From Iodidimonas sp. SYSU 1G8 (GTDB lineage Bacteria > Pseudomonadota > Alphaproteobacteria > SMXS01): 64,000 nucleotides of DNA. The translations under genes were made by a program, and so were the position numbers. The stretch covers positions 62,001-126,000 of the forward strand of contig NZ_JBBYXJ010000002.1 in the NCBI RefSeq assembly GCF_039655775.1. The letters are read 5' to 3'. Numbering within the stretch: position 1 is the stretch's first letter; the number at the start of each line of letters is the position of its first letter. A model generated the notes under the pieces. That model saw only the letters and a program-made list of their open reading frames with translations. It was not told where the DNA came from and did not search any database. Shown here piece by piece: positions 1 to 64,000 of this stretch.

Positions 1-711
1 ACGGGCTCCCTTGCGCCACAGCCTGAATGCCTCCCAGTGGATGCCCCCGATGATTTTGAGCGTCATCAGGGGATGCCGGAAGAACATCCGCATCAGTATG
101 CCATCGGTCAGCGGCTTGCGCACGCCCGACAACGCGGCGAACAGGATGTTGCCTTCCGGCGTGGCCTCGCGAATCGCCACGGCCAGCGCCTCGCCTGGAT
201 CCGCGAGCCGGAAATGATAGCGCGCCTCCATGCCGATGAACGGCGAGACATACATGTTCTTGTCGCAGGCCTGGCGCACGGAGCCGGAATCGCCCGTCAC
301 CGGCAGCAGATAGCTGTGCCGGTCCCTGTAGGTATTGGTGACTTCATAGAGTATGGCACGCAAGACGCCCGAAACGTCGCGCACGTAGTAGATGCTGAGC
401 GGATTGAACACGTAGCCGAGGATGCGCGGGAAGCATAGCAGATCGACGGTCCCGACCGGAAAGTCGTAGCCCTGCGCGCGCAGGGTCCGTTCCACCCAGA
501 CGCGGGGCGCCGTGCCGTCGCCGGGACCGAAATCGGCATCGCGGAAACTGAACAGGTTGAAGCGGTTGCGCGAGAACAGGCGAAGGCCGCTGGACAGCCG
601 GTCCAGTTCGTCCACATCAAGCAGCAACGAGAAGACCTTGTAGGTGAAGCGGTGCCGGAACGGCCGGACCCGGTGATGCATCACCACGGCGTCATAAAGG
701 GCGGACCGCAT
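1..711 (-). CDS. DUF1365 family protein (3' end beyond window)
   Basis: The frame stays open for 237 codons to the left edge, so the C-terminus is missing. The translation begins MRSALYDAVVMHHRVRP and carries FRHRFTYKVFSLLLDVDEL and FPRILGYVFNPLSIYYV, which are hallmarks of the DUF1365 family. The biochemical function of the family is unknown. The start used here is ATG at 711. A GTG at 723 overlaps the stop of the upstream FAD oxidoreductase (GTGA) and is an equally plausible coupled start. From general knowledge, DUF1365 genes usually lie beside an FAD oxidoreductase and a cyclopropane-fatty-acid synthase-like methyltransferase. The latter would be expected just left of this window. Confidence 0.85.
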   Translation of the reverse strand, partial: MRSALYDAVVMHHRVRPFRHRFTYKVFSLLLDVDELDRLSSGLRLFSRNRFNLFSFRDADFGPGDGTAPRVWVERTLRAQGYDFPVGTVDLLCFPRILGYVFNPLSIYYVRDVSGVLRAILYEVTNTYRDRHSYLLPVTGDSGSVRQACDKNMYVSPFIGMEARYHFRLADPGEALAVAIREATPEGNILFAALSGVRKPLTDGILMRMFFRHPLMTLKIIGGIHWEAFRLWRKGAR

Positions 712-719
712 GGCCGTGC

Positions 720-2072
720 TCACGCGACGGCGGCTTCTGTGGCCGGCGCGGTGGACCAGGGAAGGGCGGCGCCCAGAGCGACGCCCACGTCGAGGCCCGA
801 CGTGAAGGCGTCTTCGTGGAAGCCGTAGCCGAAATAACTGCCGCAATACCAGATCCGGTCGGCACCCTGGATTTCCGGCAGACGCTTTTGCGCCGCCAGC
901 GCCTTGGCGTCGAAGGAGGGGTGATCGTAGGAGAGCCGCGCGATCAGGCTCTCCGGGCGAGGCTCGTGCAGCGGGTTGAGAGTGACGAACAGCGGTACGC
1001 GGGAATCGATGGCCTGCAGGCGGTTCATCCAGTACGTGACGGAAAGCCGGCCTTCCACGTCCTCGGCGCCGCTGGAAAGATAGTTCCAGCTCGACCACAC
1101 TTCGCGCCGGCGCGGCATCAGGCTCTCGTCGCTATGGAGGACGACCGTGTTGCGCTCGTAATCAAAGGCCCCCATCACCTCGCGCTCCAGCGCGGTCGGC
1201 GTCGCCAGCATGCGGTAGGACTGGTCGCCATGAGCCGCCAGAACCACCTGATCGTAGACAATGCCATCGTCCGCATCGGTCTTCACCATGACACCCGAGG
1301 CGTCCCGCGAGACGGTGCGCACCGGATGGCCGGAGCGGATGTCACCGGCGAAGTCGGCGAGGATGGCCTGAACATAGGATTGGCTGCCGCCGGTGACCGT
1401 GCGCCAGCGCGGCCGGCCCTTGAGAGTCAGCAGGCCATGCTGCTTGTAGAAGCGGATGAAGGTGGCGGCGGGGAAGTCCTCGATCTTGTGGACCGGCATG
1501 GACCAGATCGCGGCGGCCATCGGGTAAAGATGGTTGAACCGGAAATATTTCGAGTAACGCTGCCGGTCGAGAAGCTGGCCAAGGGTGATGTCCTCCAGGC
1601 CCTCGCGCTCGAGCAGTACCGGCATTTCCCGGTAGAAGCGCAGCAGATCCCAGACCATCCGCCAGTAGAGCGGCCGGGCCATGTTGCGGCGCTGGGCAAA
1701 GAGGCCTGACATGCCGGTGCCTGAATATTCCAAGCGCCCATCGCGGATCGACACGGCGAAGGACATGTCGCTTCCCGAGGTCTCGACCCCGAGATGCTCG
1801 AACATGGCGACGAGATTGGGGTAGTTGATCTCATTGTAGACGATGAAACCCGTATCCACCGGGACATCGCCGATGATGGTCGGAGCCACCATGGTGTGGC
1901 TGTGGCCGCCGAGCCGGGTGTCCGCCTCATAGAGCGTGACGCGGTGGCGCTTCGACAGGGTCCATGCCGCGCCCAGCCCGGCCGCGCCCGAGCCGATCAC
2001 GGCGATGCGCTGCGCCGGCGTGGTTACCGGTTGCCGAAGCGGAATGATGTTTGGCTGGCCCGTCGTTGTCAT
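720..2072 (-). CDS. NAD(P)/FAD-dependent oxidoreductase (amine-oxidase fold, COG2907-like)
   Basis: This is a soluble flavoprotein of about 450 residues. An N-terminal Rossmann dinucleotide motif (IAVIGSGAAGLGAAWTL, near residues 24-40) is followed by the acidic end of the second strand (LYEAD), and FAD-contact residues recur at the C-terminus (GSYFGYGFHEDAF). The architecture fits the flavin amine oxidase/desaturase-like group that accompanies DUF1365 and fatty-acid methyltransferase genes. The substrate is unknown, and a modified or unsaturated fatty acid is only an inference from context. ATG at 2072 is preferred. A TTG at 2081 would overlap the photolyase stop. The gene lies between photolyase and DUF1365 in one tight operon. 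Confidence 0.88.
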   Translation of the reverse strand: MTTTGQPNIIPLRQPVTTPAQRIAVIGSGAAGLGAAWTLSKRHRVTLYEADTRLGGHSHTMVAPTIIGDVPVDTGFIVYNEINYPNLVAMFEHLGVETSGSDMSFAVSIRDGRLEYSGTGMSGLFAQRRNMARPLYWRMVWDLLRFYREMPVLLEREGLEDITLGQLLDRQRYSKYFRFNHLYPMAAAIWSMPVHKIEDFPAATFIRFYKQHGLLTLKGRPRWRTVTGGSQSYVQAILADFAGDIRSGHPVRTVSRDASGVMVKTDADDGIVYDQVVLAAHGDQSYRMLATPTALEREVMGAFDYERNTVVLHSDESLMPRRREVWSSWNYLSSGAEDVEGRLSVTYWMNRLQAIDSRVPLFVTLNPLHEPRPESLIARLSYDHPSFDAKALAAQKRLPEIQGADRIWYCGSYFGYGFHEDAFTSGLDVGVALGAALPWSTAPATEAAVA

Positions 2073-2077
2073 ATGTC

Positions 2078-3517
2078 TCAATTCAAAACCGAAGCGTTCT
2101 CGTTCATTTCGCCGAGCGCGGCCAAGGCCGCCTTGCGGGCCTCGCCATGATCGACAATCCGGTGCGGATAAGTTTGCCCAAGCCTCAACCCTATCGCCTC
2201 GCGGTCATACGCCATCATCGACCATGGTTCCGCCACGTGAGCCGCCGGAACATTGCCCAACTCCGGCACCCAGCGGCGGATATACCCGCCCTCGGGATCG
2301 AATTTTCGCGCCTGCAGCGCCGGGTTGAAAACCCGAAAATACGGTGCTGCATCAGTACCACAGCCGGCCACCCATTGCCAGTTGGACGAATTGGCGGCCG
2401 TGTCCGCGTCCACCAGCGTATCGAGGAACCAGGCCGCGCCGCGCCGCCAGTCGATGCGCAGATCCTTGACCAGAAAAGACGCGGCGATCATCCGCACGCG
2501 ATTGTGCATGAAACCGGTATGCCAGAGTTCACGCATGCCGGCATCGACAATGGGATATCCGGTTTCGCCACGCTGCCACGCGCGCAGGCCCGCAGGATCG
2601 TCGCGCCAGGGAAAGTTCTCGAACTCGGCGCGCAGCGGACGATGGGTCATCTCCGGGCAGTGATGCAGCAGATGGCACGAGAATTCGCGCCAGCCGATTT
2701 CGCGCAGGAAGGTCGCCATGCCGGTGCTCCCTGCATCAGGATGATGCGTGGCGGCATGCCACACCTGGCGCGCGCTGATTTCGCCGAAATGCAGATGTGG
2801 CGAAAGGCGCGACGTACCGGGCTGAGCCGGCAGATCACGCGCGGTGTCATAGGCAGGAGCGGCGCGGTCGAGAAACGCCTCGAGCCGCGCCGCCGCCCCT
2901 GCCTCGCCGGGTGTCCATGTCTCGCGCAGCCCGCCCGCCCAGTCGGGCGCGCGGGGCAATAAGTCCCAGTCCTCCAGCCTGTCGCTGCCGGGCCACTCGC
3001 CAGGCGCGGCGATCGCGGCGGGCGCGTCGAGCGGGGCGGCGGGCGGCGGGGCGTTCAGGCAAGCCTTGTAGAAGGGCGTGAACACCCGATAGGGCGCGCC
3101 GCTGCCATTCAGGATCGTGCCGGGTGGAAACAGATGATTGCCCGCGAACAGCCTGAGCGGCACGCCGGCATCTGTCAGCAGCCGTTCCACGGCGCGCTGC
3201 CGGGGCTCGTGCGAGGCGCTGGCGACGATGCCGCCAGCCCCGGTCTCACGGAGCAGGTCCGGCATGATCCGGGCCGCGTTGCCGCGCCGCAGGACCAGCC
3301 GGGAGGCCAGCGCGCCCAGCGCGCCGGACAGCTGCGTCAGACTGTGATGGAGCCACCAGCGGCTCGCGGCGCCGGGCGCGGCGTGTCTGTTGCCTTCGTC
3401 CAGCACGAAGACCGGGATGACCGGACGTCCGGTGCGGGCGGCCGCCATCAGCGCCGGATGGTCCGCGAGGCGCAGATCCGACCGGAACCATAGGATGAGC
3501 GGCGACGATGTTGTCAT
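2078..3517 (-). CDS. phrB: Deoxyribodipyrimidine photolyase
   Basis: This is a light-driven repair enzyme that splits cyclobutane pyrimidine dimers in DNA using reduced FAD and an antenna chromophore. The 479 residues match the length of class I photolyases. The N-terminal alpha/beta domain starts LILWFRSDLRLADHPAL. The C-terminal FAD domain contains FLREIGWREF, WHTGFMHNRVRM, LVDADTAANSSNWQWVAG and FNPALQARKFDPEG, the standard flavin and DNA-contact motifs. It is the first gene of an operon with the FAD oxidoreductase and DUF1365. That grouping suggests a light or singlet-oxygen stress response, but no promoter motif was identified. Confidence 0.95.
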   Translation of the reverse strand: MTTSSPLILWFRSDLRLADHPALMAAARTGRPVIPVFVLDEGNRHAAPGAASRWWLHHSLTQLSGALGALASRLVLRRGNAARIMPDLLRETGAGGIVASASHEPRQRAVERLLTDAGVPLRLFAGNHLFPPGTILNGSGAPYRVFTPFYKACLNAPPPAAPLDAPAAIAAPGEWPGSDRLEDWDLLPRAPDWAGGLRETWTPGEAGAAARLEAFLDRAAPAYDTARDLPAQPGTSRLSPHLHFGEISARQVWHAATHHPDAGSTGMATFLREIGWREFSCHLLHHCPEMTHRPLRAEFENFPWRDDPAGLRAWQRGETGYPIVDAGMRELWHTGFMHNRVRMIAASFLVKDLRIDWRRGAAWFLDTLVDADTAANSSNWQWVAGCGTDAAPYFRVFNPALQARKFDPEGGYIRRWVPELGNVPAAHVAEPWSMMAYDREAIGLRLGQTYPHRIVDHGEARKAALAALGEMNENASVLN

Positions 3518-3572
3518 GCTGGTTCTTACGCCCGCGCGGGCGCGGCGGATCAGGCCGCCTGGCCGGAAACCT

Positions 3573-4268
3573 TCAACTGATTCGCTCGAACTCGATCAGC
3601 GAGCCATCGGCCACGGCGACGAACTGCATCTTCACCAGTTCGCCGCTGTCGTCATACCAGAGGTCCATGTCGACCGGCTTGCCGGTCTCGGCGATGATCC
3701 CGGTCACCTTGTAGCGGTGCGCCTCGACGGGCTGGCCGACAGCCTCGACCTTTTCGGTGCCGAGCGGCGCCACGTCCACGTCGATGGGCGAGCCATACTG
3801 GGTATTGAACCAGCGCGGCTGATCCAGCATGCCCCGCTTCCAGTAGCTGGTCGGCGGCAGCGTGTCCGGCAGCACGCGCTGCTGGTCGTTCGTCCTGACC
3901 AGAAGCGCGTCTTCGCCCGAATGGGCCTCGACCTCCCACTTCTTGCCGTTTTGTTGGGTGGAGCTTTCAAAGGCGACGAGCCGGCCGCTGTCCCAGACCT
4001 CCAGCGCTTCGTGCTGGTAGCGGTAGACGGTGACGAACAGCAGGTCGACCTTGAGACTGACATCGACGCGGACCTCGAGCTTGTCGCCCTTCTCCACGAA
4101 GGTGAGCTTGTGGGTGCCGATGCGGTCACCCTTGCGGAACACGGCGAATTCAATGGTACCGTCTTGAGGAACCCCAGCTTCGCCAGCGAGGACTTCCGGC
4201 GCCGCGGGTGTGGCCATCGCCATCACCCCCAGCACAAGCGTCAGTGCGATGGGCCTCTTCCAGTGCAT
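3573..4268 (-). CDS. Secreted DUF6134-like protein
   Basis: A predicted periplasmic protein of 231 residues. An N-terminal signal peptide (MHWKRPIALTLVLGVMAMA, cleavage probably after the alanine-rich stretch near residue 20-29) precedes a beta-rich domain. The motifs IEFAVFRKGDRIGTH, LFVTVYRYQHEALEVW, SYWKRGML and VDMDLWYDDSGELVKMQF resemble the DUF6134 family. That family has no established function, and its fold may recall lipid-binding beta barrels, but this is not shown. It stands alone between the photolyase operon and the Mla-type operon, about 140 bases downstream of the latter. Confidence 0.75.
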   Translation of the reverse strand: MHWKRPIALTLVLGVMAMATPAAPEVLAGEAGVPQDGTIEFAVFRKGDRIGTHKLTFVEKGDKLEVRVDVSLKVDLLFVTVYRYQHEALEVWDSGRLVAFESSTQQNGKKWEVEAHSGEDALLVRTNDQQRVLPDTLPPTSYWKRGMLDQPRWFNTQYGSPIDVDVAPLGTEKVEAVGQPVEAHRYKVTGIIAETGKPVDMDLWYDDSGELVKMQFVAVADGSLIEFERIS

Positions 4269-4407
4269 CCGGTGTCTCCCGAAAGCTCAACGTTCGAAGC
4301 TCTTACGGGTTCCCCCAAGGATTCGATCACCGCCACGCGGTCTCGTCCGCCCTTACCCGCGCCGAGAGGCTAGCACGGGGAACGACGACCCGAAAGCGGC
4401 GACGCGG

Positions 4408-5049
4408 TCAGGGCGCCGCGCGCATTCGCTCCGTCGTCCAGGCAACGGTCTGCCCAAGCGCGTCGTGCACCGCCTGATCGAACGCGGCAATGACAGCCGG
4501 CATTTCAGGGGATGTCGCCTGCACGGTCGTTTCGATGACCGTGCGGCCGGCGGACGCCAGCGGGCCCAGCCGAACGAGACTGATCGCCAGCCGCACGCGC
4601 ACCGTGGGTGTCTGGGCGCCTTGGAAGTATTCGGCCTGGAAATCGCGCAGATTGACCTGCAGTTCGTACTGGGCGGGGACGACGGCGCCGCCGCGGGCTT
4701 GGCTCACGGCCTGACCCGCCCCCTCGAAGGTTTCGACCAGCGTGTTCTGGAGCATGACGGACGGACGTCCCGCCCAACGCGCCTCGGCGAAGAACTGCAA
4801 TTCGTTGGGGGACGACCGCCGCGCGATGAGCGTGGTGTCGAGCCCGCCGGAAACGGTCGGGTCCTCGATCAGCAAAAGAGCTTCGGTCCCGGACGCGCCG
4901 ACGGTGGACGGCGCGGTGAGGTTGTAGAGGCCCGGCGCCGGACCGGAATTGGGCAGCTTGACCAGACCGCCGCAGGCGGTGAGCAGGACCGGCATCAAGA
5001 GGGACAGCGCGGCGACGCCAAGGCGGCGCGTGAGACGGATCGGCATCAT
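4408..5049 (-). CDS. ABC-type transport auxiliary lipoprotein (PqiC-like)
   Basis: An outer-envelope lipoprotein of 213 residues. The N-terminus has a signal peptide ending in the lipobox LLTAC, with the acylated cysteine near residue 26. The following domain, with GLYNLTAPST, TTLIARRSSPNELQFF and YELQVNLRDFQAEYFQ, fits the ABC_trans_aux/PqiC family. PqiC-type lipoproteins sit at the outer membrane and work with MCE proteins in lipid traffic. The start codon overlaps the stop of the MCE gene by four bases (ATGA), so translation is probably coupled. It is the last gene of a four-gene Mla-like operon. Confidence 0.85.
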   Translation of the reverse strand: MMPIRLTRRLGVAALSLLMPVLLTACGGLVKLPNSGPAPGLYNLTAPSTVGASGTEALLLIEDPTVSGGLDTTLIARRSSPNELQFFAEARWAGRPSVMLQNTLVETFEGAGQAVSQARGGAVVPAQYELQVNLRDFQAEYFQGAQTPTVRVRLAISLVRLGPLASAGRTVIETTVQATSPEMPAVIAAFDQAVHDALGQTVAWTTERMRAAP

Positions 5050-5984
5050 GGTTTGGGAGCCTCGATCTGGGGCGTCTTGGGCGGAAAGAGGAAATCGGTC
5101 GGGCTCTGCTCGATCCGCTCGAGCACCCGGTTGAGCGATGCCGCGGCGCGGCGCGCCTCGGTGGCGAACTGGCCGATCTCGGGCAAGGCGGTGCCGGTGA
5201 AATTGCTGACCGCGCCCCGGTTTTCAGCAATCATCTGGTTCAAATTGTCGCTGACCTGCTCGAAGTTCCTGGCCGCCTTGCGGATATCTGCCAACGCCGC
5301 GGGAACGTCCTGCGCGGTCATGGTCTCCACATTGGCGGCAACCCTGTTGACCCGTTCCATCGTGTCGCGGGCCTGGGCGATGGTGGCCTGCAGATCCGGT
5401 GTCATGGCGGCAACGCCGCCGCTGGTGGTTTCGACATTGTCGAGAATGCGCGAGACCTTGCCGATGTTCTCGTCGCTGATCAGCTTGTTCGCCTGGTCCA
5501 GCACCCTGATCGCCGAAGCGAGAACCTCGGGCGCGGTGCGGAACACGCCCTGCAGCCCGGTGATGCGCGACGGAATGATCGGGTATTCCTCGCCTTCCGG
5601 GGTCGAAAGCGGCTGGCCCGGCTTGTCGTCCTTGTCGTCGTTGATCAGCTGGACGAAGGACACGCCCGTGAAGCCCATGACCTCAAGCGTGGCGATGGTA
5701 TCGGTGGTGACCGGCGTGTTCGAGAAAACGCGGATGGTGACCTTGACCCGGCTCGCCTTGCGCGGATCGACGGCGATCTGGCGCACCTCGCCCACCAGCA
5801 GGCCGTTGAAGCGCACCTCGCCCGCCTTGCCCAGACCGGTCACCGGCGTATCGAAGTAGATGTTGTAGTAGTTGTAGTCCTTGTCGATATCGACCTTGGC
5901 CGCCCAGAAAAAGAAGGCGATGAGGCCAACGAACATCATCAGGACGAAGCTGCCGATCAGGACGTGATGCGCACGGGTTTCCAT
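5046..5984 (-). CDS. mlaD: MlaD/MCE-family lipid-binding protein
   Basis: An inner-membrane anchored periplasmic protein of 312 residues. One transmembrane helix (residues about 8-28, IGSFVLMMFVGLIAFFFWA) is followed by a single MCE domain (YFDTPVTGLGKAGEVRFNGLLVG, shown here only in part). A long helical C-terminal region follows, rich in repeats of ATIAQARDTMERV type, which usually forms coiled coils. MCE proteins make the ring or tube through which phospholipids pass between membranes. It lies between the ATPase gene (9-base gap) and the PqiC-like lipoprotein gene (overlap). The C-terminal extension is longer than in E. coli MlaD (183 residues), as is usual in alphaproteobacteria. Confidence 0.9.
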   Translation of the reverse strand: METRAHHVLIGSFVLMMFVGLIAFFFWAAKVDIDKDYNYYNIYFDTPVTGLGKAGEVRFNGLLVGEVRQIAVDPRKASRVKVTIRVFSNTPVTTDTIATLEVMGFTGVSFVQLINDDKDDKPGQPLSTPEGEEYPIIPSRITGLQGVFRTAPEVLASAIRVLDQANKLISDENIGKVSRILDNVETTSGGVAAMTPDLQATIAQARDTMERVNRVAANVETMTAQDVPAALADIRKAARNFEQVSDNLNQMIAENRGAVSNFTGTALPEIGQFATEARRAAASLNRVLERIEQSPTDFLFPPKTPQIEAPKP

Positions 5985-5993
5985 GTTTATTCT

Positions 5994-6791
5994 CTATTGC
6001 TTTCCGAGACCCGCAGCGCGTGACCGGGGACCGTGGAAGTACTCTCGAATCCACGGATGGTCGCTCTGCAGCATGTCGTCCATCGTTCCCACCAATTTAA
6101 CACGTTTGTCCGCGAGCACGGCAATCCGGTCGCAGATGGCGTTCAGCGAGTCCAGATCGTGGGTGATCATCACCACGGTCAGGCCGAGCGCGTCGTGCAG
6201 CTTGCGGATCAGTTCGTCGAACGCCGCCGCGCCGATCGGATCGAGCCCGGCCGTCGGCTCGTCGAGAAACAGGATATCCGGATCGAGCGCGATGGCGCGC
6301 GCGATACCGGCGCGCTTCTTCATGCCGCCCGACAGTTCCGAGGGATATTTCGGCGCCGCATCCGGCGGCAGGCCGACCATGCTGAGTTTCATGGAGGCCA
6401 GTTCGTCCATGAGAATCTGCGGCATGCCAGGGATGTGCTCGCGCAGCGGCACCTCGACGTTCTGCGCCACCGTCAACGCCGTGAACAGCGCGCCTTCCTG
6501 GAACAGAACGCCCCAGCGCCGTTCGATACGGCGCTGTTCCGAGTTGGTCAGGGACAGGAAGTCCTCGCCGAACACCCAGACCGAGCCGGCCTGCGCCTTG
6601 TTGAGGCCGATGATCGTGCGCATGAGCACGGATTTGCCCGTGCCGGAGCCGCCGACGATGCCGATCACCTCGCCCTTGCGGATATCCAGATCCAGATTCT
6701 CGATCACCGGCGACTTGCCGTCGAATCCGACCTCCAGCCCGCGAATGGAAATAGCGATGTTCTCGTCGTCCTTCATGTCGGAATCGACCAT
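5994..6791 (-). CDS. mlaF: Phospholipid ABC transporter ATP-binding protein (MlaF-like)
   Basis: The 265-residue ATPase powers the Mla-type transporter at the cytoplasmic face of the inner membrane. It shows Walker A GGSGTGKS (near residue 51), the Q loop, the signature LSGGMKKR, Walker B LFLDEPTAGLDPIG and the switch histidine in VMITHDLDSL. The YPSELSGGM variant of the signature is typical of MlaF rather than of general importers. The gene follows the permease with a 4-base gap and precedes mlaD by 9 bases, which supports a single transcript. Confidence 0.93.
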   Translation of the reverse strand: MVDSDMKDDENIAISIRGLEVGFDGKSPVIENLDLDIRKGEVIGIVGGSGTGKSVLMRTIIGLNKAQAGSVWVFGEDFLSLTNSEQRRIERRWGVLFQEGALFTALTVAQNVEVPLREHIPGMPQILMDELASMKLSMVGLPPDAAPKYPSELSGGMKKRAGIARAIALDPDILFLDEPTAGLDPIGAAAFDELIRKLHDALGLTVVMITHDLDSLNAICDRIAVLADKRVKLVGTMDDMLQSDHPWIREYFHGPRSRAAGLGKQ

Positions 6792-6795
6792 GCCG

Positions 6796-7944
6796 CTAGA
6801 TCCCCAGCGAGGTGAAGAAGACGGCGAAGAAGGCGTCGAGCACGATGATCATGAAGATGGATTCGACGACGGACTTGGTGGTCCGCTGGCCGACGCTCTC
6901 GGCACTGCCTTCCACCGACAGGCCTTCGTAACAGCCGATCAGCGCGATGATCGCACCGAAGATGGGCGCCTTGATCAGGCCGACCCCCAAATCCCAGCCC
7001 AGGATCACATCGTGGGTGCGCTCGAGGAACTGCTGCGGCGTGATGTCCAGGGTCAGCCAGGAGATCACCGCGCCGCCGAGCAGGCCGACGATATCCGAAT
7101 AGAAGGTCAGGATCGGCATCATCACGATCAGCGCCACGACGCGCGGCACGACCAGCGTATCCAGTGGCGAGATCGCGAGCGTGTCCATCGCGTCGATTTC
7201 CTGGTGCATCTTCATCGACCCGATCTCGGCCGTGAAGGCGCTGCCGGAGCGGCCGGCGATGATGATGGCCGACAGCAGGATGCCGAACTCGCGCAGCACC
7301 GCGGTCACCACCAGATTGACGGTGAAGATTTCGGCGCCGAAGAAGCGAAGCTGATAGGCGCCCTGATAGGCGATGACGATGCCGATCAGGAACGAGATGA
7401 GGCCGACGATCGGCAGGGCGTTCAGACCGACCAGTTCCATCTGACGCACGGTGGCGGTGAGCCTGAACCGGCGCGGATTGAGAATGGAGCGCCACAGAGC
7501 CTCGAGCACGAGCCCGACGAAACCCAGCGAGGCCTGGACCTGCGCCCCCACTCTGACGACGCCTGCGCCGACATCCTCCAGCACCCGGATCAGCACATTC
7601 GGCTGGGGCGGCTCGATCAGGCATAGCGCGTCGTTCAGGCTCGCCTGTTCGATGAGCGCGCGCTGCTGTTCGGTACCGCCGGTGTATTCAACATCGAGGC
7701 CCTGGGCGCGCAGATCGCGGACGGTGCGGTAGAGCAGCCACGCGCCTGCCGTGTCCAGCCGCTCGATACGGCTGAGATCCACGATGATCGGCGCCTCGCC
7801 GCGAGGCTTCAGCGCCTCGAGCGTTTGATAAAGGGATGGTGAATGACCGACGATCCACGCGCCGCCCGCCTGAAGCGTCAGGCCGGCCTCGCTCTTTTCC
7901 TCGGAAATCCACGGCGTCGTGCCGGTGGCCAACCCCTGCCCCAT
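6796..7944 (-). CDS. mlaE: STAS-MlaE fused phospholipid ABC permease
   Basis: An integral membrane permease of 382 residues, longer than E. coli MlaE (about 260). The extra N-terminal part (residues about 15-105, with IIVDLSRIERLDTAGAWLL) is a STAS-like domain, the role played by the separate MlaB subunit in E. coli. The C-terminal part has the MlaE signature, including GLNALPIVGLISFLIGIVIAY (in part), AGRSGSAFTAEIGSMK and VVPRVVALIVMMP. It is the promoter-proximal gene of the permease-ATPase-MCE-lipoprotein operon. No MlaC-type periplasmic carrier is encoded here. Confidence 0.92.
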   Translation of the reverse strand: MGQGLATGTTPWISEEKSEAGLTLQAGGAWIVGHSPSLYQTLEALKPRGEAPIIVDLSRIERLDTAGAWLLYRTVRDLRAQGLDVEYTGGTEQQRALIEQASLNDALCLIEPPQPNVLIRVLEDVGAGVVRVGAQVQASLGFVGLVLEALWRSILNPRRFRLTATVRQMELVGLNALPIVGLISFLIGIVIAYQGAYQLRFFGAEIFTVNLVVTAVLREFGILLSAIIIAGRSGSAFTAEIGSMKMHQEIDAMDTLAISPLDTLVVPRVVALIVMMPILTFYSDIVGLLGGAVISWLTLDITPQQFLERTHDVILGWDLGVGLIKAPIFGAIIALIGCYEGLSVEGSAESVGQRTTKSVVESIFMIIVLDAFFAVFFTSLGI

Positions 7945-8049
7945 GTACCCTCCAGGCTCCTAGCCGCAGTATCGCCGACATTCCAGAGGCTTGGCAATCA
8001 CCGCCGCGTCTGTATACGGTAACGGGGTTACCAGCTGCAGGGAGTTTTC

Positions 8050-8637
8050 ATGACGACCGTGAACGCCGTCATCGATTTCTGGTTCCCCGAAAACGTTCGT
8101 CCCTCTCCGGATCATCCCGAAGGCCTGGATAATCCGGCCTGGTTCACGCCGGACGCAGCCTATGATTCCGAGATCGCCCGCCGGTTCGGCGAGGCATGGG
8201 GGCAGGCTGGCGAGGGCGCGTTGGATGGGTGGACCGCCACCCCGGAAGGCGCGCTGGCGCTGACCATCCTGCTCGACCAGTTCCCCCGGAACATGTTCCG
8301 GGGCGACCCACGCGCCTTTTCGACCGATCCGAAGGCGCTCGCGGTCGCCCTCGCCGCCATCGATCGCGGAGACGATGCCGACTTGCCGGCGGTAATGCGC
8401 AAGTTTTTCTACCTGCCGCTCGAGCACGCCGAGGATCCGGCCATGCAGGCGCGCTGCGTGGCCCTGTTCACGGCGCTGGGCGAGGCCGAGGCGCTGCGTT
8501 ACGCGGTCCTGCACCGCGACATCATCGCCCGGTTCGGTCGCTTTCCCCATCGCAACCACATCCTGGGCCGCGTCAGCACGCCCGAGGAGACAGCGTGGCT
8601 CGAGGGCGGCGGCGAAACCTTCGGGACGTCGGTCTGA
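8050..8637 (+). CDS. DUF924 family protein
   Basis: A soluble protein of 195 residues with the DUF924 pattern. It starts VIDFWFPE, continues with the central LTILLDQFPRNMFRG segment, and has FFYLPLEHAED and RFGRFPHRNHILGR near the end. The fold is an all-helical TPR-like bundle, and no enzymatic role is established for the family. The ATG is preceded by GGGAG at a good distance. It is divergent from the Mla operon (105-base gap) and is followed by a small membrane-protein gene in the same direction. Confidence 0.88.
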   Translation: MTTVNAVIDFWFPENVRPSPDHPEGLDNPAWFTPDAAYDSEIARRFGEAWGQAGEGALDGWTATPEGALALTILLDQFPRNMFRGDPRAFSTDPKALAVALAAIDRGDDADLPAVMRKFFYLPLEHAEDPAMQARCVALFTALGEAEALRYAVLHRDIIARFGRFPHRNHILGRVSTPEETAWLEGGGETFGTSV

Positions 8638-8718
8638 GCCGCTCCTGCGTGGCAAAACCCCTTGGCCGCCGGGCCGCCCGGCGATATAACGACCTGAAAT
8701 GCCGTCAGGAGATCTGCG

Positions 8719-8907
8719 ATGCACAACCCCGATCAGTTGCCGCTGTTCATTGCCTTCATGCTGTTCACCTTCGTGGTGATGGGCGGCATGTCATGGGTGT
8801 TCGCCAAGTGGATGAAGCAGCACCGCGACATGGAACGTCAGTGGCTGGCCAATGATCAGAGCCATGGCCACGACCACGCGGGTCACGATCACCACAACCA
8901 CCACTGA
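8719..8907 (+). CDS. Small membrane protein with His-rich C-terminal tail
   Basis: A 62-residue protein with no family I recognise. One transmembrane helix (residues about 8-29, LPLFIAFMLFTFVVMGGM) is followed by a short basic and amphipathic stretch. The last 15 residues include eight histidines (SHGHDHAGHDHHNHH), so metal binding is a reasonable inference. A strong ribosome binding site (AGGAGA, 7 bases before ATG) supports expression. It lies 81 bases after the DUF924 gene and converges on the phosphatase gene. An assembly factor or metal buffer role is possible but unsupported. Confidence 0.7.
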   Translation: MHNPDQLPLFIAFMLFTFVVMGGMSWVFAKWMKQHRDMERQWLANDQSHGHDHAGHDHHNHH

Positions 8908-8925
8908 GCGGTCGCCGAAGCCGGA

Positions 8926-9702
8926 TCACGCGAAGCGCGGGTCCGGCTCGGTATAGATCCATGAGCGCATGGCGCCTACGAGCGCGAGGCATGTCAGCCT
9001 GTTCGTCGCATAGGCGCCCGTGTCGATGCCGATCCGGCTGGGCCGCTCGGCGCTGGGATATTCCTCGGGCTTGAAGGCCACCGAGTGGCCGTGCACCACC
9101 ACCTTGCCATGGTCGCGGGTGGAGCGCAGGAACTCGTCCCTGATCCACATCAGATCATCCTGGTCCTGTCGCCCGAGCGGAACGCCCGGACGCACGCCCG
9201 CATGCACGAACAGGTAGTCGCCTTCCGCATGCTGCGCGCGAAGGCCGCGCAGGAACGCCAGATGCTCGGGCGGCAGCACGGCCGCCAGCCGGTCGCGAAT
9301 CTGCTTGGCTTCGTCGATGACCCAGCCGCCCTCGAGCGGCGCGCCGTAGCTCTCCATGGTCGCGAGGCCGCCGTTCTGGAACCATACGGCGCCATCGGCC
9401 GGCTGGCTCAGGAAGCGCAGCATCAGATCTTCGTGATTGCCCATGAGATGGATGGTCTCGAAATCCGGCGGCGGCGACAGCAAGCGCTCGATGACGGCCC
9501 GACTGTCGGGACCGCGGTCCACATAGTCGCCCAAGGTGATCAGCACCTTGCGGAATCCCGCATAACGGGCCGCGTGATCCTCGATACGCACAAGCACCTG
9601 CTGGAGCAGGTCGGCGCGGCCGTGGATGTCGCCGATGGCGTAGACACAGGTCCGGGGCGGCGCCTGGACGAACTTGCGTTTCTTGCGGAACAGGCCGAAC
9701 AC
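8926..9702 (-). CDS. Metallophosphoesterase (PPP-type serine/threonine phosphatase-like)
   Basis: A cytoplasmic phosphatase of 258 residues with a GTG start. The dimetal-site signature is complete: GDIHGRADLL (near residue 23), GDYVDRGPDS (near 58), GNHED (near 92), a histidine in FVHAGVRPG and another in VVHGHS. This is the PPP family that includes PrpA/PrpB protein phosphatases and ApaH-like Ap4A hydrolases. Sequence alone does not separate these substrates. It lies 16 bases downstream of an ankyrin-repeat gene and is probably cotranscribed with it. Confidence 0.88.
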   Translation of the reverse strand: MFGLFRKKRKFVQAPPRTCVYAIGDIHGRADLLQQVLVRIEDHAARYAGFRKVLITLGDYVDRGPDSRAVIERLLSPPPDFETIHLMGNHEDLMLRFLSQPADGAVWFQNGGLATMESYGAPLEGGWVIDEAKQIRDRLAAVLPPEHLAFLRGLRAQHAEGDYLFVHAGVRPGVPLGRQDQDDLMWIRDEFLRSTRDHGKVVVHGHSVAFKPEEYPSAERPSRIGIDTGAYATNRLTCLALVGAMRSWIYTEPDPRFA

Positions 9703-9718
9703 GCGAGGCTCCGCCCGA

Positions 9719-10300
9719 TCAGGAAGCAGGCGCGGCCGGCTTGGTCTGCAGCGCCTTGATGATCCGCTGATTGCGGATACGCTCGGCGTGATCCTCCGGC
9801 GTCATTCCCGTGTAATCGGCCAGATCCACGTCGGCGCCCATCTGCACGAGCAGCTCGACGATGTCTGGAGCATTCGCGCGCACGGCCTTGATCAGGGCGG
9901 TCTCGCCGCGCTTGTCGCCGATATTAAGGTCGGCCTTGTAGTAGACCAGCAACTGGGCCGAGGCGAGGTCCTTCTGGGTCGCCGCCCGCATCAGCGCGGT
10001 CTCGCCGGTGGCCCGATTGAACAGGTCGGGGTTGGCCTTGTACTCGAGCAGGGTCTTGACCAGGCTGGGGTCGCCGATGGAGACCGCCACGACGAGCGCG
10101 GGCGTGCTGTCATGCTCGCGGGCATTGGGATTGCCGCCATTGACCAGATATGGCAGCACCTCGCCATAGGACTGCTTGCGGACGTTGCGGATGAACTCGG
10201 CGTCCGAGGTCATCTGCGCCATGGCGCCACCCGCGACAAAGCACAGCGCGGTCAGCGCCAGGACCAGCTTGCCGGCCAATCGCCCCCAATATGTCATCAT
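9719..10300 (-). CDS. Secreted ankyrin-repeat protein
   Basis: The 193-residue protein has an N-terminal signal peptide (core LVLALTALCFVAGGAMA, cleavage after AMA near residue 28) and about four ankyrin repeats. The repeat cores are NPNAREHDSTPALVVAV, NPDLFNRATGETALMRA, DLNIGDKRGETALIKAV and DVDLADYTGMTPEDHA. Such repeats mediate protein-protein contacts, and the partner is unknown. The signal peptide indicates the periplasm. The gene is followed at 16 bases by the phosphatase gene, although the phosphatase lacks a signal peptide. It is divergent from the SCO gene. Confidence 0.87.
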   Translation of the reverse strand: MMTYWGRLAGKLVLALTALCFVAGGAMAQMTSDAEFIRNVRKQSYGEVLPYLVNGGNPNAREHDSTPALVVAVSIGDPSLVKTLLEYKANPDLFNRATGETALMRAATQKDLASAQLLVYYKADLNIGDKRGETALIKAVRANAPDIVELLVQMGADVDLADYTGMTPEDHAERIRNQRIIKALQTKPAAPAS

Positions 10301-10333
10301 GCTGCCCTTGATCCTTCTGTGTCGGCGTCCGAG

Positions 10334-10345
10334 CCTATATATAGG
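10334..10345. promoter_or_regulatory. Palindrome CCTATATATAGG between divergent genes
   Basis: A perfect 12-base palindrome lies in the 84-base gap between the ankyrin-repeat and SCO genes. It contains overlapping TATATA sequences that could serve as a -10 element in either direction. No convincing -35 element with correct spacing was found on either side, so this may equally be an operator. Confidence 0.3.
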
Positions 10346-10384
10346 GCGAACCTAGCCCAACCCACCCCAGTTGGAAACCCGGCC

Positions 10385-10969
10385 ATGCGTCTCCTGCTTT
10401 CCGCTCTCTTCGCCCTGCTCGTTCTGGCGGCCGTGCCCCTCGCCGGATGCGGCGACGGCAATTGCCGCGCGAAAGGCGATCCCGGCGTTCCCGTCGGCGG
10501 GGCGTTCGAGCTCGTCGACACGGCCGGCAAGACCGTCACCGACGAGAGCCTCAAAGGAAAGTACCGGATCGTCTATTTCGGCTTCACCTACTGCCCGGAC
10601 ATCTGTCCGACCGAGCTTCAGCACATCAGCGACGCGCTCGACAAGCTGGGCGACGGCGCCGCACGGTTCACGCCGGTGTTCGTGACGGTCGATCCGGAAC
10701 GCGACACGCCCGAGGTGCTCGGCGACTATCTGAAGAATTTCCACGCGTCGTTCATCGGGCTGACCGGCACGCCGGAGCAGATCGAACGGGCCGCCAAGGC
10801 GTACCGCATCTATTACGCCAAGGCCGAGCGGCCGGACGCGCCCGATGCCTATACCATGGACCACTCGTCCTACGTCTACGTGATGGATTGCGAGGGCCGC
10901 TACATCGAACACTTCAACTTCGGCGTGTCGGCCGACGAGATGGCCGCCCGGCTCGGCAAGCTGCTCTGA
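10385..10969 (+). CDS. SCO family lipoprotein (copper chaperone/thioredoxin fold)
   Basis: SCO proteins deliver copper to the CuA centre of cytochrome c oxidase at the periplasmic side of the membrane. This 194-residue protein has a lipoprotein signal peptide (lipobox LAGC), then the copper-binding CPDIC motif in YFGFTYCPDICPTELQ. The distal histidine lies in MDHSSYVYV, and the family segment is VTVDPERDTPEVLGDYL. The start ATG is chosen because the signal peptide begins there. The frame is open far upstream, but that part overlaps the ankyrin gene on the other strand. No oxidase genes are adjacent. Confidence 0.92.
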   Translation: MRLLLSALFALLVLAAVPLAGCGDGNCRAKGDPGVPVGGAFELVDTAGKTVTDESLKGKYRIVYFGFTYCPDICPTELQHISDALDKLGDGAARFTPVFVTVDPERDTPEVLGDYLKNFHASFIGLTGTPEQIERAAKAYRIYYAKAERPDAPDAYTMDHSSYVYVMDCEGRYIEHFNFGVSADEMAARLGKLL

Positions 10970-11047
10970 CCGCCGGAATCTCTCGCAGGTTGCAATTTCC
11001 TGAAATCGCTTCAGATTGAATACCCCATCACCTGGAGCGCTGGACCC

Positions 11048-12286
11048 ATGCTTTACAATACCCACGAACTTGGACGCTTTGCCCTTCAGCCCGCGCGGCT
11101 GATGGCGGAAGCCGGCCAGTACGTGTTCTCCAGCCCGTTCAATCCCTGGTCGCAGACCTGGGCAGGCAAGGCGATTTCCGCCGCCTGCGCGGTCTTCGAG
11201 GAGACGACCAGACGGTTCGACAAGCCGGCCTTCGGCCTGCCGACCACCACCATCGAGGGCCGCGAGATCCCCGTGCGCGAGGAAATCGTCGGGCGGCGGC
11301 CCTTCTGCCAGCTCAGGCACTTCGTGCGCGACGGCGCGCCGGACGGTCAGCCGCGCCTGCTGCTGGTGGCGCCGCTGTCGGGCCATTACGCCACGCTGCT
11401 GCGCGGCACGGTGGAATCCCTGCTGCCCGATCATGACATCTACATCACCGACTGGCGCGACGCGCGCGACGTGCCGGTGAGCGAGGGCACGTTCGACCTC
11501 GATGACTACATCGACTATGTGATGGCCTATCTGCACCTGCTGGGGCCGAACACCCATGTGATGGCCGTGTGCCAGCCGGCGGTGCCGGTTTTCGCCGCCA
11601 TCGCGCTGATGTCGCAGGACAATGATCCGTGCGTGCCGCCCTCGATGACCCTGATGGGCGGCCCCATCGATACCCGGAAAAGCCCGACCACGCCGAACAA
11701 GCTGGCCAAGGAGCGGCCTTATGAATGGTTCGAGAAGAACCTGATCACCCATGTCCCGGCGAATGCGCCCGGCTTCCTGAGGCGGGTCTATCCCGGCTTC
11801 CTGCAATTGACCGGGTTCCTTGCCATGAACTGGGACCGGCATGTGGAATCCCACGTGAACTATTACAACCAACTGGTCGACGGCGACGGCGACAGCGACA
11901 GCGCCCAGAAGCACCGGGAGTTCTACGAGGAATACATGGCGGTGATGGATCTGCCGGCGGAGTATTATCTGCAGACGATCCGGGTGGTGTTCCAGCAGCA
12001 CCTGCTGCCGCGCGGCATGATGGTGCATCGCGACCGGCTGGTGAAGCCCGAGGCGATCCGCAAGACGGCGCTGCTGACGGTGGAGGGCGAGCGCGACGAT
12101 ATTTCCGGTCCGGGCCAGACCCAGGCGACCCATTCCCTGTGCATCAATTTGCCCGAGAGCATGCGCGAGGATTACGTGCAGCCGGGCGTGGGCCATTACG
12201 GCGTGTTCAACGGCCGGCGCTGGCATACGGAGATCGCGCCCCGGGTGAAGGATTTCATCCGCAAATTCGACCATTCCGCCGCATAG
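11048..12286 (+). CDS. phaZ: Intracellular polyhydroxyalkanoate depolymerase
   Basis: The enzyme mobilises intracellular polyhydroxybutyrate granules. The 412 residues match the intracellular PhaZ family: N-terminus [21 protein letters not shown], an alpha/beta-hydrolase core with [16 protein letters not shown], and [13 protein letters not shown], where cysteine takes the nucleophile position as in Ralstonia PhaZa1. The acid and histidine candidates are in [12 protein letters not shown] and [10 protein letters not shown]. No signal peptide is present. The YcgN-like gene follows after 7 bases, but a functional link is unclear. Confidence 0.93.
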
Positions 12287-12293
12287 CGACGCC

Positions 12294-12734
12294 GTGAACG
12301 AGCCCGCCCCCTTCTGGAAGACCAAGCAACTCGCGGAGATGTCCCGCACCGAGTGGGAATCCCTGTGCGACGGCTGCGCCCGCTGCTGTCTGCACAAGCT
12401 CGAGGACGAGGATACGGGGGAAATCCTGCAGACCAATGTCTGCTGCCGTCTGCTCGACACGCAGGGATGCGGCTGTACCAAGTACATGGAGCGTCAGCGG
12501 CTGGTGCCCGATTGCCTGGTGCTGACGCCCGAAAACGTGGTCGGCCTGAACTGGATGCCGCGCACCTGCGCCTACCGGCTGCTGTCGGAAGGCAAGGACC
12601 TGGAATGGTGGCATCCGCTGGTGTCCGGCGATCCGGACAGCGTCCACAAGGCCGGTATTTCCGTGCGCGGCAAGGTGGTCTCGGAGCGTGAGGCCGACGA
12701 TCTGTTTCAGCATCTGGTGGACTGGGAGCTTTAG
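12294..12734 (+). CDS. YcgN family cysteine-cluster protein (UPF0260)
   Basis: A 146-residue cytoplasmic protein with a conserved set of cysteines: CDGCARCC near residues 23-30, a CC pair, GCGCTKY and PDCLVL. The pattern defines the YcgN/UPF0260 family, which probably binds zinc or an Fe-S cluster, and its function is unknown. The GTG start lies 7 bases after phaZ. The 3' end overlaps the convergent deacetylase gene by four bases. Confidence 0.9.
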
Positions 12735-13735
12735 GCCTCGGCCCCGCGCAGGACGTCTCGCACGTCGAACGGCGTCGAGAACCGACCGCCGATCTCGCTC
12801 TGAAAAAACTCGAAATACCCTGTGCAGGTCGCCAGAAGGCGCGCGAGGTCATCCTTGTCGCGGACATAGGGCGTGCAGCCGGGCCGTAGTGACGGACTGT
12901 GAAAGCTGAAGCTGAACACCCGCACGCCGTCGGCGAGCAGCTTTCGGGTCAGTCGCTTCAGGTCGGCAAGCGCGTATCCTTCCGGCGAGAGCCGAAGCCG
13001 CTCGAGCAGGCCGAGGCGCGAGAACGCCGCCTTGACCCGCAAGCGCTCCATGCGCCGCCCGCCGACAATGCGATGCAGCGCCTGGCCTTGCCCGGCCAGC
13101 AGGCCGGCATATCCGGCGGTGGACGGCAGCTCCAGCAGGTCGCCGCCCGGCCCGAACCAGAACGGATCCGCCCCGTAGGCGGAATGATCCGGTCCGCCAT
13201 CACCACGGCCGTCGAACCGCGCGCAGATGCTCAAATCGATCTGGAAACCCAGATCGGCGATGATCGCCGGGGTCGCCGGGCCGATGCCGTACCGGCCTGC
13301 CTTGTGGATGACCGGCCTGACCGAGAAACTCTCGGTGATGCGCCCGGCGAGCGCGTCCAGCTTGGCCTGCTCCAGCGCGGCGGGCAAGTTGCCCTGATAG
13401 GAGTTGACCCGGCTGACGGCCTCCTCGAAGGGCGGCGTGACCCAGCTGTGCAACTGGGCGCCGACCAGAGCCTTGCCGGACGCCGCCGCGTCGATCAGAT
13501 GGCGAGCCTTGGCCGGCTGGTCCGCCACGGGGTAGTCAACGGCGTAAACCGGGACGATGCCGAAGCGCTCGAACAGATCCTGGGCCCGGCCGATCTCGGC
13601 GAGCGCCTCGACGGAATGCCCGGTCCGGCTGAACGGCTTTGACCAGTCGAATTCTTCTTCCGTATCGATGACGACCAGCAACACGGGCGCGGACGATGCC
13701 GGCAGTCTTGCAATACGCCGCTTGAAATCCGCCAT
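12731..13735 (-). CDS. Polysaccharide deacetylase family protein (WalW-like)
   Basis: A 334-residue protein without a signal peptide. It begins with a beta strand and acidic loop ([13 protein letters not shown], near residues 19-31), which supplies the catalytic aspartate in NodB-fold deacetylases. Later segments are [35 protein letters not shown] and [13 protein letters not shown]. The pattern matches WalW-like proteins linked to exopolysaccharide or lipopolysaccharide loci, although no such locus is visible here. It converges on and overlaps the YcgN gene. Confidence 0.78.
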
Positions 13736-13813
13736 TCCACCAATCCGGGACCTGCGCTTCCCGCACTTTCCGGCATCGACCGATGATGCGCAAGCCGCGT
13801 TCCGGCGCGCCGG

Positions 13814-15652
13814 TCAATCGGCGCGGGTCTGCCTGGCGCTGTCGGCCCGGACCATGATGTCTTTCCAGATCCGGGCCGGCAGGCCACCTCCCGAGATGTG
13901 GTTCATGGGGGAATTGTCATCATTGCCGAGCCAGACGCCGCCGACATAGCGGTCCGTGTAGCCGACGAACCAGGCATTGCGCCATTCCTGGCTGGTACCG
14001 GTCTTGCCCGCGGCGACCCGGTTGGGCAGCCGCGCGGCCGTGCCGGTGCCATAGGAAACCACCGCGCGCAGCACCTCGTCGAGCTGGGCGACCTGCTGTG
14101 GGGCCACGACCCGCTCCTTGTTGTCCTTGTGACGGAACACGCGCTTGCCGTCGCCGTCGCGAATTTCCACGATGGCATAGGGGTAGACGCCGTAACCGCC
14201 ATTGGCGATGGCCGCGTAGGCGGCGGTCAGCTCGACCAGCCGCACCTCGGTGACGCCGAGCGACACACTGGGCAAGGAACTCATGGGCGTGGTGATGCCA
14301 AGCCGTTTCGCGGCCTGGACCACTGTCGCCTGGTCCGCCGCGTTGGCCAACTTCACCGCGACGGTGTTGATCGAATCCGCGAACGCGGTCCGCAAGGTCA
14401 CCGGCCCGCGGAACTCTCCGGCATAGTTCTGGGGTTGCCAGCCGTCGAGAATGACCGGTGAATCCCGCATGACGTAGTTGGGATCGTAGCCTGCCTCGAA
14501 GCCCGCCAGATACACGAACAGCTTGAACGCGGAACCGGGCTGGCGCAGGGCACGCACGGCGCGGTTGAACTCGCTCTGCTGATAGTCGCGGCCGCCAACC
14601 ATGGCGCGAACCTCGCCGTCGGAGGTCATGATCACGGCGGCGCCCTGGCCGACCTTCGCGGCCGGACCGGCGCCGTCGAGGGCATCGGTCAGCGCCTGCT
14701 GGGCGGCGAATTGCACGGCGGGCTCGAAGGTGGTGCGCACGGTCAGGTCGCTGGTGGGCTCGCCCACATATTGGGGTAGCTCGGCCATCACCCAGTCGGT
14801 GAAATAGCGCGCGCTGTCGCCGGCCGCGCGCGAGGCGATCCGGGGCATCTTCAGCGACTTGCGCTGGGGCTGACGCAGGAAATCAGCGTCGACCATGGCA
14901 TCCAGGACCAGCGAGGTGCGCGCCGCCGAGCGCTTGGCGTCGTTGAGCGGTGAATAAGCCGACGGCGCCTTGAGCAGACCGGCAAGAAGCGCGGCTTCCT
15001 GCACATTGATGTCCTCGACCTCCTTGGCGAAATAGCGGCGCGACGCCGCCTCGACGCCATAGGCGCCGGCGCCGAAATAGACCCGGTTCAGATACTGCTC
15101 GAGGATCTGGTCCTTGGTCAGCCGCCGCTCCAGCGCATAGGCGAGCATGGCCTCCTGCACCTTGCGCTTCATGTGGCGCTCGGGCGTCAGGAAGAGATTC
15201 TTGGCCAACTGCTGGGTGATGGTGGAGCCGCCCTGAACCACGTCGCCGCTGCGCAGATTGGCGACGATGGCCCGCAGCACGCTCCAGAAGTCCACGCCCT
15301 CATGGCTGTAGAAACGGCGGTCCTCGATGGCCAGCACCGCCTTGATCAGATGATCCGGCATCTGCCCGCGCTTGACCCATTCGCCGCCGACGCCGCCATA
15401 GGCGGCGATCTGCGCGCCATGCCGGTCGAGAATGGTGATCGCCGGCGGCCGGTTCTCCGCCAGCGTCTTGTCCACGTCGGGCAGCTCCAGCGCCCACCAG
15501 ACGACGACCAGCACGAGCACGCCGCCCGCGCCGGCGGCGATGGCGAGAAGCCATGCGAAGACGGACCGCTTCCAGCTGCCCGGCTTACGCGCGGGGCCGG
15601 TTTTCCTGGCGGGTGTTTTGCGGGGTGTCTCGGAATTCTTGGATGAGGCCAT
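13814..15652 (-). CDS. Class A penicillin-binding protein (PBP1A-like)
   Basis: A bifunctional peptidoglycan synthase. The 612 residues include a cytoplasmic basic tail, a transmembrane helix (residues about 28-55), a glycosyltransferase domain (AVLAIEDRRFYSHEGVD, GGSTITQQLAKNLFL, EQYLNRVYFGAGAYG) and a transpeptidase domain. The latter has the active-site SAFK in RQPGSAFKLFVY, SINT and AGKTGTSQEWRNAW. It lacks the extra domains of long PBP1a proteins (about 800 residues), so it is a short class A PBP. It lies about 220 bases downstream of gyrB and is probably transcribed separately. Confidence 0.92.
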   Translation of the reverse strand: MASSKNSETPRKTPARKTGPARKPGSWKRSVFAWLLAIAAGAGGVLVLVVVWWALELPDVDKTLAENRPPAITILDRHGAQIAAYGGVGGEWVKRGQMPDHLIKAVLAIEDRRFYSHEGVDFWSVLRAIVANLRSGDVVQGGSTITQQLAKNLFLTPERHMKRKVQEAMLAYALERRLTKDQILEQYLNRVYFGAGAYGVEAASRRYFAKEVEDINVQEAALLAGLLKAPSAYSPLNDAKRSAARTSLVLDAMVDADFLRQPQRKSLKMPRIASRAAGDSARYFTDWVMAELPQYVGEPTSDLTVRTTFEPAVQFAAQQALTDALDGAGPAAKVGQGAAVIMTSDGEVRAMVGGRDYQQSEFNRAVRALRQPGSAFKLFVYLAGFEAGYDPNYVMRDSPVILDGWQPQNYAGEFRGPVTLRTAFADSINTVAVKLANAADQATVVQAAKRLGITTPMSSLPSVSLGVTEVRLVELTAAYAAIANGGYGVYPYAIVEIRDGDGKRVFRHKDNKERVVAPQQVAQLDEVLRAVVSYGTGTAARLPNRVAAGKTGTSQEWRNAWFVGYTDRYVGGVWLGNDDNSPMNHISGGGLPARIWKDIMVRADSARQTRAD

Positions 15653-15804
15653 GGATCAATCAGTTTGCCCGGCGCGACGAGCGGGCACCTTAAGCGGGGA
15701 CAATGACGGAATCAGGGCGTGTTGGCGGCGGCCTGCATGGGGGCTGTCTAACCTCTCGACCCGGCGGTTGTCAAAACACGACTGGATATAGGATGGCCGG
15801 GGAG

Positions 15805-15832
15805 CGCGTGGAGACCCGCAAGCCTCCACGCG
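15805..15832 (-). terminator. Possible terminator hairpin after gyrB
   Basis: A 9-base inverted repeat (CGCGTGGAG and CTCCACGCG) with a 10-base loop lies 39 bases past the gyrB stop. There is no T-run on the downstream side, so it would be weak or factor-dependent. Confidence 0.35.
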
Positions 15833-15870
15833 AAAATATTGTTGCCGTCTCGTAATGGACGGGCATGCGA

Positions 15871-19501
<3,631 letters not shown>

Positions 19502-19528
19502 TCGCTTTCCGGACGCGCTCCCGCGCCT

Positions 19529-20644
19529 TTAGACCCTCATCGGCATCAGCACGTAGAGGGCGGCATCGTCGCCGCCGTCGCGCACCAGCGTGGGGGCGGC
19601 CGCGTCGGCGAACGACACACGCACCGTGTCGCCCTCGATCTGGCCCATGATGTCCAGGACATAGCGGGCGTTGAAGCCGATCTCCATGGGCTCGGACGAA
19701 TAGCCCGCGGCCAGTTCCTCGGTCGCCGAGCCGCTGTCCGGGCTGTTCACCGCCAGGGTGACCCGATCCGTGTCGATCATCAGCTTCACCGCCCGCGATT
19801 TCTCGCTGGAGATGGTGGATACACGGTCGATCGCCTCGGCGAACAGCCGGGCATCGACTTCCAGGTCGCGGTCGTTATTCGACGGGATGACCCGGACGTA
19901 ATCGGGGAAGGTGCCGTCGATCAGCTTGGAGGTGAGCACCGCATCCTCGAAATCGAAGCGGATCTTGCTCTCGGACAGGCTGACCTGGATCATGCCGTCG
20001 GCTTCATCAAGCAGCTTGCGCACTTCCTGCACGGTCTTGCGCGGCACGATGACGCCCGGCATGCCCGCCGCGCCCTTCGGCATGGGCAGGCGCACCCGCG
20101 CCAGACGGTGACCGTCCGTGGCGACGCCGATCAACGTCGGCTCGGCGCCATCGGACACGTGCAGATAAATGCCGTTCAGATAGAAACGGGTTTCCTCGGT
20201 GCTGATGGCGAAGCGGGTCTTGTCGATGAGGCGCTTCAGGTCGGCGGCGGCCAGCGGAAAACGGTGCGGCAGCGCGTCCTCGGACATGACCGGGAAATCC
20301 TCGCGCGGCAGGCAGGCCAGCACGAAGCGCGAACGGCCCGCGCTAAGCGTCAGGCGCTGTTCGCCGCCCCGATATTCGAGCTCGACCTGCGAGCCATCGG
20401 GAAGCTTGCGCACGATGTCGTAGAGGGTGTGCGCCGGCGTGGTGATCGCGCCCGGTGCCGAAATGTCGGCGGCGACGGATTCCACCACGGCGAGATCCAG
20501 ATCCGTGGCCGTCAGGTTGAGCCGGCCATCGGCCGCCTCGAGCAGCATGTTCGACAGGATCGGAATGGTCGTGCGGCGTTCGACGACACTTTGCACGTGG
20601 CCCAGCGACCGCAAGAGCGCCGCGCGTTCGATTGTAAGTTTCAT
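19529..20644 (-). CDS. dnaN: DNA polymerase III beta subunit (sliding clamp)
   Basis: The ring-shaped processivity clamp of replication. The 371 residues have the three-fold repeated clamp fold, beginning MKLTIERAALLRSLGHVQSVVERRTTIPIL (given here only as the family start) and ending with YVLMPMRV. The PIL(S)N segment and the C-terminal MPMR are diagnostic. A gap of about 210 bases separates it from dnaA, which leaves room for its own promoter. Confidence 0.98.
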   Translation of the reverse strand: MKLTIERAALLRSLGHVQSVVERRTTIPILSNMLLEAADGRLNLTATDLDLAVVESVAADISAPGAITTPAHTLYDIVRKLPDGSQVELEYRGGEQRLTLSAGRSRFVLACLPREDFPVMSEDALPHRFPLAAADLKRLIDKTRFAISTEETRFYLNGIYLHVSDGAEPTLIGVATDGHRLARVRLPMPKGAAGMPGVIVPRKTVQEVRKLLDEADGMIQVSLSESKIRFDFEDAVLTSKLIDGTFPDYVRVIPSNNDRDLEVDARLFAEAIDRVSTISSEKSRAVKLMIDTDRVTLAVNSPDSGSATEELAAGYSSEPMEIGFNARYVLDIMGQIEGDTVRVSFADAAAPTLVRDGGDDAALYVLMPMRV

Positions 20645-20800
20645 GGGCTCTTAACTGAGTTGATGTGAAGGCCGTTAAGCCCTTGTCTTTCTTATCGTTT
20701 CCTGACCACCGGCAAGGCCGGCGCGCAGGCCCGGAAGACATGTCCCCAAGACCGGGGTCAACCGGACGGAGACTCTAGCAGACGAGGGCGGGAATGGCAC

Positions 20801-20824
20801 GCAAAAGTCGGGCGGACGCCCGCC
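20801..20824 (-). terminator. Possible intrinsic terminator after dnaA
   Basis: On the minus strand a GC-rich hairpin (GGCGG-GCGT-CCGCC) lies 33 bases past the dnaA stop and is followed by CGACTTTTGC. The T-run is short, so termination is probably partial. Confidence 0.4.
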
Positions 20825-20856
20825 GGGCTCCGCTCCGAATCGCCGGGACGCAGGCG

Positions 20857-22299
20857 TCAGTTCTCGAGCGTGCGGCGCAGGTTCTCGATGTCCTGATCGA
20901 GGCCGCTGTCGGTCTCGCGCAGCTCCTCGATGCGGCGCACCGCGTGCATCACCGTGGTGTGGTCGCGGCCCCCGAACTTGCGTCCGATCTCGGGCAGGCT
21001 GCGCGAGGTCAGCTGCTTGGACAGGTACATGGCGACCTGGCGCGGACGGGCCACCGCGCGGGCGCGGCGGGCCGACAGCAGGTCGGACAGGCGCACGTTG
21101 AAATACTCGGCCACGTGGCGCTGAATTTCCGAGATGCTGACGCGCCGGTCGTTGGAGCGGATCAGGTCCTGAAGAACCTCCTGCGCCATCTCGAGCGTCA
21201 CCGGCCGGCCGACCAGATCGGAATAGGCGGTGACCCGGTTGAGGGCGCCCTCCAATTCACGCACGTTGGAGACGATCTTGCGCGCCAGGAACTCGGTGAC
21301 CTCGTTGGGCATGTCGATGCGCCCGATCATCTCCAGCTTGGACTGCAGGATGCCGAGGCGCAGCTCGTAGTCGGTCGGGTGGATATCCGCGACCAGGCCC
21401 CAGCCGAGGCGCGACTTGATACGGTCCTCGATCCCCTCGAGATCGGACGGCGAGCGGTCGGCGGAGATGATCACCTGGCGGTTGTGGTCCACGACCGCGT
21501 TGAACGTGTGGAAGAACTCTTCCTGTGTCGCGTCCTTGTGGGCGATGAACTGCACGTCGTCGATCATCAGAACATCGACCGAGCGGAACTGCTCCTTGAA
21601 CGCCATGGTGTCCTGGAAGCGAATCGCCCGGATGAACTGGTACATGAATTTTTCGGCCGACAGGTACAGCACCCGGCGCTCGGGCGTACGCGCCTTGATC
21701 TCGGCGGCGATGGCGTGCATCAGATGGGTCTTGCCCAGGCCGACGCCGCCATAGAGAAACAGCGGATTGAACTGGACCTTGGCGTTGCACGCCACCCGGC
21801 GCGCCGCCGCATGGGCCAGCTCGTTTGACTTGCCGACCACGAAACTGTCGAAGGTGAAGCGGGGATCGAGCGGGGCGCCATAGGATTCGACCGGCGCGTC
21901 GATCTCTTCGCCATTGTTGTCGCCGCCCTGGCGCGGGCGCGCGCTCTTGACGGGAACAGGCGTCGCCACGGCTGGCGCGGGCTGACTGGCCTGGACATTG
22001 ACGACCAGTTCAACATCGATGGCCGCGCCGGTTTCCTGGCGCCAGTAATCAGCGATTCGTCCCAGATAGTGGGTTTTCACCCAGTCGCACATGAAGCGCG
22101 TCGGCACCGCGATGAGCACCTTGTTCGATTCTGCCCGCAGCAGGGAAAGCGGCTTGAGCCAGCTATCGAACGCCGCGTCGCCGAATTCACCGCGCAGACG
22201 GGCGCGAATCCGCTGCCATGCGTCCTGCCAGGGGGCCATTACCACCGCGCTCACCACATCGTTTGACTCGGCCCCGAGCCGGGGCGTTTCCCTGGTCAT
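20857..22299 (-). CDS. dnaA: Chromosomal replication initiator DnaA
   Basis: An AAA+ initiator that binds DnaA boxes and opens the origin. The 480 residues show all four domains. Domain I begins [18 protein letters not shown], and a proline- and alanine-rich linker follows. Domain III has Walker [15 protein letters not shown] and Walker [13 protein letters not shown]. Domain IV is the DNA-binding helix-turn-helix with [18 protein letters not shown]. The gene follows a rhodanese gene by only 9 bases, so the dnaA promoter may lie upstream of that gene. A downstream ATG at residue 21 (APWQDAW) is an alternative start. Confidence 0.98.
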
Positions 22300-22308
22300 G
22301 GCCCGCCC

Positions 22309-22728
22309 CTAGTTCTGCGTCCAGGGCAGGCCGCGCACCTTCCACCCATTGATCCGGCCCCGGTGCCGCTCGGCATCGGGATCACCCTCGAAACCTTCCA
22401 GGATGTTGTAGCAGCGCTGATAGCCCCGCTGGGTCATCAGCGTCGCCGCAGCCGCCGAGCGGGCTCCAGAGCGACATAGGAAGACAATGGGCGCATCCTT
22501 GGGAATATCCGCCGCCTCGAGTTCGTCGGCGAATCGGTCGTTCCTCTGGCCGCCGGGAAAGGACTGCCATTCGATGAGGAGCGGCTTTTTACTGAGCGGC
22601 GACAGGTCGGCGGTGCCGACATAGGTCCATTCGGCGCGTGTGCGAACGTCGACCAGCCGGGCGTCCGGCTCGGATTCCAGCAAAGTCCAGGCATCTTTAG
22701 GAGACAAGTCACCCGCGTACTCAGCCAT
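22309..22728 (-). CDS. Rhodanese-like domain protein
   Basis: A single-domain sulfurtransferase-type protein of 139 residues with no signal peptide. The structural strand RLVDVRTRAEW precedes the active-site loop FLCRSGARSAAAA, where cysteine is the persulfide carrier in this fold. The loop CRSGARS is of the GlpE/PspE type. The sulfur donor and acceptor are unknown. It lies 9 bases upstream of dnaA on the same strand, an unusual position that probably makes it cotranscribed with dnaA. Confidence 0.9.
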   Translation of the reverse strand: MAEYAGDLSPKDAWTLLESEPDARLVDVRTRAEWTYVGTADLSPLSKKPLLIEWQSFPGGQRNDRFADELEAADIPKDAPIVFLCRSGARSAAAATLMTQRGYQRCYNILEGFEGDPDAERHRGRINGWKVRGLPWTQN

Positions 22729-23102
22729 TACCGCTCAATCCTCCACCGCCAACAGATCGGAAAAACAAGAGCATTTCCGAATAGGGACACGTCATCGTCA
22801 AGTATTCACAAGATGATTTAAAGACAAACCCTGCGCCGGCCCTCGTTTGAGCCTCGATGTTGCAGAATTGTTACTTGCAGGAACCCGCCCGTCACCGAGT
22901 CTGGGGGGAGAGAGTAACAAATCTTCCGCCATTGGCAACCGCCCCGTGGAGCTTTCGCCAAATTGTGACACGTCTATGTAGATTCGATGAAGGCGCCACT
23001 AGATATGGCGAACGTGCCGAGGCGCATTCCAGCGGGTCCGTGGCATGGGGAGGCGACAACGACCGGTCCGCGCGCGGACCGGTCACCGAGTCGCGAAGGC
23101 CC
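22729..23102. other. Gene-free region between rpsT and the rhodanese-dnaA genes
   Basis: This 374-base stretch has no credible gene. It is less GC-rich than its neighbours. It contains three GANTC sites (starting at 22897, 22981 and 23088), one poor DnaA-box match (GTATTCACA at 22802-22810, 7 of 9), and an inverted repeat TTGTTAC (22868-22874) / GTAACAA (22914-22920). The rpsT-proximal end carries a long palindrome listed separately. It must hold the promoter for rhodanese-dnaA. The poor DnaA-box content argues against calling it the replication origin. Confidence 0.6.
23061..23084 (-). terminator. Palindromic hairpin downstream of rpsT
   Basis: A perfect 24-base palindrome (arms GACCGGTCCGCG and CGCGGACCGGTC) starts 19 bases past the rpsT stop. 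It can form a very stable stem, but no T-run follows, so it may act as a factor-dependent terminator or 3'-end stabiliser. Confidence 0.5.
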
Positions 23103-23369
23103 TTAGGCCTTGAGGGTACGCAGGCGCTGGTTGAGGCGCGAGATCTTGCGCGAGGCGGTGTTCTTGGCGATGACGCCCTTCGACACGCCGCGCATGATTT
23201 CCGGCTCGGCTTCCTTCAGGAACACGGCGGCTTCGTCGAGCTTGCCGGCTTCCAGCGCGTTCTCCACCTTCTTGATGAACGTGCGGATGCGGCCGCGACG
23301 GGCGCGGTTCACTTCCGTACGACGTTCGGTCTGGCGGATACGCTTACGTGCTTGCGGCGAGTTTGCCAT
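23103..23369 (-). CDS. rpsT: 30S ribosomal protein S20
   Basis: A primary 16S rRNA-binding protein of the small subunit. The 88 residues are highly basic and helical, beginning [17 protein letters not shown] and containing IKKVENAL and [18 protein letters not shown], the classic S20 pattern. It has its own strong promoter upstream. The neighbourhood of rpsT and dnaA is conserved in many alphaproteobacteria. Confidence 0.98.
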
Positions 23370-23409
23370 TTTTGTTCCGTTTCAACGCTAAATCACGAGT
23401 AGGGCGCGG

Positions 23410-23438
23410 CTTATAAGGCCTGCGCCCTCACCCGTCAA
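23410..23438 (-). promoter_or_regulatory. Promoter of rpsT (sigma70-like)
   Basis: On the minus strand, TTGACG (-35) and TATAAG (-10) are separated by exactly 17 bases and lie about 40 bases before the rpsT start codon. The -10 is bracketed by an inverted repeat (AGGGCGC at 23401-23407 and GCGCCCT at 23422-23428), which could be an operator or a leftover terminator stem. Confidence 0.65.
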
Positions 23439-23469
23439 CCATTGATGGGAGCCAGGGGACGCGGGTCCC

Positions 23470-24246
23470 TCAGCGGTTCTTGAACTGGGCCGGGCGCTTC
23501 TCGGCGAAGGCGCCCATGCCTTCCTTCTGGTCATCGAAGGCGAACAGCGCGTGGAAGGTCCGGCGCTCGAACCGCACGCCTTCCGACAGGGTCGTTTCAT
23601 AGGCCCGGTTGATCGCCTCCTTGGCGACGATGACCGACGGGCGCGACATGCCGGCGATGATCTCGGCCGCCTTCAACGCCTCGTCGATCAGCTGGTCGTT
23701 CGGCACGATTCGGCTGACGAGGCCTGAGCGTTCTGCTTCCTGGGCATCCATCATGCGGCCGGTCAAGCACATGTCCATGGCCTTGGACTTGCCGACGAAA
23801 CGGGTCAGGCGCTGGGTGCCGCCCGAGCCCGGGATGACGCCCAGCTTGATCTCCGGCTGGCCGAACTTGGCGCTTTCGGCGGCGATGATGAAGTCGCACA
23901 TCATGGCGAGCTCGCAGCCGCCGCCCAACGCGAAACCGGCGACCGCCGCGATCACCGGCTTGCGGGTGCGCGTCACGGTTTCCCAGTTGCTGGTGATGAA
24001 ATCCTCGGTGAAGACGTCGATGTAGTTCTTGTCCTTCATCTCGGTGATGTCGGCGCCGGCCGCGAAGGCCCGCTCGCTGCCGGTGATGACGGTGCAGCCG
24101 ATGTCCGCGTTCTTCTCGATGCCAAGCAGCGCGTCGGTCAGCTCGTCCATGAGCTGGCCGCACAGGGCGTTGAGCGCCTTCGGACGGTTGAGGGTGATCA
24201 GCGCGACCTTGCCGCGAATGTCGAGAATGATGGTTTCGTAGGACAT
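23470..24246 (-). CDS. Enoyl-CoA hydratase
   Basis: A crotonase-fold enzyme that hydrates 2-enoyl-CoA to 3-hydroxyacyl-CoA in beta-oxidation. The 258 residues match the family length. The N-terminus has [13 protein letters not shown], the first oxyanion segment is [11 protein letters not shown], and the second is [14 protein letters not shown]. Glutamates typical of hydratases are in CELAMMCD and [19 protein letters not shown] strong ribosome binding site (GGGAGGAA) precedes the ATG. It follows mutM by 78 bases. Confidence 0.93.
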
Positions 24247-24324
24247 GGGTTCCTCCCGGATTGGCTGCCAGAATGGGCTGAGGGCGTTTTGACAGAGCTT
24301 GGCGCGGGGCGCAAGAACCCGCCG

Positions 24325-25170
24325 TCAGCGTTGATGCGCCCCGCAGAAGAAGGTGGAGCGGCCGCTCTGGACGATTCGGGAAATGGTGCCGCCACAACCG
24401 GGCTCGCTGCACGGCATGCCTTCCCGTCCATACGCCTTCCAGGCGTGCTGGAAATATCCGAGCTCGCCATCGACCTGGGCGTAATCGCGCAGACTGGACC
24501 CGCCTGCCGCGATGGCCTTCTCCAGCACGTCGCGAATGGCGGGAACCAGCCTCTCCGCACGTTGGCCCGACACCGAACAGGCCAGTCGGCGCGGCGATAT
24601 GCCCGCCATGAACAGCGCCTCGCACACATAGATGTTCCCCAGGCCGGCGACCACCCGCTGGTCGAGCAGCGCGGCCTTGATGGGGGTCCGCTTCGCCTGC
24701 AGGGCGGCGGACAGGTAATCCGCGGTGAAAACATCGCCCAGCGGCTCGGGACCCAGCAGCGCGAAGAACGGGTGCGAGGCCAGATCCTCCTCACGGGTCA
24801 GGGCCATGAAACCGAAACGCCGCGGGTCGTGAAAGACCACGCGGCTGCCATTGCCGACCTCGAACACCACATGATCGTGGGTCGCCAGAGGCGGCGGCGC
24901 CTCGTCGCCCTCGCGCGGGGCCCACAGATTCATCCGGCCCGACATGCCCAGATGCATCACCAGCACCTGGCCATCGTCCAGGTGGGTCACGATATATTTG
25001 GCACGGCGGTCGATCCGCTCGACCTTGCGCCCGCTGAGCCGCTCGCCCATATCCGGCGGCAGAGGAAAACGCAGATCGGGCCGCCGCGCCGTGACCCTGG
25101 TCAGGGTCCGGCCTTCCATGGCGCGCCGCAGACCGCGGCAGACGGTTTCAACCTCGGGTAATTCGGGCAT
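24325..25170 (-). CDS. mutM: Formamidopyrimidine-DNA glycosylase
   Basis: A base-excision repair glycosylase/AP lyase that removes 8-oxoguanine and formamidopyrimidines. The 281 residues start [10 protein letters not shown], which after Met removal gives the catalytic Pro and Glu. The helix-two-turn-helix region contains [18 protein letters not shown]. The C-terminal zinc finger has the four cysteines in [10 protein letters not shown] and FFCGAH, although the last ligand appears as histidine (CGAH), whereas the usual pattern is CxxC. It is divergent from ubiE. Confidence 0.95.
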
Positions 25171-25226
25171 GAGATGTTCAGTAACGCTTCTGGTTCCGCC
25201 GGATCGGCTGGGGTAAGGTGCGCCGC

Positions 25227-26027
25227 ATGATAGAGGATCACGGCGAAAACACAGCCCCTTCCACCGAAAGGAGCGCCAGCTTCGGCTTCCGCGAGGTCAG
25301 CCGGGCCGAGAAATCGGCGCTGGTGCGCGGCGTCTTCAATTCCGTGGCGACCCGCTACGACGTCATGAACGACGCCATGAGCGGCGGCGTCCACCGCGTG
25401 TGGAAGTCCGCCATGATCGACTGGCTCAAGCCGCGCCCGGGCATGCGCCTGCTGGATGTGGCCGGCGGGACGGGCGATATCGCGTTTCGGATTCTCGATT
25501 CGGCCAACAAGGCGCTGGCGGAAGGCCGGACGCCCGCCGCCGTCACGGTGTGCGACATCAACGAGGCCATGCTGAGCGTAGGCCGCGACCGCGCTGTCGA
25601 CGCGGGCCGCCTGGACAATCTGGACTGGGTCGTCGGCAATGCCGAAGCCCTGCCGTTCGAGTCGGCACGGTATGACGCCTACACCATCGCCTTCGGCATC
25701 CGCAACGTGACCGACATTCCCGCCGCCCTGCGCGAGGCGCGCCGCGTGCTGAAGCCGGGTGGACGCTTCCTGTGCCTGGAATTCTCCAATGTGGAGATCA
25801 GGCCACTCGAGGCGCTCTACGATTTCTATTCGTTCAACATCGTCCCACGACTGGGCCGGATGATCGCGGGCGACGCCGACTCCTACCGCTATCTGGTGGA
25901 GAGCATCCGGCGCTTTCCCGATCGCGAGACCTTCAAGGGCATGATCGAGGACGCCGGCTTCGGCCGGGTTTCCTGCCGGGTCCTGTCGGGCGGCATCGTC
26001 GCGCTGCATTCCGGCTGGCGGATCTGA
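25227..26027 (+). CDS. ubiE: Ubiquinone/menaquinone C-methyltransferase
   Basis: A SAM-dependent methyltransferase of quinone biosynthesis. The protein is 266 residues from the ATG at 25227; a GTG at 25218 is also in frame. UbiE signatures are [20 protein letters not shown], the SAM-binding motif [26 protein letters not shown] and [18 protein letters not shown] at 25214-25218 is well placed for the ATG at 25227. ubiB follows after 8 bases, and the pair is a standard ubiquinone operon. Confidence 0.96.
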
Positions 26028-26035
26028 CCGCGCCC

Positions 26036-27592
26036 ATGTTCGGCGCCGTCGGCCATTTCCTCAGACTGTTCAAGATCGCCCGAACGCTGGCGCGCCACGA
26101 CGCCATGTTCCCGCTTGACCTGCTGGCCATGCCGCCAGCCCTGCGCACGTCGCTGGGCGTGCTGACCGTGTTCAACCGGCGCCAGATCAATGCGCCGATC
26201 CCGCCCGGCGAGCGCCTCGCGCGCGCGCTGGAAGAGCTGGGGCCGACCTTCATCAAGCTGGGCCAAGCGCTGGCGACGCGCCCCGATATCGTCAATGCCG
26301 AGGTCGCCGAGGCGCTGACCCGGCTGCAGGACCGGCTGCCGCCGTTCCCGGGCGCAGAAGCACGTGCCATCATCGAAGACGAACTGGGCCAGCCGGTCGA
26401 GGCACTGTTCACCCAGTTCGACGACAACGCGGTCGCGGCGGCGAGCATCGCCCAGGTGCACAAGGCCGTGACCATCGACGGCCTGAAGGTGGCGGTGAAA
26501 GTGCTGCGCCCCGGCGTGCGCGAGGCGTTCAGGCGGGATCTCGGCACCTTCTTCTGGTTCGCGCGCCTGATGGAATCCCATGTGCCCGACACACGGCGCC
26601 TGCGCCCGATCAAGGTCGCCGAGACCTTCGCCGAAATGGTCGTGCTGGAGATGGACCTGCGGTACGAGGCCGCCGCCGGGAGCGAACTGCGCGAGAACAT
26701 GGCCGGCGAACACGGTTTCCGCATTCCGCGCGTGCACTGGCCGACCACGTCCGAACGGATCCTGACCACCGAGTGGATCGATGGCACCCCGCTGGGCGAC
26801 CGCGCCGCGCTGGAGGCGCTGGGCATCGACATGCGCGCGCTCGCCACGGTGCTGGTGCGCGTCTTCCTGCTGCAGGTGATGCGCGACGGCTTCTTCCATG
26901 CCGACCTGCACCAGGGCAATCTGTTCGTCGACACGGACGGCAATCTGGTCGCGGTGGATTTCGGCATCATGGGCCGCCTCGACCGCAAGTCGCGGCGCTA
27001 CCTGGCGGAAATCCTGCGCGGTTTCCACACGGGCGATTACCGCCGCATCGCCGAGGTGCATTTCGAGGCCGGCTACGTGCCGCGCGGCAAGAACGTGGGC
27101 ACCTTTGCCCAGGCCCTGCGCGCCATCGGCGAGCCCATCGCCGGCCGCCCGGTCCGCGACATTTCGTTCGGCAAGCTGCTGGCGCAGCTGTTCCAGATCA
27201 CCGCCACCTTCGAGATGCGCACCCAGCCGCAACTTCTGCTGCTGCAAAAGACCATGGTGATGGCGGAGGGTCTCGCCATGTACATGGATCCGGAAATCAA
27301 CATGTGGGAAGTGTCGCCGCCCGTGGTCCAGGCCTGGCTGGCGGACAACATGGGTCCCGACGCCTATCTGCGCGAAAGCGCCGAGGCGGCCCTGTCGCTG
27401 CTGCGCTCCATGCCGCTGATCGCCGAGGAACTGGAAAGGCGTGCCGACGCCCTCACCGCCGACGGCGTCAGGCTGCATCCGGAGAGCACGCGGCAGATCG
27501 GCGAGACCCAGGGACGCTTCCTGCAGACGCAGACCCTGGCGCTGTGGACCATTGCCGCGCTGCTCCTATTGTTGATAATGATTCTCGACTAA
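26036..27592 (+). CDS. ubiB: Ubiquinone biosynthesis regulatory kinase-like protein UbiB
   Basis: A membrane-associated atypical kinase/ATPase of the ABC1/ADCK family, needed for ubiquinone synthesis. The 518 residues include the family KxGQ motif (GPTFIKLGQALATRPD), the nucleotide-binding lysine in VAVKVLRPGV, the catalytic HADLHQGNLFV and the metal-binding VDFGIMGRLD. A hydrophobic C-terminal helix (WTIAALLLLLIMIL) anchors it. The ATG at 26036 is chosen since upstream in-frame sequence overlaps ubiE. Confidence 0.96.
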   Translation: MFGAVGHFLRLFKIARTLARHDAMFPLDLLAMPPALRTSLGVLTVFNRRQINAPIPPGERLARALEELGPTFIKLGQALATRPDIVNAEVAEALTRLQDRLPPFPGAEARAIIEDELGQPVEALFTQFDDNAVAAASIAQVHKAVTIDGLKVAVKVLRPGVREAFRRDLGTFFWFARLMESHVPDTRRLRPIKVAETFAEMVVLEMDLRYEAAAGSELRENMAGEHGFRIPRVHWPTTSERILTTEWIDGTPLGDRAALEALGIDMRALATVLVRVFLLQVMRDGFFHADLHQGNLFVDTDGNLVAVDFGIMGRLDRKSRRYLAEILRGFHTGDYRRIAEVHFEAGYVPRGKNVGTFAQALRAIGEPIAGRPVRDISFGKLLAQLFQITATFEMRTQPQLLLLQKTMVMAEGLAMYMDPEINMWEVSPPVVQAWLADNMGPDAYLRESAEAALSLLRSMPLIAEELERRADALTADGVRLHPESTRQIGETQGRFLQTQTLALWTIAALLLLLIMILD

Positions 27593-27661
27593 AGTAGTTC
27601 TTGCATCTGAATTGTGGGTTACCTAGCGTAACTACAGTTCCAGCCCGTAAATTTGGCGAGC

Positions 27662-28882
27662 ATGCTCCAAGACAAACGCGTCCTGCTGATCATCGGCGGC
27701 GGCATCGCCGCCTATAAGGCTCTCGACCTGATCCGCCGCCTGCGCGAGCGCGGCGTGCATCTACGCGCCATCCTGACGAAAGCCGGCGGTGAATTCATTA
27801 CCCCGCTCTCCGTCGCGAGCCTGACCGGCGAGAAGGTCTACACCGATCTCTTCTCGCTGACCGACGAAGCCGAGATGGGCCATATCCGCCTGTCGCGCGA
27901 GGCCGATCTGGTCCTGGTCGTCCCGGCCACCGCCGACCTGATGGCAAGCATGGCGCACGGCATCGCCCGCGATCTTGCCACCACCGCGCTGCTTGCCACC
28001 GACAAGCCGGTGATGATCGCCCCGTCCATGAACGTGCAGATGTGGAACCATCCCGCGACGCAGCGCAATCTGCGCACGCTCGAGGGTGACGGCATCCTGC
28101 GCGTTGGCCCTGGCAGCGGCGATCTGGCCTGCGGCGAGGTCGGCGACGGCCGGCTCGCCGATGTCATGGATATCGTCGCCGCCGCGGACAGGTTCTTCGA
28201 CCGCGCGATGGTCGCGAACCGCCCCCTGGCAGGCAAGCGCGCGCTGGTCACCGCCGGGCCGACCCACGAGGCCATCGACCCGGTGCGGTACATCGCCAAC
28301 CGGTCGTCGGGCAAGCAGGGCTACGCCATCGCCGAGGCGCTGGCGGCGCTGGGGGCCGAGACCATCCTGGTCTCCGGACCGACCACCCTGCCCGACCCGG
28401 CAGCTGTCACCACGGTGCGGATCAATTCGGCGCGCGAGATGCTGGCCGCCTGCGAGGCCGCCCTGCCCGCGGATGTCGCCGTCTGCGTCGCCGCCGTCGC
28501 CGACTGGCGTATGGCCGACGACGCGGCGCAGAAGATCAAGAAGAACGGCGGCGCCCCGCCCATGCTGAACCTCGTCGAGAACCCGGATATTCTGGCGACC
28601 CTGTCCAGCCGGGCCAAAGACCGACCTGCGCTGGTCGTGGGTTTCGCCGCCGAGACCGAGAAGGTCATCGAGCACGCCCGCGCCAAGCTGGGGCGCAAGG
28701 GCTGCGACTGGATCGTGGCCAACGACGTGTCGCCAGCCACCGGCATCATGGGCGGCGACGACAACACGGTGCATCTGGTCAGCCGGGCCGGGATCGAGGA
28801 CTGGCCGCCGGCCAGCAAGGCCGACGTGGCGCGGCGTCTGGCGCAGCGCATCGCCGATCACCTGAAGGAGCCCACAGCCTGA
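27662..28882 (+). CDS. coaBC: Bifunctional phosphopantothenoylcysteine decarboxylase/synthetase
   Basis: Catalyses two steps of coenzyme A synthesis: CTP-dependent coupling of cysteine to phosphopantothenate (CoaB) and FMN-dependent decarboxylation (CoaC). The 406 residues have the N-terminal flavoprotein domain ([20 protein letters not shown], shown in part; [25 protein letters not shown]). The C-terminal synthetase domain contains [24 protein letters not shown] and the KIKKNGG motif. ATG at 27662 is preferred to a TTG at 27653. The stop overlaps dut by one base (TGATG). Confidence 0.96.
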
Positions 28883-29328
28883 TGCCCGTACCTGTCCGAC
28901 TCCGCCGTCTGCCTCACGCGGATGGCATGGCCCTGCCAGCCTATCAGACCGTCTCGGCCGCGGGCGCGGACCTGGTGGCCGCCGTCAGCGAGACCATCGT
29001 CCTGGCGCCCGGCGAGCGCGCGCTGGTTCCCAGTGGCATCGCCATCGAACTGCCGGACGGCTACGAGGCGCAGGTCCGGCCGCGCTCGGGACTGGCGTTG
29101 AAACACGGTGTCACGGTGCTGAACGCGCCCGGTACCATCGACGCCGACTATCGCGGCGAGATCGGCGTCATCCTCATCAATCATGGCCACGAGCCGTTCA
29201 CCATCAGGCGGGGCGACCGTATCGCGCAGATGATCGTCGCCCCCTTCATCCAGGCCCAGTTCCACGAGGCCGAGCTCAGCGAGACCGCGCGCGGCGCGGG
29301 CGGGTTCGGCTCCACCGGCCAGGGCTAG
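28882..29328 (+). CDS. dut: dUTP diphosphatase
   Basis: Hydrolyses dUTP to dUMP and so keeps uracil out of DNA. The 148 residues carry the five trimeric dUTPase motifs: [47 protein letters not shown] and the C-terminal phosphate-binding arm [11 protein letters not shown]. It is coupled to coaBC by a one-base overlap, a pairing found in many proteobacteria. Confidence 0.97.
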
Positions 29329-29332
29329 CCCG

Positions 29333-29788
29333 GTGCTGAAGCTCTCGCGCAAAACCCTCTACGCACTCGAGGCGGTGGTCGACATCGCCTACAACGCGCG
29401 GGCCGAACCGGTGCAATCGAAGGAAATTACCCATCGTCAGGGCATCCCGCAGCGCTATCTGGAACAAGTGATGCAACAGTTGGTGCGCGCCGGGATCCTG
29501 AAGGGCGTGCGCGGTCCACGCGGCGGTTATCTGCTGGCGCGGGAGCGGCGGCGGGTATCGGTGGGCGAGATCGTGCGGGTCATCGCGGCCATGGAGGATG
29601 AAGGCGATGCGGGCGGCTATGCCTCGGAATCGGCCATGGGCCAGAGGATCATCGCGCCGTTGCTCGACTCCATCCGGCAGGACATGATGAAGCGGCTCGA
29701 TTCGGTGACCGTCGAGGATCTTTGCAGCGAGGCCGCCGGCACCGGCGTGCCGCGCGACACCAAGGACCGGCTGGACTTCACCATCTGA
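29333..29788 (+). CDS. Rrf2 family transcriptional regulator
   Basis: A winged-helix DNA-binding protein of 151 residues with a GTG start 4 bases after dut. The Rrf2 pattern is clear: [37 protein letters not shown] and [11 protein letters not shown]. The three clustered cysteines that bind the Fe-S cluster in IscR and NsrR are absent, and only one cysteine (VEDLCSE) is seen, so it is not a classical Fe-S sensor. Its position 26 bases before cysK suggests a CymR-like role in cysteine metabolism, which is inference. Confidence 0.9.
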
Positions 29789-29814
29789 GCCACGGGATTA
29801 AACAGGAGAGCGAC

Positions 29815-30780
29815 ATGGGTATCAGTCAAACCGGCACCAAGGGCCGCGGCAAGGTCTATGATTCGATCATCGACACCGTCGGCAACACGCCGCTGGTGCG
29901 TATCGACCGCATCGCCAAGGCGCACGGTGTGAAGGCCAACCTGATGGCCAAGCTGGAGTTCTTCAACCCGATCGCGTCGGTGAAGGACCGCATCGGCGTC
30001 TCCATGATCGAGGCCATGGAAGCGGCGGGCGTGCTGAAGCCGGACACCGTCATCATCGAGCCCACCTCGGGCAATACGGGCATCGCGCTCGCCTTCGTCT
30101 GCGCCTCCAAGGGCTATCGCCTGATCCTGGTGATGCCGGAGAGCATGTCGGTCGAGCGGCGCAAGATGCTGCTGCTGCTGGGCGCCGAACTGGACCTGAC
30201 GCCGGCCGCCAAGGGCATGCGCGGCGCCATCCAGCGCGCCGAGGAACTGAAGGCCACCATGCCCAGCGCGGTGATCCCGCAGCAGTTCGACAACCCGGCC
30301 AATCCGGCGGTGCACCGCTCGACCACCGCCGAGGAGATCTGGAACGACACGGCGGGCGGCGTGGACGCCGTGATCTCGGGCATCGGCACCGGCGGCACCA
30401 TCACCGGCGTCGGCGAGGTCCTGAAGGCGCGCAAGCCCGGCCTGCGCATGATCGCGGTCGAGCCCGAGGACAGCCCGATCCTGTCCGGCGGCCAGCCCGG
30501 CCCGCACAAGATCCAGGGTATCGGCGCGGGCTTCGTCCCGTCGATCCTCAATACGGAGATCATCGACGAAGTGCTGACCATCGGCAACGAGACCGCTTTC
30601 GCCTATGCGCGCGAGCTGGCCAAGACCGAAGGCATTCCCGTCGGCATCTCGTCGGGTGCCGCTGTCGCCGCCGCGGTCGAGGTGGGCAGCCGGCCGGACA
30701 TGGCGGGCAAGAACATCGTCATCATCATCCCGTCCTTCGCCGAGCGCTATCTGTCGACGCAGCTTTTCGAAGGGCTTTGA
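29815..30780 (+). CDS. cysK: Cysteine synthase A (O-acetylserine sulfhydrylase)
   Basis: A PLP enzyme that makes cysteine from O-acetylserine and sulfide. The 321 residues show [11 protein letters not shown], the Schiff-base lysine in [11 protein letters not shown], the substrate loop [18 protein letters not shown] for the PLP phosphate, and [13 protein letters not shown] at 29815 has a strong ribosome binding site (AGGAGA), and the in-frame extension upstream lies inside the Rrf2 gene. The stop overlaps the moeB-like start (TGATG). Confidence 0.97.
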
Positions 30781-31571
30781 TGGATTTCAGCGACGACCAG
30801 ATCGAGCGGTACGCCCGGCACATCATCCTGAAGGAAATCGGCGGCGCCGGGCAGCAGAAGCTGCTGGCCGCCAAGGTTCTGGTGGTGGGCGCCGGCGGTC
30901 TGGGATCGCCGCTGCTGATGTATCTGGCCGCCGCCGGCGTTGGTACGCTGGGCGTCATCGACGACGACACCGTGTCGCTGTCCAACCTGCAGCGCCAGAT
31001 CCTGCACAAGACAGCCGATATCGGCCGCGCCAAGGTAGATAGTGCGACAGAGGCGCTGGCAGCACTCAATCCGGATGTGCGCGTCGTGATTCACCCGCAC
31101 CGGCTGACCGCCGCCAACGCGCTGGAGATCATCGCCGGCTATGATCTGGTGGCCGACGGCAGCGACAATTTCGGCACCCGCTTCCTGGTCAACGACGCCT
31201 GCTATCTGGCGAAGGTCCCACTCGTGTCCGCCGCCATCGGTCAGTTCGAAGGCCAGTTGTCCACCTACAAGGCCCATCAGGGCGGCCAGCCGTGCTATCG
31301 CTGCGTCTTTCCGGAGAAGCCGCCGGAAGGCACCGTGCCCAGCTGCGCCGAAGCCGGCGTGATCGGCGCGCTGGCGGGCGTGATGGGCTCGCTCCAGGCC
31401 GTCGAGGTGATCAAGGAGATCACCGGCATCGGCCAGTCCATGGCGGGCCGCCTGACCATCTATGACGCGCTGGACGCCCGGTTCCGCACCCTGAAACTGC
31501 GGCCCGATCCCCTATGCGCCCTGTGCGGCGAACACGCCACCATCCACGACCTGACGCTCCACGCCGCATGA
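30780..31571 (+). CDS. moeB: MoeB/ThiF-type E1-like adenylyltransferase
   Basis: Activates the C-terminus of a ubiquitin-like sulfur carrier (MoaD or ThiS type) by adenylation. The 263 residues include the ATP-binding VVGAGGLGSPLLMYLA, SNLQRQILH, the catalytic aspartate region LVADGSDNFGTR and two zinc-binding CxxC pairs (CYRC and CALC). There is no C-terminal rhodanese domain. No MoaD or ThiS gene is adjacent. It is sandwiched by overlaps between cysK and a dsrE-like gene, so a role in sulfur transfer is likely, but the carrier it serves is unknown. Confidence 0.88.
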   Translation: MDFSDDQIERYARHIILKEIGGAGQQKLLAAKVLVVGAGGLGSPLLMYLAAAGVGTLGVIDDDTVSLSNLQRQILHKTADIGRAKVDSATEALAALNPDVRVVIHPHRLTAANALEIIAGYDLVADGSDNFGTRFLVNDACYLAKVPLVSAAIGQFEGQLSTYKAHQGGQPCYRCVFPEKPPEGTVPSCAEAGVIGALAGVMGSLQAVEVIKEITGIGQSMAGRLTIYDALDARFRTLKLRPDPLCALCGEHATIHDLTLHAA

Positions 31572-31951
31572 GCGCGATCGAGAAGCTTTCCCTCGTCATC
31601 CATTCGGGCGACTTCTCGCGCGTCCACTATGCGCTGGTGATGGCGAGCGCGGCGGCGGCCATCGGCAAGCCGGTCACCATCCTGTTCGCCGGCACATCCG
31701 TGCGCCTTCTGGTCAAAGGCCATGTCAAACCGGACGACGATCACCGCATCAAGGCGCTGCGGGTCGCCGGATTCGAGGAACTGCTGCTCGCCTGCAACGA
31801 TCTGGGCGCGCGCCTGCTGGTGTGCGAGACGGCGCTGGCCCTGTGCGAGATCAAGCCCGCCCAGCTCCGCGAGGATATCAGCCTGGAAATCGCGGGCGCG
31901 GTGACGTTCCTGAACGATACGTCTTCCGGAGGCGGTCTGGTTTTCGTGTGA
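31568..31951 (+). CDS. DsrE/DsrF-like family protein
   Basis: A 127-residue soluble protein with the DsrE fold pattern: LSLVIHSGDFSRVHYALVMA at the N-terminus, AIGKPVTILFAGTSV, and a C-terminal cysteine segment (GARLLVCETALALCE) where related proteins carry a persulfide. The ATG overlaps the moeB stop (ATGA), indicating translational coupling. The exact function is unknown. Candidate roles are sulfur relay to or from CysK/MoeB. Confidence 0.85.
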   Translation: MSAIEKLSLVIHSGDFSRVHYALVMASAAAAIGKPVTILFAGTSVRLLVKGHVKPDDDHRIKALRVAGFEELLLACNDLGARLLVCETALALCEIKPAQLREDISLEIAGAVTFLNDTSSGGGLVFV

Positions 31952-31976
31952 GTTGTCTTTGGATTGTGTTATCATT

Positions 31977-31991
31977 GCCATCATTGATGGC
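31977..31991. promoter_or_regulatory. Palindromic operator before the toxin-antitoxin pair
   Basis: A 15-base perfect inverted repeat (GCCATCA, one base, TGATGGC) ends 10 bases before the antitoxin ATG. Partial outer arms (TTATC and GATAA) extend the symmetry, and a TATCAT sequence (31970-31975) abuts it. This is where an autoregulatory antitoxin site would be expected. Confidence 0.6.
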
Positions 31992-32001
31992 GGGATAAGT
32001 C

Positions 32002-32235
32002 ATGGGCGACATCACCATACGAAAACTCGACGACGATGTGATCCGAGGCTTGGCGATCCGGGCGGCGAAGCGGGGCGTGTCGCGCGAGGAAGAGTCGAGG
32101 CGGATACTGACGGAGGCCGTACGGCGGTCTGTTGACGATGTCTGGGAGCGTCTGGCCAGCCATCGCGAGGAAACCCGTGGGACGCACCAGACTGATAGCG
32201 CCGAATTGCTGCGTGAAATTCGGGATTCCCGTTAG
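32002..32235 (+). CDS. Antitoxin of FitA/VapB type (ribbon-helix-helix)
   Basis: A 77-residue protein. The N-terminus GDITIRKLDDDVIRGLAIRA is the FitA-like ribbon-helix-helix DNA-binding domain, followed by REEESRRILTEAV and a flexible C-terminal tail that would wrap the toxin. It neutralises the downstream PIN toxin and probably represses its own promoter via the adjacent palindrome. The stop codon overlaps the toxin start by one base. The pair lies 50 bases after the dsrE-like gene. Confidence 0.88.
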   Translation: MGDITIRKLDDDVIRGLAIRAAKRGVSREEESRRILTEAVRRSVDDVWERLASHREETRGTHQTDSAELLREIRDSR

Positions 32236-32660
32236 TGGAGCGCGCGGTCGTCGACGCCAGTGTCGCGATCAAGTGGACAATCGAGGAAAACAATAGTCAG
32301 GAAGCGCTGCATCTCGCCGCGAGAACCTTATTGATCGCACCGCACCTGATGCTGACGGAATGCGGAAACATTCTGTGGCGCAAGGCCCGCCTGGGTGAGA
32401 TTACGCCTCAAGCCGCTGTCGACTGGCACGCCGACCTTGCTCTCGTTCCGGTGGAGTACATGGACGACCATGCGCTGTTGCCGAAGGCGCTTGCGCTGGC
32501 CGTGCGACTGGACCATCCGGTTTACGACTGCCTCTATGTCGCCGCGTCCCTGGAGTGCGGCGCGCCTCTGGTCACCGCAGATGCGAGACTGCATCGCAAG
32601 CTGCTCGCCAGCGGCGGTCTCGCGGTCGCTCCAGTCCTGCTCAGCGAACTGAAATCCTAG
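32235..32660 (+). CDS. vapC: PIN-domain toxin VapC
   Basis: A predicted Mg2+-dependent RNase toxin of 141 residues with a GTG start. The PIN acidic residues are present: VVDASVAIKW (first Asp), LTECGNILWR (Glu), HPVYDCLYVAA (Asp) and VTADARL (Asp). The gene appears intact. Its TAG stop is one half of a CTAG that also provides the stop of the convergent dehydrogenase. Confidence 0.9.
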   Translation: MERAVVDASVAIKWTIEENNSQEALHLAARTLLIAPHLMLTECGNILWRKARLGEITPQAAVDWHADLALVPVEYMDDHALLPKALALAVRLDHPVYDCLYVAASLECGAPLVTADARLHRKLLASGGLAVAPVLLSELKS

Positions 32661-33643
32661 AGCAGGCCTTCGAGGACCCGGTCGGGCGGCGCGTGGCCAT
32701 CGACGAAGGTCTTGATGTTGATGATGACCTTCTCGCCCATGTCGATGCGGCCCTCGATGGTGGCAGAGCCCATGTGCGGCAGCAGCACAACGTTGTCCAT
32801 GGCGAGCAGCTTGGGGTTCACCGCCGGCTCGTGCTCGAACACGTCGAGACCGGCGCCGGCCAGTTCCTTGTTGCGCAGCATGCGGATCAGCGCGTTCTCG
32901 TCGATGACCTCGCCGCGCGCGGTGTTGACGATGTAGGCGTGCGGGCGGAGGAGCGCCAGGCGGCGCGCGGACAGCAGGTGGAAGGTGGCGGGTGTGTGCG
33001 GGCAGTTCACCGACACGATGTCCATGCGCGCCAGCATCTGGTCCAGGCTTTCCCAGTAGGTCGCCTCCAGTTCCGCCTCGGTCGCCTCGTCCACGCGGTT
33101 GCGGTTGTGATAATGGATCTGCATGCCGAACGCCTTGGCGCGGCGGGCGACCGCCGAACCGATCCGGCCCATGCCGATGATGCCGAGACGCTTGCCCCAG
33201 ATGCGGTGACCCAGCATGCCCGTCGGCGACCAGCCCTGCCAATCGCCGTCGCGCAGCAGGCGTTCGCCTTCGGAGAGGCGGCGCGGCACGGCCAGCATCA
33301 GCGCCAGCGTCATGTCGGCGGTATCCTCGGTCAGGACGCCGGGCGTGTTGGTGACGGTAATGCCGCGCTGACGCGCCGTCGCAAGGTCGATGTGATCGAC
33401 ACCGGTGCCGAAATTGGCGATGAGGCGCAGATCCGGATTGGCCTGCACCAGTACGCCGGCGTCGATCCGGTCCGTCACCGTGGGCACCAGCACGTCGGCT
33501 TCCTTGGCGGCGGCGATCAGCTCGGCCTGGGTGAACGGTTTATCCTCGAGATTCAGGCGGACGTCGAACAGTTCCATCAGCCGCGTCTCGATGGGATCGG
33601 GCAGCTTGCGGGTGACCACGACCCTGGTCTTCCTGTACGACAT
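32657..33643 (-). CDS. D-2-hydroxyacid dehydrogenase (glyoxylate/hydroxypyruvate reductase type)
   Basis: An NAD(P)-dependent oxidoreductase that reduces 2-keto acids to D-2-hydroxyacids. The protein has 328 residues. The Rossmann motif is GIIGMGRIGSAVARR, the catalytic arginine is in VNTARGEVIDE, the glutamate is in DVFEHEPAVN, and the histidine is in LLPHMGSAT. It resembles GyaR/GhrB glyoxylate reductases. ATG at 33643 is preferred to a TTG at 33658. The 3' end overlaps vapC. Confidence 0.92.
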   Translation of the reverse strand: MSYRKTRVVVTRKLPDPIETRLMELFDVRLNLEDKPFTQAELIAAAKEADVLVPTVTDRIDAGVLVQANPDLRLIANFGTGVDHIDLATARQRGITVTNTPGVLTEDTADMTLALMLAVPRRLSEGERLLRDGDWQGWSPTGMLGHRIWGKRLGIIGMGRIGSAVARRAKAFGMQIHYHNRNRVDEATEAELEATYWESLDQMLARMDIVSVNCPHTPATFHLLSARRLALLRPHAYIVNTARGEVIDENALIRMLRNKELAGAGLDVFEHEPAVNPKLLAMDNVVLLPHMGSATIEGRIDMGEKVIINIKTFVDGHAPPDRVLEGLL

Positions 33644-33833
33644 CCAAACGCCCTCCAAGGCGGTGCAACACTGGGATTCCGGGGGAAATGTCGGCCTGAT
33701 CCCCTCGGGCTGTGTCTAGCAGATGTACCCCCTGGTTTCAAACGCACAAGGCGCAACCGACCGCGACCCTTCTTGACCGTCCGCCATGGCAGGCATAAAC
33801 CTTTGTGGCACCACGAATTAAGAGCCCGCGCCG

Positions 33834-34358
33834 TTGCCGCTTTTCACCAGGTACCTGATCGCTCTCTGGCTTTGCGCCGCCGGTTTCGGCGCGCTGCCGG
33901 CGCACGCCCAGGAAGAGGAAAGTGGCGGTGAAGGCGGCGTGACCGGCCTGCCGCTGCCACGTTTCGTCACGCTGGCGGCGAGCCCCATCAACATGCGCGT
34001 CGGCCCCGGGATGCGTTATCCCATCGACTGGGTCTACAAGCGCAAGGGGATGCCGGTCGAGATCATCGCCGAGTACGAGCTGTGGCGCAAAGTCCGCGAT
34101 GTGGACGGCACGGAAGGCTGGGTGCTCAAGCACATGGTCTCGTCCAAGCGCGGCGCCATCGTCACCGTTGCCGTCGCCACCCTGCGGCGCTCGCCCGACG
34201 ACACCGCACCGCCGGTGGCCTACGCCAAGAAAGGCGTGCAGGGCGTGCTGGAAGAATGCCGTGCCGACTGGTGCCAGCTTGACGTCTCGGGCACGGAAGG
34301 CTGGCTGCGCAAGTCGAGCCTCTGGGGCGCCTACACAGCGGAAACCTACAAGAAATAG
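33834..34358 (+). CDS. Secreted protein with two SH3 domains
   Basis: A 174-residue periplasmic protein. The start is TTG, which directly precedes the signal peptide (LIALWLCAAGFGALPAHA). Two bacterial SH3 (SH3_3/YgiM-like) repeats follow: one with SPINMRVGPGMRYPIDWVY and GTEGWVLKHMV, the other with VATLRRSPDDTAPPVAYA and GTEGWLRKSSLWG. Such domains often bind cell-wall peptides. The gene is monocistronic and converges on the TetR gene with a 9-base gap. Confidence 0.85.
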   Translation: MPLFTRYLIALWLCAAGFGALPAHAQEEESGGEGGVTGLPLPRFVTLAASPINMRVGPGMRYPIDWVYKRKGMPVEIIAEYELWRKVRDVDGTEGWVLKHMVSSKRGAIVTVAVATLRRSPDDTAPPVAYAKKGVQGVLEECRADWCQLDVSGTEGWLRKSSLWGAYTAETYKK

Positions 34359-34367
34359 CCGTGGGCT

Positions 34368-34970
34368 TCAGCCCTCCGGCCGCGCGCCGCCAGCCGCCGC
34401 CAGCAACGAGGAGAGCGGCTTCATGACGTCGTGCAGCGCCGCCCGCTGGGCATCGGGCGTCCAGGCCTCGGGGTCGAAGACCGCCTGCACGGCGATGCCG
34501 TAGATGGTCGTCATGATCTTCTGGGACAGGTCATGGGCCGACTCCGGGGCGCAGCCCAGCGCCCGCAGATTGTCCTCGATCAGGCCACGCTGCTGACGCG
34601 AATAGAGCCGCTGGACGGCCGCCAGGTCCGGATTGAACAGCGCCTCGGTCCAGAAGCAGAGCCACACGACCCAATCGTCGAACTCCTCGTCGCTGAGTGG
34701 CAGGATATGATCGATCGACGCCAGCATGGCGCGGCCGTCGGCGCCGGGCCGGGTGCGGCGGCCCCGCGCCCGCTGGACCACGAACTTGTAGGTCTCGACC
34801 AGGATTTCCTGCCGGTTGGCGAAATAATGGCTGATCGAGGTGGTGCTGCACAGTAATGCGCCGGCCAGATTCCGGAACGTGACCGCTCCCATGCCGCGTG
34901 TCGCGATGAGCCGCGCCGCCGCCGCGGCGACATCCTCCCTGCGTTGATTCTGGTCCACATCGATGGGCAA
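34368..34970 (-). CDS. TetR/AcrR family transcriptional regulator (BetI-like)
   Basis: A 200-residue repressor. The N-terminal helix-turn-helix reads VAAAAARLIATRGMGAVTFRNLAGA (in part) with STTSISHYFANRQEILVETY. The C-terminal ligand domain is helical and tryptophan-rich (DDWVVWLCFWTEAL), similar to BetI-type proteins. It is divergent from the flavoprotein gene at 35108 with 137 bases between, so regulation of that gene is likely but unproven. The ligand is unknown. Confidence 0.87.
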   Translation of the reverse strand: MPIDVDQNQRREDVAAAAARLIATRGMGAVTFRNLAGALLCSTTSISHYFANRQEILVETYKFVVQRARGRRTRPGADGRAMLASIDHILPLSDEEFDDWVVWLCFWTEALFNPDLAAVQRLYSRQQRGLIEDNLRALGCAPESAHDLSQKIMTTIYGIAVQAVFDPEAWTPDAQRAALHDVMKPLSSLLAAAGGARPEG

Positions 34971-35052
34971 GAGCGGTTCCCGACTGAAGATAAGATGAGT
35001 GTTGTATAACGTGCGTTCTTTGATACCATCCCGACCAGCCGTTTAACATACT

Positions 35053-35077
35053 TCCGGGCCTCGCTTAAGCGCCCGGA
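35053..35077 (+). promoter_or_regulatory. Hairpin in the leader of the flavoprotein gene
   Basis: TCCGGGC and GCCCGGA form a 7-base stem around an 11-base loop, about 30 bases before the ATG of the flavoprotein gene. It may be an operator for the divergent TetR protein or an RNA leader structure. Confidence 0.3.
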
Positions 35078-35107
35078 TCGTCACACCGACTTCCAGGGGA
35101 ATCAATC

Positions 35108-36565
35108 ATGACCACTACGCCGGAGTTGCTCCGTGAAAGCCAGATCGCGGCATGGAACGATATCGCCGACGTCATCGTCATCGGCTATGGCATTGCCGGC
35201 GCCTGCGCCGCGCTGGAGGCACGCCGTGCCGGCGCCGACGTGCTGGTGATCGAGCGGGCCAGCGGCGGCGGCGGCGCCAGCGCGCTGTCGGCGGGCATCT
35301 TCTATCTGGGCGGCGGCACCGCCGTGCAGAAGGCGGTCGGCTATGACGACACGCCCGAGGACATGTTCAAATTCCTGATGGCCAGCACCGGCGCGCCGGA
35401 CGCCCGCATGGTGCGACGCTTCTGCGACGACGCGGCCGCCCATTTCGACTGGCTGGAGGCCCAGGGCGTGCCCTTCGAGCGGACCTATTACAAGGACAAG
35501 GCGGTCATCGCGCCCACCAGCGATTGTCTCGCCTCGACCGGCAACGAGAAGGCATGGCCCTATTACACGTTCGCCAAACCGGTGCCGCGTGGCCACAAGG
35601 TGGCCAAGGAAGGCGATGGCGGCGGCGCGCTGGCCATGAACGCGCTGATCGCGCGCTGCGCCGACGAGGGCGTCCGCGTGGCGACGGACAGCCAGGTGAC
35701 GGCCCTGGTCCGCGACGACGCCGGCCGGATCATGGGCGTGCGCGTGCGCCAGACCAGCGGACCGGTGCATCTGCGCGCCCGTCGTGGCGTGATCCTCGCC
35801 GCCGGTGGCTTCGGCATGAACAAGGAACTGATGCGCCAGTACGCGCCGCGGCTGCCCGAAACCGCCGAAGCGCTGGGCATTCCCCACAATGACGGCGCGG
35901 CGCTGATGTTGGGACTGTCCGCGGGCGCGGCGACCCAGGCCATGGGCGGCACCATCGCCACCTCGTCCTTCTATCCGCCGGGCGAGCTGATCAAGGGCAT
36001 CGTGGTCAACAAGCGCGGCGAACGGTTCGTGGCCGAGGATTCCTACCATGGCCGCACCGCCGAGCACATCGCCGAGCAGCCGGACGCCGCGGCCTGGCTG
36101 ATCCTGGATTCGGAGATATTCGCCTATCCTCAGATCCAGCACCGGCTCGTCGATGGCTGGGACACGGTCGCCGAAATGGAGGTCGGGCTGAAGCTGCCTC
36201 CGGGATCGCTCCAGAAGACGATGGCCGAGTACAACACGGCTGCCGCGCAGGGACGCGACCCGCTCTGGAACAAGCATCCGGACTGGGTCAAGCCGCTGGA
36301 CAAGGGTCCGTATGCGGCCTTCGACCTGTCCTATACCAGTTCAACCTACCGTTACCTGACCTTGGGCGGCATCCGCACCACCGCCGAGAGCGAGGTGATC
36401 GGGGAAGACGGTCTGATCATTCCCGGCTTCTATGCCGCGGGCGCATGCGTCTCCAGCATCCCGCAGGATGGCAAGGGCTATGCGAGCGGTCTGAGTCTTG
36501 GGCCGGGCTCGTATTACGGTCGGGTCGCCGGTATCAACGCGGCGCGGGCGACGCTGAACAGCTAA
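35108..36565 (+). CDS. FAD-dependent dehydrogenase (fumarate reductase/3-ketosteroid dehydrogenase family)
   Basis: A 485-residue flavoprotein of the FAD_binding_2 superfamily. The N-terminal dinucleotide motif is DVIVIGYGIAGACAALEA, followed by ERASGGGGASALSAG. Further flavin motifs are ILAAGGFGMNKELM and the C-terminal GKGYASGLSLGPGSYYGR. The family includes 3-ketosteroid-delta1-dehydrogenases and urocanate/fumarate reductases. No signal peptide or heme domain is present, so the soluble steroid-dehydrogenase-like group is closer. The substrate is not identifiable. It is divergent from and likely controlled by the TetR regulator. Confidence 0.85.
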   Translation: MTTTPELLRESQIAAWNDIADVIVIGYGIAGACAALEARRAGADVLVIERASGGGGASALSAGIFYLGGGTAVQKAVGYDDTPEDMFKFLMASTGAPDARMVRRFCDDAAAHFDWLEAQGVPFERTYYKDKAVIAPTSDCLASTGNEKAWPYYTFAKPVPRGHKVAKEGDGGGALAMNALIARCADEGVRVATDSQVTALVRDDAGRIMGVRVRQTSGPVHLRARRGVILAAGGFGMNKELMRQYAPRLPETAEALGIPHNDGAALMLGLSAGAATQAMGGTIATSSFYPPGELIKGIVVNKRGERFVAEDSYHGRTAEHIAEQPDAAAWLILDSEIFAYPQIQHRLVDGWDTVAEMEVGLKLPPGSLQKTMAEYNTAAAQGRDPLWNKHPDWVKPLDKGPYAAFDLSYTSSTYRYLTLGGIRTTAESEVIGEDGLIIPGFYAAGACVSSIPQDGKGYASGLSLGPGSYYGRVAGINAARATLNS

Positions 36566-36576
36566 GGCCGCGACGA

Positions 36577-36616
36577 GATGGGCCACCTTCCCGCACCAGC
36601 GGGATGGTGGGGCATC
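36577..36616. terminator. Hairpin between convergent genes (possible bidirectional terminator)
   Basis: The 56-base gap between the flavoprotein and DUF3501 genes is filled by a long imperfect hairpin. The outer arms are GATGGGCCACC and GGTGGGGCATC, and the inner stem is CCCGC-ACCA-GCGGG. No T-run flanks it on either side. Confidence 0.45.
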
Positions 36617-36621
36617 CCATC

Positions 36622-37215
36622 CTAATCGAAATCCGCGGCCAGGGCCGCGCGCGTGGCGGGCGAGAGCATGGCCATGTGCTGATAGCCCTCATGACCGATA
36701 CCAAGGATCACCGGCGTCGCCGGATCCCGGAACGCCGCGATCGCCTCGGGCGTGAACGGGAAGTGCAGGAAGTGCACCGACGAGGTCTTGCCGTCGGCGG
36801 TGGTGCGGTCGACATCCTCTTCCGCCTTGCCGGTCACTACATGCCCGCCCATGGTGAAGGTGACAGTCTGCTCGACGCCAGCCAGCTTGCCGAGCACGCG
36901 GCGGCGCCGGTTCTCGTCGTCGATCTCGAACATCATGGTGGCGATCAGTTCGCTGCCCTGCGGGATCAGCGGATTGTAGGCGGCCAGTTCATCGGCGATC
37001 TGTTCGTCGCCGCCCTTCTCGATGTAGAGCATCTCGTGAATCTGGAGCCACATGGTTTCGTAGCTCTCGAAGTAGAAGGTCACGTAAGGCCCGACCTCGA
37101 TGCGGCGGTGCTTCTTCCGGCTTACCACCTCAGCGCGTTTTTCCTTGCGGACCTTGCCGTACTCGGCGGTGGGCAGGATGTCCGCGCGGGTGATCTGTCG
37201 CGGATGTGCGGTCAT
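36622..37215 (-). CDS. DUF3501 family protein
   Basis: A 197-residue protein matching DUF3501: ITRADILPTAEYGKVRKEKR near the start (quoted in part), GPYVTFYFESYETMW, a central EIDDENRRRRVLGKL and a C-terminal VHFLHFPFTPEAI. The function is unknown. It is commonly the last gene in a cluster with rubrerythrin and a GlpC-like Fe-S protein, exactly as here. ATG at 37215 with AAAGGAAAG upstream is the likely start. The open frame further upstream lies partly in the previous gene. Confidence 0.9.
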   Translation of the reverse strand: MTAHPRQITRADILPTAEYGKVRKEKRAEVVSRKKHRRIEVGPYVTFYFESYETMWLQIHEMLYIEKGGDEQIADELAAYNPLIPQGSELIATMMFEIDDENRRRRVLGKLAGVEQTVTFTMGGHVVTGKAEEDVDRTTADGKTSSVHFLHFPFTPEAIAAFRDPATPVILGIGHEGYQHMAMLSPATRAALAADFD

Positions 37216-37256
37216 GGTCTTTCCTTTTCCAGGCCCGACAATGCGCCGGGCCGTTC

Positions 37257-38597
37257 CTAAAGCTGGATACCGTAGGCCAGCGCCATCAGTTCCATGGGAT
37301 GATACGACCGGGCCGGCGTCTTGGCCTTGTCGATGCGTTCCATGCCCTGCAGCATATGGTCCGCCGCCAGCGGACATTCGCTCGACAGATAGGCCTTGCC
37401 CTGTTTCACGGCGTTCTGGGCGGCGGGCTTGCCGACCTTGAGGGCCACCTCGAAATTCTCGGTCATCATGCCCCACGAACCGCCATGGCCGGAACAGCGC
37501 TCGATCACCGAGACGTCCGGCTCGGGCAGCAGGCGCAGCATCTCGGCTGCCTTGGGCCCCATGTTCTGCGCGCGCGCATGGCAGGCCAGATGCACCGTGA
37601 CGCCGCCGGGCAGGCTTTGCAGTCCGTCGGCCAGGCCGTTCTTGCGCGCGATGTCGACGATGTATTCGGCGGCGTCGAAGGTGGCGCCGGAAACCGTCCG
37701 AACCGCCGGATCATCCGGAAGGATGAGCGGCCACTCGAATTTCAGCATGAGCGCGCAAGACGGCACCAGCGCGATGACGTCGTAGCCCTTCTCGATCCAG
37801 GGCACCAGTTCAGCCGTGACGATGCGGGCATTCTCGGCGACGCCCTCGAGATTGCCGTGTTCCATCATCGGCATGCCGCAGCACTTGGGATAGACCACTT
37901 CGGTCTCGACCCCGTTGCGCGCCAGCACCGCCTGGGTGGCGACGCCGATGTCCGGATTGTTGTAATTGGCGAAGCAGGTGGCGTAGAGCACTGCCTTGCG
38001 GCCGTGCGCCGGCGCCTGGGGGTTGACCGCGGGCGGATTCTTCTTCGCCCGGCGGACGAAGGTGTCGCCGTGGAATTTCGGGACAATCGCCTTGCGGTCG
38101 ACGCCGGCGACCTTTTCCATGACCGGCCGGGTCAGTCCGTTGTCCAGATCGGTCGCCCAGTTGGCGATCGGCGCGACCGCGCCGAAGAGCTTGCCGTTCC
38201 GGTCGGTTTCGACCAGCTGCTCGCGGACGAAATCCTTGTGACCGTGTTTCCGCTCGGCGGCGCGGTAGCGCAGCATCAGATGCGGGAAGTCCAGATTGAA
38301 TTCGTGCGGCGGCACGTAAGGACATTTGGTCATGAAGCACAGATCGCAGAGCGTGCACGCATCCACGACCGGCTTGAAATCGGCGCTGGCCACCGAATCC
38401 AGTTCCATGGTTTCGGAGGCATCGACCAGGTCGAACAGTCTGGGAAAGGAATCGCAGAGGTTGAAGCAGCGGCGGCAGCCGTGGCAGATGTCGAAAACCC
38501 GGCGCATCTCCTCGTCCAGCTTCTCGGCATCGTAAAAATCCGGGTTGTTCCAGTCCAGCGGATGGCGGACCGGTGCGTCGAGACTGCCCTCACGCAT
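37257..38597 (-). CDS. Fe-S oxidoreductase of GlpC/heterodisulfide reductase type
   Basis: A 446-residue protein with two 4Fe-4S motifs near the N-terminus ([15 protein letters not shown] and [13 protein letters not shown]). Two CCG-type cysteine-rich domains follow, with [11 protein letters not shown] and [10 protein letters not shown] plus [11 protein letters not shown]. This is the arrangement of GlpC and HdrD-like electron-transfer subunits. No catalytic flavoprotein partner is adjacent, so its redox partner may be the rubrerythrin. It lies between the rubrerythrin (85 bases upstream) and DUF3501 (41 bases downstream). Confidence 0.9.
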
Positions 38598-38630
38598 GTA
38601 GCTTCCCCTTGCTTGTCTATTGGCGAAAGG

Positions 38631-38660
38631 CCGGCCGGAGCCTCATCGTGCCCCGGCCGG
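38631..38660 (-). terminator. Intercistronic hairpin after rubrerythrin
   Basis: Two CCGGCCGG copies 14 bases apart form a GC-rich stem 22 bases past the rubrerythrin stop, followed on the minus strand by CCTTTCGCC. It may reduce read-through into the Fe-S gene or stabilise the rubrerythrin mRNA. Confidence 0.4.
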
Positions 38661-38682
38661 AACCCGTCGGTCGCTGGGCGGC

Positions 38683-39102
38683 TTACGAGCCCAGGCTGTC
38701 CAGAGCCTTCTGGAAACGGCCGGCGTGCGAACGCTCGGCCTTCGCCAGCGTCTCGAACCAGTCGGCGATTTCGTCGAAGCCTTCTTCGCGCGCCGTGCGC
38801 GCCATGCCCGGATACATGTCGGTGTATTCGTGGGTTTCGCCCGCGATGGCGGCCTTCAGGTTCAGCGAGGTCTCGCCGATCGGCTCACCGGTGGCCGGAT
38901 CGCCGACTTCCTCGAGGAATTCGAGATGGCCGTGGGCGTGGCCGGTTTCACCTTCCGCGGTGGAGCGGAACACGGCGGCGACATCGTTGTAGCCTTCCAC
39001 GTCGGCCTTCTGCGCGAAATACAGATAGCGACGGTTGGCCTGGCTTTCGCCGGCGAAAGCGGCTTTCAGATTGTCTACGGTCTTGGACCCGGCAAGTGAC
39101 AT
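38683..39102 (-). CDS. Rubrerythrin (short, without rubredoxin domain)
   Basis: A diiron protein that reduces hydrogen peroxide. The 139 residues form the four-helix bundle with the two iron-binding halves: [17 protein letters not shown] with [12 protein letters not shown], and [13 protein letters not shown] with [10 protein letters not shown]. The C-terminal rubredoxin domain of classical rubrerythrins is missing, so electrons must come from another protein, possibly the Fe-S protein next door. ATG at 39102 has a strong AGGAG site. An ICE box and promoter lie upstream. Confidence 0.93.
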
Positions 39103-39184
39103 GATGATCTCCTGAACTAGTGGTTCTGTGTTCCCCGGCCTCCGGAAAGGCCCCAGCACGACGAACGGACGCCGGCGTGACGTT

Positions 39185-39214
39185 ACTATCACACCCTGAG
39201 CCAAGCATGGTCAA
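39185..39214 (-). promoter_or_regulatory. Promoter of the rubrerythrin operon
   Basis: On the minus strand, TTGACC (-35, at 39209-39214) and GATAGT (-10, at 39185-39190) are 18 bases apart, giving a leader of about 75 bases. The -35 begins two bases after the ICE palindrome ends. Confidence 0.55.
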
Positions 39215-39216
39215 GA

Positions 39217-39241
39217 CTTATTTAGAATGATTCTAAATAAG
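39217..39241. promoter_or_regulatory. ICE-type operator (Irr box)
   Basis: A perfect palindrome with 12-base arms and one central base (CTTATTTAGAAT, G, ATTCTAAATAAG). Its core TTTAGAA-N3-TTCTAAA at 39221-39237 equals the iron control element bound by Irr in rhizobia and relatives. It lies 19 bases past the irr stop and directly upstream of the rubrerythrin promoter. Confidence 0.85.
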
Positions 39242-39260
39242 CTCGGAGAGGATTGGGAAA

Positions 39261-39689
39261 CTATTCGTCCTGCAGCCGGAAGACGATGTCCATGCGGGCG
39301 ATCCGGCGGCCGTCGGGCGCCTGTGGCAGCCCGGCGACAGTAACCTGATCGGCGGGGATATCGGTCAACTGGCCGGATTTCTCGCACAGGAAGTGGTAAT
39401 GATCGCCGATGTTGGTATCAAAATAGGTTTTACCGGCATCCACCATGATTTCGCGCAATAGGCCGGCATCCGTAAACTGGTGCAGCGTATTGTAGACCGT
39501 CGCCAGCGAGACGCGGGCCCCGGACTGCTGCGCTTCCTCGTGCAGCGTCTCGGCTGTCACGTGACGGTCGTAGCCCTGCTCGAACAGCAGCTTCGCCAAG
39601 GCCAGGCGCTGGCGCGTGGGCCGCAGATCCGCTTCGCGGAGGCGGGCGATCGCTTGGGCATAGGGACGTTCGTTCATGGTCCAGTCCAT
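39261..39689 (-). CDS. irr: Iron response regulator Irr (Fur family)
   Basis: Irr is the alphaproteobacterial Fur-family protein that senses iron through heme status and acts when iron is scarce. The protein is 142 residues from ATG at 39689 (a second ATG lies at 39677). It has the DNA-binding half READLRPTRQRLALAKLL and ATVYNTLHQFTDAGLLRE, then DHYHFLCEKSGQL. The single CEKS cysteine in place of the CxxC zinc motifs of Fur fits Irr. The N-terminal heme regulatory motif (GCP) of Bradyrhizobium Irr is absent. A sigma70-like promoter whose -10 overlaps the upstream in-frame ATG at 39731 rules out that start. Confidence 0.9.
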   Translation of the reverse strand: MDWTMNERPYAQAIARLREADLRPTRQRLALAKLLFEQGYDRHVTAETLHEEAQQSGARVSLATVYNTLHQFTDAGLLREIMVDAGKTYFDTNIGDHYHFLCEKSGQLTDIPADQVTVAGLPQAPDGRRIARMDIVFRLQDE

Positions 39690-39729
39690 CGAAGGATGCG
39701 CGGGTGAGCGCAAGCTGCGCATCACTCTC

Positions 39730-39759
39730 ATTAGATTGACTCCAGATTGCGAAAGTCAA
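39730..39759 (-). promoter_or_regulatory. Promoter of irr
   Basis: On the minus strand, TTGACT and TCTAAT are separated by 18 bases, about 40 bases before the preferred irr start codon. No ICE box overlaps it, so autoregulation through that motif is not evident. Confidence 0.55.
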
Positions 39760-39841
39760 GCGGACGGCGGATCAAGGCGGCACTAACGCACACCCGAGGC
39801 GTTCGCCTCGTGTCGCGATCGGACAGAAAAGGGAGCGCCAC

Positions 39842-40285
39842 ATGATCAGGACATTGCTGTTTGCCGCCGCGACCGCCGGCTGCCTCGGCCTCGCCGGCGC
39901 CGCCTCGGCGCAAGGGGACTGTCTCGCCTATGGACCCAGCCCCGTGGCGCTGACGGGCATGGTCAGCTCGCTGCAGGCGTCGGGACCGCCGGGCTATGGC
40001 AAGACGCCCGAGACCGACGCCGTTGTCCAGGTGCCCATCCTGCAGATGACGCCGCCCGCCTGCGTCGCGGCGGACACGGCCGATCCCGCCCGCGTGGCCC
40101 TGCAGGACGTCAACACGATCCAGCTGGTGTTTCAGCCGCAAGGGCCTCGGTTCAGGGCCGAGATGACAGGTACCAGTTTCATGGTGGCCGGCACGCTCGT
40201 GCCGCCGGCAGGCCCGCAGCACATCACGCCGGTCGTCCTGGTCGTGGACCGGATGGAGCAGGTGCTCGCGCCAGCGGCGGATTAG
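39842..40285 (+). CDS. Hypothetical secreted protein (DUF4431-like)
   Basis: A 147-residue protein with a clear signal peptide (LLFAAATAGCLGLAGAASA, cleavage near residue 23). The mature part begins with CLAYGPSPVALTGMV and later has TGTSFMVAGTLVPPAG. The opening YGP-V-LTG pattern recalls DUF4431 proteins, but the match is from memory and weak. The two cysteines could form a disulfide. A GGGAGC site precedes the ATG. It converges with the flavin oxidoreductase gene, overlapping it by four bases. Confidence 0.7.
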   Translation: MIRTLLFAAATAGCLGLAGAASAQGDCLAYGPSPVALTGMVSSLQASGPPGYGKTPETDAVVQVPILQMTPPACVAADTADPARVALQDVNTIQLVFQPQGPRFRAEMTGTSFMVAGTLVPPAGPQHITPVVLVVDRMEQVLAPAAD

Positions 40286-41679
40286 TCGCCGGTGGCGATC
40301 CGGTCGACGAGCTGCTTGACCGTCGGCACGAAACCGTTCGAGTAGAACGGGTCCTGCGCGAAACGGTAGGCGCTGTGACCGGCGAACATGAGATTGTTCT
40401 CCAGATCGCCGCCATGGGCGATGTCCATCAGCGTCTTCTGAATGCAGAAGCTGCGCGGATCGGCCTTCTTGCCATTCGAGAAGTCGCCATGGTCGGCCCA
40501 GTTGGAGAAGCGGCAGGCGCTGAGACAGCCCATGCAGTCCGCCTGATCCTTCTGGATTTCGCGCTGCTTCTCGGGACCGACGAAGATCAGGGTCTGATCC
40601 GGCGTGCGCATGGGCTGGGTGTAGCCGGCGGCGCGCCAGTTTTCCGCATGATCGAAATCGCCCGGCGTCAGGTAGAGGGTATTCTTGCGGGCGCCGAGCG
40701 AGAACGGCACCTGATGCTCGCCGACCGGCTCGGTGGTATAGGCAATCTGCCGTTCGCTGCGGCCGTCAAGTTCGCGCAGGAAGTCGTTGCGCACGGCGGA
40801 GGAATAGAATCCCGTCGGCGAATGGCGGTGTAACTGGATGTCGCCTTCCTCCAGCGTCATCAGCCGCTGCTTCCACTGTTCCGGAATAGGGCTTTCCTGG
40901 GTCAGCAACGGCCGGGTGCCGAACTGGAAGCAGATCGGCCCCACTTCGGGATTGTCGATCCAGTCCTCGAAATCACGCAGGAACCAGACGCCGCCGGCCA
41001 TGATGATCGGCGTGTCGTGCAGCCCGCATTCGTTCATCTGCTTGCGCAACTCGACGATGCGCGGATAAGGCGATTCGGGGCGGAGGGGATCTTCCGAATT
41101 GGAAAGACCGTTATGCCCGCCCGCCAGCCAGGGATCCTCGTAGACGACGCCGCCAAGAAACTCCGAGAACTTGAAATACGCGCGTTTCCAGAGGGCGCGG
41201 AAAGCGCGGCCCGAAGAAATGATGGGATAATAGTGGACGCCGTACCGGGCGGCGATTTCGCCCAGCTTGTAGGGCATGCCCGCGCCGCAGGTGACGCCGT
41301 GGATGAGCCCCTTGGCCCGCTCCAGAACGCCATGCAGGATGCGCTGGGCACCGCCCATTTCCCACAGCACGTTGATGTTGATGAAGCCCTGACCGTTGGC
41401 CCTGTCATAGGCCTCGCGGATCTGGGCCAAGCCGCCGCGGATACCGAAATCGATCAGTTCCTCGTGGCGGTCCTGACGCGTGCGCCCGTGATAGACATAC
41501 GGCACGAGCCGGCCATCGGCGTCATAGGAATCGGCGTTGACGCAGGACACGGTGCCAATGCCGCCGGCCGCGGCCCATGCGCCAGAGCTGTAGCCATTGG
41601 TGACGGAAATGCCCTTGCCGCCTTCGATCAGGGGCAGGACTTCTTTTCCGGCTATCCGGATGGCGTTAAGTGCTTTCAT
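40282..41679 (-). CDS. NAD(P)H-dependent flavin oxidoreductase (nitronate monooxygenase-like) with Cys-rich C-terminal region
   Basis: A 465-residue FMN-type TIM-barrel protein. N-terminal GGKGISVTNGYSSGAWAAAGGIG, IHGVTCGAGMP, IIMAGGVWFLRDFEDW and CFQFGTRPLLTQESP follow the nitronate monooxygenase/2-nitropropane dioxygenase family. It is about 120-150 residues longer than usual, and the C-terminal addition includes QADCMGCLSACRFSNW, which could bind a metal or an Fe-S cluster. The reaction is unknown. The start ATG at 41679 lies 85 bases past the pnp stop. Confidence 0.85.
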   Translation of the reverse strand: MKALNAIRIAGKEVLPLIEGGKGISVTNGYSSGAWAAAGGIGTVSCVNADSYDADGRLVPYVYHGRTRQDRHEELIDFGIRGGLAQIREAYDRANGQGFININVLWEMGGAQRILHGVLERAKGLIHGVTCGAGMPYKLGEIAARYGVHYYPIISSGRAFRALWKRAYFKFSEFLGGVVYEDPWLAGGHNGLSNSEDPLRPESPYPRIVELRKQMNECGLHDTPIIMAGGVWFLRDFEDWIDNPEVGPICFQFGTRPLLTQESPIPEQWKQRLMTLEEGDIQLHRHSPTGFYSSAVRNDFLRELDGRSERQIAYTTEPVGEHQVPFSLGARKNTLYLTPGDFDHAENWRAAGYTQPMRTPDQTLIFVGPEKQREIQKDQADCMGCLSACRFSNWADHGDFSNGKKADPRSFCIQKTLMDIAHGGDLENNLMFAGHSAYRFAQDPFYSNGFVPTVKQLVDRIATGD

Positions 41680-41697
41680 TGATCGGGACGGTCCTCA

Positions 41698-41748
41698 TGC
41701 CGTTTCGGCCCGAAGGCTCCTACAGGAGCCAAATAGGCCAAAACGGCA
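41698..41748 (-). terminator. Nested hairpin downstream of pnp
   Basis: An outer 13-base stem (TGCCGTTTCGGCC with GGCCAAAACGGCA, one position forming G-U only in the minus-strand RNA) encloses an inner hairpin GGCTCC-TACA-GGAGCC. The wobble indicates that the structure belongs to minus-strand transcripts, that is, the end of pnp. Confidence 0.55.
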
Positions 41749-41764
41749 CGAAAACCAAGTCTCA

Positions 41765-43906
41765 TCAATCCCGGCGCGGCTTCTTGGCCTCGCGGGTGTC
41801 GGGCAGTTCCTCGCCCGTCTCCTGATTCACCAGCCGCATGGACAGGCGAACCTTGCCGCGATCGTCGACGCCGAGGACCTTCACCTTTACGGGCTGGCCT
41901 TCCTTGATGACGTCGGAAACCTGGGCGACGCGTTCCTCGCGCAGCTCGGAAATGTGCACCAGTCCGTCCTTGTTGCCGATGAAGTTCACGAAGGCGCCGA
42001 AGTCGACGACCTTGACGACTTTGCCGTCATAGATCACGCCCACTTCCGGCTCGGCGACGATGCCGGTGATCCAGGCACGCGCCTTCTTGATGGCTTCCGG
42101 ATCGCTGGAGGCGATCTTGATGGTGCCGTCGTCCTCGATATCGATCTTGGCGCCGGTCTGCTCGACGATCTCGCGGATCACCTTGCCGCCGGTCCCGATG
42201 ACTTCACGAATCTTGTCCTTCGGCACGCTCATCGTCTCGATGCGCGGCGCGTTGGAGCTGAGTTCACCGCGCGACTGGTCGAGCGACTTGGCCATTTCGG
42301 CGAGGATATGGATGCGGCCGCCCTGCGCCTGAGCCAGCGCGGACTGCATGATGTCCTTGGTGATCCCGGTGATCTTGATGTCCATCTGCAGCGAGGTGAT
42401 GCCTTCCGACGTGCCCGCCACCTTGAAATCCATGTCGCCGAGGTGATCCTCGTCGCCGAGGATGTCGGACAGAACGGCGTAGCTGCCGTCCTTTTCCAGA
42501 ATCAGGCCCATGGCGATGCCCGACACGGGCCGCTTGATCGGCACGCCCGCGTCCATCATGGCGAGGGACGAGGAGCACACGGTGGCCATGGAACTGGAGC
42601 CGTTCGATTCGGTGATCTCCGACACCACGCGGATGGTGTAGGGGAACTCCTCCGCCGAGGGCAGGACCGCCTGGAGGGCGCGCCACGCCAGCTTGCCGTG
42701 ACCCACCTCGCGGCGGCCGGTGAACCCGGAGCGGCCAACTTCACCGACCGAGAAGGGCGGGAAGTTGTAGTGCAGCATGAAGCGCGAGCGCCAGTTGCCC
42801 TCGAGCGAATCGATGATCTGCTCGTCATCGCCGGTGCCCAGGGTGACCACGCCCAGCGACTGCGTTTCGCCGCGGGTGAACAGGCACGAGCCGTGGGTGC
42901 GCGGCAGGACCGTGACCTCGGCCAGGATCTGGCGAACGGTGGTCAGGTCGCGGCCATCGATACGGCGGCTGGTCTTGATGATGTTGCCACGGACGATGGT
43001 CTTTTCCAGGTCCTTCAGCAGCGTCTTGACCACGCTGGGATCGGCTGGGGGATCCATGTCGGCCAGTGCCGCGACGACCTTGCTCTTGGCTTCGCTGATG
43101 GCCTTGGTGCGGACCTGCTTTTCGGTGTTGGCGTAGGCCGCGCGCAGGGCGGGCTCGCCCAGTTCGGCGATGCGGGCCTCGAGCGCGCTGTTGTCGGGGC
43201 CTTCCGGCAGCGACCACGGTTCCTTGGCCGCCTCTTCGGCCAGATCGATGATCAGGTCGATCACGGGCTGCATCTGCTCATGACCGAACATGACGGCGCC
43301 GAGCATGACTTCCTCGCTCAGCTCGGCGGCCTGCGATTCCACCATCAGCACCGCGGTGCTGGTGCCGGCCACGGCCAGATCGAGCTGTGAATTCGGCAGG
43401 TCGTCGATCGAAGGGTTCAGGACGTACGCGCCATCGATATAGCCGACGCGCGCGCCGCCGATCGGGCCCAGGAACGGAATGCCCGAAATGGTCAGCGCCG
43501 CCGAGGCGCCGATCATGGCGACCATGTCCGGGTCGTTCTCCATGTCGTGGCTGAGCACGGTGCAGAGCACCTGGGTTTCGTTGCGGAAACCGGCGGGGAA
43601 CAGCGGACGGATCGGACGATCGATCAGGCGCGAGGTCAGCGTCTCCTTTTCGGTCGGACGGCCTTCACGCTTGAAGAAGCCGCCCGGAATCTTGCCGGCG
43701 GCGTAATATTTCTCGGTGTAGTTGACGGTCAGCGGGAAGAAGTCCAGGCCCGGCTTGGGCGACTTTTCCGCGACGACGGTGCACAATACGACGGTATCGC
43801 CGTAGCTGACCATGACGGCGCCGTCGGCCTGACGGGCGACGCGACCGGTTTCGAGGACCAGCTTGCGGCCGCCCCAGTTGAGTTCCTTACGGGTAATGTT
43901 AAACAT
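41765..43906 (-). CDS. pnp: Polynucleotide phosphorylase
   Basis: A phosphorolytic 3'-5' exoribonuclease of the RNA degradosome. The protein is 713 residues from ATG at 43906. Two RNase PH-like domains ([16 protein letters not shown] and [17 protein letters not shown]) flank a helical linker. The C-terminus has a KH domain ([15 protein letters not shown]) and an S1 domain ([20 protein letters not shown], in part). An in-frame ATG at 43984 would add residues not seen in homologues. It follows rpsO, the usual arrangement. Confidence 0.97.
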
Positions 43907-44011
43907 GGCTAATCCTAATTCTTGCGCGGCGGGCCCCATTGCCTGCCGCCCCTTCCTCGTCTCTTTCAATTCGAAGGCCTTCATCCGCCATTGACGGCGG
44001 GCATTACGACA

Positions 44012-44037
44012 AAGGCGCCGGACGATGCCGGCGCCTT
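44012..44037 (-). terminator. Intrinsic terminator between rpsO and pnp
   Basis: On the minus strand a 10-base stem (AAGGCGCCGG and CCGGCGCCTT) with a six-base loop begins 4 bases past the rpsO stop and is followed by TGTC after the TTT. The same position holds a terminator in E. coli. Confidence 0.7.
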
Positions 44038-44041
44038 CATG

Positions 44042-44311
44042 TTACTTGCGCAGACCGAGGCGCTGGATGAGCGAAGCATAGCGCGCTTCGTCCACTTTTT
44101 TCACGTAGTCCAGCAACCGGCGGCGCTGGTTGACCATCTTGATCAGACCGCGGCGGGAGTGGTTGTCCTTGGCGTGGGTCTTGAAGTGTCCGGTCAGATT
44201 GTTGATCCGTTCGGTCAGGATCGCGACCTGGACTTCGGGGGAACCGGTGTCGCCCTTGACGACAGCGTATTCACCAATCAGTTCTTCCTTGCGGGCAGGC
44301 GTAATCGACAT
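44042..44311 (-). CDS. rpsO: 30S ribosomal protein S15
   Basis: A small-subunit protein that binds 16S rRNA early in assembly. The 89 residues show the S15 pattern: [38 protein letters not shown] (in part) and [11 protein letters not shown] strong TAAGGAG site lies 8 bases before the ATG. It sits between truB and pnp, as in most proteobacteria. Confidence 0.98.
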
Positions 44312-44322
44312 CGAGCATCTCC

Positions 44323-45216
44323 TTATGAGTTGAAAAGCCGCTTGGGCTTGAGGTTTCCGTCCTCGAGCACGCCCAAACCGACGGCTTTCCCGGACACCTT
44401 GATCACCACCTCGCCATTCAGCTGACGCGGCACGAAGACCGCTTGGCCGTGACGGAGACGGTCGGCCTCGCTTTCCATCACGGCGACCGCCGGGATGTCG
44501 TCCAGCGGTGTCTCGATGGGCAGCAAAAGGCCCGAAGGCGGCGCACTATTGCCCAATTCCCCAATCTTATCCAGTGAAAACGAGTCGGCCTCGTGGAACG
44601 GGCCGACCCGGGTTCGGCGCAGGGCTGTCACATGACCGAAGGTCCCGAGCCGAACGCCGAGATCGCGGGCGAGCGAACGGACATAGGTGCCCTTGCCGCA
44701 ATCGACCTCGAAATCGGCACTGTCCGCGCCAGCGGCCAGCAGGCTGAACCGATCCACCTGAACCTCGCGCGGCGGCAGGTCCGGCGGCGCGCCATCCCGC
44801 GCAAGGTCGTAGGCCCGCTCGCCATCGACCTTGATCGCCGAATAGGATGGCGGCTTCTGCTGGATCAGGCCGGTGAATTCGGGCAGCACCGCCTCGATGG
44901 CCGCGGCGTCGGGACGCACGTCGCTGGTGCCGGTCACGGCGCCCTCGCTGTCGTCGGTATCCCGGCCCTCGCCCCACTGCACGGTGAACTTGTAGGTCTT
45001 GCTGCCGCCCATGGCGTAGGAAACCAGCTTGGTGGCATCGCCCAGCGCCAGCGGCAGCACGCCGGTGGCCAGCGGATCGAGCGTGCCGGCATGGCCGACC
45101 TTGGCCGCGTCCAGCATCCGCTTGACGCGCGCGACCGCATGCGCCGACGTCACGCCCTGCGGCTTGTCGACGACAATCCAGCCGGTGATGGGCCGGCCCT
45201 TATTACGACGTCCCAT
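44323..45216 (-). CDS. truB: tRNA pseudouridine(55) synthase
   Basis: Makes pseudouridine 55 in the T loop of tRNAs. The protein is 297 residues from ATG at 45216. Motifs are [19 protein letters not shown] at the start, the catalytic aspartate in [19 protein letters not shown], and [16 protein letters not shown]. The longer open frame upstream overlaps rbfA and is not coding. rbfA ends 7 bases before the start. Confidence 0.96.
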
Positions 45217-45223
45217 ATGTAGT

Positions 45224-45628
45224 CTATTCGTCCTCGGAGGAATCTTTGTCCAGGTCGCGGCGCACGCCGGGCTCGTTGAGCAAGGTGCCGATCCGCTCGG
45301 CGATCTCGAACGAGCGATCGACCGAGAACCGCAACTGGGGCGTATAGCGCAGGGCCACCTCGTGGGAGACCTGGCCACGCAGGTAGCGAGCGCAGCGATT
45401 GAGCCCGGCCGCCACCTTTTCCGCATCATGACCGCCCAACGGCATGATCCACGCCGTCGCGTTCTTGAGATCGGGGCCGAGCTCGACTTCGGTCACCGTC
45501 ACCGACACGCCGACGAGGGCGGGATCGCGCAGATCGCCGCGTGACAGCACCTCCGCCAACGCGTGGCGAAGCACTTCGCCGACGCGGCTTTGACGCTGGG
45601 TCCGCGGACCCCCGCGTGCTCTGGTCAT
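45224..45628 (-). CDS. rbfA: Ribosome-binding factor A
   Basis: A KH-fold factor that binds immature 30S subunits and aids 16S rRNA processing. The 134 residues contain RQSRVGEVLRHALAEVLSRG, VGVSVTVTEVELGPDLKNA and LRYTPQLRFSVDRSFE, all typical. It lies between infB (25-base gap) and truB. Confidence 0.96.
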   Translation of the reverse strand: MTRARGGPRTQRQSRVGEVLRHALAEVLSRGDLRDPALVGVSVTVTEVELGPDLKNATAWIMPLGGHDAEKVAAGLNRCARYLRGQVSHEVALRYTPQLRFSVDRSFEIAERIGTLLNEPGVRRDLDKDSSEDE

Positions 45629-45653
45629 GACCTTCTCGCCTCGCTCGTGACGG

Positions 45654-48287
45654 TTACAGCGTGCGGGCGCGTTCTTCGACCGAGTAGACCTCGATCTTGT
45701 CGCCGGCCTTCACCTCGTTGAAGTTCTCGATGGTGATACCGCATTCGGTACCCGCCACGACCTCCTTCACCTCGTCGCGGAAACGGCGCACCGAACTGAT
45801 CTTGCCATCGTGAACAATAGTGTCGTTGCGCAGCACGCGCGCCCGCGCATCGGCCCGGACCGCACCGTCCGTGACGATACAGCCAGCGGCCTTGCCCTTG
45901 CCCGCCGCGAACACTTCCTTGACATCGGCGATGCCGAGGATGGTTTCGCGAATTTCGGGCGACAGCATGCCGGACAGCGCCGCCTTGATCTCGTCGACCA
46001 GGTCGTAGATCACCGAGTAGTAACGGATTTCCACGCCGTTCTGCTCCGCCATGGTGCGGGCCTTGCCCGGCGCGCGGACGTTGAAGGCCAGAATCGGAGC
46101 CTTCGAGGCCTCGGCCAGCATCACGTCCGATTCGGACACGCCGCCGACGCCGCTGAGCAGGACCTTCACGGCAACTTCGTCGGTGTTCATGGACGTCAGC
46201 GCGTTGGCGATGGCCTCGGCCGAGCCATGCACGTCGGCCTTGATCACCACGGGCAGCTCCTGCGCTTCCTTGGTCTTCAGCCTGTCCATCATGGCCTCGA
46301 GCGACGCGCGCGCGAGCGGCGCGGCGGCCTTTTCCTTAGCCTGACGCTGACGATACTCGGAGATCTCGCGGGCCCGGGCCTCGCTCTCGACCACCAGGAA
46401 GTCGTCGCCCGCCATGGGCGCGCCGGTCGCGCCGAGCACGGCGACCGGCTGCGCCGGACCGGCTTCCTTCAGATTCTTGCCCTTGTCGTCGATCAGGGCA
46501 CGGACGCGGCCCGATTCGGCGCCCATCACGAAGATGTCGCCGATCCGCAAGGTGCCCCGCGTGACCAGAACGGTCGCGACGGCGCCGCGTCCCTTGTCCA
46601 GCATGGATTCAATGACCACGCCTTCGCCGGGGCGGTTCGGATTCGCGCGCAGCTCGAGCACTTCGGACTGCAGGATGATGGCTTCTTCCAACTTCTCGAG
46701 ATTGAGCCGCTGCTTGGCCGAGACTTCCACGTCGAGGACGTCGCCGCTGAGCTTTTCCACCACGATCTCGTGCTGGAGCAGGCCCTGGCGCACCTTGTCC
46801 GGATCGGCCTCGTGCTTGTCGATCTTGTTGATCGCCACGATGATCGGCACGCCCGCCGCGCGAGCATGCTGAATCGCCTCGGCCGTCTGCGGCATGATAC
46901 CGTCATCGGCCGCCACGACCAGCACCACGATATCCGTGACCTGAGCGCCGCGGGCGCGCATGGCCGTGAACGCCGAGTGGCCGGGCGTGTCGAGGAAGGT
47001 GATCTTCTCGCCGCCAGGCATGGTCACCTGATAGGCGCCGATATGCTGGGTGATGCCGCCGGCCTCGCCCGCCACCACGTCGGTGGCGCGCAGAGCGTCG
47101 AGCAACGAGGTCTTGCCGTGGTCGACATGGCCCATGACCGTCACGACCGGCGGACGCGGCCGCAGATCATCGGGATTGTCCGCGTCGCCGGACAGACCGG
47201 CCTCCACATCCGCTTCGGCGACTCGCTTCATCTTATGGCCCATCTCGGCCACGACGATTTCAGCCGTATCCGCGTCAATAGTGTCGTTGACGCCGACCAG
47301 GACGCCGATTTTCATCAGCTCGCGCACCACGTCGTGGGCACGCTCGGTCATGCGGTTGGCCAGTTCAGCCACGGTAATGTGCTCGGGAACGATGATTTCG
47401 CGGAACAGCTTCTCCGGCGCGCCCGAGGCACGGCGGTTGGCCTTCTGCTTTTCACGCGCTCGCCGCATGGCGGCCAGCGACCGCTGACGCTCCTCGGCAC
47501 CGTCATCCAGCGCACGCTGGACGGTAAGCTTGGAATTGGCGCGGCGCGGATCGGCCTTCGGCGTCGGCTTGGCGTGCGCCTTCGCGGCGCCCGCGCCCGG
47601 ACCGGCGCCGGCACGCGCCTTCTTCTTGCGCTCGTCTTCCTCTTCCTCGTCGATCAGCGTCGCGCTGCGGACGCGATCCTCGGCCTTGGGCACGCGGCGT
47701 GCTTCATCGGCGGCGGGCGCGGCAGGGGTCGCGACGGCGGCCGGCGCGGTGCGCGCGGCCTGGGGCTGCGCCTGGCCGGGTTCGACGCGTGGCTTCGGCT
47801 TCGCCACCGTGACCTGTGGCTCGGGGCGGGCACGCTCCTCGACCGGCGCCGGTTCGGCGACGGGCTTGGGCTGAAGCGCCTCCTCGCGCGCCTTGCGCTC
47901 GGCTTCCTCGGCCTCGCGACGCAAGCGCTCTTCTTCCTCGGCCTTGCGGCGGGCCTCTTCCTCGGCCTGGCGCTTGGCTTCTTCTTCCTTGCGGACGCGC
48001 TCGAGCTCTTCCTGACGGCGTGCTTCTTCCAGCGCGCGCATGCGGACGGCTTTCTCGTCCTTGGTCAGGTGGCCGTCGCCGCCATCATGATCGTGGCCAC
48101 CGCCATGCTCGCCGTCACGGGTGATGACGCGGCGGCGCTTGCGCTCCACGACCACGGGCTTGCCGCGTCCATGGGACAGACTCTGCCGTACCTGCCCGGA
48201 GCCCGCGTCCACAGTCTTCTTCAACTGCAGCGTCTTGCCGGAAGACAGGGTGAGCTTCGTGTCACCGCTTTCCTTGGTTTCGCTCAT
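45654..48287 (-). CDS. infB: Translation initiation factor IF-2
   Basis: The GTPase that brings initiator tRNA to the 30S subunit. The 877 residues begin with the alphaproteobacterial IF-2 associated segment ([13 protein letters not shown]). A long charged, alanine- and glutamate-rich linker follows (residues about 75-290), with a histidine-rich patch [12 protein letters not shown]. The G domain has [30 protein letters not shown] and [10 protein letters not shown], and the C-terminal domains recognise fMet-tRNA. The start overlaps ylxR by four bases. Confidence 0.97.
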
Positions 48288-48907
48288 TCACCGTTCCTCA
48301 ATTCGCGTTCGGACAGCCCATCAGGGCTTTCGCACTGCCGATAACCGGCAAGCATATTCACATCGGCCACAAAACGCCGGGCCAGGCCGCCGTCGCGCAG
48401 GGCAGCATGTACCACATTCCCGCGCCCCAAGGCCAAACTCAATTGCTCGGACGTGAAAAGGTCCACGTCCGGCCGGCCTGCCGCGAGGCCATAAAGCTTG
48501 CGCCGGCCATCGGGCGAGGCATCGCTGGCGGTGACCAGCACCGCCGCCTCGCCGCTCTGCAACCAGCCCTTCACCTTCTCGAAACCGGCCACGATGTCGC
48601 CGGCCTTCCGGGCAAGACCCAGCAGGTTCAGGCAACCATTCACCCATTGGCTTTCGATCAGCGCGGGCAGGCCCTCGGGCACGCTGACCTTGCGGCGCGC
48701 GGCGCGAGAAAAGGCATTCTTCGCACAAGCGGTTTCCACCAGGTCGCGCCGTGCCGAGACCCACAGGCCGCGGCCAGGCAGCTTACCCCTGAGATCGGGA
48801 ACGATGACGTCGCCGGGACCGACGACAAAACGCACGAGCCCCGCCTGCGGCTGGGTCTCGCCGCTTACGATGCATCGTCGTTCCGCCACATGGTCCTCAC
48901 GCGTCAT
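48284..48907 (-). CDS. YlxR/L7Ae-type RNA-binding protein
   Basis: A 207-residue protein that joins two small RNA-binding modules encoded separately in Bacillus. The N-terminal YlxR (DUF448) part has [20 protein letters not shown] and [14 protein letters not shown]. The C-terminal L7Ae-like part has [17 protein letters not shown] and [16 protein letters not shown]. The location between nusA and infB is the conserved one for both. A role in transcription or ribosome function is likely but not defined. Confidence 0.9.
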
Positions 48908-48919
48908 CCATTCTCCAGA

Positions 48920-50482
48920 TCAATCCTCGCTCGCCGCCGATTCGGCGGCCGGAGTCTCTTCGTCGTCGTACCAATGGGCGCGCGCCGCCATCACGATGGC
49001 GTTGGCGTCGTCCTCGGTCAGCTCGAAGCCCTGCAACGGCCCCTCGCCCGATTCGATCAGCTCGAAACCGGCGAACTCGGCGAGATCGTCCAGCGTCTTC
49101 ACGCCCGCCTCGCCCAGCTTCACCAGCATCTGCGGAGTCAGCAGCTCGATTTCCGCCACATCGTCCTTCACGCCGAGCTGCTTGCGCTTGTCGTCCGCTT
49201 CCTCGTCGCGCTTCTGCAACGCGCCGCGCGCCCGGTTCTGCAGTTCCTGGGCGATGTCGTCGTCAAAACCCTCGATCGAGGCCAGCTCGTCCAGTTCCAC
49301 ATAGGCCACTTCATCCAGATCGGCAAACCCTTCGGCCACCAGAAGCTGAGCAATGGTCTCCTCGACGTCGAGCGCGTCCATGAACAGCGACGAGCGCGAC
49401 TGGAACTCCTGCTGGCGGCGTTCGGATTCCTCGGCCTCGGTCAGGATGTCGATGGTCCAGCCCGTCAGCTGCGACGCCAGGCGCACGTTCTGGCCGCGTC
49501 GGCCGATGGCGAGGCTGAGCTGATCGTCGGGGACCACCACCTCGATGCGTTCATTGTCGTCGTCGAGCACGACCTTCTGCACTTCGGCCGGGGCCAGCGC
49601 ATTGACGACGAAGGTGGCCACGTCCGGCGACCACTGGATGATGTCGATCTTCTCGCCCTGCAACTCGTTCACCACGGCCTGCACGCGGCTGCCGCGCATG
49701 CCGACGCAGGCGCCGACCGGATCGATGCCGCCATCATTGGACATGACGGCGATCTTGGCGCGGCTGCCCGGATCGCGGGCCACCGACTTGATCTCGATGA
49801 TGCCGTCGTAAATCTCGGGCACTTCCTGCGCGAACAGCTGGGCCATGAATTCGGGGCGCGCGCGCGACAGGAATATCTGCGGGCCGCGCGGCTCCTGGCG
49901 GACGTCGTAGATGAAGGCGCGCACGCGGTCGCCATTGCGCAGGTTCTCGCGCGGCAGGGCCTCGTCGCGGCGAATCACCGCTTCGGCGCGCCCCAGATCG
50001 ACGACCACGTTGCCGTATTCGACGCGCTTGACGATGCCGTTGATGATGTCGCCCTGGCGGTCCTTGTACTCGTTGTACTGGCGGGCGCGTTCGGCCTCGC
50101 GGACCTTCTGGGTGATGACCTGCTTGGCGGTCTGGGCGGCGATGCGGCCGAAATCCATGGGCGGCAGCTCTTCGGAAATCTCCGAACCGATCTCCAGCTC
50201 GTGGCCCGGATAGCGGCGCTGCGCATCCTTCAGGCTCATCTGGGCCGCTTCGTTCTCGATTTCCTCGGCCACGGTGATGACACGGCGCAGCTTGATCTCG
50301 CCGGTCAGGCGGTCGATATGGGCGCGCAGGTCGTGCTCGGCGCCATAACGCGACCGGGCCGCCTTCTGGAAGGCTTCTTCCATGGCCTCGAGCACCAGTT
50401 CGCGATCGATCACCTTGTCGCGCGCGACGGCATCGGCGACCTGAAGCAGTTCCAGGCGGTTGGCGCTAATGGCGGTGGACAT
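48920..50482 (-). CDS. nusA: Transcription termination/antitermination protein NusA
   Basis: Binds RNA polymerase and modulates pausing, termination and antitermination. The 520 residues show the N-terminal RNAP-binding domain, the S1 domain (GDIINGIVKRVEYGNVVVDLG, in part), two KH domains (GACVGMRGSRVQAVV and AIGRRGQNVRLASQL) and two acidic C-terminal repeats. The start overlaps the rimP stop by one base (TGATG). Confidence 0.97.
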   Translation of the reverse strand: MSTAISANRLELLQVADAVARDKVIDRELVLEAMEEAFQKAARSRYGAEHDLRAHIDRLTGEIKLRRVITVAEEIENEAAQMSLKDAQRRYPGHELEIGSEISEELPPMDFGRIAAQTAKQVITQKVREAERARQYNEYKDRQGDIINGIVKRVEYGNVVVDLGRAEAVIRRDEALPRENLRNGDRVRAFIYDVRQEPRGPQIFLSRARPEFMAQLFAQEVPEIYDGIIEIKSVARDPGSRAKIAVMSNDGGIDPVGACVGMRGSRVQAVVNELQGEKIDIIQWSPDVATFVVNALAPAEVQKVVLDDDNERIEVVVPDDQLSLAIGRRGQNVRLASQLTGWTIDILTEAEESERRQQEFQSRSSLFMDALDVEETIAQLLVAEGFADLDEVAYVELDELASIEGFDDDIAQELQNRARGALQKRDEEADDKRKQLGVKDDVAEIELLTPQMLVKLGEAGVKTLDDLAEFAGFELIESGEGPLQGFELTEDDANAIVMAARAHWYDDEETPAAESAASED

Positions 50483-51018
50483 CAGTCAGCTCCCTGTTGA
50501 TCGCCAAGCTCGATCATGCCCGCCTTGCGGGCGTCCTGATGGGCGTCGATGAGCGCGTCCGTCAGAACCAGCTTGGCCTGTTCGATTCCGTCGAACGGCA
50601 ATTGCACCCGGCCCTGCGGTATATCCAGCACCACATGGCCTTCTTCCAAACCCACGATGACGCCGCGGAACCTGCGCTGGCCCCCGACCGGCGTCGCCAT
50701 CTCGATCTTCGCCTCGAAGGCGGCGTATTTTTCAAAATCCTGCTCGCGCACCAGGGGCCGGTCGATGCCGGGCGAGCTCACTTCCAGATTGTACTCGCCC
50801 TTGATCGGGTCTTCCACGTCGAGAATCGCCGAGACGGCACGGCTCACTTCCGCGCAATCCTCGACGGTCATGGACCCGTCGGGACGCTCGGCCATGATCT
50901 GCAGGGTGCGCGTGCTGGTCGTGACGTAGCGCACACGGATCAGGTCGAAGCCCATGGCTTCGACGGACGGTCCGATCAGCCCGCGCACTTTCGCGGCTAT
51001 GCCGGTTTCAGCGATCAA
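50482..51018 (-). CDS. rimP: Ribosome maturation factor RimP
   Basis: Needed for 30S subunit maturation. Family segments are VEAMGFDLIRVRYVTT near the N-terminus, DCAEVSRAVSAILDVEDPI and YNLEVSSPGIDRPLVREQDFEKY (in part). No ATG is suitably placed. TTG at 51018, with ACGGAA about 8 bases upstream, gives 178 residues and is preferred. The TTG at 51051 lies in the T-run of a terminator and cannot be the start if that terminator is real. It is the first gene of the nusA-infB operon. Confidence 0.9.
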   Translation of the reverse strand: MIAETGIAAKVRGLIGPSVEAMGFDLIRVRYVTTSTRTLQIMAERPDGSMTVEDCAEVSRAVSAILDVEDPIKGEYNLEVSSPGIDRPLVREQDFEKYAAFEAKIEMATPVGGQRRFRGVIVGLEEGHVVLDIPQGRVQLPFDGIEQAKLVLTDALIDAHQDARKAGMIELGDQQGAD

Positions 51019-51043
51019 CCCAAATTCCGTATCAAGACTGCAC

Positions 51044-51072
51044 AAAAACAAAAAAGTGGGCTCTCGCCCACT
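51044..51072 (-). terminator. Intrinsic terminator/attenuator in the rimP leader
   Basis: On the minus strand AGTGGGC-GAGA-GCCCACT forms a 7-base stem with a GNRA-type tetraloop, followed by T6, G, T5. It is the strongest intrinsic terminator seen in the window. It lies between a plausible promoter (51127-51155) and the rimP start, so it may attenuate the operon rather than merely end trmB. Confidence 0.8.
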
Positions 51073-51126
51073 CTTTGGAACGTCCCGTCGCCATTGGAAG
51101 CGCCGGTCTATGTCAAGAGCAGGCGG

Positions 51127-51155
51127 AAAGTAGCGCAGCCGCCACGATTTTTCAA
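51127..51155 (-). promoter_or_regulatory. Candidate promoter of the rimP-nusA-infB operon
   Basis: On the minus strand TTGAAA and TACTTT are 17 bases apart, between the trmB stop and the terminator. Transcription would begin near 51120 and give a leader of about 100 bases including the terminator. A TTGACA at 51111-51116 lacks a good -10. Confidence 0.45.
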
Positions 51156-51195
51156 GCCGCTTCCGCCCACATCAGCCCTGCGCGGCGTGCCTCCC

Positions 51196-51909
51196 TCAGG
51201 CGGCGCGGGCCTGCCGGCGGTAGCGCAGATAAAGCGGCTTCAGACCCTTGGCCAGCGCCTTGGCCTCGTAGCGGGTCTGCGGCCAGTCGGGCGTGCGGCC
51301 CTGCCAGTCCCCCGATCGCTCGGCGGTCCAGTCGAAATCCTCGCGCGCGCTCATGTGCCGCACGATCCAGTCGCCGTAATCCGCATGATCCGTGGCCGCG
51401 CGGAATTCAGCGCCGTCGACGAGAGCCCGCGCCAGGATGTCGAGCCGGTCGTGGCTGACGAAGCGCCGCTTGTGATGCCGCACCTTGGGCCACGGATCGG
51501 GAAACAGCAGAAAGGCGCGGGCAATGCAGGCGGGGCGCAGCGCGGCGAGCAGCAGGGCCGCGTCGTCGGTCCACACGCGCACATTGTCCAGATGGTGATC
51601 GACCACCTCCGACAAAAGGCCGGCCACGCCGGTTTCATAGGGCTCGCAGCCGATGATGCCGATATCCGGATTGTTGCGCGCCTGCCAGGCGAGATGCTCG
51701 CCCTTGCCGAAGCCGATCTCGAACCACACTTCGCGCACTGGCCGGTCGAACCACATGCGCGGGTCCAGATTACCGTCGCCCTCCTCGAGCGGGATGCGCA
51801 GCGCCGGCAGCAGCCGGTCGACGGTCTGCTGGCGGGTCTGGTTCAGCGGTTTGCCGCGGCGGCGCCCGTAGACGCGGCGCAGCACGGGCCCTGGATCGGA
51901 GGCGGTCAC
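51196..51909 (-). CDS. trmB: tRNA (guanine-N7)-methyltransferase
   Basis: Methylates G46 of tRNA using SAM. The protein is 237 residues from a GTG at 51909, 4 bases past metK. SAM-binding and catalytic motifs are WFEIGFGKGEHLAWQA, GCEPYETGVAGLL and FLLFPDPWPKVRHHKRR, the last being diagnostic of TrmB. Upstream in-frame codons belong to the metK region. Cotranscription with metK places a SAM user beside the SAM maker. Confidence 0.95.
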   Translation of the reverse strand: MTASDPGPVLRRVYGRRRGKPLNQTRQQTVDRLLPALRIPLEEGDGNLDPRMWFDRPVREVWFEIGFGKGEHLAWQARNNPDIGIIGCEPYETGVAGLLSEVVDHHLDNVRVWTDDAALLLAALRPACIARAFLLFPDPWPKVRHHKRRFVSHDRLDILARALVDGAEFRAATDHADYGDWIVRHMSAREDFDWTAERSGDWQGRTPDWPQTRYEAKALAKGLKPLYLRYRRQARAA

Positions 51910-51913
51910 GGCG

Positions 51914-53083
<1,170 letters not shown>

Positions 53084-53152
53084 GAGACCCCTCGAAAATG
53101 GCGTTCATGAAAGGCGCGCGAGCCACGGTCCCGCGATTGCCGGCACGTTCGC

Positions 53153-53182
53153 TGTATACCAGCGACCGCAACGGCGTCACAA
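53153..53182 (-). promoter_or_regulatory. Candidate promoter of metK
   Basis: On the minus strand TTGTGA and TATACA are 18 bases apart, about 70 bases before the metK start codon. The -10 sits in the loop of a small inverted repeat (TCGCTG...CAGCGA). Confidence 0.4.
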
Positions 53183-53184
53183 GC

Positions 53185-53200
53185 ATAAAGATGTCTTTAT
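53185..53200. promoter_or_regulatory. Palindromic operator-like site upstream of metK
   Basis: ATAAAGA-TG-TCTTTAT, a 16-base AT-rich palindrome in a GC-rich region, lies two bases upstream of the metK -35 candidate and 6 bases past the stop of the HTH gene. It resembles sites reported for ArsR-family SahR/SamR regulators of SAM-cycle genes, recalled from memory and unverified. Confidence 0.55.
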
Positions 53201-53206
53201 ATTTAC

Positions 53207-53590
53207 CTATTCAGCCCTGGCGAGCGCCCGCGCCAGATCCAGCAGCCGCTGGCGCACCGAGGCGCTTTCGATCTGCCGGTAGGCCCGGACCAGGTCCATG
53301 GTTTCCCGGTCGACGGGATCCTCGACCCGCGCCGGCGGCTGGCCGACCGCCGGCTCCGCGCCTTCCGGCATGCTTTCGAAGAAGAACTGCGGCTGCACCT
53401 CGAGAATGCGGCAGATGTCGAACAGTCGGCTCGCGCCGATGCGGTTGGCGCCGCGCTCGTATTTCTGAACCTGCTGGAAGGTGATGCCAAGCGCCGCGCC
53501 AAGCTGTTCCTGGGTCATCCCGATGAAAGTGCGGCGTTGACGAAGGCGTTTGCCGACATGAATGTCGACAGGATTGGGATCCGATAGCAC
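53207..53590 (-). CDS. Helix-turn-helix (XRE-type) transcriptional regulator
   Basis: A 127-residue regulator. The XRE helix-turn-helix is GKRLRQRRTFIGMTQEQLG followed by ITFQQVQKYERGANRIGASR, and the rest is a short helical tail. GTG at 53590 is chosen because an AGGAGG site lies 6 bases before it. The frame extends upstream but without homology expected for the family. Such proteins are common between lnt and metK in alphaproteobacteria, and the target genes are not known from the sequence. Confidence 0.87.
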   Translation of the reverse strand: MLSDPNPVDIHVGKRLRQRRTFIGMTQEQLGAALGITFQQVQKYERGANRIGASRLFDICRILEVQPQFFFESMPEGAEPAVGQPPARVEDPVDRETMDLVRAYRQIESASVRQRLLDLARALARAE

Positions 53591-53762
53591 GCGTGGCCTC
53601 CTCAAGTTCTCCAGCCGGGAAACGCGCGAATTCCTGGCTGAACGATCAGCTTCAATAGCCCCCAAAGGCGCTGTCGCGCCCCTACCCCAACAGCTGCTCG
53701 CCGACCCTTCGAACCTGTTAAAACAAGCAATAGGGAGCACCGTTTGACCGGTCAAGCGACTT

Positions 53763-55334
53763 CTACGCCCGGCGCCGGACCCGATGCACCAAAATGAGCG
53801 CGGCCAGCGCCGCCATCATGAGCCAGAACACCCCGTCACCCAGCCGGGCGTAGAGCGGCGCGGCGATGGGCGGCGGCAGCCTGGCGTCCACCACGCCCCG
53901 TTCTCCCAGGCCCAGCTGCTTCACGACGCGGCCATGGGCGTCGATGATGGCCGACACCCCGGTACCGGCCGCGCGCATCATCGGCAGTCCCTCCTCGATG
54001 CTGCGGAAACGGGCGATGGCGAGATGCTGGTAGGGACCGGCCCACTCGCCGTACCAGGCGTCATTGGTGATGTTCAGCAGCCAGTCGGGACGGCGCCCGT
54101 CCGGCGTGACCGCGCCGGGAAAGATCACCTCGTAGCAGACCAGCGGGCTGACTGGCGGCAGGCCGGGCAGGTCGATGACGCGCGGCCCGCTGCCGGGCAC
54201 GAAATCGCCGCCGCCCTCGACCACCTTCTGGAACCGGATGTCCAGCCCAAGCGCTTCGAAAATCCGGTCCAGCAGACGGAAGAAGCCCTTCATCGGGACA
54301 TATTCGCCGAACGGCACCAGATGGAACTTGTCGAACAGGTTCAGCGTCCGGCCGTCGGAGTCCACGAAGATCATGCTGTTGTAGAAGTGACGCTGGCCGG
54401 CATCGGTATATTCGACCCGGGGAAACCCTGTGACGGCGATGGCACCCGGCGGCAGCATGTCGGCGATCATCGCCCGGGCCTGCGCGTCGCCGTCGAGCTG
54501 ATAGGGCACCGCGGCTTCCGACCAGACGAACAGGTCGATCGCCTCGGCGCCCGGCCCTGCCGACAGCGCCAGATGATCGGTGAAGTTGCGGGTATAGTTC
54601 TCCGGCAGCCATTTCTCGTCCTGAGCGATATCGGGCTGGACCAGGCGCACCATGGGGCCGTCCCGCGGCTCGTCCGCCGCGGTTCCCAGCCGCACGAGGC
54701 CGAAGACGAGGAGCGCGGCCAGGGTCGCGCCGGCCCAGGCAAGCTCCGGCAGTGGCCGGCGCCGCTCCGGCGGCTGGCCGATCAGAAGCACGGGCACCGC
54801 GGCCACCGCCGCCGTCACCAGGGTCAGGCCATACGCGCCCGCGACCGCGACGAACTGGCTCATGGCGTCGGAGAAGGCCCAGGCATAGGCCGCGAGGTTC
54901 CAGGGAAAGCCCGTGATGACATGGCCGCGCAGCCATTCCGCCAGCGCCCAGCAGAGGGCAAACAGCAGCACGCGCGAGCCCAGCCGCCGCGAGAGAATCC
55001 TGTAGGCGAGCGCCGCCGCGCCGCTATAGAGCGCCATGCCCAGCGGCAGCGCGATGGCCGCGACCGGCGGCGCGCCCGCGATCTGCAGCGCATAGGCGAC
55101 CCAGTAGAATCCGGTCAGGAAATGGCCGAAACCGAAGAACCAACCGACGGCGAAGGCGCCCTTCTTGCTGGGCGTGGCCTCGATCAGCAGAATCAGGGCG
55201 GGAAAGGACAGCAGCAGCACCGGAATGGCGTAAACCGGTGCGAACGCCGCCGTCGCCAGCGCGCCGGCGACAAACGCCAGGACCATGCGCTGCCACGGCC
55301 GCCGACCGGCAAGCCAACGGGGCACGGCATTCAT
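53763..55334 (-). CDS. lnt: Apolipoprotein N-acyltransferase
   Basis: An inner-membrane enzyme that adds the third acyl chain to lipoproteins. The 523 residues have about six N-terminal transmembrane helices, then a periplasmic nitrilase-like domain with the catalytic Glu (FVWSEAAVPYQ), Lys (LFDKFHLVPFGEYVPMKG) and Cys (SPLVCYEVIFPG), and a final helix. The start overlaps the corC-like stop (TGATG); a GTG three bases earlier is also possible. Confidence 0.95.
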   Translation of the reverse strand: MNAVPRWLAGRRPWQRMVLAFVAGALATAAFAPVYAIPVLLLSFPALILLIEATPSKKGAFAVGWFFGFGHFLTGFYWVAYALQIAGAPPVAAIALPLGMALYSGAAALAYRILSRRLGSRVLLFALCWALAEWLRGHVITGFPWNLAAYAWAFSDAMSQFVAVAGAYGLTLVTAAVAAVPVLLIGQPPERRRPLPELAWAGATLAALLVFGLVRLGTAADEPRDGPMVRLVQPDIAQDEKWLPENYTRNFTDHLALSAGPGAEAIDLFVWSEAAVPYQLDGDAQARAMIADMLPPGAIAVTGFPRVEYTDAGQRHFYNSMIFVDSDGRTLNLFDKFHLVPFGEYVPMKGFFRLLDRIFEALGLDIRFQKVVEGGGDFVPGSGPRVIDLPGLPPVSPLVCYEVIFPGAVTPDGRRPDWLLNITNDAWYGEWAGPYQHLAIARFRSIEEGLPMMRAAGTGVSAIIDAHGRVVKQLGLGERGVVDARLPPPIAAPLYARLGDGVFWLMMAALAALILVHRVRRRA

Positions 55335-56236
55335 CACGGCAGCGTGTCGCCACTGAGCTCGGGCCTGGGCTTGCGCACCCGGACCCGCTTGAGCTGGCGC
55401 GCATCGGCCTCGACCACCTCGAACTCGACGCCGGAGGGATGCTCGACCACCTCGCCGCGCAGCGGCACGCGTCCGGAAAGCGAGAACAGCAGACCACCGA
55501 CCGTGTCGATGTAGTCTTCCTGGTCTTCCGGCAGCAGGTCGATGCCCAGCTGCGCCTCCAAATCCTCGATCGGGCAGCGGGCATCGACGTCGAGCAGGCC
55601 CGACGGGCGTGGCATGATCAGCGGCGTCAGCTGTTCGTCATGCTCGTCGTCGATATCGCCGACAATGGTTTCGATCAGGTCCTCGATGGTCACGAGACCA
55701 TCCGTGCCGCCATATTCATCGATCACCAGCGCCATGTGGATCCGGCTCAGGCGCATCTTCAACAGCAGATCGATCACCGGCATGGACGGCGGCACGAACA
55801 GGACACGTCGCTTGATGTCGTTGATCGAGGGCTGGGTCGGCAGATCCCGTGATTCGGCATAGGCCGACAGCAGATCCTTCACGTGCACCATGCCGGCCAC
55901 GTCATCGAGCGTGTCCCGGTAGACCGGCAGGCGCGAATGGGCCGCTTCCTTGAACGCCAGGACCAGGCCATCGAGCGGCAGCGACATCTCGACGGCGACG
56001 ATGTCGGCGCGGGGCACCATCACGTCGGACACTTCCAGCCCGCGCAGCGAGACGATGTTCATGAGCATGATCCGCTCTTCGGCGGTCAGGTCGGACGGAT
56101 CGTCCCGGTGTTCCTCGATCACGTCCTCGAGGCTCTCGCGCAACGAGGGCTCTCGGCCGCGCAGGCGGGTGATCATGCCGCTTACCCAGCCCTTGAGGCT
56201 GGCCGTACTGTCGTCTTCCGTGGATGTGTCGTTCAT
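55334..56236 (-). CDS. CorC/HlyC family protein (CBS domains)
   Basis: A 300-residue cytoplasmic protein. An N-terminal helical stretch ([15 protein letters not shown]) precedes two CBS domains (residues about 65-195, with [13 protein letters not shown] and [20 protein letters not shown]). A C-terminal CorC_HlyC domain (residues about 210-290) carries [15 protein letters not shown]. coli CorC (YbeX) sits in the same ybeY-ybeX-lnt order and is linked to ribosome function and Mg2+/Co2+ efflux. It overlaps ybeY by four bases. Confidence 0.93.
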
Positions 56237-56706
56237 GCCTGGATCTGTGTGTTGGCCCTATTTTCCGCATAGGGATCGGGGATGTCGAGCGTTTCGAGAA
56301 TCTCGGCTTCCCGCCGCTCCATGATCTCGGCCTCGGCGTCGGTCTCATGATCGTAGCCAAGCAGGTGTAGCAGACCATGCACGAGAAGGTGCGCCGTGTG
56401 ATCGCTGAACGGCTTGCCCGCCTCCGCCGCCTCGCGCGCCACCGTCTCGTAGGCCAGCACGATATCGCCGAGCTGGCGCGGGCCGGGGCTCGGCGGGGCG
56501 GGGAACGAGAGCACGTTGGTGGGCTTGTCCTGGCCGCGGTAGCGCGCGTTCAGGTCGCGGACGAAGCCATCGTCGGCGAACAGCAGACTGATCTCGGCCT
56601 CGCTCTCGAGGGGCACGGCGGCCAGCACCCGGCATGCGAACTCATCGGGATCGGGCAGAGGCCCGAGCCAACTGTCGCACTCCGTAGCGGTCTCTACCGT
56701 CAGCAT
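56233..56706 (-). CDS. ybeY: rRNA maturation RNase YbeY
   Basis: A metal-dependent endoribonuclease in 16S rRNA 3'-end processing. The 157 residues include [20 protein letters not shown] (in part), TNVLSFP, and the zinc-binding H-x3-H-x5-H motif in [19 protein letters not shown]. It lies 14 bases after phoH and overlaps the corC-like gene. Confidence 0.96.
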
Positions 56707-56720
56707 GGGCTTCGGCGGGT

Positions 56721-57785
56721 TCAGCCGCCGTCCTCTCCATTCGGGGCGCGTCTCGCGACCTGGGCCAGCTGCCGCTGGCGGTCGTTCTCGTTATAGGCTC
56801 GCACGATCTTGGTGACCAGATGATGACGCACCACATCGGCCTCGGCGAAGTGCACGAAGCCTACATCGGGCACGTTGGCCAGGATATCGAGGGCATCGCG
56901 CAGGCCCGACTTGCTGCCCAGCGGCAGATCGATCTGGCTGGGATCGCCCGCGATCACCATGCGCGAATTCTCGCCCAGGCGGGTCAGGAACATCTTCATC
57001 TGCATCGGCGTGGTGTTCTGCGCCTCATCCAGGATGATGAAGGAATTGGCCAGGGTCCGGCCGCGCATGAAGGCGAGCGGCGCCACCTCGATGTCGCCGC
57101 TTTCCAGCGCCTTGGCGACCTGGTCGCCCGGTAGCATGTCGTGCAGCGCGTCGTAGAGCGGACGCAGATAGGGATCGATCTTGTCCTTCAGGTCGCCTGG
57201 AAGGAAGCCGATGCGCTCGCCCGCCTCGACCGCGGGGCGCGACAAGATCAGCCGGTCGACGCGGCCCTGCAGCAGCATCTCCACCGCCACGGCCACCGAC
57301 AGGTAGGTCTTGCCCGTGCCGGCGGGACCGATACCGAACACCACCTCGGATTCGCGGATGCGCTGGACATATTCCGACTGCTTGGCCGAGCGCGGCGTGA
57401 TCAGGCGCTTGCGGGTGCGGATCACCGCCTGCTGCGCCACATCGTCGATGGTCGAGCCCGCCGGCCGCGTGGCTTCCGCCAGCCGAATCGCGCCTTCCAC
57501 ATCGCCGGTTTCCACGGTCTGGCCCCGCTCGAGCCGGGAGTACAGCGCCTGCAGCACCGATCGGGCCGCATCGGCCGAGACGGCGGGGCCGTCGATGGAG
57601 ACCCTGTTCCCGCGCGACGACATGGTCACGCCCAAGCGCTTTTCGATCAGCGCCAGATTGCTGTCATGCTTGCCGAACAACTCGGCCAGAAGGGAATTGT
57701 CCTTGAAATCGGTGACGACCTTTTCGGCCGTCGACGCGGCGCCGCCAGGCATGCCCGTCGATTTATCTGCCACTTTTCCTCGCAC
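56721..57785 (-). CDS. PhoH-like ATPase (YbeZ)
   Basis: An RNA-linked P-loop ATPase and partner of YbeY. The 354 residues start with GTG directly after the miaB stop. An N-terminal KH-like part ([21 protein letters not shown], in part) precedes the ATPase core with Walker A ([16 protein letters not shown]) and Walker B ([19 protein letters not shown]). The order miaB-phoH-ybeY-corC-lnt matches the conserved proteobacterial cluster. Confidence 0.95.
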
Positions 57786-59171
57786 TCATTGCGCCGCCAC
57801 CAAGGTTGCCGGGCCGATCAGCCGGCCGCGCAGGCTGTTCGACAGCACGGCCCCGATTTCCACATTGTGGATGGTACCCCGTAAATCACCCTGAGCGGAA
57901 CCCGCATCGACACTGACGGCCTGCATATAAGGGCTGCGGCCCACGAGCTGGCCCGGATGACGGCCATCACGCTCCAGCAGCACGGGCAGGATACGACCGA
58001 CGCAGGCGGCGTTGAACTCCTCCTGCTGGCGCAGCAATTCGGCTTGCAGGATCGCGAGGCGCTCGGACTTCACCGATTCCGGAACCTGGTCGTCCAGATC
58101 CGCCGCCGGAGTTCCGGGGCGCGGGCTGTACTTGAACGAATAGGCCATGGAGTAGCGGACATCGCGCACCAAATCCATGGTCGCCTGGAAATCGGCGTCG
58201 GTCTCGCCCGGATAGCCGACGATGAAATCGCTGGACAGGGCAAGGTCGGGCCGGGCATCGCGCAGCCGGGCGACGATGTCGCGGTAGCGCGCCGCCGTAT
58301 GGCGCCGATTCATGGCGGTGAGGATCCGGTCCGAGCCGCTTTGTACCGGCAGGTGCAGGAAGGGCATGATCTGCGGCACGTCGCGGTGCGCGGCGATCAG
58401 GTCGTCATCCACGTCGCGCGGATGGGAGGTCGTGTAACGGATCCGTTCCAGACCGTCGATGTCGGCGAGGCGCCGCATCAGCTCGCCGAGCCCGGCGGTG
58501 CCGCCATGGCCATTGTCGCCATGATAGGCATTGACGTTTTGGCCCAGCAGGGTGATGTCCACCGTGCCCAGGCGCACCATGCGCGCCGCCTCGGCAAGGA
58601 CGTCGGCCATGGGCCGAGAATATTCGGCGCCGCGCGTATAGGGCACCACGCAAAAGGAACAGAATTTGTCGCAGCCTTCCTGGATGGTCAGGAACGCGCT
58701 GACGCCCTGCGGCGCGGCCTCTTCCGGCAGCTTGTCGAACTTGATGTCCGTCGACAGGTCGACCGACACCACGCGCGAGCGGCCGGTCATCATCAGGTCG
58801 CGGGTGGCGCGTCCCAGCAGGTCGGGCAGATCGTGATAGGTCTGCGGCCCGAACACCAGATCGATGGAGGGCGCGCGGCGCATCATTTCCTCGCCCTGGG
58901 CCTGCGCGACACAGCCGCCGACGGCAACGAGCATGCGGCCGCCCGAGCGCGCCTTCTCCTCCTTGAGCAGGCGCAGACGGCCCACTTCCGAATAGACCTT
59001 TTCGGCGGCCTTCTCACGGATATGGCAGGTGTTCAGGATGACCAGGTCGGCGTCGTCGGGCGCTTCGGTCGTCTCATAGCCCAGCGGCGCCAGGATATCG
59101 GCCATGCGCGCCGAATCGTAGACGTTCATCTGGCAGCCATAGGTCTTGATATGCAGGCGCTTCTTCGCCAC
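57786..59171 (-). CDS. miaB: tRNA-2-methylthio-N6-dimethylallyladenosine synthase
   Basis: A radical-SAM enzyme that adds the methylthio group to A37 of some tRNAs. The 461 residues hold the N-terminal cluster cysteines ([32 protein letters not shown]), the radical-SAM CxxxCxxC ([17 protein letters not shown]) and a C-terminal TRAM domain ([13 protein letters not shown]). It is the first gene of the phoH-ybeY-lnt block. Confidence 0.97.
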
Positions 59172-59252
59172 GGGCCTTATCCTCGGGACTGAACGGGGCG
59201 GACCGTAGCAGCGGCCCGGCGGGAGTCAAGAAAAGCCGCGCGCGCCGGGGTC

Positions 59253-60089
59253 TCAGGCGGCATCGGCCACCGGCTCGTAACCGGCGTTGAGCAGCGCGAG
59301 CTGGCGGGAAATCTCCGAATGGCAATGGGCCGACATGGCCTTGCGGCCTCCCACGGTATCGAGCGTCACCGGCGCATGGAAGGTGATGACGACCGTGACG
59401 CGGCCGAGCGTCATCAGATCCCAGACGTGCGGCCCCAGATACATGTCGCCGAACCATCCCACATAGGGCCGGAAATGACGGCCGAGCGGCATGGAGTTGA
59501 TCCGGGTATAGGCGATGGACACCGGCTGCACCGTCAGCGGCTTGGCGCCCTTCCAACGTTCGGCCACCGCGAACAGGCTGCTCTTGAACGGCAGCACGCG
59601 GGTGCCGTCGGAGCTGGTGCCCTCGGGAAACAGGATCAGGCTGTCGCCCGCGTCGAGGCGCTCGATCATGAGCTCCAGATGGGCGCCGGAGCGCGCGCGG
59701 TTTTCACGATCGATGAAGATCGTCCGCCGCAGGGTGGAGAGCCAGCCGAAGAACGGCCAGCCCTCAAGGTCGCCGCGGGCGACGAAGGATGGCTTCATCA
59801 CGCCGCCCAGCGCAAAGATATCGACCCAGGAGATGTGGTTGGCGATGAACAGCACCGGACTCTCGCGAGACGGCGCGCCATGCACCACCGTGTCGATCCC
59901 GAGAATGTGGCTGGAGATCTTGAAGTACCAATAGGGCAACCACTCCTTCGCCCGCCCCGGCAGGCGCAGCAGGATCGGCTGCAGGATAATGACCGGCAGC
60001 AGGCAGAGCGCGGCGCCGACGAGCAGGATGACGGCGCGCATCTCGCTCAGCGGCAGCTTCCGGGCATTGGTCCGGCGGCTGATAGGCAT
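59253..60089 (-). CDS. plsC: 1-acyl-sn-glycerol-3-phosphate acyltransferase
   Basis: Adds the second acyl chain to make phosphatidic acid. The 278 residues have an N-terminal membrane helix (residues about 17-45) and the acyltransferase motifs FIANHISWVDIFALGG (HxxxxD), IFIDRENRARSG and LILFPEGTSSDGTRV. It is 6 bases downstream of the fur-like gene on the same strand. Confidence 0.93.
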   Translation of the reverse strand: MPISRRTNARKLPLSEMRAVILLVGAALCLLPVIILQPILLRLPGRAKEWLPYWYFKISSHILGIDTVVHGAPSRESPVLFIANHISWVDIFALGGVMKPSFVARGDLEGWPFFGWLSTLRRTIFIDRENRARSGAHLELMIERLDAGDSLILFPEGTSSDGTRVLPFKSSLFAVAERWKGAKPLTVQPVSIAYTRINSMPLGRHFRPYVGWFGDMYLGPHVWDLMTLGRVTVVITFHAPVTLDTVGGRKAMSAHCHSEISRQLALLNAGYEPVADAA

Positions 60090-60095
60090 CGAGGC

Positions 60096-60515
60096 TCAGG
60101 AACCTTCCTTGGCCAGCGGAACCCCATAGAGCTCGAGCCGGTGATCGACCAGCTTGTAGCCCAGTTCCCGGGCGATGAATTCCTGCAGCTTCTCGATGTC
60201 CTCGTTGCGGAATTCGATCACATTGCCGGTATGAACGTCGATCAGGTGATCGTGATGGCGCTCGGGCACTTCCTCGTAGCGCGCGCGGCCATCCCGAAAG
60301 TCGTGACGCTCCAGAATGCCCGCTTCCTCGAACAGCCGGACGGTCCGGTAGACCGTCGCGATACTGATATGGCTGTCGATCTTGGCGGCGCGGGCGTAGA
60401 GCTCTTCAACGTCGGGATGGTCCGTGGCTTCCGAAAGCACCCGGGCAATCACCCGGCGCTGATCGGTCATCCGCATTCCCTTGTCCACACACAATTGTTC
60501 GAGACGGTCCGGCAT
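60096..60515 (-). CDS. fur: Fur family transcriptional regulator (Fur/Mur type)
   Basis: A metal-dependent repressor of 139 residues. The winged helix contains RMTDQRRVIARVL and SIATVYRTVRLFEEAGILE. Metal ligands are seen in VPERHHDHLIDVHTG. No CxxC zinc motifs are present, as in alphaproteobacterial Fur/Mur proteins that often respond to manganese. Whether it acts as Fur or Mur cannot be read from the sequence. It lies between mucR and plsC. Confidence 0.9.
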   Translation of the reverse strand: MPDRLEQLCVDKGMRMTDQRRVIARVLSEATDHPDVEELYARAAKIDSHISIATVYRTVRLFEEAGILERHDFRDGRARYEEVPERHHDHLIDVHTGNVIEFRNEDIEKLQEFIARELGYKLVDHRLELYGVPLAKEGS

Positions 60516-60563
60516 ACCTCACCTTTGTCGAGGGGTTCCGGACGCGCCCGCGCCGGAGACCCG

Positions 60564-60992
60564 TTACTTCCTGCGGCCGCGCTTGGTTCCGAGGCCGATT
60601 TTCTTCGCCAGCGTGCGCCGCTGGGCCGCGTAGTTCGGGGCCACCATGGGATAATCCGCCGGCAGGGCCCACTTCTCCCGATATTCCTCGGGCGACATGT
60701 TGTACGCGGTCCGCAGATGCCGCTTCAGCATCTTCAGCTTCTTACCATCTTCCAGGCAAATGATGTAGTCCGGCATGACCGAGCGGCGAACCGGGACGGC
60801 GGGCTTGGCCTTCTCGACCGGCTCTTCCGGTGCTTCGGCGCCCAGCTTGGTGAGCGTATAGTACACCTGCTCGATCAGGTGCGGAACATCGGCCATGGCA
60901 ACGCTATTATTCGCCAGATGCGCGGAAACGATATCGGATGTCAGCGCAAGCAGGTCGCCACGATCGACGTTCTCTTTGGTTTCATTTGGCAT
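60564..60992 (-). CDS. mucR: MucR family transcriptional regulator
   Basis: A zinc-finger global regulator of the Ros/MucR family, known in alphaproteobacteria to control surface polysaccharides, motility and cell-cycle genes. The 142 residues have the zinc-finger-like segment IICLEDGKKLKMLKRHLRT followed by YNMSPEEYREKWALP. The finger has a single cysteine and the spacing of the MucR family. It is divergent from tusA with 103 bases between. Confidence 0.95.
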   Translation of the reverse strand: MPNETKENVDRGDLLALTSDIVSAHLANNSVAMADVPHLIEQVYYTLTKLGAEAPEEPVEKAKPAVPVRRSVMPDYIICLEDGKKLKMLKRHLRTAYNMSPEEYREKWALPADYPMVAPNYAAQRRTLAKKIGLGTKRGRRK

Positions 60993-61011
60993 AAGGGCCC
61001 TAGCTTTCTGT

Positions 61012-61040
61012 TTGACTAGTGGAAATCTTCCGTCTTATAG
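61012..61040 (+). promoter_or_regulatory. Candidate promoter of tusA
   Basis: TTGACT and TTATAG are separated by 17 bases, with transcription starting about 50 bases before the tusA ATG. It lies just upstream of mucR, which reads the other way, so MucR autoregulation could also affect it. Confidence 0.55.
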
Positions 61041-61095
61041 GCCGAAGAGAATGCCGAGGCAACCGCGATAGTCATGATGGAAAACCTGTAAGAAG

Positions 61096-61341
61096 ATGAC
61101 AGAACAAGCAAATCGCCAACTCGATATTACCGGCCTATTATGCCCCATGACCTTCGTGAAAACTCGGCTGCTTCTGGAGCGGATGGCGCCTGGAGAGATC
61201 GCGGAAATCATCATGCGCGATGGCGAGCCACTGAAAAACGTTCCCGCTGCCGTTCAGGACTTGGGTCACCGGGTTTTGAGTATCGAGGAGACCGCCGAAG
61301 CCGGCATTTACCGCGTGCGGATCCGGGTCGCGGCTAGCTGA
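61096..61341 (+). CDS. TusA-type sulfur carrier protein
   Basis: An 81-residue sulfur carrier with the TusA/SirA fold. The CPxP-like active site is in LDITGLLCPMTFVKTRLLL, where the cysteine takes the persulfide, although the second proline is replaced (CPMT). The remainder, NVPAAVQDLGHRVLSIEE, is typical. The recipient pathway (tRNA thiolation, molybdenum cofactor or other) is unknown. It converges with rimI and overlaps it by 8 bases. Confidence 0.9.
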   Translation: MTEQANRQLDITGLLCPMTFVKTRLLLERMAPGEIAEIIMRDGEPLKNVPAAVQDLGHRVLSIEETAEAGIYRVRIRVAAS

Positions 61342-61816
61342 GATCGAGGCACATGGTCAGGGCATCGACCCTGCTTTCGGCCAGACGCAGATAATAGCCC
61401 CTGCGCCGGCCTACCTGATGAAACCCGAGAGACCGATACAGTCGCTGGGCATTCGGATTGTCCTCGGCCACCTCGAGAAACATATCGCGTGCGCCGCCCG
61501 CGCGGCACCGCGCGATGCTGCGCCCGATGAGCTGGCGCGCGATGCCCCGGTTGCGCTGGTCGGGTACGACCCCGATCGACAGCAGTTCGGCCTCGGGGCC
61601 GGCGACACGGCAGGCGCAGAAACCGATCGGCTGCGCGTCGGCGCCGTCGAGGAGCTGGGCGAGCAGGCAGAAGGAACCGGGCATGCGGAGCACGTCGGCA
61701 AAGGCCCGGGATGACCAGCTTTCATCGCCGGGGCGCGAGAAACTGGCGGCGTGCAGCGCGGCGAGAAGCTCTGCCGCCGACTCGCCGACACTCACGATGT
61801 CCATGCTGGCGCTCAT
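61334..61816 (-). CDS. rimI: Ribosomal protein alanine N-acetyltransferase RimI-like
   Basis: A GNAT-fold acetyltransferase of 160 residues. The acetyl-CoA loop is in ELLSIGVVPDQRNRGIARQL, followed by MFLEVAEDNPNAQRLYRSLGF, typical of RimI proteins that acetylate the N-terminus of S18. The start overlaps the tsaB stop (ATGA), and tsaB-rimI is a widely conserved pair. Confidence 0.92.
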   Translation of the reverse strand: MSASMDIVSVGESAAELLAALHAASFSRPGDESWSSRAFADVLRMPGSFCLLAQLLDGADAQPIGFCACRVAGPEAELLSIGVVPDQRNRGIARQLIGRSIARCRAGGARDMFLEVAEDNPNAQRLYRSLGFHQVGRRRGYYLRLAESRVDALTMCLDLS

Positions 61817-62484
61817 GCGGGAACGATGCCCCCCGGCAGCTTGGCATCAGGCGCACGCAGATAGAGGGGCCGCGGCGGCCCGCCTGGTGCCCGCCCCGCC
61901 GCCAGCGCAGCCACCGCGACGGCATCGATCGTCGAAAACCCCGCCAGCAGGCGCAGGCCGCCGAGCGCCGGGCCGCCGACAAGCGCCGCGCCCGACCCGA
62001 CCACGAGGCCGGGGCCGGACGGCATGACGCCCGGCAGGTCGGCGAGATCGACGGCCGATGGTGCCATGAGCGGTCGCGGCGCGCCGCCCAGAACCCGGAA
62101 CGTCTGGAGGTAGACCTGGCCGCGCCGGCCGTCGATGACGGAGACGATGACCTCGCCCTCGCCCGCTTCACCGAGAGCGCCCTGCGCCAGCGCTTCCAGG
62201 CTGGTCACGCCCATGGTGGCGACGCCGGTGGCGACGCCGAGACCGCGCGCCACGGCGACCCCGATGCGCAGGCCGGCGAAGGTGCCCGGACCCACGGTCG
62301 TGACGATGCGATCGAGATCGCCATAACCGGTTCCCGCGCGGGAAAGAACATCCTCGATCATGGGCAACAGCCGTTCCACGAGAGCGCGCGGCTGGTCCTC
62401 GTCGGCGCGGGCAAGACAGACGCCGCCGTGCACGACGGCCACGGAGCCACCGCCAAGCGACGTATCGAAGGCCAGCACGCGCAT
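61813..62484 (-). CDS. tsaB: tRNA threonylcarbamoyladenosine modification protein TsaB
   Basis: The partner of TsaD in t6A37 formation. The protein is 223 residues from ATG at 62484. It begins VLAFDTSLGGGSVAV and carries the TsaB motif TVGPGTFAGLRIGVAVARG, then VSVIDGRRGQVYLQ. Upstream in-frame sequence overlaps the nitroreductase gene and is not coding. It is coupled to rimI by a four-base overlap. Confidence 0.95.
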   Translation of the reverse strand: MRVLAFDTSLGGGSVAVVHGGVCLARADEDQPRALVERLLPMIEDVLSRAGTGYGDLDRIVTTVGPGTFAGLRIGVAVARGLGVATGVATMGVTSLEALAQGALGEAGEGEVIVSVIDGRRGQVYLQTFRVLGGAPRPLMAPSAVDLADLPGVMPSGPGLVVGSGAALVGGPALGGLRLLAGFSTIDAVAVAALAAGRAPGGPPRPLYLRAPDAKLPGGIVPA

Positions 62485-62495
62485 CGGCGCCGCTC

Positions 62496-63089
62496 CTAGC
62501 GGATGTCGCACATTTCCGCGAAGTCGGGACGCGGGCTGCGCGGAAACAGTCCATCGGGATCGCCGTAACCGATCGCGCACAGGAAGTTCGACCGGACATC
62601 CGTGCCGGCGAAATAGGCCGCGTCCACCGCCGCGTTGTTGAATCCGGACATGGGCCCCGTATCCAGGCCAAGCGCCCGCGCCGCGATCATCAGATAGGCG
62701 CCCTGCAGCGTTCCGTTGCGAAAGGCGGTGGTGGCGGCCACCTGCTCGTCATTGGCGAACCATTCCCGCGCTTCAGGCGCATGGGGAAACAGCCTGGGAA
62801 TCTGGTCATAGAACTTCATGTCATGGCCGATGATGGCCACGGCGCCCGCCGTTTTCACCTTCTCCACATTGCCCGGCGAGACCATGGTCGCCAGCTGGTC
62901 CTTCTCCGCCTGCGAATGCGCGAAGACCAACCGCATGGGAAAACAATTGGCGCTGGTCGGCCCCCACTTCATCAGATCGTAGATCGCCACGAGCTGCTCG
63001 GCCGATACCGGCTTGGGCAACCACTTGTTCTGGGTGCGGGCGGCGCGGAAGATGGTGTCGAGATGCTCGTCGGACAGGGTGGCGCTCAC
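62496..63089 (-). CDS. Nitroreductase family protein (malonic semialdehyde reductase/RutE-like)
   Basis: An FMN-dependent reductase of 197 residues. FMN and substrate segments are FRAARTQNKWLPKPV, MKWGPTSANCFPMR, GAYLMIAARALGLDTGPM and FAGTDVRSNFLCAIGYGDP. The pattern is that of RutE/malonic semialdehyde reductases rather than classical nitroreductases. No other rut gene is present, so the physiological substrate is uncertain. It lies 11 bases upstream of tsaB. Confidence 0.9.
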   Translation of the reverse strand: MSATLSDEHLDTIFRAARTQNKWLPKPVSAEQLVAIYDLMKWGPTSANCFPMRLVFAHSQAEKDQLATMVSPGNVEKVKTAGAVAIIGHDMKFYDQIPRLFPHAPEAREWFANDEQVAATTAFRNGTLQGAYLMIAARALGLDTGPMSGFNNAAVDAAYFAGTDVRSNFLCAIGYGDPDGLFPRSPRPDFAEMCDIR

Positions 63090-63172
63090 GGAAATTATCC
63101 TCTTGTGGTAAGGCGGTGCGACCTCGCCAATCTAGATCGCTTTTCGGCCAATAGCAGCCCGTTAACGAAACA

Positions 63173-63207
63173 GGCCGCCAACCCGCACCCGGTGCTGGCT
63201 GGCGGCC
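63173..63207 (-). terminator. Terminator hairpin after nfuA
   Basis: On the minus strand an 11-base stem (GGCCGCCAGCC and GGTTGGCGGCC with one G-U pair) encloses a second small hairpin and is followed by TGTTTCGTT. A 16-base GC palindrome (63219-63234) lies between it and the gene. Confidence 0.65.
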
Positions 63208-63245
63208 CGTGAGAGGCCCGCGCCCCGGGGCGCGAAGAAGACCGA

Positions 63246-63797
63246 TCAGATCTGGCGGACTTCCGCCACTTCCGGCACGAAATGGCGCAAGAGATTTTCG
63301 ACGCCGTGCTTCAGCGTGGCGGTCGAGCTGGGGCAGCCGGCGCACGAGCCCTGCATGTGCAGATAGACGATGCCGTCCTCGAAGCCCTTGAAGACAATAT
63401 CCCCGCCATCCTGGGCCACGGCGGGGCGCACGCGCGTGTCGAGCAGGTCCTTGATCTGGCGAACCACGTCGTCATCTTCCTCGCCGCTGTCCGTGACCGC
63501 GTCGGCGGCAGTGTCCTGTTCCACCACCGGCAGACCCGCCGTCAGATGCTCCATGATGGCGCCCAGCACCGCCGGCTTCAGGTCCTGCCAGTCGGTGCCA
63601 TCGGTGGTGATGGTGATGAAGTCGCTGCCCAGGAACACGGCGGCGACACCGTCGAGGTCGAACAGACGCAGCGCCAGCGGTGACCGGGCGGCGGCCTGCG
63701 CATTGGCGAAATGCACCGTCGTGTCGCCCATGATCTCGCGGCCGGGCAGGAATTTCAGCGTCGCCGGGTTGGGCGTCCGTTCGGTTTCGATAAACAT
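63246..63797 (-). CDS. NifU-like Fe-S scaffold/carrier protein (Nfu type)
   Basis: An Fe-S cluster carrier. The 183 residues combine an Nfu N-terminal domain (FIETERTPNPATLKFLPGRE, in part) with a C-terminal NifU domain (DTRVRPAVAQDGGDIVF). Its CxxC motif (GSCAGCPSSTATL) bridges a 4Fe-4S cluster in the dimer. The domain order is that of eukaryotic NFU1 and alphaproteobacterial Nfu proteins. It follows a universal stress protein gene. Confidence 0.95.
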   Translation of the reverse strand: MFIETERTPNPATLKFLPGREIMGDTTVHFANAQAAARSPLALRLFDLDGVAAVFLGSDFITITTDGTDWQDLKPAVLGAIMEHLTAGLPVVEQDTAADAVTDSGEEDDDVVRQIKDLLDTRVRPAVAQDGGDIVFKGFEDGIVYLHMQGSCAGCPSSTATLKHGVENLLRHFVPEVAEVRQI

Positions 63798-63871
63798 GGC
63801 GGTCTCCAGGTCGGAGGAAGGTTGAGCGTCATATGCGCCAGGGCGAGGCGCTTTTCAAGCATCAGCGTCGG

Positions 63872-64000
63872 TCAGGCGATCCGGTCGATCTGCGCCATGT
63901 CGAGATGGCCGGGCACGATGGTGAGCGGAATCGGCATGGTGGCGGCGAACTGACCGGCGAAGGAACTGACCAGCGGGCCCGGACCATCGGAGCCATTGCC
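63872..64000 (-). CDS. Universal stress protein family, C-terminal part (5' end beyond window)
   Basis: Only the last 42 codons are in the window. The translation includes GSDGPGPLVSSF, FAATMPIPLTIVPGHL and ends DRIA. The segment ending in a hydrophobic strand with TIVPG is typical of the UspA C-terminus. The call is based on a short fragment and on the common placement of usp beside nfu in alphaproteobacteria. Confidence 0.6.
   Translation of the reverse strand, partial: GNGSDGPGPLVSSFAGQFAATMPIPLTIVPGHLDMAQIDRIA

Follow-up and report, generated by a model that had tools for sequence, protein, structure and literature searches.

ICE/Irr boxes have been described in Bradyrhizobium japonicum and Rhodobacter sphaeroides (mbfA, bfr, ccpA), and Irr is known mainly as a heme/iron regulator of rhizobia, Brucella and Rhodobacter. 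PerR regulons of Gram-positive bacteria comprise rubrerythrin, katA, ahpC and dps/mrgA, and the palindrome recognized there, of a 7-1-7 type, is similar to ICE. Binding of R. sphaeroides Irr to the mbfA and ccpA boxes in vitro is documented in PMC3413700. That Irr resembles PerR has also been noted earlier, PMC8638967 pointing to a shared aspartate, a missing CxxC and overlapping targets. ICE boxes, Irr itself, and control by Irr of a rubrerythrin-domain protein, MbfA, are already known.

The locus considered here lies in the window (the whole 64,000-nucleotide stretch of Iodidimonas sp. SYSU 1G8 DNA that was analysed). With the B. japonicum and R. sphaeroides systems it shares the core palindrome and the regulator family, and the Irr targets in those species are, as at this locus, ferritin-like or peroxide-reducing proteins. 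A literature search to which RegPrecise and the main Irr-regulon prediction paper were external yielded no account of an irr-rubrerythrin operon carrying an ICE; Irr regulons were reportedly predicted in 2006 by Rodionov et al., whose work may list some irr-rbr sites.

The palindrome and its neighbors

Reading along the minus strand the order is irr, palindrome, TTGACC, GATAGT, rbr, CCG-domain protein and DUF3501 protein, with the following features.

39261..39677, minus strand: irr, Fur superfamily, 138 aa (NCBIfam profile scores)
39217..39241, minus strand: candidate ICE/Irr box, a perfect 12+1+12 palindrome (direct sequence reading)
39209..39214, minus strand: −35-like TTGACC, 2 nt after the palindrome and 6 nt after its core (promoter scan)
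39185..39190, minus strand: −10-like GATAGT, spacer 18 (promoter scan)
38683..39102, minus strand: rbr, rubredoxin-less (sulerythrin-type) rubrerythrin, 139 aa (profile and PDB comparison)
37257..38597, minus strand: Fe-S/CCG-domain protein (GlpC-like), presumed second gene of the operon (profile matches)
36622..37188, minus strand: DUF3501 protein, presumed third gene of the operon (profile match)

Between irr and rbr the minus strand from 39241 to 39217 reads CTTATTTAGAATCATTCTAAATAAG, its arms CTTATTTAGAAT-C-ATTCTAAATAAG being paired at all positions of the 12+1+12 palindrome, and inside it, at 39237-39221 (minus), is a perfect TTTAGAA-N3-TTCTAAA, which we take to be the published ICE core consensus. 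The first-pass annotation had described just such a palindrome with an ICE core, and its coordinates and description were correct on direct reading, as was the positioning claimed for it: two bases, 39216-39215, separate 39217 from the plausible −35, TTGACC, and irr closely precedes the palindrome in the same orientation (its stop codon is at 39261 and the ATG of rbr at 39102, everything being on the minus strand). When the 158-bp intergenic stretch was shuffled 20,000 times by mononucleotide, the palindrome arm never exceeded 10, and no perfect palindrome with a longer arm was found anywhere in the window. The window has a single match to the ICE pattern at ≤3 mismatches, where 0.07 are expected. 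The TTGACC/GATAGT pair has 9/12 promoter matches in the promoter scan; an alternative −10, TGATAG with a spacer of 17, was picked out by eye.

A genome scan for further ICE motifs, which the same annotation had proposed, gave 3 sites at ≤2 mismatches in the 3.92 Mb genome (2 contigs), against 1 for the reversed-pattern control, and two of the cores are perfect, the irr-rbr site and C2:18026. The shorter pattern TTAGAA-N3-TTCTAA, at ≤2 mismatches, has 13 sites in the genome versus 24 for its reversed control. A broad Irr regulon in this genome was rejected given so few 17-mer sites and a short core below its reversed control.

The second perfect ICE (G000:C2:18026-18042; L001:1501-1517) is outside the window, 5 nt before TTGACG and upstream of a DUF2061 membrane protein. 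It is kept with one mismatch in the congeners G001 and G004 (L194, L195), 7 nt before TTGACC, in a count that leaves out L196, a third congener with a close DUF2061 protein; so the genus appears to have a small second ICE target at the DUF2061 gene. Further downstream of the DUF2061 box, L194 and L195 have a TTGCGAATTACTCGCAA palindrome.

As to the proteins, the ferritin-like diiron domain of rbr matches PF02915 with 108 bits (cut-off 22.8). The 139-aa product covers positions 3-144 of 194 in NF045767 with 135 bits, below the cut-off of 200, and the C-terminal rubredoxin domain of classical rubrerythrin is absent from it. It is called rubredoxin-less because of that partial coverage and because its best fits are chains of 140-169 residues and sulerythrin, the E values against short rubrerythrins/sulerythrin in the PDB (1j30, 4di0, 9onm) being 5.5e-52 to 1.1e-70. 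Both the CCG protein and the DUF3501 protein are within the fetched flanks at 76 of the 80 named rbr loci considered below, and the rbr-CCG-DUF3501 trio is conserved with or without irr; the three genes are presumably co-transcribed.

The regulator scores above the cut-offs of both the IrrA model NF045678 (210.8 bits; cut-off 150) and the Irr model NF045677 (190.7 bits; cut-off 170), and its 42-78 bits to PerR models are below their cut-offs of 180-250. An N-terminal heme regulatory motif belongs to B. japonicum-like Irr only and is not required of Irr; the window Irr has no CP dipeptide in this respect, and among the 79 Irr proteins compared, which are those found in rbr loci, CP occurs only in L078 and L114. 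The window Irr does have a putative heme-binding HxH motif, H93-Y94-H95, both histidines of which are kept in 78 of the 79, the remaining one being a gap. A profile search with PF01475 found three Fur-superfamily genes in the genome. One of the other two is in the window at 60126-60482 (minus), ∼20 kb from irr, with 131.6 bits to PF01475, and is probably Fur/Mur; a second Fur-superfamily match akin to it is often present in G001-G012.

Recurrence of the layout, and what the box follows

Of 60 relatives, counting the genome of the window itself, rbr is matched at E <1e-50 in 31; irr is in 29 of the 31, and in 28 of the 29 having both the two genes are <500 bp apart on the same strand. Eighty named loci, with titles nearly all of Alphaproteobacteria and ranging from Kiloniellaceae and Parvibaculum to SAR11, were added for a total of 110 rbr loci, or 109 distinct ones on dropping L087, a duplicate of L037 upstream. 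Identity of rbr to the window protein is 80-98% across 27 aligned loci. At 78 of the 109, irr precedes rbr in the same orientation at a distance of up to 1.5 kb (L079 and L051, with irr 1.0 and 1.4 kb off, being counted), and there the box is present at ≤3 mismatches in 74/78 (2.1% in mononucleotide shuffles) and at ≤2 mismatches in 61/78 (0.24%). The best ICE match has no mismatch at 16 of these loci, one at 23, two at 22, three at 13, four at 3 and six at 1, leaving 4/78 with no box at ≤3 mismatches.

The relation of box to promoter is also kept. TTGAC/T is 2-7 nt beyond the core at 64 of the 74 box-bearing irr-linked loci and out of its reach at 10, with a gap of 3 nt at 39 loci, 4 nt at 9, 5 nt at 7, 6 nt at 7, 2 nt at 1 and 7 nt at 1; in the window and its congeners it is 6 nt. 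(The comparison of promoter and box placement leaves out L034, L054, L063 and L076.) The irr-box-TTGAC-rbr layout extends to four SAR11 single-cell genomes (L100, L102, L112, L120). Some orthologous rbr promoters differ in that the box lies on the −10 or follows it: L159, L178 and, for the second of their boxes, L037, L087 and L079. These last three carry a series of three boxes, two perfect, distributed on both sides of the TTGAC −35. That the irr-box-rbr arrangement recurs in many related bacteria suggests that peroxide defence may be a core part of Irr control.

Does the box follow the regulator or the target? Where irr does not adjoin rbr, a box at ≤2 mismatches is present in 5/31 loci. 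A whole-genome irr search for these 31, with a clear irr taken as E <1e-30, placed irr elsewhere in six genomes, three with the box (L104, L119, L125) and three with none at 2 mismatches (L083, L096, L099), and in genomes without a clear irr the box occurs at 2 of 25 rbr loci (L068, L129). With irr adjoining or clear in the genome, 64/84 rbr loci have the box at ≤2 mismatches versus 2/25 without (Fisher p 7.5e-10, a value that ignores shared ancestry, the species being non-independent); counting L068 and L084, whose irr-like matches are weak (E ∼1e-20), as having irr makes it 65/86 versus 1/23. L068 and L084 have a variant palindrome, TTAGACT-N-AGTCTAA, before rbr, and the only irr-like protein of each genome is 32-34% identical.

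Nature has also provided a deletion experiment. In the congener G002 (L146, C5:18000-21500) the search found no match to rbr, irr is kept at 86-87% identity, and box and −35 have decayed, the site reading TTTAGAGTTTATCTAAG, with 3 mismatches, followed by TTGGCC instead of TTGACC. This decay where rbr was lost and irr kept, a single case, argues that the box would serve rbr rather than irr. Six irr-less loci of Novosphingobium and other sphingomonads (L080, L091, L095, L108, L118, L122) have a palindrome of TTGCGAAT-N-ATTCGCAA type 110-155 nt upstream of rbr, possibly a swap of regulator. The principal claim of the first-pass annotation, that the palindrome is the ICE/Irr box of the rubrerythrin operon, finds strong support in this comparative record of gene order, −35 distance, irr co-occurrence and congener decay.

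The sign of control, and rival readings

The scheme envisaged is that an Irr dimer, product of the adjoining upstream irr, would bind the palindrome as its operator and so control the promoter of the rubrerythrin-CCG protein-DUF3501 operon. In its DNA-binding state Irr, lodged against the −35, would hinder RNA polymerase; on its inactivation by heme/iron or peroxide the peroxide-reducing, iron-binding rubrerythrin would be made. By analogy and from the co-occurrence with irr, Irr very probably binds the window palindrome. The signal may be heme, Fe(II) or H2O2. Given binding, repression is fairly likely to be the sign, and the reading as a whole, an Irr operator at which Irr would repress the rbr operon, is one we hold with moderate confidence.

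It had been sound to leave activation as well as repression open, as the first-pass annotation did on account of a palindrome upstream of, and not over, the core promoter. Our leaning to repression is based on the orthologous rbr boxes on or after the −10, on boxes near gene starts (at several dps, ahpC and katG genes the ICE is 12-35 nt before the start codon), and on R. sphaeroides, in which, according to PMC3413700, mutation of irr raises expression of mbfA ∼8-fold and of ccpA 1.8-fold when iron is limiting, the ccpA start lying ∼40 nt downstream of the box. Were the same operator and the same Irr to activate, Irr bound before the −35 under iron limitation would raise rubrerythrin and, at boxes over −10/+1, repress, a dual regulator whose sign is set by box position. 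A kept box-to-−35 distance is not required by simple occlusion, and the placement of the box 2-7 nt before TTGAC/T in 64/74 loci, at 3 nt in 39 of them, is a hint of polymerase contact and so of activation. Four of 5 sufB sites share this placement (the four being from one genus); the review PMC7762939 has Irr repress or activate according to ICE location; and in Ca. Pelagibacter ubique under iron limitation rbr mRNA is up 1.57-fold and suf ∼2-fold (PMC2864753). However, the spacing differs by 5 nt among loci, about half a helical turn, the box is on or after the −10 in some orthologs, many of the −35/−10 pairs are, by eye, near consensus, and the R. sphaeroides ccpA that rises in the irr mutant has its box upstream of the start (PMC3413700). 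The idea that a fixed geometry proves activation was rejected, the gap being 2-7 nt and some boxes being on or after the −10. Activation is on balance unlikely.

Other readings dispense with Irr as the ligand, or with protein binding altogether. With three Fur-superfamily genes in the genome, a Fur/Mur-like protein such as that encoded at 60126-60482 might be the one that uses the palindrome, and the different palindrome upstream of rbr in irr-less Sphingomonadales suggests that rbr can be under other regulators; but the ICE tracks irr (the 64/84 versus 2/25 loci above) and irr-less genomes with a Fur-like match are usually without an ICE, which makes use of the window palindrome by another regulator improbable. 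As RNA the palindrome could form a strong hairpin (−16 kcal/mol, z −4.0) and might act in that form, or as a terminator, where the irr mRNA ends (3′). Yet no terminator-like site was found in 39080-39800, the 7-3-7 core is what is conserved, at a set distance from TTGAC and with flanks often unpaired, and in the congener that retains irr without rbr the site has decayed; we consider a role as RNA highly improbable, and a terminator or hairpin at the end of irr was discarded as a candidate, with no terminator-like site there and conservation following the box sequence and its −35 distance.

ICE sites across the class and the likeness to PerR

Returning to Irr as the probable occupant of the box, what else stands behind such boxes? 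Searching 385 genomes of the class for the exact ICE core gave 60 sites, spread over 52 of the genomes. All 60 were fetched and ORFs starting within 350 bp classified, sites being assigned by blastp (E 1e-8) to references taken from the same loci; ten of these references were named by NCBIfam, five of the ten also by Pfam, with several under NCBIfam cut-offs (Dps, AhpC, catalase, di-heme enzyme). Peroxide-defence genes are behind 41 of the 60 (rbr 17, dps 12, ahpC 6, katG 4, catalase 1, di-heme-peroxidase-like 1), and Fe-S assembly or iron storage/export genes behind 10 (sufB 5, Rrf2 regulators of isc/suf type 3, bacterioferritin 1, MbfA 1). An irr-like Fur-family gene, scoring below the Irr cut-offs, accounts for one, and 8 have another or no telling neighbor (L001 with DUF2061, L154 with a solute-binding protein, L155, L157, L169, L173, L177 and L187). 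The genes behind ICE are those expected of a peroxide/iron-defence regulator and not the rhizobial heme-synthesis/iron-uptake set. At L134, L151, L152 and L153, from four genomes of one small-genome genus, the ICE is 5 nt before the TTGACA of sufB, which is divergent from a dinucleotide-binding dehydrogenase-like gene.

Irr, at E 1e-18, is found in 46 of the 52 genomes having a perfect ICE versus 239/385 overall, the six with no match at that threshold being G069, G084, G096, G198, G200 and G216. By hand count the reversed pattern has 39 matches in 31/385 genomes versus the 60 in 52 for ICE, and in genomes ≥3 Mb it has 3 versus 36. In small genomes the raw number of ICE sites is not beyond chance, so the class-wide case rests on which genes the sites precede; since an exact-core search finds the best sites only, it does not describe whole regulons.

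These targets are one side of a likeness to PerR and the regulator's metal site is the other. H39, D87, H93, H95 and D106 of the window Irr align with H37, D85, H91, H93 and D104 of B. subtilis PerR (2fe3), which we take to be the five regulatory metal ligands of that protein, and they are kept in 77, 78, 78, 78 and 79 of the 79 Irr, respectively, the remainder being gaps. The CxxC structural-zinc motif is in none of the 79 rbr-linked Irr (0/79). Filing the window Irr as a PerR was ruled out by its PerR-model scores and the missing CxxC.

The compact ‘iron-status circuit’ of the first-pass annotation keeps its Irr box at a rubrerythrin operon; ‘iron-status’ is probably too narrow, because perfect boxes in the class mostly precede peroxide-defence genes. 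On the strength of those targets and of the five PerR ligands kept in Irr, the circuit looks like a PerR-type peroxide/iron defence that would be run by Irr. A bolder and tentative extension, possible though we would sooner doubt it, is that in much of the class Irr acts as PerR, with the irr-ICE-rubrerythrin unit a widespread core to which dps, ahpC, katG, catalase and Fe-S assembly were added in one lineage after another, with a PerR-like metal site that could sense peroxide directly, and with the rhizobial heme/iron-uptake regulon a later expansion.

Should these comparisons be borne out, Irr has as one of its widely conserved targets a peroxide-reducing rubrerythrin whose gene sits beside irr, and ICE sites in this class have more to do with peroxide defence than with iron uptake. 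On the class-wide pattern Irr would then be seen, across many lineages, as a defence regulator akin to PerR, which is of specialist interest. Does Irr sense peroxide at its PerR-like metal site, and did it originally serve that purpose? The question is now a testable one, the irr-box-rbr unit being small (one regulator, one box, one operon) and present in culturable Parvibaculum and Sneathiella as well as in SAR11 single-cell genomes.

Set beside the systems with which we began, the window locus departs from B. japonicum and R. sphaeroides in that irr adjoins its target, in that the genome has only two perfect sites, and in that the target is a free-standing rubredoxin-less rubrerythrin in place of MbfA or bacterioferritin. 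From sulerythrin and the short rubrerythrins (1j30, 4di0, 9onm), with which it shares length class and diiron domain, the window rbr differs only in its genetic setting behind an Irr box. From PerR the window Irr is set apart by its scores, which clear the Irr cut-offs and fall far short of those for PerR, and by a CxxC missing from 79/79; PerR and Irr meet in a target list that overlaps the class-level ICE targets and in the five regulatory-metal ligands of B. subtilis PerR, conserved in Irr.
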